In this document: positions 1 to 24,098 of the stretch, piece by piece
Numbering within the stretch: position 1 is the first letter of the stretch
Layout of the letters: each line of letters starts with the position of its first letter
Origin: a virus
IMG/VR virus record: IMGVR_UViG_3300011430_000346
Location: 1-24,098 of that record
DNA: 24,098 bases
Direction: 5' to 3' (one strand)
Position numbers and translations under genes: made by a program
Notes under the pieces: generated by a model
What the model saw: only the letters and a program-made list of their open reading frames with translations
Told to the model about the DNA's origin: nothing
Database searches by the model: none

Positions 1-1428
1 ACCTGGAGGAAGCTCACCAGGCAGCGGCGCTACAGGAGCGCCGTTGATGTCGTCCCCTTCGTACTCAGGAACTTCCATGCCCAGAACGTCGAACGCAACG
101 CGCGGCGGCATCTTCAGTTCCTTGCCAGTCATCTTCACTGCCGTCTCGACCTTGTCAGACAGCCCGGCCCGAAGCGCTTCCACGTTCTTCAGGTCATGCA
201 TGCCGCAGACGTTGTCAGGCTCCTCGTAAAAGAGCGTCGCGTCCAATGTCATCTCGATTAGCTTCAGCATCGGGATGACGTTCTTCGTCCAGAAGTGCAG
301 CTCCTGCGCCATCGCCACAGCGTAGTTCGCCACGTCTTTCGCGCCGAGGACAGACGACGAGACGCCCATCGCTGCAAGCACTTCCTCGCGGTTCCACTCC
401 ATTGCCTTGAGAAACTCGATGTCCTTCGGCGTCACTGCGACCGGTGTGTACTTGAACCCGCCCTGCAGAATCGCAGTCCTGCGCGCGTTGTTCGCGCCAC
501 CGTGGTCCTGGTCCCACGCACCGAGGTACTCTTCCTGCTCTTCCTTGGTCAGCGTGGAGTCGTACGTGATGACGCCACCAGGGTCACCACCATTTTCCAG
601 GATGGCCCTGTTGTACTCCTTGGACAGCATGTCCTGCTCGATGGACGACGCGACAGCGCCGATGCGAGAGAGACCGCGCAGCGGATTCGTGGGGTTGGGG
701 TACTTGAACTGGATCACTTCGTCCAAGCGCAACATCTGCTTGTACGAAACGCCGTTCGTGCGCATCCAAGGCGGCGGCATGTACCACCACCCGCAGAGCT
801 GCCCGTACCTCCCGTCCTCGAACACGGGCTCGAAGAGGTCCGGCGAGAGGGGCCACAAGTGGATCAGGTTCGTGCCGCTCTCGTCGTACTCCTTCACCCA
901 GAAGCACTCGCCGCGAACTTCAAGCCAGAGGTACGTTGTGACGAGCAGCTGGTTCCCGACCTGCAGCGGATTCGGGTGCTCGATGAGCTGCAGGAACGGA
1001 TGCTCCCAGTCTGTCTCAAGCCCGCGCCCAGCGACGCGCTCCTGCCACGGGCGGTTGATGCGCCGTCGAATCGCTGACCTCTCGCGGCCGAAGCGCGGGC
1101 CAGGCGTTCGGAGCCGCCCAGCCCGCTTCGCGAAGAGGTCCATGAGGTCCGTGTACTCAGGCGATTCGACGTACACAGTGAACGGCGCTTGCGACGCTGC
1201 AACGGCGCTTGTCATCGCCGCCGCAAAGACCCATGCGTGGTTCTGGAACGGGTCTGCTGCGCGCACGAGGGCGGGCATGCGCGAGCTCGACAGTGACGCG
1301 AACCAGTTGTTGAGGTTGTTGAAGAACGGCTTCAACGCCTGGTCCTTCGTCTGCGCCGACGTAGTGACAGTGCGCAACGGTTCCCCGCGCGCACCATACA
1401 GCGTCAGCTCTGCCGGCTTTTTCGTCAT
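1..1428 (-). CDS. Phage portal protein (HK97-type), 3' end outside the window
   Basis: The open frame gives 476 residues and runs off the left edge without a stop, so the C-terminus is missing. The protein forms the dodecameric ring at the capsid vertex through which DNA is packaged and ejected. Portal-like features include HPNPLQ followed by a hydrophobic segment and GECFWVKEY, a YPNPTNPLRGLS segment in the middle, and a helical region beginning KEYNRAILENGG that leads to FLKAMEWNREEVLAAMGV, the usual order in HK97-family portals. The ATG is preceded by AGGAG five bases upstream. It follows the 1437-1802 gene by 8 bases and is the last gene of the terL-portal group, in the usual terminase-then-portal order. 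The family assignment is from memory of motifs and overall pattern, not from a search. Confidence 0.93.
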   Translation of the reverse strand, partial: MTKKPAELTLYGARGEPLRTVTTSAQTKDQALKPFFNNLNNWFASLSSSRMPALVRAADPFQNHAWVFAAAMTSAVAASQAPFTVYVESPEYTDLMDLFAKRAGRLRTPGPRFGRERSAIRRRINRPWQERVAGRGLETDWEHPFLQLIEHPNPLQVGNQLLVTTYLWLEVRGECFWVKEYDESGTNLIHLWPLSPDLFEPVFEDGRYGQLCGWWYMPPPWMRTNGVSYKQMLRLDEVIQFKYPNPTNPLRGLSRIGAVASSIEQDMLSKEYNRAILENGGDPGGVITYDSTLTKEEQEEYLGAWDQDHGGANNARRTAILQGGFKYTPVAVTPKDIEFLKAMEWNREEVLAAMGVSSSVLGAKDVANYAVAMAQELHFWTKNVIPMLKLIEMTLDATLFYEEPDNVCGMHDLKNVEALRAGLSDKVETAVKMTGKELKMPPRVAFDVLGMEVPEYEGDDINGAPVAPLPGELPPG

Positions 1429-1436
1429 GAGCTCTC

Positions 1437-1802
1437 CTAGAGGACTGCGGCCAGGAGCACCTTGAGTCCGATGTTGAGGCCCGTGTCGATCGCTCGCGCG
1501 AGCACGCGACGACCCTCGCGCTCCGCCGCGGTGATGCCGATGAGCACTTCCGCAGTGGCGACCGCACGCGCTGCCTGGCCGTACAGCTGCACTTCGCGGA
1601 TGGCCTTCTCGTACGCAGCCGTGTCGCCAGCGACCTTCGCCTCGGCAGCCGCAACGAGCTCTGCTGAGGCATTCAGCGCCCATGTCGCGGCCTTCTCCTT
1701 GAGGTGCGTGGGCAGCATCTCCGTCTTGATGATGCCCTTGACATCCTCGACGACGGAGTCGCCGATCGTCTTGAGCGCGCTCTTCAGGTCGATGGAGCTC
1801 AT
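1437..1802 (-). CDS. Small helical protein between lipoprotein and portal, function unknown
   Basis: This 121-residue protein is almost entirely predicted helix and rich in alanine, leucine, lysine and glutamate. It ends in a hydrophobic tail (LNIGLKVLLAAVL) that could touch a membrane or another protein. There is no signal peptide and no cysteine. The ATG has AGGAG seven bases upstream, inside the end of the lipoprotein gene, which stops one base before this start, so the two are probably co-translated. Its position between packaging/lysis-type genes and the portal suggests a late-expressed role in the virion or in lysis, but nothing in the sequence decides between these. I do not recognise a family. 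Confidence 0.75.
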   Translation of the reverse strand: MSSIDLKSALKTIGDSVVEDVKGIIKTEMLPTHLKEKAATWALNASAELVAAAEAKVAGDTAAYEKAIREVQLYGQAARAVATAEVLIGITAAEREGRRVLARAIDTGLNIGLKVLLAAVL

Positions 1803-1803
1803 C

Positions 1804-2028
1804 TTACTTCTCCTGGTTCACGAGCTTCTCAGCCGCGTCGAGCTGGAAATTCGACGCGTCGAGCAGCGCCTGCTCGCCAGGCGTCAGCGGGCTCTTGATG
1901 AGTTCCTTGTTCACAGTGCGACCGGTCTCGACCATCCCACGGATGGCGACGTCGCGACCTGCCACGTCCGGAGACTGGCAGCCCGCAAGCGCGAGCACGG
2001 CGACGAGCAGCATCAGCTTGTCCTTCAT
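1804..2028 (-). CDS. Small lipoprotein, candidate outer-membrane spanin
   Basis: The 74-residue product has a clear lipoprotein signal: a Lys start, a hydrophobic stretch (LMLLVAVLALAG) and a lipobox LAGC with the lipidated cysteine at position 17. That leaves a mature chain of 57-58 residues, mostly helical, with no membrane segment. In Gram-negative phages a short lipoprotein next to an N-terminally anchored coiled-coil protein often forms the spanin pair that fuses the inner and outer membranes at lysis. The gene just upstream (2040-2324) is such a one-helix protein. Against this, the chain lacks the proline-rich stretch common in Rz1-type proteins. AGGAGA lies seven bases before the ATG. 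Lipoprotein status is seen directly; the spanin role is inference. Confidence 0.8.
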   Translation of the reverse strand: MKDKLMLLVAVLALAGCQSPDVAGRDVAIRGMVETGRTVNKELIKSPLTPGEQALLDASNFQLDAAEKLVNQEK

Positions 2029-2039
2029 CGGAGCTCTCC

Positions 2040-2324
2040 TTACCCCGCCTCTGCCAGCCGTACCTCGACACGGTTGAACATGCGGGTGTTTTCCTTGATG
2101 ACGCTGGACGACTCGCCCAACGCACGATGGCAGTCCTGTGCGACGTTCATCGCCATCTCGTCACGCTGCTTGAGAGCCGACATCCAGTCGCGCCGCTGCT
2201 CTGACAGCGCGGTCTTGAACTCCTCCGCGTTGCTCTTCATGTGGCGAAGGAAGTAGACCACCACGATGACGAGCACCACAAGCGCAGGCACCTGGGCGAG
2301 GGCGGCTTCGAGCACCTTGTCCAT
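2040..2324 (-). CDS. Small one-helix membrane protein, holin-like or inner-membrane spanin candidate
   Basis: The 94-residue product has one strong membrane helix near the N-terminus (about residues 12-27, VPALVVLVIVVVYFL). A long charged, probably coiled-coil helix follows, ending in VIKENTRMFNRVEVRLAEAG. Small phage proteins with this layout are common next to packaging and lysis genes and are variously labelled holin-like or left unknown; the layout also fits an i-spanin. A longer frame exists upstream, but the start chosen here makes a TAATG overlap with the terL stop codon, which is the usual coupling in this genome. The next gene downstream is a lipoprotein. Membrane anchoring is confident; which lysis role it has, if any, is not. 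Confidence 0.78.
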   Translation of the reverse strand: MDKVLEAALAQVPALVVLVIVVVYFLRHMKSNAEEFKTALSEQRRDWMSALKQRDEMAMNVAQDCHRALGESSSVIKENTRMFNRVEVRLAEAG

Positions 2325-4537
2325 TACTTGCTGCCTCCAAGGAACGTGATCTTGGGCTTCGACCGCGCGTACTTCTTCATCTGCCACGCGATGCCCCACT
2401 TGATGACCTGGTCGTCGTGCGCGCCCGGGTCCGCTTCGAACTTCCCGTTCGACTGCAGCTTGAACGACAGCGCTTCATCGACGAACTCGCGATCCTTGAC
2501 ACCCATGAGGCCGTCCATGATCGCTTCGCTCAGACCGTCGAGCAGAACGTCGCGTGTGTTGCCGTTCGTCGACCAACCGGCGCGCGCCTTCTTGATGTCC
2601 TCCCTCACGTCGAAGAAGTACATGGAGCCGCCGCGGAAATGCGGCTTGCGGTACTGGTTGCCGCCGATCTCGAGCACTTTCTGGATAACCGCGTGCCCGT
2701 GGTTCTCGCGCTCGACTGCGAGGAGCCCGTTGTTGTACTTCTGGCCGAGGCGCACCGCGTGCTCCGCCAGTACGCGCGGATTGAAGAGCCCGTGCACCGC
2801 AGCAACCTGCGCGCCAGTACTCTTGCGAATGACGCCGACGCCGTTCGGATCGCAGCCAGGCAGACCTTCACTGGTGTCGCAGCCAAGAACGTACTCCTCG
2901 TTCTTGACGGGCTTCTCCCACTCAGCTTCGTACCCGCCCGGGATGCCCCACTTGCACGGGTCCGGGTCCGGCATCTTCTCCAGCATCTCTAGCAGCTCAT
3001 CTGTGTCGAAGTAGCAAGTGCCCGACTGGATGAAGCACGAGATGTCGTCCTCAGGCATCTCCTGCGGGAACAGCCGCTTGTACACGCGCTTCTGCTGGCG
3101 CCTGAATGCAACCTGGCCGAGATCAAGCTTGTGCTTAGCCATCAGGTTCTTCTCTTCGTCTGACAGCGTTGCAAGAAGCTCCTCAGGGTCGAACTCACCG
3201 GGACGGCAGCGGTTCAGTGGGTCGTCGAACCAGCGAATGAAGATGGGCGTGAATTCGCTCTTGCCCTGGCGTGCAGACTTGTACTCGTTCGCGAACCACT
3301 CCATGCCGTTCGGCGTCGTCTCCAGGACAACCTCGCCGTGCGCTGCAGCGCCGAGCAGTCCAGCGATGAGGTCATCTACGTCTTCCATGCGGTGCGGACC
3401 GAGACACCACTTCGCAACCTCAGACCCGTGCACGCGCTGAAGCGTATCACCACGGCCCTCACCAGTTCCGCCTGCAGTGCCGATGAAGAAGTACGAGTTG
3501 TTCTCGAACTCGAACGTCTCCTTGCTCTTATCGTTCAGCCGCGGAACGGCTTCCGGGTCTTTCTCATGGAAGACCTTCGTGATGCGCACGATGCGCTTCG
3601 TAGACTTGGTTGTGTGCGCAAGCGTCATTGCGTCCGACCGAGGAAGCTCCTGGCAGACCTGGTACGAGAGCCCCTGCTCAAGCGTGGTGAAACCTCCGCG
3701 CCGGTATTTCAGCAGGAGGTACCACGGCTTCTTGCCCTGCATCACAGCAAGGCGCTTCGCTGCCAGGTAGCGCTTCTGCAGCTGAGAGACGTCGAAGGTG
3801 ACAACAGGAGTTCCGAACTGCGCGCGCCCTTCTGCCTGCTGGCGCTCAGTGAGGAACTCAAGCGGCTTGTCCGTGCGCACTTTCAAGCGCCTGCGCGCGA
3901 AGGTGATGAAAGACTGCGCGCTGAACGTCGGCGCGACGTCCTGCAACTCCATCACGCGCTTGTACAGCGGGTCCGTCTGCGGAAGCACGCGAGGCTTCGT
4001 GTCTGGGAAGAGCTTCGTGATGGCCGCCATGTCGTACTTCAGGAGCTCGTCACCAGCTTCACGGCACGCTTCGTAGAACCAATGACCGCGGTCTGCAATC
4101 TCGCCGAACAGCGTGCGCCTGTCTGCTGACACAATACGCCGCAAGTCTGTCGTGATGTCCTGACAGTCGAGCGCGTAGACCGCTCCAACGTGCGTGAAGG
4201 GCAGCTCATCGGCGTTGAACGTCTTGCCGGAGCACATCCAGACTTCTGCGCCGTTGTTGAGACGGTACGCAGCCATGGACGAGTCAGACCCATGGTCGCT
4301 GTACTTGGTGGTCTTGAAGTCCGCGTCAGCGAGCATGCGGAGCAGTACGTGCTTTGCCCGCTGCGTGCGCTTGGACACGAACATCACGACGACCTGGCCG
4401 TCCGATGCGTCCCGGAGCGCGAGCGCGATGGCCACTTCCAAGAAGCGACCATTGAGCCTCGCGTGCTCGACGAGCGTCTGCGCTCGAAGAGTGACGAGCT
4501 CTGCGTACGGCTCCGGGACGGAGATCGCGACGGACAC
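2324..4537 (-). CDS. terL: Terminase large subunit with an extra N-terminal ATPase-like domain
   Basis: This is the packaging motor and DNA-cutting nuclease. The canonical part spans residues 270-737. It has a Walker-A-like KYRRGGFTT (277-285), the TLAHTTKSTKRI segment, a Walker B region HGSEVAKW (370-377), a coupling motif LETTPNG (405-411), and a nuclease domain with GCDTSEG (Asp553), VEREN (Glu609) and HDDQVIKWGIAW (Asp708/709). At 737 residues it is much longer than the usual 450-600. The extra N-terminal ~185 residues resemble a second terminase ATPase core: VVVMFVSKRTQRAK, then NNGAEVWMCSGK, then AVYALDCQD, then an ADRRTLFGEIADRGHWFYEA tail. A GKS/T loop and the Walker B glutamate are missing there. 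The GTG start directly follows the stop of the holin-like gene (TAGGTG). The terminase call is very secure; the pseudo-domain reading is inference. Confidence 0.96.
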   Translation of the reverse strand: MSVAISVPEPYAELVTLRAQTLVEHARLNGRFLEVAIALALRDASDGQVVVMFVSKRTQRAKHVLLRMLADADFKTTKYSDHGSDSSMAAYRLNNGAEVWMCSGKTFNADELPFTHVGAVYALDCQDITTDLRRIVSADRRTLFGEIADRGHWFYEACREAGDELLKYDMAAITKLFPDTKPRVLPQTDPLYKRVMELQDVAPTFSAQSFITFARRRLKVRTDKPLEFLTERQQAEGRAQFGTPVVTFDVSQLQKRYLAAKRLAVMQGKKPWYLLLKYRRGGFTTLEQGLSYQVCQELPRSDAMTLAHTTKSTKRIVRITKVFHEKDPEAVPRLNDKSKETFEFENNSYFFIGTAGGTGEGRGDTLQRVHGSEVAKWCLGPHRMEDVDDLIAGLLGAAAHGEVVLETTPNGMEWFANEYKSARQGKSEFTPIFIRWFDDPLNRCRPGEFDPEELLATLSDEEKNLMAKHKLDLGQVAFRRQQKRVYKRLFPQEMPEDDISCFIQSGTCYFDTDELLEMLEKMPDPDPCKWGIPGGYEAEWEKPVKNEEYVLGCDTSEGLPGCDPNGVGVIRKSTGAQVAAVHGLFNPRVLAEHAVRLGQKYNNGLLAVERENHGHAVIQKVLEIGGNQYRKPHFRGGSMYFFDVREDIKKARAGWSTNGNTRDVLLDGLSEAIMDGLMGVKDREFVDEALSFKLQSNGKFEADPGAHDDQVIKWGIAWQMKKYARSKPKITFLGGSK

Positions 4538-4759
4538 CTAGCCCTCGGTGGTCTTCTCGACCTTCGGCTGATCGGCCTTCACCGCTTCCTTGCCGTGGTC
4601 CGCGATGCCCTGGCCCACGATGTAAGCGATGATGGTGTACACGATGCCGGAGACCTCGACCTCGTTGAGGCCGATCTTGGTCCCGATCACGCGCATGATG
4701 ACGGCTGCGAGCATCGCTGCCGCCTTCTTCGACGTGATGAACGACTTGAGGAACTCCAT
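4538..4759 (-). CDS. Small two-helix membrane protein, holin candidate
   Basis: The 73-residue product begins MEFLKSFITSKK. It has two apolar helices (about residues 13-27 and 37-52) separated by a short polar turn, then a charged tail rich in Lys and Glu. A short N-terminus, two helices and a charged C-terminus are typical of small phage holins, and the KSFITSKK...IVGQGIADHGKEA pattern is familiar from proteins annotated as holins. An ATG two codons upstream sits directly against the GGAGG sequence. The second ATG, six bases from GGAGG, is the better start and is used here. It is immediately upstream of terL, as in T7-type late regions where holin and terminase genes are adjacent. No endolysin was found in the window. 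Confidence 0.75.
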   Translation of the reverse strand: MEFLKSFITSKKAAAMLAAVIMRVIGTKIGLNEVEVSGIVYTIIAYIVGQGIADHGKEAVKADQPKVEKTTEG

Positions 4760-4787
4760 GTGCATCCTCCGTAGACCGCCGCCTTGA

Positions 4788-4820
4788 GCGCCACGGAAAG
4801 GACCGTCCTCTCCGTGGCGC
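4788..4820 (-). terminator. Strong hairpin after the structural gene, probable terminator without U-tract
   Basis: A perfect 10-base inverted repeat (GCGCCACGGA / TCCGTGGCGC) encloses a second 5-base stem (AGGAC / GTCCT), giving a nearly continuous 15-pair stem with one mismatch. It lies 41 bases downstream of the 4861-5412 stop and 29 bases upstream of the holin-like gene. There is no T-run on either side, so it is either a U-tract-less terminator, a partial attenuator or an RNA stabiliser. Confidence 0.5.
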
Positions 4821-4860
4821 CAAGCAATCGGCGTTTGAAGCGCGACGAACTAGTAGTTGC

Positions 4861-5412
4861 CTACCAGTTCGCGAGGCAGTTGACGTTGACGCCGACCGTG
4901 TTCGCGCCGTCGACGTCCGCCTCGTAGGCGATGCCCACGCCGGTGGCGAGCGTCCGCGCACCCGCGTTGACGACGCCGTGGTCCGCCGCAGTGGCGATGA
5001 TGTCGAGACCCGCGGTGATGTCGTCGTCGCCGTTGTTGTTCACCGTCGCGTACGGCCCGAGGACGAGCAGGAAGAAGTAGTTCCCGTCGTCCGGCGAGTT
5101 CGGGTACACCCCGACCGGGCGGAGCAGGTCTGCCAGGTTCTCGGAGTAGTCCGTCGTGACCTCGCCGCGCACGCCCGAGTCGTCGTGGAAGGCGACGTCG
5201 CCCGCCACGCCCGGCACCGCGTTCGCGACTTCCTTGCAGAAGACGTACGTCCTCTGCCCGCGGGAGTACATCTTGCCGAGGACGTAGTTCCCCGGGTCCG
5301 CCTGGTTGAAGTCCTCCGTCAGCGGATCGATCGAGAGAATCGCTCCGAGTCCGGTGCCGAAGCTCTCGGCGATGGACTCCGCCGCTTCGACCAGCCTGTC
5401 GTTTCCGCTCAT
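4861..5412 (-). CDS. Probable virion structural protein, capsid decoration/fibre-like
   Basis: The 183-residue product has one short helix at the start and then looks all-beta. It includes NQADPGNYVLGKMYSRGQRTYVF, a long Asn/Asp run near NNNGDDD, and a final repeat-like section (DIIATAADHGVVNAGARTLATGVGIAYEA and onward). Such glycine- and valine-rich 'G-V-A' segments resemble small capsid-surface or cement proteins of the DUF2190 kind, but the match is weak and I cannot name the family with confidence. The Shine-Dalgarno GGAGG is six bases before the ATG. The gene stands in its own unit, with non-coding gaps of 121 and about 100 bases on its two sides, both holding hairpins. That fits a highly expressed structural protein. 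Confidence 0.72.
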   Translation of the reverse strand: MSGNDRLVEAAESIAESFGTGLGAILSIDPLTEDFNQADPGNYVLGKMYSRGQRTYVFCKEVANAVPGVAGDVAFHDDSGVRGEVTTDYSENLADLLRPVGVYPNSPDDGNYFFLLVLGPYATVNNNGDDDITAGLDIIATAADHGVVNAGARTLATGVGIAYEADVDGANTVGVNVNCLANW

Positions 5413-5433
5413 CTACAGCCTCCAGGTGCATTC

Positions 5434-5458
5434 GCTGCTGAGCGTCAGCTCAGCCAGC
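5434..5458 (-). other. Hairpin in the leader of the 4861-5412 gene
   Basis: A perfect 7-base inverted repeat GCTGAGC / GCTCAGC with a GTCA loop, extended by GCT/AGC with one bulged base, lies 22 bases upstream of the ATG at 5412. It ends just before the Shine-Dalgarno sequence. No T-run follows, so a leader structure that stabilises the RNA or affects translation is as likely as a terminator. Confidence 0.45.
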
Positions 5459-5496
5459 AGGTTCCCTAGACCTTTTTGCGTCACAGCAGGATTCGT

Positions 5497-5516
5497 CTGC
5501 AAGCATCAGCTTGCAG
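5497..5516 (-). other. Hairpin downstream of the 5534-5818 gene
   Basis: A perfect 8-base inverted repeat CTGCAAGC / GCTTGCAG closes on an ATCA loop. A smaller AGGCG / CGCCT hairpin sits beside it at about 5520-5534, against the stop codon of the upstream gene. There is no U-tract in the leftward direction. It may end or attenuate the transcript of the fibre-adaptor group, or be an RNA processing signal. Confidence 0.45.
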
Positions 5517-5533
5517 CGCAGGCGCCTCTCGCC

Positions 5534-5818
5534 TTACGCCGTCAACGCGGTAATCATCTCCGCGGGCGTCCACTCCAGAACTCGCATGTACTCGAACCCG
5601 TCTGCGTCGACGACCGTGCCAAGCTGCTCCTTCATCGCGCGCCGCAGCTCAGGCGTGTTCATCGACCCCACTGCGGGAACGGTGAGGTCTTCCTCGCGCG
5701 CGGCCACGCGCACGCCGTCGAACATGCGCACGAAGTACTCGGCGGTGCTTCCGGGAATCGTCTTCGTGATGATCCCCGACCGGCCCTTCAGCCTGACGAT
5801 GGTGTTGTTGGCCAGCAT
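5534..5818 (-). CDS. Small beta-barrel (KOW/SH3-like) protein, function unknown
   Basis: The 94-residue product begins NNTIVRLKGRSGIITKTIPG, then EYFVRMFDGVRVAAREEDLTV. This strand-turn-strand pattern with alternating valines looks like a small KOW or SH3-type barrel. A helical C-terminal half (TPELRRAMKEQLG to TPAEMITALTA) follows. Start choice is supported by AGGAG four bases before the ATG, inside the 7-base gap after the fibre-adaptor stop. It sits between the fibre adaptor and the hairpin-flanked structural gene, so a minor virion or assembly role is plausible. The 12192-12422 product has a similar barrel-like pattern but no obvious sequence identity. Confidence 0.75.
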   Translation of the reverse strand: MLANNTIVRLKGRSGIITKTIPGSTAEYFVRMFDGVRVAAREEDLTVPAVGSMNTPELRRAMKEQLGTVVDADGFEYMRVLEWTPAEMITALTA

Positions 5819-5825
5819 GTTTCTC

Positions 5826-6098
5826 CTACTGCTCGCGTACCTTGATCACAATGGTGCGGTCGTCGATGCGGCCGCCCACCGTCGTGATCCTGCACACTAC
5901 GTCGTAGTCTGTCCCGGCCGTCCCGCCGCTCAACCAGATAGTCGCAACCGACTCAGTTTCTTCTTGCGACTCCATCGTGATGCCATCTGGAACGACCCAC
6001 TCCACCGAATCGATCGTGTCGCTGCCCAGGTACGAAGACCAGTCGACCGTGTAGTCGAGCTTGGCGTTCGGGTCTTTGATAAACTTGCCGAGGCTCAT
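5826..6098 (-). CDS. Phage fibre-tail adaptor protein
   Basis: The 90-residue product matches a small, widespread phage family that joins tail fibres to the tail tube or baseplate. Diagnostic pieces are KDPNAKLDYTVDWSSYL near the start, DTIDSVEWVVPDGI, then ATIWLSGGTAGTDYDVVCRI and TTVGGRIDDRTIVIKV. The 'LSGGTAGTxYxVxCRITTxxGRxDDR' block is characteristic of the family. The length is normal for it. The ATG overlaps the stop of the upstream Gly/Ser-rich gene by ATGA. Its place next to fibre-type genes agrees with the call. The family identification is from memory of the motif. Confidence 0.87.
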   Translation of the reverse strand: MSLGKFIKDPNAKLDYTVDWSSYLGSDTIDSVEWVVPDGITMESQEETESVATIWLSGGTAGTDYDVVCRITTVGGRIDDRTIVIKVREQ

Positions 6099-6790
6099 AC
6101 TGACGCTCCGCGCTCTTCTTGGTCGTCTACAAACGGCACACGCACAACTCTCACGTCAGACACTACAGACACTTGCCGGTCGTCGAACGCAACAACAGCA
6201 TACTGCTCTTCTGGCTGCGCTACCGCTCTTCGATCGTCGAACGCAACTACCGCGTACTGCTCGTCTGGTACTCGAGCGACTGCGTCCGCGAATGCAGCGA
6301 GTCCGACCTTCGGCACTTTCAGTACTCGCTCACTTAGCAGTACCGGAGTGAAAACCGAACCGCTAAGTGTTCCAGACCCGATTACTGCCGCGTCAAAGAA
6401 CTCGAAGAAAGTGAACGTCCCTTCTACGTCGCCTTCTCCTACAGCCGTTGTGTTCAACAGCGACGTTACTCCGGGTTCACCGCTTGTAGACGCAGATCCA
6501 ACTGCCTCTGCGTCTACAAGCGACACACCAACTACGTTTCCTGCAAGACTTCCGCTCCCGGACTCCGTGCCACTAGCGAGCGCGGTAATAGTCGCGCTTC
6601 CACTTAGGCTGCCGGAACCTGAGAGCGTCCCCGCCATCTGGACTGTTGGGTCAGTCTGCGGCGTCCAAACGTACGGAGTTGTAACTTCAACTGGTGCGAA
6701 AACGTAACGCGAGTCACAAGTCAAGCCTGGCAGCGTCATCGACATTGACCGAGTGAAACCCCATCGTCCTAGACGGTTCGTGATCAGCAT
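6095..6790 (-). CDS. Gly/Ser-rich repeat virion protein with tandem QYAVVAFDDR motif
   Basis: The 231-residue product lacks cysteine-rich or catalytic motifs. Its middle is a beta-type repeat region with several GSGSLSG-like units (AGTLSGSGSLSG, SGSGSLAG, IGSGTLSG), as in tail-fibre shafts. Near the C-terminus the sequence EQYAVVAFDDR occurs twice, 18 residues apart, followed by a related VVSDVRVVRVPF stretch. This resembles the 'VPAEDR' repeats seen in phage proteins encoded next to fibre-tail adaptors. The start overlaps the upstream stop as TGATG, and the stop overlaps the adaptor start as ATGA. A role in fibre attachment is likely from position; the exact role is unknown. Confidence 0.8.
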   Translation of the reverse strand: MLITNRLGRWGFTRSMSMTLPGLTCDSRYVFAPVEVTTPYVWTPQTDPTVQMAGTLSGSGSLSGSATITALASGTESGSGSLAGNVVGVSLVDAEAVGSASTSGEPGVTSLLNTTAVGEGDVEGTFTFFEFFDAAVIGSGTLSGSVFTPVLLSERVLKVPKVGLAAFADAVARVPDEQYAVVAFDDRRAVAQPEEQYAVVAFDDRQVSVVSDVRVVRVPFVDDQEERGASV

Positions 6791-7698
6791 CAGTTCTCTA
6801 CTGTCTGAAACACAAGAGCACTTGAGTTATCATGGAACGGATTCGTTCCTGGAATCACCCAGAAAAGACTGAGACACTCGTCGCCATCCAAGATCGGAAA
6901 CACTGCGCGCTCTCGAATGAGCGACATTGCTGAAGGGCCGTCAGAAGGAAAGCCTGCTAGTTCATTCAGGTAGTACTGGTCATTGCCCCACATTGTGATC
7001 GGGTAGACAAGCGTGAGGTCTGACACGCCAGCTGTAGACGTCCCGTCGAACTGCGCACTCTCGATTGACTGCACTCCAAAGTCACCTGCTTGCGGCGTCA
7101 TGAACAGCGGCTGGGTGTCTGCAGTTGAAACGACCCAAGACGCTTCTGAAAACCCGGTGCTGACCGGCACAACGATCGTCCCCGTCCTTCCTCCGTCACC
7201 GTGCTCGTTCGTGTACGTCACTGTCAGTGTCCGCTGCGTTGCTGCGTTCCGCGCGGTGCTAGCGACAAGAGCCACCCGAACACCCAAGCCCGACACCTTC
7301 CGCGGAAGTCCTACTCCGTTCGTCATGTTCTGAAGTGTCGCTATCGTATGGTCAATTCCACCATACGCAAGCAGACGGTCGTGAAGCAGCATCGTCCCGC
7401 AAGCTTCTATGGCATGCGAGCATCCAACTGCGTGAACTACTTCCACGAGGTGCTGTCGGTTACCTGCCCGCGGCGCGCGCAGTACGATGCTTCCTACATC
7501 ACCGTGCGTGTACGCGACGGCAGTCAGTGCAGGTGTAGGATGAGAACCTGCAACACCTCCAGGAAACTTCACCACGCCGAAGAGGTCTACCCACTGCGTA
7601 AACTTTCGGCCCACGTTGCCAAAGACAACTACGCGTCGTTCTTCCTGGCCGCTTCGAAGAGCGGTTTGGATTTCAGCGTACGTCTCGAAGCCACTCAC
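6790..7698 (-). CDS. Virion structural protein, paralogue of the 7840-8682 product
   Basis: The 302-residue product begins MSGFETYAEIQTAL and ends in VEN. It is clearly related to the 7840-8682 product, which begins MSGFLTYDEIIAAI and ends in AEN. The shared centre is GTMLLHDRLLAYGGIDH...QNMTNGVGLPR versus GTLILADRLLDYGVLDH...QNLTNDVSLAR, and both have a 'GD.GV..(V/I)' segment followed by beta strands. Proteins with this 'LLxYxxxD...T(Q)QxLTN..LPRYTDGKGV' pattern occur in tailed-phage virion regions. It starts with GTG in a GTGA overlap with the 47-residue gene. Fold and role (fibre or tail-surface protein) are inferred from context. Confidence 0.82.
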   Translation of the reverse strand: MSGFETYAEIQTALRSGQEERRVVVFGNVGRKFTQWVDLFGVVKFPGGVAGSHPTPALTAVAYTHGDVGSIVLRAPRAGNRQHLVEVVHAVGCSHAIEACGTMLLHDRLLAYGGIDHTIATLQNMTNGVGLPRKVSGLGVRVALVASTARNAATQRTLTVTYTNEHGDGGRTGTIVVPVSTGFSEASWVVSTADTQPLFMTPQAGDFGVQSIESAQFDGTSTAGVSDLTLVYPITMWGNDQYYLNELAGFPSDGPSAMSLIRERAVFPILDGDECLSLFWVIPGTNPFHDNSSALVFQTVEN

Positions 7699-7838
7699 GA
7701 CGCTTGGCCTTCTCTCACTCCTGATTCATAGACGCGAAGAAACGCCTCTTCCATCATCGCGACAACCTCACGCGGGAGCTCAGGAAACTTTCTTCCAGGA
7801 TTCCTGGTCTCCCAGACTTGCTTGAGTATCTCCATCAT
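7695..7838 (-). CDS. 47-residue protein between two paralogous virion genes
   Basis: This small gene fills the only space between the two paralogues. It starts one base after the upstream TAG and ends in a GTGA overlap with the downstream GTG start. The product begins MMEILKQVWETRNPGRKF and continues with a helical, charged stretch ending EGQAS. A GGAGAA sequence lies about eight bases before the first ATG. Two adjacent ATGs are possible starts; the first is used. Exact coupling on both sides and good third-position GC support it as a real gene. I recognise no family. Confidence 0.7.
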   Translation of the reverse strand: MMEILKQVWETRNPGRKFPELPREVVAMMEEAFLRVYESGVREGQAS

Positions 7839-7839
7839 G

Positions 7840-8682
7840 CTAGTTCTCCGCAGCGCCAAGAGAGCCGAAGAGAACAGGCGTCGCGCTGACGGCCGCCACG
7901 AGGATCCACATCAGCGCGTGGTCGTCGTACAGACGCGGAAGAGACGCGATCTGCATCACAAGGTCCCGTTCACTTGCGACACCTGCTTGGAGTAGTGGAA
8001 GCTCAAGGAGCGGCTTGCACAGCACGAGGTTGGATTTGCCAGCGCCGCCGCCCGCCGCAGAGAAGGTGATGTGATTCACTTTCTTCACGCCATGATCGCC
8101 TGCCGCTAGAGGAATCCAGACACCGTTCACTCCGTGCGGAACCTCGTCAACTGCCGCGGTTGTGCGCATCGCGATGCTCACCGACGTCTGACCGTTAGAC
8201 ACATCTGAGTCGTAGTTCATCGAGAGGTTCTGCGCAACACCACCCAGAACAGTCGTCACTTCAAGGAACGCCATCACGCCTTTGCCGTCTGTGTACCGCG
8301 CGAGCGACACGTCGTTTGTAAGGTTCTGCTGCGCGTTCGAGTTGTGGTCTAGCACGCCGTAGTCAAGGAGCCGATCAGCAAGGATCAGCGTCCCCATCGG
8401 CGAACCCGCTGACGACATCGCGAGCGCGCGAAGCAGATGCAGCGTGCGCCCACCCGTGGGATTTACGAACGCCAACGCACCGGTGATTGAGTCATCGACA
8501 ACACGCGCAGTCAGTGCGGTTGGATCGGTGCCCGCTGCGGGAAGCCCAGAGCGTCTCCACGAAGAGTGGATACGGCCTGCCGCTCCTGACGCTGGCATGG
8601 ACTTGTTGAAGAAGTACGTCTGTCCACGTGCGTTGACGGAGATCGCCGCGATGATCTCGTCGTAAGTGAGAAATCCGCTCAT
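7840..8682 (-). CDS. Virion structural protein, paralogue of the 6790-7698 product
   Basis: The 280-residue product carries the better-preserved form of the shared pattern: DRLLDYGVLDHN, QNLTNDVSLARYTDGKGV, MAFLEVTTVLGGVAQNLSMNYDSD, then PLAAGDHGVKKVNHITFS. I recall this pattern from phage proteins encoded near tail-fibre genes and described only as structural or hypothetical. The frame is open 13 codons further upstream, but the start chosen makes an ATGA overlap with the Gp80-like gene and matches the paralogue's MSGF start. It contains little cysteine and no signal peptide. A tail-tip or fibre role is likely; receptor binding is possible but not shown. Confidence 0.83.
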   Translation of the reverse strand: MSGFLTYDEIIAAISVNARGQTYFFNKSMPASGAAGRIHSSWRRSGLPAAGTDPTALTARVVDDSITGALAFVNPTGGRTLHLLRALAMSSAGSPMGTLILADRLLDYGVLDHNSNAQQNLTNDVSLARYTDGKGVMAFLEVTTVLGGVAQNLSMNYDSDVSNGQTSVSIAMRTTAAVDEVPHGVNGVWIPLAAGDHGVKKVNHITFSAAGGGAGKSNLVLCKPLLELPLLQAGVASERDLVMQIASLPRLYDDHALMWILVAAVSATPVLFGSLGAAEN

Positions 8683-9032
8683 GACACCGTCGCGATCAGC
8701 GTCCCGACTCGCCACTCGCATGTCTGTCCTGCGAGGACTTCCTTGGCTTCGTCAAGAGCTCCGTAGAGGACAGGTGTGTCAAGGTCCGTGTTCCACAGCG
8801 ACGTGTGCGTCACTGTGCAAGCAGGCATCCCGTCGAACTGAACTACAACGTCGTTAGACATGGAGCCTGCGACCGGCGCACCGAAGGTCACAACCTCAGG
8901 AGCATACGATCCTCCGACAACTTCGTTCGCCGTGCAGTCCTCGCCTGGGTCACCGGTGTGCATTCGGACTTCCAGATTGAGGGCGCGAATTGCCGTGAGG
9001 ATCGCTTGCTCGTAAGCGTTTGAGAAACTCAT
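8679..9032 (-). CDS. Gp80-like phage tail/fibre-associated protein
   Basis: The 117-residue product follows a small all-beta phage family found next to tail fibres. A short N-terminal helix (SNAYEQAILTAIRAL) leads to MHTGDPGED, EVVGGSYAPEVVTFGAP, a VVVQFDGM strand, VTHTSLWNTD, VLYGALDEAKEVLAGQ and a final VGTLIATVS strand. The 'GGSYAxxxVTFGAP ... VTHxxLW ... LxxGAL ... V..G' order is the family signature. Length is normal. Both ends overlap neighbours by ATGA. In other phages these proteins lie near the tail tip; the exact function is not settled. Confidence 0.82.
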   Translation of the reverse strand: MSFSNAYEQAILTAIRALNLEVRMHTGDPGEDCTANEVVGGSYAPEVVTFGAPVAGSMSNDVVVQFDGMPACTVTHTSLWNTDLDTPVLYGALDEAKEVLAGQTCEWRVGTLIATVS

Positions 9033-9772
9033 GCGTACGCCTCGACGATGAGCATCCCGTCACCGCCGTTGCCGCCGTTCAGCACAGCGGGACCAGGGTT
9101 CGCCACTGCGCCACCACCGCCACCACCCGGCACCGCCCCGTTGAGACCATTGCCCAAGATCACCGGGTCGCCTCCGGAACCGTAGAAGGAGTGGCCTCCG
9201 CGTCCGCTGATGCCAAACGCGAGACCTCCGAGGATGAAACCAGACTCTCCCTGTCGTGTTCCTGTAGCAAAGTCGTATCCCGCTCCAGGAGGGTAGTTCG
9301 CAGCACCAAGCACAGCGCCATCAGCAACCGCAGGCGCAGCCGCGCCAGGACCGCCACGCCCGCCTTGAGCTTTGAGGATCTGCCCGGTTGAATCATCGAC
9401 TGTCGTGTCGCCGCCCGCACCCGCGCCGCCGCCGATACCACCCGCGCTGCCGGCGCCTACGACCCAGTTGTACTGAGCTTCCGGGCTATTCACAGTGAGC
9501 TCAGCGTACTCGCCAGATGCTCCGCCGCCCGTAACAGCAATGCCGGGCACGACGAGTGTGATGCCGCCCGCGCCCGCGCCCGCGCCCGTTGCTTTGAAGA
9601 TCAGGAACCGCGTATCTTCTGGCGTCGCGTATACACCAGAGCCGACTGTCAGGATTGTCCGAGAGATCAAGATGACCCCCTGAATGTACTTGCCGTCCTC
9701 CCGGAGAAAACGACTCCCTCCGGGTGCGATAGGCGATACACGCTGCGTCTCTTGGCAAGACTTACGAACCAC
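9029..9772 (-). CDS. Glycine-rich tail-fibre/adhesin-like protein
   Basis: The 247-residue product has an N-terminal beta region (VILISRTILTVGSGVYATPEDTRFLIFKA) followed by a long Gly/Ala-rich section with runs such as GAGAGAGG, GGIGGGAGAGG and PGGGGGGA. It closes with GGNGGDGMLIVEAYA, the usual end of glycine-rich phage fibre-tip domains. Such domains form polyglycine-II-type bundles and often act in receptor binding. The start used is GTG, overlapping the upstream gene by 11 bases, with GAGG about seven bases ahead. A later start near VILIS would also leave a complete domain. Positioned at the head of the fibre module. Confidence 0.83.
   Translation of the reverse strand: MVRKSCQETQRVSPIAPGGSRFLREDGKYIQGVILISRTILTVGSGVYATPEDTRFLIFKATGAGAGAGGITLVVPGIAVTGGGASGEYAELTVNSPEAQYNWVVGAGSAGGIGGGAGAGGDTTVDDSTGQILKAQGGRGGPGAAAPAVADGAVLGAANYPPGAGYDFATGTRQGESGFILGGLAFGISGRGGHSFYGSGGDPVILGNGLNGAVPGGGGGGAVANPGPAVLNGGNGGDGMLIVEAYA
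9567..9588. repeat. Hexanucleotide tandem repeat inside the glycine-rich gene
   Basis: The unit CCCGCG repeats three times plus four more bases on the plus strand, coding for alternating Gly-Ala on the minus strand. Gain or loss of a unit keeps the reading frame and adds or removes two residues. Confidence 0.85.
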
Positions 9773-10178
9773 GGATTGTCCTCAAAAGCTCCTCGACTTC
9801 CACACCGCCAAGCTCCTGCGTCAGCATGCGCATCTGCGTGTTCGCGTCCTTCGTGTCTGGACTCGGTGTTCGCGGCGCGCGCTTGTTCTTCGCGGCCATC
9901 ACGATGCTGAGCGCCTTTCTGATGGTGTCACCATGCTCGCGCTCGAACTTGATACGCGCTTCGTACAGCTCCTTCTGTGACAGTTCGAGAGCGACCCTCT
10001 GGTTCTCGATGATCTTCTCTCGAGCGGCCACAGCGGCTTCGCGAAGCAATGTCTGCTGCTCGCGTACGTCGTCGATTTCCTTGTCCTTTGACCACAGCTT
10101 TGCCCACAAAGCGACGATGACCAGAGCCATCGCTCCGCAGCCACCGCCGAGCAGGTACTTGACCATCTCTTCTGACAT
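9762..10178 (-). CDS. N-anchored coiled-coil membrane protein
   Basis: The 138-residue product has a membrane helix at about residues 8-28 (LLGGGCGAMALVIVALWAKLW). A long charged coiled coil follows (about 32-98, with repeated Glu, Lys and Leu spacing), then a polar Pro/Thr-rich tail ending in a short helix. The layout fits an i-spanin or a holin-like scaffold, but also many phage proteins of unknown role. The ATG is five bases after GGAGG. It follows a 130-base non-coding gap and precedes the fibre genes. It has the same anchor-plus-coil plan as the 2040-2324 product, without detectable sequence identity. Confidence 0.78.
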   Translation of the reverse strand: MSEEMVKYLLGGGCGAMALVIVALWAKLWSKDKEIDDVREQQTLLREAAVAAREKIIENQRVALELSQKELYEARIKFEREHGDTIRKALSIVMAAKNKRAPRTPSPDTKDANTQMRMLTQELGGVEVEELLRTIRGS

Positions 10179-10308
10179 GCAGTCCTCCGGTATGCGCTGA
10201 CAACATCTTTCAAACCCGTGCTCGCTCGTTCATCCCTGCATGACAGATGACCGGCGATACACAGCGCGCATCGGAGCGTACGCGACAGTTGCAACTAAGC
10301 GGCGGCTA
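10179..10308. other. Non-coding gap with a palindrome and a direct repeat
   Basis: The gap between two minus-strand genes holds a perfect 10-base palindrome AGTTGCAACT at 10287-10296. It also has an 11-base direct repeat TACGCGACAGT at 10279-10289 and 10310-10320; the second copy overlaps the end of the next gene. No convincing -35/-10 pair or terminator is visible. Confidence 0.4.
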
Positions 10309-10614
10309 CTACGCGACAGTCAGCTTCTTGTGCTTCCTCGCGACGTGATACACTTCCGGGTACATCCCCTGTCCGTCGTGCGGAGCGTAGTCAGTCTGCG
10401 TGTCACCGAACTTGTTGCGGCTTGCCTTGACGTAACAGTCAGCGGCGTTCCATCCTTGCAGCCAAAGCCCGTTGAGCCTTGTGAGCCTTCGCTGCAGTTT
10501 CAGCGTCATGTTGTCAAAGGTCCGGTACGGGAGCGAAGTCCTGGGCTTCTCTTCAAGTCGAGCTTTCCAGCCCATCTCCTCTTCGCTTGCCGTGCCGTCT
10601 TGCGATCGGAACAT
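10309..10614 (-). CDS. Small basic protein downstream of the methyltransferase, unknown
   Basis: The 101-residue product begins MFRSQDGTASEEEMGWKARL and is followed by a basic helical stretch (MTLKLQRRLTRLNGLW). It ends in a Tyr/His-rich section and HVARKHKKLTV. The frame is open further upstream inside the methyltransferase gene, but the ATG used here comes one base after that gene's stop, in keeping with tight coupling. The basic character would suit nucleic-acid binding, and the position right after a DNA methyltransferase could hint at a partner. Both are guesses. No family is recognised. Confidence 0.65.
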   Translation of the reverse strand: MFRSQDGTASEEEMGWKARLEEKPRTSLPYRTFDNMTLKLQRRLTRLNGLWLQGWNAADCYVKASRNKFGDTQTDYAPHDGQGMYPEVYHVARKHKKLTVA

Positions 10615-10615
10615 C

Positions 10616-11869
10616 TTAGGCCGCTGCCTCTTCGTACACTGTCTGCTTCCATCGGTGCGTGAAGTCGACCATGAACTGGTGCTCGCCGTCCGGTACGAGC
10701 TCGTACTCTTCCCACCCTTCCGGCTCGACGGTGTCCAGCGCTGCAAGCGCAATCCTCGCTGCCCAACGCCCTGCGGTCAGCGGGCAGTTCTTCGCGAGGA
10801 CCGACGCTGCTTTCGCGACGCTGTCTGTCCATGTGAACGAGAACGAGTCTGGCAGCGACATAATGCGCGCAAACTCGCGCACAGTCAGGCCGCGCTTCTC
10901 CGCGTAGTGCATGAACCCGCCCGAGCACATCCCGGTGAGTACCCACGCGCCGCGCCGTTCTCCGTCGATGCGCCGCACGCGTCCGAAGAACTGCTCCAGG
11001 ACGAGGCGCTCCCAAAGAGCCTCAGCTCCCTTAGGAACTGTCCTGTGTTGCGCGTGGTAGCGCGCGAGGACGCGCTCGACGTCCTCACCGATGCGCCACC
11101 CGTCGTCCCACAGAGTGGACTGCACATGGCGCCACGACGGAGACTCAATCCACTGGTGCGCGGTGATCTCGTTCGTGTCCGCGTGCTGCATCGCCCAGTC
11201 GCTCGGAAGGTTGCGCCTGGGCTGCGGTGCCCACGTCTCCTGGAGACCCATGAGGTCGCCGATGACCTCATGATACGTGGGCGGCTGCTCTTGAGGCGGC
11301 ACGAAGCACCGGAACGGAATGCGCGCCGCGTACCAGAAATACCGCGCTCGCGCTTGGCACCCGTTGAGCGAAGCGTCACTGTGCAGCAGGTGATACAGCT
11401 TGTAGTCCTCACCTGTGCGCTCACGAAGGATGCGCAAGTACGTGTACATCAGCGACTTGCCCTGCGAATACGCCTGACGCACAGACTCGAACGCGACTAC
11501 CTCAGGTCCTGGGCGACCGTCCTCACCCGTGCACCGCGCAGCGTACTCCACGAGCTTGCGTTGGCACGAGTTGATCGGCGAGTCGATGCCGCGTGAGTTC
11601 GGACCGCCGTTGTTGTTGATGACGCTGAAACCGCTGCACGGCGGCGTGCCGTTGAGGTACGCTGCACCGTGCACCGGCTCCCACAGCTCCGCTTCGCCGG
11701 TCTCCATCTCGAAGTCGGTACCGAAGAGGTGCGTGTTCGCGTCCACGCAAGCGTTCCCGAACCCACCAGGGAGCGCAAGGCGCCGCGCGATGGTGAATCC
11801 TTCCTTGACCGCGCCCAGCGCGACGCCGCCGCCGCCGAGCGCTTGGCAGTCAATGTAGCGGTGGCTCAC
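10616..11869 (-). CDS. DNA (cytosine-5) methyltransferase
   Basis: The 417-residue enzyme would transfer a methyl group from S-adenosylmethionine to cytosine C5, probably shielding phage DNA from host restriction. Motif I is DCQALGGGGVALGAVKEGF (7-25), motif IV TPPCSGFS with catalytic Cys78, motif VI FESV (127-130), motif VIII QARARYF (172-178), and the C-terminal motifs GLTVREFARIMSLPDSF (327-343) and NCPLTAGRWAARI (361-373). A target-recognition region of about 130 residues lies between. Motif VI is ESV instead of the usual ENV, keeping the glutamate but losing the asparagine. The start is GTG in a GTGA overlap with the exported-protein gene. No partner endonuclease is visible, so it looks like an orphan phage methyltransferase. 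Confidence 0.9.
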   Translation of the reverse strand: MSHRYIDCQALGGGGVALGAVKEGFTIARRLALPGGFGNACVDANTHLFGTDFEMETGEAELWEPVHGAAYLNGTPPCSGFSVINNNGGPNSRGIDSPINSCQRKLVEYAARCTGEDGRPGPEVVAFESVRQAYSQGKSLMYTYLRILRERTGEDYKLYHLLHSDASLNGCQARARYFWYAARIPFRCFVPPQEQPPTYHEVIGDLMGLQETWAPQPRRNLPSDWAMQHADTNEITAHQWIESPSWRHVQSTLWDDGWRIGEDVERVLARYHAQHRTVPKGAEALWERLVLEQFFGRVRRIDGERRGAWVLTGMCSGGFMHYAEKRGLTVREFARIMSLPDSFSFTWTDSVAKAASVLAKNCPLTAGRWAARIALAALDTVEPEGWEEYELVPDGEHQFMVDFTHRWKQTVYEEAAA

Positions 11870-12195
11870 TTGGGCGCCTGCTTGTACGTGATGAGCGCGC
11901 CCTTCGCTTCCTCAGGGTGATTGTGCACGCGCTCGAGGAACGCTCGCACGTCCTTCTGGTCGTGCGTGTCGAGCGCGCGCTCCTGGAGACGAATGGCCTC
12001 ACCCGTGTATCCGTAGAGGAGACACTCGCGCGCTGTGAGGTCGATAGGCGGGCGCACCGAAGCGTTCACAACGGGCACCATCGGCCGACCGTCCCAGACG
12101 AACGCAGCAGATGCTTTGCGCGGAGCACAAAGAGCACCGCTCACCAACGCGGCTGCTACCGCAACAAGCATGCAGCTCAAGAGGTACTTTTTCAC
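11866..12195 (-). CDS. Small exported protein with Sec signal peptide
   Basis: The 109-residue product has a typical signal peptide: MKKY, a hydrophobic core (LLSCMLVAVAAALVSGAL) and a likely signal peptidase I site after APRKASA. A GALC sequence in the core is a poor lipobox because leucine sits before the cysteine. The mature part of about 80 residues is polar and helical (TARECLLYGYTGEAIRLQERAL, VRAFLERVHNHPEEA) and has no catalytic motif that I recognise. It overlaps its neighbours by ATG/stop couplings on both sides. A periplasmic role in lysis, superinfection exclusion or envelope change is possible but not shown. Confidence 0.8.
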   Translation of the reverse strand: MKKYLLSCMLVAVAAALVSGALCAPRKASAAFVWDGRPMVPVVNASVRPPIDLTARECLLYGYTGEAIRLQERALDTHDQKDVRAFLERVHNHPEEAKGALITYKQAPK

Positions 12196-12422
12196 TTGGT
12201 CACCACGCCTGGGCGTGTCTTGGACGCGTCAAGCACCGTGATGCGATCGGCGCCAATGGCAAGACGGCGCTTGTGCGTCTCCTTGCCTTCGGTGACGTTC
12301 GCCATGACCACGTAGTCTCGACCGCCGCACCACTTCTCGATGATGCCTGGATGCTTTCCATCGACGAGAACGCGCACGCCCTTCTGCAGCGGTCCGTTCG
12401 TGTGGTCGCTCAGCATGTTCAT
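12192..12422 (-). CDS. Small KOW/SH3-like beta-barrel protein, unknown
   Basis: The 76-residue product contains KGVRVLVDGKHPGIIEKWCGGRDYVVMANV, then HKRRLAIGADRITVLD. The alternation of short strands with 'V.G..G.I......Y.V' resembles small KOW or SH3-type barrels. It is basic overall. The ATG forms an ATGA overlap with the stop of the small-terminase candidate, and its own stop overlaps the start of the exported protein. Position directly after the small terminase suggests a packaging or virion-assembly role, but that is only contextual. Confidence 0.75.
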   Translation of the reverse strand: MNMLSDHTNGPLQKGVRVLVDGKHPGIIEKWCGGRDYVVMANVTEGKETHKRRLAIGADRITVLDASKTRPGVVTK

Positions 12423-13066
12423 GTGATGATGATCGTGGTGCCGGCCTTTGCGTTCTCGTTCGTCGTCTTGATGTCGTTGAACTCAGTCATGATCGCCTTC
12501 AGCTTCGACTCATCTGTCACGTACCGCTCGACGATACGCGTGACGCTCATCATCATCTGCTGCACCTGCTTCGGCGTGTAAAGCCCTCGCGTCAACGCCA
12601 TGACCTTTGCGGCTTTCTCCACAAGGCTCATCACGTTCTGGAGATTGTTCAGCAAGGCCTGTCGAGACGCCGCCTTCAGCTCCGGATTGATCTCGCCTTC
12701 CTTCTCTCCGTAGTGCGCCGCGTCGAAAATCCGCACAGCGCGCTCAGTGAGCAGCCGTGCGAGGTCAATCTCTGCTTCGAGCGAGAACCGGTCGTTCTCC
12801 GCTTCCGCGAACTCTTTGAGCGCGTCTTGCAATCGTTTCGATGCGCGCGTCGTGTACGGTGAGTGGCTCATCTCGCGTCGCCTCCCGTGCGAACGTCCCC
12901 CGTGCACGCGACAGCGAGGCGGGTCCGTGCCTTTCTCACCCCAATGCGGACATTGCTCTCCGTGCAGAGGGCCGTCAGCACGTCGACGCCCGATGCAGCG
13001 TCTAGGATGGTCTGGCGCAGGACATCCGTGCAGGTGGTGCGATGAGGGATTGTCGCCAGTGGGCAT
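12419..13066 (-). CDS. Terminase small subunit-like protein with Cys/His N-terminus
   Basis: The 215-residue product has an N-terminal Cys/His region (Cys15, Cys24, Cys39, Cys52) ending in CRVHGG (52-57). A long helical part follows: ASKRLQDALKEFAEAENDRFSLEAEIDLARLLTERA and, later, YTPKQVQQMMMSVTRIVERYVTDESKLKAIMTEF. This 'C..xxxCxxHGG' start plus helical body is characteristic of a phage family usually labelled terminase small subunit. Such proteins recognise the packaging site and help recruit the large subunit. The ATG lies nine bases after AAAGGAGG and follows a promoter-like gap. It is unusually far from terL, about 8 kb. Family match is from memory; DNA-binding function is inferred. Confidence 0.72.
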   Translation of the reverse strand: MPTGDNPSSHHLHGCPAPDHPRRCIGRRRADGPLHGEQCPHWGEKGTDPPRCRVHGGRSHGRRREMSHSPYTTRASKRLQDALKEFAEAENDRFSLEAEIDLARLLTERAVRIFDAAHYGEKEGEINPELKAASRQALLNNLQNVMSLVEKAAKVMALTRGLYTPKQVQQMMMSVTRIVERYVTDESKLKAIMTEFNDIKTTNENAKAGTTIIIT

Positions 13067-13085
13067 CCTACGACGCCTCCTTTAT

Positions 13086-13094
13086 ACTATACCA
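13086..13094 (-). promoter_or_regulatory. Extended -10 promoter candidate for the small-terminase operon
   Basis: On the minus strand TGGTATAGT matches an extended -10 box (TGnTATAAT with one mismatch). It lies just before AAAGGAGG and the ATG at 13066. No good -35 box is seen, as is usual for extended -10 promoters. The predicted start site would give a very short leader. The rest of this 118-base gap shows nothing clear. Confidence 0.35.
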
Positions 13095-13184
13095 CATTCT
13101 GCTGAGGTTCTGCCGGTCCCTGAAGGTGCTGGCGCACATTTGCATTGAACGCGCGCGTGATGCTCTTTGCGTGCGTACGCTGAG

Positions 13185-13460
13185 TTACGTTCTCGTCAGA
13201 TTGTTGACGTTCTGTGGGCTTGCATTGCTGTGCACCATCTCCTTGGTGAGGCGCTTGACGCAAGCGATGAGCGACGCTGCTTCGACAAGCTGGCCCTCGA
13301 CCGCTTTGAGGTCCGCGAAGGTCAACGACTTGGAGAGCGCATCTGCGTACATGTTGACTTCGTACGCGTCGCTCGTGAGTTGAAACAACGTGCCCATCAC
13401 TCGGTCAATGTCCGAGCGCTGCAGGAAGGGCTTCTTGTGCGGCTTACCGGTTTTCGGCAT
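13185..13460 (-). CDS. Small helical protein, unknown
   Basis: The 91-residue product begins MPKTGKPHKKPF, a basic tail, and continues with helices (SDIDRVMGTLFQLTSDAYEVNMYADAL, FADLKAVEGQLVEAASLIACVKRLTKEMV). The frame runs on upstream, but AAGGAG lies eight bases before the ATG used, and the upstream extension is arginine-rich shadow sequence. It overlaps the end of the 13444-13632 gene by 17 bases. It ends before the gap in front of the small terminase. No family is recognised. Confidence 0.75.
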   Translation of the reverse strand: MPKTGKPHKKPFLQRSDIDRVMGTLFQLTSDAYEVNMYADALSKSLTFADLKAVEGQLVEAASLIACVKRLTKEMVHSNASPQNVNNLTRT

Positions 13461-13632
13461 TCGAGTGCTCCTTGGTTGGATGTGGCCACGAGGGACGAAG
13501 GACCCAGTCAAGCGACACTTGCGTCTGAATGACGAACGACGTCGTCCCATGAGAGAAGTTCTCCATGTGCTTTGCTACGATGAAGCGAAACTGCAAGACC
13601 TTCACGACTTCAAACGCAGAACTGTTGCTCAC
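13444..13632 (-). CDS. 62-residue protein, unknown
   Basis: The GTG start makes a GTGA overlap with the stop of the zinc/HTH gene, giving MSNSSAFEVVKVLQFRF and onward to a polar end, HPTKEHSNAENR. The region around FVIQTQVSLDWVLRPSW looks beta-like. Third codon positions are mostly G or C, as in neighbouring genes, which supports this as coding. An internal ATG would give only 40 residues. It is probably co-translated with the upstream regulator-like gene. Function unknown. Confidence 0.62.
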   Translation of the reverse strand: MSNSSAFEVVKVLQFRFIVAKHMENFSHGTTSFVIQTQVSLDWVLRPSWPHPTKEHSNAENR

Positions 13633-14180
13633 TGCAAGATGTCTTTCGTCGTGACACCGCATTCCTGGAGCACAGTGATAATGGCGCGCGCGGTTGCTTC
13701 ATTCACAGTGCTCGACACGTCTTCGAGCTTGCGTTGGTACGACAATGACCAGCCCGCACGGTGCGCAAAAGCCCGAACGCTCAATTCGGTTTTTACGCGT
13801 GCAAGCGTGAGCGAACCTCCATCTAGCTTGTACCGAGTCATTGTCGCAGGGAACAGCACAAGGTCCAAAATCTGAGCACCTCCTGGCTTATTATATCGGT
13901 TGTGAAAACACCTTCGGCACATTGCAGCTTTGCGGTCTGTACTTACAACCCATTCACGACTAGAAAGCCGAAGCTGCCCGCATGGTCCAGGACAAACTCT
14001 GGTAGGTACAAGCTCGTTGAGTACTGCAAGCCTCAACGCTTGATACTGCTCTTGCTTGTACAGCGCAACGTCTTCAGGGTCCTCCCAGTCGCACTTCTTA
14101 CGGCGTTCCCTATCGAAAGCCCTTTCTGCTTTCGCGATGTCGTTGAGCTGCACCTTCACGCGCTTGAACGCACTCGTCAT
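13629..14180 (-). CDS. Zinc-finger plus helix-turn-helix protein, candidate regulator
   Basis: The 183-residue product has three parts. Residues 1-60 form a basic, charged helical region (ERAFDRERRKKCDWEDPED). A treble-clef-like zinc site follows, with CPGPC (63-67) and CRRC (88-91). The C-terminal region (about 123-178) is predicted helical and could be an HTH domain of the Cro/CI type: SLTLARVKTELSVRAFAHRAGWSLSYQRKLEDV, then NEATARAIITVLQECG. AGGAG lies eight bases before the ATG. It is the first gene after a 248-base gap with a long inverted repeat, so self-regulation is an attractive guess. The zinc site is plain; the HTH reading is moderate. Confidence 0.8.
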   Translation of the reverse strand: MTSAFKRVKVQLNDIAKAERAFDRERRKKCDWEDPEDVALYKQEQYQALRLAVLNELVPTRVCPGPCGQLRLSSREWVVSTDRKAAMCRRCFHNRYNKPGGAQILDLVLFPATMTRYKLDGGSLTLARVKTELSVRAFAHRAGWSLSYQRKLEDVSSTVNEATARAIITVLQECGVTTKDILQ

Positions 14181-14209
14181 TCGAAGTGCTCCTACAAGTG
14201 CTAGACCTG

Positions 14210-14238
14210 TTCAGTATCACGCTCCCTCCAGAGGTAGC
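14210..14238 (+). repeat. Inverted repeat, left arm
   Basis: Read on the minus strand this arm is GCTACC, eight spacer bases, GAGCGTGATACT, one base, AA. The same arrangement with the same spacing occurs on the plus strand at 14374-14402. Core identity is perfect over the 12-base and 6-base blocks. Confidence 0.85.
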
Positions 14239-14373
14239 AGGGAACTTTTAGAACTCACCAACGCCAAGAACTGTCGAGAACCAGCCTATTACTACTACTA
14301 CGTGGAGCTAAGGGTTATAAAGTATGTAGAGTAGGGCGGTTACAGGCCAAGGCCAAGGTTCCAGAAATCTAGA

Positions 14374-14402
14374 GCTACCCCTCCCTAGAGCGTGATACTA
14401 AA
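14374..14402 (+). repeat. Inverted repeat, right arm
   Basis: On the plus strand this arm is GCTACC, eight spacer bases, GAGCGTGATACT, one base, AA. It is the inverted partner of 14210-14238, with 135 bases between the arms. Overall about 22 of 29 positions agree. Confidence 0.85.
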
Positions 14403-14428
14403 GAGCCAATGCCCCTACCAGTGGCAGG

Positions 14429-14716
14429 TTATTTGCGCCGCGACATTTTTCTGTCCCGCGCTCCGGCGACGAATTCCCTGCACATCAGCATGCGAATCTT
14501 GATGATGTCCGGCGCGTCACAGCACGTAATGCTCGGTGCGTTGCTCATCTCCAGGACGATTCGCTTCCCTACTTGCCGAAACCCGCGCACATTCCGTATG
14601 CTCACCCATCGGCGCTTCTCCGGGACATGCCGTGTTGACGTCTTGTGCGCTGCCGCACGCACGATGAACGACGCTCCTCTAGTCCCGCCCAACCCGTCCA
14701 TGTTCGGTCGTCCCAC
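14429..14716 (-). CDS. Small basic protein, unknown
   Basis: The 95-residue product starts at a GTG that follows GAGAGG by eight bases, two bases after the stop of the previous gene. It reads MGRPNMDGLGGTRGASFIV, then a basic central part (RHVPEKRRWVSIRNVRGFRQVGKRIVLEM). A CC pair at 65-66 and a basic tail RDRKMSRRK follow. The net positive charge suggests nucleic-acid binding, but no fold is recognised. It is the last gene before the control region, so it ends the accessory operon. Confidence 0.65.
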   Translation of the reverse strand: MGRPNMDGLGGTRGASFIVRAAAHKTSTRHVPEKRRWVSIRNVRGFRQVGKRIVLEMSNAPSITCCDAPDIIKIRMLMCREFVAGARDRKMSRRK

Positions 14717-14718
14717 GT

Positions 14719-14931
14719 TCAATTCCTCTCCAGGTTCCGCTCTCGCGCCTCGACTGCTAGCTTCTTGTTCCACGACACGATGACCAGGTCCTCAGGTATG
14801 TAGACGACCTTCTCTGCCGGCACGTAAATCCCAGCTGGCGTCACCGTGACGTACTCTTCGCAGTCATCGCAGATCAACTCCATGCACCACGTGCCGCAGC
14901 GCGAGCACTTCAGTTGCAATTCGCTACCCAT
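14719..14931 (-). CDS. Small zinc-ribbon protein
   Basis: The 70-residue product has an N-terminal zinc ribbon, CSRCGTWCMELICDDC (Cys9, 12, 16, 21, 24). A short beta segment follows (EEYVTVTPAGIYVPAEKVVYIPEDLVIV) and then a charged C-terminal helix (NKKLAVEARERNLERN). The ATG overlaps the end of the upstream gene by eight bases. Zinc ribbons of this type commonly bind nucleic acid or protein partners. No enzyme motif is present and I cannot assign a role. Confidence 0.78.
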   Translation of the reverse strand: MGSELQLKCSRCGTWCMELICDDCEEYVTVTPAGIYVPAEKVVYIPEDLVIVSWNKKLAVEARERNLERN

Positions 14932-15361
14932 CGATAGCGTCCTTGATGTCCTTCATGGTGGAGTCCCACTCGTGCGCAGGTGTAGTTCCAGACAGGCGGA
15001 GCGCTTTTTGTAGAGCACCTTTTAGCCGTGCAACTTCTGCGTCTAGCGTAGCAAGAAGTTGGTGAGGCATCCCACCCATACGGTAAGAGTGGTCACGCAG
15101 GTAGTCGCGAACGCCCCGCAAGCGCGCTGGCGTCAGCGGATCACGCAAACCAAGACCGTCCTTATCGTGGTCAGGTTCGCCACTAATAGCGCCACGCACC
15201 ATTGCTCCGAGGATATGCTCGTCGTGCGCCATCGTGCAATTGAACAAGTCATGTACCTTGCACAGCACGCCACAGCCGCCCGCCGCCGTCGTGTGTGGGC
15301 AAATAGTGGAGAGCTGCGCGTCATCGTACGTCACAAAGCACTTGTCGCAGCGGCGGATCAT
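14924..15361 (-). CDS. Cys-rich N-terminus protein, unknown
   Basis: The 145-residue product has a possible zinc site at the start (CDKC at 5-8, Cys21, Cys30, Cys34, with His23 and His37 nearby). An acidic linker (ISGEPDHDKDGLG) and a helical region (LTPARLRGVRDYLRDH, LLATLDAEVARLKGALQKAL) follow. GAGGT lies four bases before the ATG. It is separated by two bases from the 15364-15618 gene. The family is not recognised. Confidence 0.75.
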   Translation of the reverse strand: MIRRCDKCFVTYDDAQLSTICPHTTAAGGCGVLCKVHDLFNCTMAHDEHILGAMVRGAISGEPDHDKDGLGLRDPLTPARLRGVRDYLRDHSYRMGGMPHQLLATLDAEVARLKGALQKALRLSGTTPAHEWDSTMKDIKDAIDG

Positions 15362-15363
15362 GG

Positions 15364-15618
15364 TTACCTCAGTTCGTACCGGGCTTGAAAGTCGTGGTTA
15401 CTCAACCATTGCATATCATGCGCAGGGTCTTTTACGAACCACGCGCCGCATGGAATCGAAACACGCACGCCACTGCTAAACTCGAAGACTACATACCCAG
15501 GCACGATAGAGAGCTTGACTGAGTGTGCTCCGATAAACTCGCGCACCTTGTCGTCATTACCAGCAATCAGCTGCATCGCCTCTACTTCGTACGGCTTGCG
15601 GTGAGCGTAGCGGATCAT
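15364..15618 (-). CDS. Widespread phage protein of the 'KPxxVEAxQ' type, unknown role
   Basis: The 84-residue product follows a common small phage family: RKPYEVEAMQLIAGNDDKVREFIGAH at the start, a beta core (YVVFEFSSGVRVSIPCGAWFVKD) and an end in FQARYEL. In relatives the pattern is 'RKKPVVVEAxQ ... G..V.V..GD(W/Y)(I/V)(I/V) ... F...Y'. Members occur in many tailed phages near early or DNA-metabolism genes, with no established function. AAGGAG six bases before the ATG supports the start. Length is typical. Confidence 0.8.
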   Translation of the reverse strand: MIRYAHRKPYEVEAMQLIAGNDDKVREFIGAHSVKLSIVPGYVVFEFSSGVRVSIPCGAWFVKDPAHDMQWLSNHDFQARYELR

Positions 15619-15641
15619 GGCGTCTCCTTTACGCGCTTAGT

Positions 15642-15884
15642 CTACGAACACCCATCGTTCTCACCGCAGTTCGGACACCTATGGCACGTACCCGAACGCG
15701 TCATGATCGTCCCGCAATTGTAGCAGGACGGGCCTGAGTCGTCAGTCTTCGGTGCGGCGGGTAATGGTGCAACTGGTAGCGGTAGTACAGGCACCAAAGA
15801 CACGATGATGCCACGCTTCACAATGAGCTCTTGCAGCGTCTCGATCTCCTCTGGTGTGAGTCGAGACGTAATGGCAACGCTCAC
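15642..15884 (-). CDS. Small protein with class II ribonucleotide-reductase-like C-terminal zinc ribbon
   Basis: The 80-residue product starts at GTG in a TAGTG overlap with the upstream stop. An N-terminal helix (TPEEIETLQELIVKRGI) and a proline-rich linker (PVLPLPVAPLPAAP) lead to a C-terminal ribbon with Cys54, 57, 67, 70, 73 and 79 (CYNCGTI..., then RSGTCHRCPNCG and DGCS). The spacing and ending closely resemble the redox-active tail of adenosylcobalamin-dependent (class II) ribonucleotide reductase, which usually reads like 'CxxCG...R.GTCYxCxxCG...GCS'. No reductase catalytic domain is in the window, so this may be a detached tail or just a similar ribbon. Confidence 0.74.
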   Translation of the reverse strand: MSVAITSRLTPEEIETLQELIVKRGIIVSLVPVLPLPVAPLPAAPKTDDSGPSCYNCGTIMTRSGTCHRCPNCGENDGCS

Positions 15885-16126
15885 TACTTCCTCCCCAACA
15901 CTGCATTCATCCGGTTCCGTACGATGACCGCGCGCTCTGTGCAAAGGACCTTGCCGATGCGCGTGCACACCAGGGTCCCATCCTGCCGCTCGACGATTAC
16001 TACGTCTTCGCTCGCCCGGATGTACACGCGCGAGCCTTCCTTCCCGTCGATGGTGCACGCGGACACGCCACGGCTGTCCGCGGCGGTCACCCAGAACAAT
16101 CCGTCTCGAACCTTTGGCCTCGGCAT
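15884..16126 (-). CDS. Small beta-rich protein, unknown
   Basis: The 80-residue product is built of short strands (LFWVTAADSRGVSACTI, GSRVYIRASEDVVIVERQDGTLV, AVIVRNRMNAVLG). It looks like a small barrel or sheet with scattered basic residues. There is no membrane segment or metal site. AGAGGAG lies five bases before the ATG. The stop overlaps the start of the zinc-ribbon gene by one base. I do not recognise it. Confidence 0.72.
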   Translation of the reverse strand: MPRPKVRDGLFWVTAADSRGVSACTIDGKEGSRVYIRASEDVVIVERQDGTLVCTRIGKVLCTERAVIVRNRMNAVLGRK

Positions 16127-16128
16127 TG

Positions 16129-16335
16129 CTACTCCTCTTCAGTTACGACGCCACCAAAATCCCACTCCTCGATGCAGTACAAGATCGCGTCTTCGTCCAT
16201 GGCAGTCACCACGTAGCCCAATGGCGCGCGCCAAGTCCAGTCTGAGAGCAACCCATAGCCCTTCAGCGACAGGTGCTCCATTGCGCGCTCCAACGTCTGC
16301 CAGCGTGCGCGACGTTCAGGTGAGGTTTGCGGCAT
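16129..16335 (-). CDS. Small acidic protein, unknown
   Basis: The 68-residue product begins MPQTSPERRARWQTLERAMEHL and continues with a mixed region (GYGLLSDWTWRAPLGYVVTAMDEDAILYCIEEWDFGGVV) and a Glu-rich end. A longer frame exists upstream, but the ATG chosen makes a TAATG overlap with the stop of the basic 16335-16841 gene. No motif is recognised. Acidic end and small size are compatible with an inhibitor or adaptor, but nothing shows that. Confidence 0.68.
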   Translation of the reverse strand: MPQTSPERRARWQTLERAMEHLSLKGYGLLSDWTWRAPLGYVVTAMDEDAILYCIEEWDFGGVVTEEE

Positions 16336-16841
16336 TACCTCCACCCTCTCCGCCGGAGTCGCCGGCGCTTCATCTTCCTGCGCTGCTTCTTGACCCACCT
16401 TGCGACCCACGGCCGGATAGCCGCGTCAATCCTTTCGTATGTCACGTCCGGCTTCCCGTCGATGACCACGCGCAGCGGGATGCACTTGAGAGCACCCGTG
16501 CGCTCGCGGTACTTGCCGCTGTGGAAAGCTTTGATCAACTGGATGCGCATCTCCGTAGCCATCTCGTCGCTGATGAGGAAGCCGCCCTCAGGACCTGTCA
16601 TTTCGAGCGCTCGGAACCGGGACTCCGCCTCTGCGCGTTCGAGGTTCGTGAACGTAGCGTCCTGTCCCATGCCAAGCACTTCAGGCCTAACCGCAATTGA
16701 ACGCGCAATTGCGTCAATCCGGTCAGCGCTGCGTGCCATGAACTCGAGGTCTTCCTTCGTCATCGTTGGCGCGGGCGCTTCATCTCCTTGCGCGCACACC
16801 TGGCAATGCACCGGTCCGCCGCACGATCCATCGTGGCTCAC
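16335..16841 (-). CDS. Protein with Cys-rich start and very basic tail, unknown
   Basis: The 168-residue product starts at GTG in a GTGA overlap with the membrane-protein gene. The N-terminus has Cys7, Cys13 and Cys16 (MSHDGSCGGPVHCQVC). The centre is helical (TKEDLEFMARSADRIDAIARSIAV, then LERAEAESRFRALEMTGPEGGFLISDEMATEM). The C-terminus ends in a run of Arg and Lys (KKQRRKMKRRRLRRRGWR), which suggests RNA or DNA binding. The upstream extension of the frame overlaps the neighbouring gene and looks like shadow sequence. No family recognised. Confidence 0.72.
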   Translation of the reverse strand: MSHDGSCGGPVHCQVCAQGDEAPAPTMTKEDLEFMARSADRIDAIARSIAVRPEVLGMGQDATFTNLERAEAESRFRALEMTGPEGGFLISDEMATEMRIQLIKAFHSGKYRERTGALKCIPLRVVIDGKPDVTYERIDAAIRPWVARWVKKQRRKMKRRRLRRRGWR

Positions 16842-17026
16842 GCTGCCCTCGCAAGGCCAGCAGTTAGACCGGCGATGTACGCGAAGACAGCGCAAAGCAT
16901 CCCAGCAGCAAACCCGTGCAGCCAATCGAAGTGCCACGCAGTAATGGTTGCGCATACAAGCAACGCCATGACTACGTGAATAACGCACGCGCCCAGCAGC
17001 ACCTGGTTCTTCTCTTCGTTCGTCAT
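16838..17026 (-). CDS. Small two-helix membrane protein
   Basis: The 62-residue product begins MTNEEKNQ. It has two hydrophobic helices (about 9-30 and 36-58) joined by a short loop (WHFDWLHG), and ends just after the second. An upstream extension exists, but the ATG used makes an ATGA overlap with the 17023-17256 gene. The hairpin topology fits a small holin or antiholin, though it lies far from the other lysis-type genes and within the accessory region. Other membrane roles such as superinfection exclusion are possible. Confidence 0.74.
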   Translation of the reverse strand: MTNEEKNQVLLGACVIHVVMALLVCATITAWHFDWLHGFAAGMLCAVFAYIAGLTAGLARAA

Positions 17027-17256
17027 GGCTTTGGCATTGCCTCCGGTGCCCAGTCCGCTACGAACCTGGGATCGCCCCACTGCAAAAGGATGGCCTTCTC
17101 CACTTCGTTCCTCTGGTGCTCAATACTGCGGTCGAAGTCCTTACAGCGCTTGCACCCGCCGAAGAACTTCACGACGTGCGTCCCATGCGCTTTGTGGTAT
17201 TGCTTCTGCCGCTCGAGGATGGCGATGGAGATGGCGTGGTTCTGGGCTTCGTTCAT
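17023..17256 (-). CDS. Small protein with CxxC motif, unknown
   Basis: The 77-residue product has an N-terminal helix (NHAISIAILERQKQYHKAH) and a single CKRC motif (35-38) with nearby His. A charged helix (DRSIEHQRNEVEKAILLQWG) and a short tail follow. One CxxC with histidines at 24, 27 and 47 could form a metal site. Both ends overlap neighbours by ATGA. No family is recognised. Confidence 0.74.
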   Translation of the reverse strand: MNEAQNHAISIAILERQKQYHKAHGTHVVKFFGGCKRCKDFDRSIEHQRNEVEKAILLQWGDPRFVADWAPEAMPKP

Positions 17257-17603
17257 GCAAGCCTCCTATCGCTGCCTCGAGACGCGCCTTCAGTAATTCC
17301 ATCGACTTCTCCGAACTTGTACGCTGTGATGAGCATGCGCCCCAGCAGCGTAAGCTGGTAGCAGTACTGGTCCGTCCAGGTCTGCTTGATGAAGTTCATG
17401 GTGAATGCATTCATGATGAGCTTCTTGTTGTACGCGCCTGTTCCTCTACCGTTTGAAAGGCCATGAAGCCGGTACTGCACCCGATTGACACGTGCTCCTA
17501 TCGGCTTCTTGAGCGGTTCTACGTGTCGTCGAAGCTTCATGCCGCCTGAGATGTGAAGAAGCAGCTCAAGCATAGGCCGCGTCGGCTGTTTCAAAGTGTT
17601 CAT
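17253..17603 (-). CDS. Basic protein, unknown
   Basis: The 116-residue product begins MNTLKQPTRPMLELLLHISGGMKLRRHV and is rich in Arg and Lys in its first half (PLKKPIGARVNRVQYRLHGLS). A region that could be an HTH-like helix pair (MNAFTMNFIKQTWTDQYCYQLTLLGRMLITA) follows. The ATG follows the TAA of the 51-residue gene directly (TAAATG). 'YxLTxLGRxLI' endings are common in small winged-helix proteins, so nucleic-acid binding is plausible, but this is a weak match. Confidence 0.72.
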   Translation of the reverse strand: MNTLKQPTRPMLELLLHISGGMKLRRHVEPLKKPIGARVNRVQYRLHGLSNGRGTGAYNKKLIMNAFTMNFIKQTWTDQYCYQLTLLGRMLITAYKFGEVDGITEGASRGSDRRLA

Positions 17604-17759
17604 TTACCACCATGTAGCAGTGAGAAGCACACTGCCATCCTTGTACATGTCTGTGCTGTTCCCGGTGTGCGGGCAGTTGTGTCCGAGCGGCAACGAGCAC
17701 TTGAACGTAAGTGCTGACTCGTCCCTTTCCAGCGACACAGTAGAGAGGCAAGGGTCCAT
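17604..17759 (-). CDS. 51-residue protein with CSLPLGHNCPH motif
   Basis: This short gene fills the space between two others. AGGAG lies four bases before the ATG, and the TAA is followed directly by the next ATG. The product reads MDPCLSTVSLERDESALTF, then CSLPLGHNCPHTG, and ends LLTATWW. The 'C.LP.GH...PH' pattern, with Cys and His suited to metal binding, recurs in many small phage proteins of unknown role. Good start signal, exact fit to the gap and the motif make it real. Confidence 0.72.
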   Translation of the reverse strand: MDPCLSTVSLERDESALTFKCSLPLGHNCPHTGNSTDMYKDGSVLLTATWW

Positions 17760-17766
17760 GCTGCTC

Positions 17767-17949
17767 CTACTTGAGGCTGAGGCCGTTCCAGAGCGTCTTC
17801 ACTAGGCATGCAATCGCGAACACCGCGATTCCCTGGCTGAAGGTGTAGCCAAACTGCTGCGCGCACCAACCAGCAACGCAAACGGACAGCACAAGTACCA
17901 CGCAGTACGAAATAAGCTCGTTTCGAGACTCTGTGTTGCTATTTACCAC
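17767..17949 (-). CDS. Small two-helix membrane protein
   Basis: The 60-residue product has a polar start (MVNSNTESRNE) and two membrane helices (about 13-31 and 37-54) separated by QQFGYTFSQG, ending in a short polar tail. The GTG start lies five bases after GGAGGT and one base after the stop of the nuclease gene. Like the 16838-17026 product it could be holin- or antiholin-like, or serve another membrane role. The sequences of the two are not obviously related. Confidence 0.74.
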   Translation of the reverse strand: MVNSNTESRNELISYCVVLVLSVCVAGWCAQQFGYTFSQGIAVFAIACLVKTLWNGLSLK

Positions 17950-17950
17950 T

Positions 17951-18433
17951 CTACACCTCCGGGTTTCTCAGAAACTCAACAACGTCTGCGATCTGCTGCG
18001 AGCTGATGCCGTTCCGCTCGCCCCACTGGTAAATGTCGAAGTCCTTCAAGCTCATGACGACGCCTGACGCGAACCGTAGCGCGATGAGGAGCAGCTTCGT
18101 CCGCCGCTTGTGGTCCGTATCGTTCCGCCAACCCGCGAGGCGCATGATGCCAACCTCTTCGCTGTTCAGCACGACGAGGTCCTCGCCGGTCAGGTCGAGC
18201 AAGTACGCAGGCGTCCCTCGCTTGCGGAGCTCCAGCATGCGCCACTTCTGCAGTTTGGTCGCGGTGTTCCCGCCGACCTTCAGCTCCAAGTGGCCAGTCC
18301 AGCACGGATGGTACACCTGGATGTCAGGCCAGCCCGCCGCTTGGAACACGTGCCCGTGGATGGTGAAGACGCAGCACCCGACGGACTCGAGGTCCTTCTT
18401 CAGCGTGGCGCGGAAGTCGCGTTCAAGGACCAC
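17951..18433 (-). CDS. PD-(D/E)XK nuclease, VRR-NUC type
   Basis: The 160-residue product has the VRR-NUC core: an N-terminal helix (ERDFRATLKKDLESVG), a strand (CCVFTIHG), GWPDIQV with Asp37, then HLELKVG with Glu50 and Lys52, and LQKWRMLELRKRGTPAYLL with Gln62. The D-x12-E-x-K spacing and the following Gln helix are typical of this nuclease family, whose members cut branched or flap DNA and are common in phages. The C-terminal ~40 residues (MSLKDFDIYQWGERNG...) lie outside the core. The start overlaps the upstream stop as TAGTG. Likely roles are recombination, resolution of branched DNA before packaging, or host DNA breakdown. Confidence 0.86.
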   Translation of the reverse strand: MVLERDFRATLKKDLESVGCCVFTIHGHVFQAAGWPDIQVYHPCWTGHLELKVGGNTATKLQKWRMLELRKRGTPAYLLDLTGEDLVVLNSEEVGIMRLAGWRNDTDHKRRTKLLLIALRFASGVVMSLKDFDIYQWGERNGISSQQIADVVEFLRNPEV

Positions 18434-18642
18434 TAGAACCCTTTCTGCTGCTTATCTTCGCACGCGGCCATGTAGCCAGACTTGAATACCAGGAACTCGA
18501 GGCGGTAGTCAGACGTCCCCTGTACGCGCATCTTGCGAAGATGCTGATGCAGCGTGGCCGGATGACCCGGATGCACTGTGCGGTTGAAAGCAGCAAGGAC
18601 CGTGATCTCGAAATCCATGATCGGCGTGTACGCGTGCGCCAC
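18433..18642 (-). CDS. Small protein, unknown
   Basis: The 69-residue product starts at GTG in a TAGTG overlap with the upstream gene and reads MAHAYTPIMDFEITVLAAFNR, then HPGHPATLHQHLRKMRV and a C-terminal FLVFKSGYMAACEDKQQKGF. The middle histidines and the 'TVxAAFNR...LHxHLRKMR' helix pattern could be a small winged-helix or HTH domain, but this is uncertain. The upstream extension of the frame overlaps the neighbour and is ignored. Its stop couples to the nuclease start. Confidence 0.68.
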   Translation of the reverse strand: MAHAYTPIMDFEITVLAAFNRTVHPGHPATLHQHLRKMRVQGTSDYRLEFLVFKSGYMAACEDKQQKGF

Positions 18643-18848
18643 TACGTGTTCTCCAGGAGCTTGGCGATGCGATCGGCGTTCTCCTCGGACAGCTCGATGT
18701 GGCCGGCAGCATTGCGAGGAATGGTCCGCAAGATACGAGCAAAGTTGTACCGCTCTTCGCGACGCAGTTGAATCTGCGTGCTCTTGACGCACGTCGGGTG
18801 CGAGCACGCGCCGACTCCGTACTCGTGGTGGTGTTCTGGTCCGCTCAC
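18642..18848 (-). CDS. Small protein with CSHPTC motif
   Basis: The 68-residue product starts at GTG in a GTGA overlap. It has a His-rich start (MSGPEHHHEYGVG), CSHPTC (15-20) and a charged helix (QLRREERYNFARILRTI), and ends in ELSEENADRIAKLLENT. The Cys/His motif and helix resemble those at the start of the 20507-21007 product (CTHPDCV, then KRQQFNMRY...RVL), so the two may share an ancestral domain. The upstream frame extension is arginine-rich shadow and not used. Function unknown. Confidence 0.7.
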   Translation of the reverse strand: MSGPEHHHEYGVGACSHPTCVKSTQIQLRREERYNFARILRTIPRNAAGHIELSEENADRIAKLLENT

Positions 18849-19132
18849 CGGGGGTTCCTCTCTCCCATCCTGCGGTCGAGCTGCCACAGCACGAACCGCT
18901 GCCCGCACTGAACTCCTTCGTCGACAGTCGCTCCGGCTACGACAGCTTCTGTAGCGACCACCGTTGCGCTCACAACAGCATCGCACTTCCAGCACTTCTC
19001 AGCGTCGCGTAGCCGCGGCGAAGTCCACGCGGCGTTAGTCTCGATGTCCTGCAGTGGCGGCAATGGCGTCTTGCCGCACGCGACTTCGCGGACGATGCGG
19101 TCCATGCTGCGGATGATGGCGAGGTGCTTCAC
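18845..19132 (-). CDS. Small protein with CWKC motif, unknown
   Basis: The 95-residue product starts at GTG in a GTGA overlap with the upstream gene. It has an N-terminal helix (MKHLAIIRSMDRIVREVACG), a proline-rich turn, CWKC (47-50), an Ala/Val-rich stretch (VSATVVATEAVVAGATV) and Cys76. A helix (RFVLWQLDRRMGERN) follows. The cysteines could bind zinc. The longer upstream frame would swallow two other genes and has low-complexity shadow character. No family recognised. Confidence 0.66.
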   Translation of the reverse strand: MKHLAIIRSMDRIVREVACGKTPLPPLQDIETNAAWTSPRLRDAEKCWKCDAVVSATVVATEAVVAGATVDEGVQCGQRFVLWQLDRRMGERNPR

Positions 19133-19362
19133 GTGCGCGGCCTCGCGGGGCGACCGGCTTCCCGGCGGAACTTCAGGTCCTGTGCGACAGCCCAGGTGTG
19201 CGCGGCGATGATGTTCGTCCGCAAGTCCGTGATCATTGGCTCGAGCTTCTTCTGCGGCGTGCCCGTAGTCATGGCGAACTGGATGTTTTTGACGCTGGTA
19301 CGAGCGGCGTCCATGACTGCAAGCAGCTCCTCGACTGCTGAGCGGCTGACCACGACGCTCAT
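19129..19362 (-). CDS. Small helical protein, unknown
   Basis: The 77-residue product is mostly helical: SRSAVEELLAVMDAARTSVKNIQFAM, a short break, then KKLEPMITDLRTNIIAAHTWAVAQDLKFRREAG and a Pro/Arg tail. It has no cysteine or membrane segment. Both ends overlap neighbours by four bases. Two antiparallel helices suggest a small protein-binding module or inhibitor. No family recognised. Confidence 0.74.
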   Translation of the reverse strand: MSVVVSRSAVEELLAVMDAARTSVKNIQFAMTTGTPQKKLEPMITDLRTNIIAAHTWAVAQDLKFRREAGRPARPRT

Positions 19363-19775
19363 CGAACCTCCTCGTAGAACTTGTCCGTGCCCCGCTGCCG
19401 GTTGAACGTCCTATAGCTGATAGGCGGCGGCTCTGTCGTATGGACGAACCCATCGTCGAACTGCGCCTGCAGCTTCTTGGAGTCGTACACTGGCAACGTC
19501 AACGACACGATGCTCGGCGCGACACCGCGCGTCATGAAGTACTCGCCATGCGCATCGTACAGATAGACGTACCTCGGCACTTCCCAGCCCTTGCACTTTG
19601 GGCACTGGACGCGGCCCTGTGACAACGGGCAATGCCCGCACATGTACGCCTTTGGGTAGTCGCCGGTGCCGTTGCACATCCCGCACTGGAGGTGGCCGGC
19701 GCCGTCGCACTTCCGACACCTGGTGAAGTGCCACCACCAGGAGTAGAAAGTCGGTACGTAGCGGTAAAGGTTCAT
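19359..19775 (-). CDS. DnaJ-type zinc-finger protein
   Basis: The 138-residue product has four CxxC pairs in a row: CRKCDGAG (20-27), CGMCNGTG (31-38), CGHC (46-49) and CPKCKGW (58-64). This is the CxxCxGxG pattern of the zinc-binding region of DnaJ chaperones. No J domain (HPD) is present, so it is a free-standing zinc finger and not a full co-chaperone. The rest is aromatic and beta-like (RYVYLYDAHGEYFMTRG...) and of unknown fold. The ATG follows the upstream TAG directly. Small phage proteins with this finger are common; a role in folding, redox or nucleic-acid binding cannot be chosen. Confidence 0.83.
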   Translation of the reverse strand: MNLYRYVPTFYSWWWHFTRCRKCDGAGHLQCGMCNGTGDYPKAYMCGHCPLSQGRVQCPKCKGWEVPRYVYLYDAHGEYFMTRGVAPSIVSLTLPVYDSKKLQAQFDDGFVHTTEPPPISYRTFNRQRGTDKFYEEVR

Positions 19776-20510
19776 CTACAGCTCCCGCGCGACCTTGTCG
19801 TACGCCTCGACCGCGTCGGTCAGGACCTTGTAGCGGTCGTTGTTTCCATCAGTGGATAGAAGCCCTCGCTGCTCCATCTGCCAGTTCTTGTACGCGTGAG
19901 TGACTGTCACCGCAAGCCGGAACCGCTGCGCTTGAAGCGGGTCGTCGGGGAACTTGACTTCGGAGGCGACGTTGCTGAAGATTTCGGCGACGTGCGAGTC
20001 GCGACGAGCCCAGGACTCGATGTTCGCATCGTGTGTGCTGTTGTACGGAGGGCCGGCCTTGGAGCCATGACCGTAGTCGTAGCTCTTGCCAACGCAGTCC
20101 TTGTGGCAGTCGTCGTTGAACCTGTGCAAGTTGACCTTGCCCTGCGGCAGCGGGTAGCCCTCTGTGCCCTCGGGCCAGGCGTCGCGGATCTCGCGGATGT
20201 CCTTCTCGAGGCCCGCAACGCGCTCGAACGCGTTGTCGCGCTGCCGCACAAGGTCCTCGATTGCCTTCGTGGCAAGCGCTCCGGTCATCTCGAGGATGCG
20301 CCGGCGCGACTCCTGGATGACGCGATTGTACGTGTAGTTGCCGTCGGTCGTAAAGCCCGTGCGCAGCTGCTCCACGATTTCCTTGAAGAGCTCGTCCTCG
20401 CACGCAAGCGCTTGGACCAGCTGCTTGCGCACCTCCCCGCCTGCAGAGTCTAGCAGGTCGACGATGTTGATCTTCAGGTCGCCCTTCTCGAGCTTGCAGA
20501 TGCCACTCAT
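19776..20510 (-). CDS. 244-residue phage protein, unknown
   Basis: The product reads MSGICKLEKGDLKINIVDLL and continues with SAGGEVRKQLVQALACEDELFKEIVEQL. A long helical part follows (NRVIQESRRRILEMTGALATKAIEDLV, then a coiled-coil AFERVAGLEKDIREIRDA). The C-terminal half (DDCHKDCVGKSYDYGHG... to VTHAYKNWQMEQRG) is mixed. The N-terminal 'LV..LACxDELFxxIVEQ' pattern occurs in other phage proteins, but no function is known to me. A longer frame is open upstream; the ATG used makes an ATGA overlap with the 20507-21007 stop. No catalytic motif is visible. Confidence 0.78.
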   Translation of the reverse strand: MSGICKLEKGDLKINIVDLLDSAGGEVRKQLVQALACEDELFKEIVEQLRTGFTTDGNYTYNRVIQESRRRILEMTGALATKAIEDLVRQRDNAFERVAGLEKDIREIRDAWPEGTEGYPLPQGKVNLHRFNDDCHKDCVGKSYDYGHGSKAGPPYNSTHDANIESWARRDSHVAEIFSNVASEVKFPDDPLQAQRFRLAVTVTHAYKNWQMEQRGLLSTDGNNDRYKVLTDAVEAYDKVAREL

Positions 20511-21007
20511 GGCTTCTTGTCCTCCGGTGCTTCGTTCTTGATGCGCCACTGCGTCTGCCTGGGAATCGTCCCCTTTGCGACGTGGCCGTTCTGCTTCTTC
20601 TTGCGGCGCTTCGGGAAGTGCTTTAGCCCGCACAAGCGGCACTTGCCGTAGTTGTGCGCAGGCGGCGGGACGATCTCGTGCTCGGGCTTGGCGTGCTCCA
20701 CCTTGCCAGCCTCGTGCTCCGTTGTCTCCTTGACCACCTTGTACGCCTTGCCGTCGGCGCCGACGAGAAGCGTTCCCACTTTGAGCCCCTCAGGCGGCGC
20801 GGGCAGCATCGCGGGCGTAGGCTTGAGTTCGTGGCCCTTGAGCAGCGATTGCGCCTGCGCCACCGTATCGAACTGCGCAAGCACGCGCGCGGAGGCGCCG
20901 TATCGCATGTTGAACTGCTGGCGCTTGACTTGGTCACGCGTCAGCCCGGTACGCTTGGCTACGCAGTCCGGGTGCGTGCAATCCGCGCCACTGCAATCTG
21001 CGCTCAT
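20507..21007 (-). CDS. Cys-rich protein with zinc motifs at both ends
   Basis: The 166-residue product starts MSADCSGADCTHPDCVAKRTG (Cys5, 10, 15) and continues with a basic helix (TRDQVKRQQFNMRYGASARVL). A proline-rich linker and a beta segment (LKVGTLLVGADGKAYKVVKET) follow, then a second metal site CRLC (123-126) followed by a very basic stretch (KHFPKRRKKKQNG). The design suggests a nucleic-acid-binding adaptor. The N-terminal motif resembles that of the 18642-18848 product. Both ends overlap neighbours by ATGA. Confidence 0.76.
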   Translation of the reverse strand: MSADCSGADCTHPDCVAKRTGLTRDQVKRQQFNMRYGASARVLAQFDTVAQAQSLLKGHELKPTPAMLPAPPEGLKVGTLLVGADGKAYKVVKETTEHEAGKVEHAKPEHEIVPPPAHNYGKCRLCGLKHFPKRRKKKQNGHVAKGTIPRQTQWRIKNEAPEDKKP

Positions 21008-21201
21008 TCGTCTTCCTCCGAACGCCTCTGGTCCTCTCGCTTCTGCCGGTGCCGGTCGATGCGCCGGTCGAAGCGCTTGTTTTCTGCCGTGTGCCCCTGC
21101 CAGTCCATCTCGCTGCCCTTGTGGCCGAACGCGCCCGAAAGGTCCTTATGGCGCGTGTTGCTGTTGCGGCTACCCTTTCTGCTGTTTCGGCTGCGGCTCA
21201 T
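21004..21201 (-). CDS. Small highly charged basic protein
   Basis: The 65-residue product is dominated by Arg, Lys, Ser and Glu (MSRSRNSRKGSRNSNTRHKD to RIDRHRQKREDQRRSEEDE) and is probably unstructured or a single helix. Its ATG lies six bases after GGAGG and overlaps the end of the 21170-21769 gene by 32 bases; the strong ribosome site supports this start. A role in nucleic-acid binding or condensation is possible from charge alone. Confidence 0.66.
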   Translation of the reverse strand: MSRSRNSRKGSRNSNTRHKDLSGAFGHKGSEMDWQGHTAENKRFDRRIDRHRQKREDQRRSEEDE

Positions 21202-21769
21202 TGTCTCCCTCCAGTAGCTTTCGGATCCGGTCCACCTTCGCCTGCCCGTTCGGGTCCAAGCTCCGCAGCGCGAACCGTCCTGGCGGGCAGTACTCGCAGC
21301 CCCAGAAGCAGACGCGCTCCGCGCCGTAGATGACGTCGTGCATCATCTGCTTGATGACGTGACGGCTGAGTTCTTCGAGGATGAAGTTCTCGACTTGGGC
21401 GTTCGCGCCGCAAACCCCTCCTCGATCAGTTCCTCCAGAAGCCACTTCACCGCCAGCTCCCCGTTGTGTATCGGGCATTGAGACGTCACCGGCGCTCGGC
21501 ACGGATCCAGCATCGCCTGTTCCAGAGTCCGCCGCTCGAGGTTGGTCGCGAACAGTCCGGTCCCGAATCTTCTTCGTCGCCTCATCGACCTGGTACCTCG
21601 CGACGAACGACTCCTCTGTGTACGCTTCCGGGTCCCACCGCGACAGCTTCAGCCAGACCACGCGCCCGCAGAGTTTGCACGTCTGCTTGTCGTAGATCGG
21701 CGTGCGTTCCGGCAGCGCCGTTGCGAAAAAGCCGTCACAACCCTCGTACGGGCACCCGCCGAAGTTCAC
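21170..21769 (-). CDS. Zinc-binding protein with a suspicious out-of-frame middle
   Basis: The 199-residue frame has a good N-terminal zinc domain (CPYEGC at 6-11, CKLC at 31-34, then WLKLSRWDPEAY...) and a good C-terminal part (VENFILEELSRHVIKQMMHDVIYGAERVCFWGCEYC...). The middle (about residues 77-124) is Gly/Ala/Ser-rich with atypical A- and T-ending codons. In the +1 frame the same DNA codes for a normal-looking helical stretch (ERRTLEQAMLDPC..., AVKWLLEELIEEGFAART) with typical GC-ending codons. This suggests two compensating frame changes, by mutation or sequencing error, or an overlapping gene. The GTG start makes a GTGA overlap with the upstream gene. Confidence 0.72.
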   Translation of the reverse strand: MNFGGCPYEGCDGFFATALPERTPIYDKQTCKLCGRVVWLKLSRWDPEAYTEESFVARYQVDEATKKIRDRTVRDQPRAADSGTGDAGSVPSAGDVSMPDTQRGAGGEVASGGTDRGGVCGANAQVENFILEELSRHVIKQMMHDVIYGAERVCFWGCEYCPPGRFALRSLDPNGQAKVDRIRKLLEGDNEPQPKQQKG

Positions 21770-22260
21770 GAGTCGAGTCCCTTCTCCTCACGCAGACGAT
21801 CTACTTCCCGGTCGGCCGCCTGGTCGATGTACTCAATGCAATCCGCGCAGTACAGCAGGCGCTCGCGTTCTGTCAGAAGGCTCATAACGACCAAGCGAAG
21901 GCATCGCACGCAGTTGCCCATGACCGGTGGTGGTGCCTTGGGCGTGTGCCATTCGCAAGGCGCAGTTTCGCTGCAGCTCTCACGAGCCTTCAACCACTTT
22001 TCCACGGTTGCGTGCGTGCCCCAGATGCCGACGGTACGCGCCGGCACCTCGTTGTAGAGGAAGCTCATGAGGTCCTGCAGCTTGCGCATGGACGAGGTGT
22101 CGGAGAAGTAGCTGCTCGAGAAGCCGTCGAACCGCGCCATGGCCTCGTGCAAGTCGTTCTCCAGCACAGCGCGCATGAACGAGCCGGGCTCGACATGGTA
22201 GAGGAAGTACATCTGCAGCCCTTCCTTGTACTGCTCAGGGCACTTCGTCCAGTTGAACAT
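21766..22260 (-). CDS. Phage protein with 'PGSFxxAVLxNDLxEAxxR' domain plus zinc ribbon
   Basis: The 164-residue product has an N-terminal domain with EPGSFMRAVLENDLHEAMARFD (24-45) and LMSFLYNEVPARTVGIWGTHATVEKWL (64-90). I recognise this as a small phage family of unknown function in which 'PPGSFLxAVLxNDLxxAxxRAD' and 'xVxFLYNExPxxxWGS...VxxWL' are typical. A zinc ribbon (CVRC at 117-120, CADC at 138-141) and a charged helix are added at the C-terminus; relatives I remember are shorter and lack this extension. AGGAAACC precedes the ATG. Role unknown. Confidence 0.8.
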   Translation of the reverse strand: MFNWTKCPEQYKEGLQMYFLYHVEPGSFMRAVLENDLHEAMARFDGFSSSYFSDTSSMRKLQDLMSFLYNEVPARTVGIWGTHATVEKWLKARESCSETAPCEWHTPKAPPPVMGNCVRCLRLVVMSLLTERERLLYCADCIEYIDQAADREVDRLREEKGLDS

Positions 22261-22273
22261 GGTTTCCTTTCCG

Positions 22274-22594
22274 CTACTGCAGCAACCATTGGTTCGGCGT
22301 GCAAGGCAAGTCGACTGCTTTCATATGAGCACCGCAGCTTGCGCAGTTGTGCTCAGCAAGCTTCAGACGCGGCTTTTCGCAGTAGCTGCACGGCGCGGTT
22401 GCGGCCTTCAATTCTCGCTTGTACTTCTCCTGCGCTTCCTGGTTGAGGCGCGCGCAATCGTCAACGGCATTACCCAGGCGCCAAAAGCTGTCCCGCTGCT
22501 TTCGCTCCAGCTGCTTGTACGCGCGCACAATGTAAGTCAGCGCAATCATCAACGCGCACAGCAGCGGAACTTGCCCTTCGAGCAAGACGTTCAC
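22274..22594 (-). CDS. Membrane-anchored zinc-ribbon protein
   Basis: The 106-residue product has a membrane helix at about 8-24 (VPLLCALMIALTYIVRA), a coiled-coil (RAYKQLERKQRDSFWRLGNAV to EKYKRELKA) and a C-terminal zinc ribbon (CSYC at 69-72, CASC at 84-87). The GTG start lies eight bases after GGAGG and makes a GTGA overlap with the MazG-like gene. The architecture puts a metal-binding domain at the membrane, but I know of no named family with this plan in phages. Confidence 0.76.
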   Translation of the reverse strand: MNVLLEGQVPLLCALMIALTYIVRAYKQLERKQRDSFWRLGNAVDDCARLNQEAQEKYKRELKAATAPCSYCEKPRLKLAEHNCASCGAHMKAVDLPCTPNQWLLQ

Positions 22595-23022
22595 TTTGTC
22601 TTCCTCCGCAGCACGCGCAGGAACGCCATGATGACTCTTTGCAGCCGTTCGTCTTCATGCGCCATATTCTTTTCAGCCCACTCGATGGTTGCCCAGTCGC
22701 GCTCTTCCTCGGTGAGTTCTCGGGTGCGAGGTTCCCACTGCATGAGGTCGGCCCGGTCAGCCATGAACATGCAGAAGTTGGCGAGGTCAGCGGCTTCGAT
22801 GAGCACCTGCTCGCGCCTGATGTTCTTTGCTTCTTCACCGGCATAAAAGAAATGCCGCTCGACGGCTTCGCCAAGCTCGTGGTGCTCGTCCTGAAGACCC
22901 TTCCACAACTGCTGGATCGGCACCGTCTTCCACGAAGCGCCGCGGTCCTTATCGTGCGCACGCAACGCCAGCTCCATTATGCTGGCGAACTTGCGAACTT
23001 CCGGGCGGAGTCGAATGCTCAT
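22591..23022 (-). CDS. MazG-like NTP pyrophosphohydrolase
   Basis: The 143-residue product has the all-alpha NTP-PPase pattern: a first helix (RPEVRKFASIMELALRAHD), then a WKTVP turn and LQDEHHELGEAVE carrying Glu46 and Glu49. A second pair follows, with Glu76 and Asp79 in IEAADLANFCMFMADR. The ExxE and ExxD motifs bind magnesium. Phage relatives remove non-standard nucleotides or lower (p)ppGpp, which helps phage replication in starved hosts. AAGGAG lies five bases before the ATG. It is followed in the operon by the membrane zinc-ribbon gene. The exact substrate cannot be read from the sequence. Confidence 0.85.
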   Translation of the reverse strand: MSIRLRPEVRKFASIMELALRAHDKDRGASWKTVPIQQLWKGLQDEHHELGEAVERHFFYAGEEAKNIRREQVLIEAADLANFCMFMADRADLMQWEPRTRELTEEERDWATIEWAEKNMAHEDERLQRVIMAFLRVLRRKTK

Positions 23023-23024
23023 GT

Positions 23025-23615
23025 CTACTCCTTAGCCGAGTAGACGCAGTACGGCAACGCGGCCATCTTGGACCATACGCCGTCCTTGCACACCAGGTAG
23101 AGGAGGTCATCTTCTTTCTTCAGCCACCAAGTGCCACAACGGTCGCACACGACGCCGCCGCAGCTCACACAGCACGGGTGCCCAAGATGCGAGCTGCGAA
23201 CATTGGGACCATTGCGCCGTGTCGGCGGCTTGAGCAGCCGCGCCCATACGCGGTCGATGTCGGCCTTGACGCTGTCGTACATAGCTTGTGACAGCTCAGC
23301 GTTCGTGGGCATGAAGCGCTTCTTGACGGGCACGATAGGGAACGCGCGGCACGGGAAGTCGAATGTCTCCGGCGGCTTGTTGTACAGCAGTTCACGGGCT
23401 TCCTGAATGCTACCCTGCTTGATGAGCTGCATTGCTTCGGCGATCTTGGTGGCATCATGTGCCGAGCAGTCGCAGTTGACGTAGGTCAGCGAACCACTGG
23501 GCGTACGCGCGATGAGCAGGAACCCGGCGGCACTGGAAAGGTGCTTCAACGCCACCTCTTCGGCACGGTAGCGTTGAAGCGTCTTCTCGATGCGCTGCGA
23601 ACGGGGCTTCTTCAT
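23025..23615 (-). CDS. Protein with C-terminal Cys cluster, unknown
   Basis: The 196-residue product starts MKKPRSQRIEKTLQRYRAEE, a basic helix, and continues with a beta-like core (GFLLIARTPSGSLTYVNCDCSAHD). A helical part (DATKIAEAMQLIKQGSIQEARELL, AELSQAMYDSVKADIDRVWARLL) and a C-terminal Cys cluster (Cys148, 149, 152, 157, 160) followed by WWLKKEDDLLYLV come next. The frame is open further upstream, but the ATG used makes an ATGA overlap with the 23612-23839 stop. I recognise no named family. The Cys cluster is a probable zinc site. Confidence 0.76.
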   Translation of the reverse strand: MKKPRSQRIEKTLQRYRAEEVALKHLSSAAGFLLIARTPSGSLTYVNCDCSAHDATKIAEAMQLIKQGSIQEARELLYNKPPETFDFPCRAFPIVPVKKRFMPTNAELSQAMYDSVKADIDRVWARLLKPPTRRNGPNVRSSHLGHPCCVSCGGVVCDRCGTWWLKKEDDLLYLVCKDGVWSKMAALPYCVYSAKE

Positions 23616-23839
23616 GGCTTGCTTTCCTCCACTACTTCGATGAGACCCCTCTTGCACTCTCTGCAAATCAGCCGCGCCAACCGCGTCTTCGACTGGACGA
23701 CGTGCGTGCACTCCAGCGTCACGCGGAACAGCGCGTCTTCACCGAGCGGCGTGAGGCGCACGTAGACGATGGCCTTCCGGTAAATGGGTCCAATCTCCGG
23801 GAGCAGCCGCGTCTCGGGCGAGTACTTGCAGACCATCAT
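23612..23839 (-). CDS. Small protein with zinc-binding motif, unknown
   Basis: The 75-residue product begins MMVCKYSPETRLLPEIGPIYRK. It has a beta core (AIVYVRLTPLGEDALFRVTLECTHVV), a second Cys pair in CREC (59-62) and an acidic end (EVVEESKP). Together Cys44, His46, Cys59 and Cys62 could bind zinc. The ATG makes an ATGA overlap with the frame at the right edge. Upstream extension is shadow sequence. Family unknown. Confidence 0.7.
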   Translation of the reverse strand: MMVCKYSPETRLLPEIGPIYRKAIVYVRLTPLGEDALFRVTLECTHVVQSKTRLARLICRECKRGLIEVVEESKP

Positions 23840-24098
23840 GCGGTTTTCACGCGTCCAGCCTGCGGACCTCTTGGTGCTTCGAGCGGCCTGAGTACGCCTT
23901 TCCGAAGGAGCTGCCTTGCATGGCCTGGGCAGCACCGGCTTCGTGTCGCTTGGTTGCGGTGGCAGATTGGCACGTGGCAGTAAAGCATTACGCGCGTGCG
24001 CGAGCGCTCGCCAGAAGCCGCGCCTGTGTCTGTGTACGCTGGACCCTTCTCGAAGAAGTAGCTGTCGTCTGTTGGCAACGAGATGACTGGATCTCCGC
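23836..24098 (-). CDS. Cys/His-rich protein at the right edge, 5' end outside the window
   Basis: The frame is open to the window edge, so its start is not visible; a TTG at 24078 is a possible internal start. Readable features are LPTDDSYFFEKGPAYTDTG, then CHVPICHRNQ and CCPGHARQ, which could form a zinc site. The end (LLRKGVLRPLEAPRGPQAG) looks less natural than the +1 frame, which reads MQGSSFGKAYSGRSKHQEVRR with better codon use and stops 13 bases before the next start. A frame change in the last third, or a different real end, is therefore possible. A TAATG at the internal Met of VMLYCHV could be a start, too. Confidence 0.5.
   Translation of the reverse strand, partial: GDPVISLPTDDSYFFEKGPAYTDTGAASGERSRTRVMLYCHVPICHRNQATRSRCCPGHARQLLRKGVLRPLEAPRGPQAGRVKTA

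Follow-up and report, generated by a model that had tools for sequence, protein, structure and literature searches.

A large terminase of uncultivated tailed viruses with an additional N-terminal domain of predicted terminase ATPase fold

Described packaging motors and the layout of the terminase

Current views hold packaging motors to be homomeric rings built from a single active ATPase, and the coordination of their subunits is an open question. The large terminase (TerL) of the PBSX-like phage D6E (PDB 5oea and others; PMC5727402) has one ATPase domain joined directly to the nuclease; its P-loop reads R44-A-G-K47-T, and R44, E143 and the trans-arginine R158 are each needed for ATP hydrolysis (PMC5727402). 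The TerL of Thermus phage P74-26 (PDB 4znl, 4zni) is an active enzyme with R139 as trans-arginine. T4 gp17 has a single ATPase domain, the preceding ~110 residues holding no second ATPase, and T4 motors can pass over an inactive subunit, at a cost (PMC8589836). In the herpesvirus terminase pUL15/pUL28/pUL33, the motor subunit consists of an active ATPase/nuclease and non-catalytic partners, and no ATPase features were found in pUL28 (PMC7196598). Those partners are separate proteins, whereas the terminase presented here carries a fused domain that is likely a dead ATPase. The sequence-only reading had called a tandem of pseudo-ATPase and ATPase an unfamiliar architecture, and in the open-licence literature we found no terminase described with a tandem, duplicated or pseudo-ATPase domain.

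The window, that is, the whole stretch of viral DNA analysed (24,098 nucleotides), contains an ORF of 737 aa on the minus strand, open from a GTG at position 4537 to a stop at 2324. The GTG directly follows the stop of an upstream holin-like gene, and GAGG about 5 nt 5' of it is a plausible ribosome site; no conserved internal start giving the second ATPase domain alone was seen in the homologue alignment. The ORF is divided as follows (aided by PHROG matches to the C-terminal part and by full-length homologues including L001, L006 and L007):

2324-4537, minus strand: whole ORF, 737 aa, D1 (putative pseudo-ATPase), linker, D2 (ATPase) and nuclease
3923-4534, minus strand: D1, residues 2-205, predicted degenerate terminase ATPase core with lid (AlphaFold2, Foldseek against PDB, BFVD, VIA, alignment of 16 sequences)
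3728-3922, minus strand: residues 206-270, normal TerL N-terminal segment (F..FA..RL.IRT ... LQKRYLA.KRL), from alignment to sister TerLs
3218-3727, minus strand: D2, residues 271-440, ATPase of active type (T4 gp17 match, conserved catalytic columns)
2327-3217, minus strand: nuclease domain, residues 441-737, with acidic D554, E609 and D708/D709 (PHROG, conserved columns)

PHROG terminase families match residues ~246-729 only, and T4 gp17, the sequence kin of D2, matches residues 247-436; the protein is a tailed-phage large terminase with an extra N-terminal domain, D1, giving two ATPase-type domains where D6E has one. A complete terminase had been placed from about residue 270 onwards. However, residues 206-270, a segment about 25 residues longer than its counterpart in sister TerLs, align with the N-terminus of those sisters, so the ordinary TerL starts near residue 206, at the segment equivalent to which the extension-less TerLs also start.

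D2 displays the Walker A KYRRGGFTT, R362, GSE373 with the catalytic Glu and the coupling motif ETTPNG in 17 members, and the sisters show minor variants. K277, R279, R280 and R362 are kept in 17/17, with E373 and the acidic nuclease residues conserved in practically all members; the C-terminal RNase H-like nuclease, with conserved D554, E609 and D708/D709, is also the part with the PHROG terminase match. Sister TerLs share these D2 and nuclease motifs and differ by the absence of D1, which argues that D1 adds something and does not substitute for a lost function of D2. At the Walker B of D2, the usual Asp is absent and the Glu kept in D1-bearing and sister TerLs alike, the former reading HGSEV[A/S/P] and sisters L024, L027, L020 and L022 HWSEVAWSC.

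Predicted fold and former catalytic sites of D1

The first 185 residues had been read by eye as following the order of a terminase ATPase core, and the strings quoted for it (ALALRD, VVVMFVSKRTQRAK, NNGAEVWMCSGK, AVYALDCQD and RRTLFGEIADRGHWFYEA) are all present there. Using AlphaFold2, whose training included terminase structures, residues 2-212 were modelled from 16 homologues with no templates and no other terminase sequence as input, and the model reached a pLDDT of 88.7 and a pTM of 0.86, with five models within 0.7. The predicted structure is a RecA-like (ASCE) fold with a lid, nearest to the ATPase domains of TerLs. Its elements follow each other as in the terminase ASCE core: strand, 8-residue P-loop, helix, strand, helix, strands, Walker B strand, helix, coupling strand and helix. 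A full-length model from four sequences displayed the identical order of elements in D1; its pLDDT was 45.9 and its nuclease fold not confident, and it was not used for the domain arrangement.

Searching the PDB with Foldseek, the D1 model gave 24 matches with E ≤ 0.001, all 24 to large terminases, with the D6E TerL on top (1.4e-5) and D6E and Sf6 as the best matches; E values of TerLs were one to two orders of magnitude better than that of NAT10. In the BFVD fold search, the top matches among entries with names were nearly all TerLs. In VIA-align, ranks 1-20 were TerL chains with Z of 13.4-17.6, including P74-26 as the closest (Z 17.6, 190 of 211 residues, rmsd 2.7), D6E (16.3, with ~198 residues of core and lid aligned), HK97 (16.1), Sf6 (16.0) and T4 gp17 (14.8), while the first non-terminase was NAT10 (13.2) and helicases reached ~11. 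In these alignments, residues 1-202 of the model are matched to complete ATPase domains, lid included. The order of a terminase core is, thus, confirmed beyond chance by the model and the fold searches, and the observation made at 3983-4537 holds, although these positions cut the domain short, as D1 reaches about residue 205 with its lid.

Sequence profiles, in contrast to the predicted structure, are silent. Pfam, PHROGs and NCBIfam left D1 unmatched when run on the ORF or its N-terminal part, Pfam and PHROGs gave no match for any of 16 D1 members, and an hmmsearch of every PDB sequence with the D1 profile found none, so that a conserved domain of 200 residues in a viral hallmark protein escapes Pfam, PHROGs and NCBIfam alike. 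With hhalign, D1 was compared to D2 and eight reference profiles; D2, D6E, P74-26, Sf6, HK97, lambda, T4 and P2 gave probabilities of about 1% or less, similar to the portal control; the T4 reference profile had absorbed relatives of D2, and its score with D2 is circular. These HHpred-like tests showed no terminase match and no match to an unrelated family either, and the link between D1 and terminases, therefore, rests on predicted structure and motif order.

Residue equivalences between D1 and known TerLs were set by alignment and element order, and locate the following sites:

4442-4465, minus strand: P-loop equivalent, residues 25-32 (HARLNGRF), from alignment, between model strand 21-25 and helix 32-46
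4190-4231, minus strand: loop before the Walker B strand, residues 103-116 (SGKTFNADELPFTH), from alignment
4154-4186, minus strand: Walker B strand and catalytic-Glu site, residues 118-128 (GAVYALDCQDI), from the family alignment with a register of ±1
4070-4111, minus strand: end of the coupling strand and following helix, residues 143-156 (LFGEIADRGHWFYE), from the family alignment
3923-4030, minus strand: lid segment, residues 170-205, with an FPDQ motif (FPDT in the window), from alignment and VIA coverage

A GKS/T loop had been described as missing; instead, the P-loop is present at the length of an 8-residue Walker A, with the family pattern HAxL[D/N]xR. The Walker Lys is replaced by Arg31 in 18/18 loci (window included), the Gly before it is not conserved, and the following Ser/Thr position, mostly lost, reads F, M, T, I, G or A and is a Thr in just L007 and L032. 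The Asp of the Walker B strand had been considered kept and the Glu replaced. At the aligned site, none of the members carries D-E, the columns varying in either register (the strand ends in LDCQDI in the window and in CDAHAL, VADAHLE, VNANAL, ICEAHSV, VGCDEV and others in relatives). The identity of D124 is uncertain by one residue, as it may correspond to the Walker B Asp or to the catalytic Glu, the latter being favoured by hhalign with D6E; column 124 itself varies between D, E, N, G, R and V. By sequence alignment, the D1 family shows no conserved Arg at the trans-arginine position of P74-26 R139 or D6E R158, and the loop 103-116, which the alignment suggests to match that of the active P74-26 enzyme, is acidic in most members. 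Unlike D6E, D1 has no P-loop Lys and, in the alignment, no conserved counterparts of R44, E143 and R158. Since the P-loop Lys and most other catalytic residues are gone, D1 has likely lost ATP catalysis, as the sequence-only reading had proposed.

The most conserved residues of D1 are L28, R31, W100, H152, W153 and P178 (window ORF numbering). Among them are residues of the former P-loop and of the stretch that follows the coupling strand; going by the fold order, these would lie on the old nucleotide side of the sheet. HW in residues 143-156 is invariant across 17 aligned members; L276 reads YW and keeps the Arg. The helix after the coupling strand opens with HWF in D1 as in D6E, where NPAGPYHWFK has an invariant H177 and W178 in 63/68 relatives. 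The resemblance to Terminase_6-type proteins that had been suggested found no support, the HWF motif resembling D6E/PBSX-type TerLs instead. The hhalign of D1 with the D6E family sets HWF on HWF (probability 0.7%, E 0.09), and the hhalign of D1 with D2, bearing on an origin by tandem duplication, was not significant. As HWF matches the D6E relatives, the best Foldseek matches were D6E and Sf6, and D2 is related to gp17, there are hints, to be taken as a lead, that D1 came from a captured PBSX-like ATPase domain and not from a duplication of D2.

Relatives, clade and neighbouring genes

Relatives were gathered by scanning IMG/VR with the complete protein and with alignments of increasing size, and by one scan of GTDB genomes. 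Seventeen other distinct loci (L001, L006, L007, L012, L013, L019, L030, L031, L032, L033, L035, L036, L038, L040, L041, L042 and L276, the last a contig of a Robiginitomaculum MAG) carry the N-terminal extension in the same ORF as TerL, giving 18 with the window; the D1 of L036 and L042 are nearly identical, and the loci are in this respect not fully independent. The sister TerLs that lack the extension (L020-L029, L043-L045 and L277) show 36-60% identity in D2 or the nuclease, and L010, L049 and others are farther away. Neither a stand-alone D1 nor the extension as an unrelated separate gene occurred in the loci examined. Given also the RecA-like fold of the model and the silence of the profile tests, none of the three outcomes that were to speak against the sequence-only reading appeared, and that reading is right in its main claim. 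The conserved-peptide scan found no relatives with the window D1 alone and no new ones with a three-member D1 alignment, tblastn of three D1 sequences against 50,697 named phages gave nothing, and the scan with the Sf6 TerL gave near-identical copies only. So far, the D1 architecture is confined to uncultivated viruses.

In a maximum-likelihood tree of the D2 and nuclease part, the extension-bearing sequences and the truncated L034 form one clade, with a modest bootstrap support of 63 at the deepest node and 83-100 inside. A single gain of D1 in the ancestor of the clade is the simplest history. D1 is open over ~205 codons in 18 loci, down to ~23% D1 identity. Pairs with unsaturated dS displayed dN/dS values of 0.06-0.28 for D1 and 0.05-0.23 for D2, and mean pairwise identity was 28% for D1 versus 56% for D2; D1 is under purifying selection and changes faster than D2, i.e., it is constrained, yet freer.

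In most D1-bearing loci, the gene immediately upstream of TerL is a homologue of one further gene of the window:

12419-13066, minus strand: gene with HGG and Cys motifs

Ten D1-bearing loci, and L276 too, have the HGG-type gene upstream of TerL, while its homologue in the window is 8 kb away; it probably has the role of a small terminase. Sisters without D1 have an HTH-type gene, called phrog_645, at that position. L038 has D1 together with an HTH-type gene, the latter with a weak match to the small terminase family phrog_1206 (E 0.004). The idea that D1 replaces an accessory subunit was set aside: with both D1 and an HTH-type gene in L038 and HGG-type neighbours in most others, D1 is not simply a replacement of the small terminase. 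Upstream of the sister TerL in L045, a gene with long DKVRAKVGAKVW-type repeats was seen (L045:3806-5545).

Proposed role of D1 and further observations

We consider it somewhat probable that D1 is a terminase-type ATPase with lid that was fused once, lost catalysis and now serves as a built-in, non-catalytic companion for the assembly or control of the motor. The fusion to the N-terminus of a complete TerL would have taken place in an ancestor shared by one clade of uncultivated tailed viruses; D1 would have lost ATP catalysis and kept the shape of an ATPase. It would most likely pack on D2 of the same or a neighbouring chain, or on the portal side of the ring, and each active motor subunit would carry a fixed pseudo-subunit, which may shape ring assembly and ATPase coupling. 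Since the T4 motor skips an inactive subunit (PMC8589836), non-catalytic elements in a ring are mechanically tolerable, and together with the herpesvirus composites (PMC7196598) this makes a companion-domain design plausible. A more far-reaching possibility, more doubtful than likely, is a covalent pseudo-ATPase/ATPase motor with one dead and one live domain per chain, arranged as an alternating ring or as two tiers with a non-catalytic collar; if true, this would be a layout undescribed for any DNA-packaging virus. A natural TerL with a fixed, putatively dead ATPase in each subunit would offer a ready-made experiment on the effects of pseudo-subunits on assembly, coordination and processivity, and would be a case of evolution adding a non-catalytic domain of the motor fold, parallel to other ATPase families.

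Among the other explanations, D1 might be a dead ATPase retained because of its surfaces and used as a docking platform, one that lies outside the ATPase ring and recruits the HGG-type small terminase, the portal or the DNA end. Its fast divergence relative to D2 is what co-evolution with a partner predicts, and the proximity of the HGG-type gene to TerL in so many D1-bearing loci fits as well; however, D1 changes most slowly in what was its nucleotide pocket (L-D/N-x-R, HW, FPDQ), which is no obvious outer surface, and L038, with its HTH-type gene, breaks a one-to-one pairing with HGG, leaving this a rather doubtful reading. The same pocket could be used differently, with D1 binding a nucleotide or another phosphate ligand unhydrolysed, Arg31 standing in for Lys, as a sensor that switches the motor. 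By fold position, the top-conserved residues do cluster around the old pocket, at the P-loop and the ends of the Walker B and coupling strands, yet neither the Ser/Thr for Mg2+ nor the Gly before the Lys is conserved, the Walker B/Glu column is variable and a conserved trans-arginine was absent from the alignment, so we regard such a sensor as improbable.

That D1 is some other RecA-like domain, of helicase or tRNA-acetyltransferase type, merely resembling terminases, is very improbable: RecA-like domains of NAT10/Kre33 reach Z of 12-13.2 and helicases ~11, and sequence profiles do not pick terminases, but the first twenty ranks go to TerL entries of five unrelated phage groups (Z up to 17.6), the Foldseek E values and the named top matches in BFVD favour TerL, and D1 is fused to a terminase. 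We give hardly any credence to a functionless, decaying relic of a duplication, or to an N-terminal part left untranslated owing to a downstream start, for D1, even if evolving faster than the remainder of the protein, is open in all 18 loci with low dN/dS and invariant residues, and the start codon with its plausible ribosome site stands right after the upstream stop. Read against these alternatives, a companion role in assembling or controlling the motor is the explanation that we prefer.

Some further features were observed near the terminase genes. In the TerL of L042 (L042:5647-9264), EYPEDDES and CFLTSG, which lie at the edge of the nuclease domain, are separated by a large insert that shows features like those of an intein (C...HN|C). 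In the window, all on the minus strand, positions 1-1683 encode a portal protein (PF04860), with small genes between portal and TerL; the neighbouring genes at 6790-7698 and 7840-8721, to which no function was assigned, are paralogues (29% identity, E 2e-20), and 10616-11869 encodes a C5 cytosine DNA methyltransferase (PF00145).
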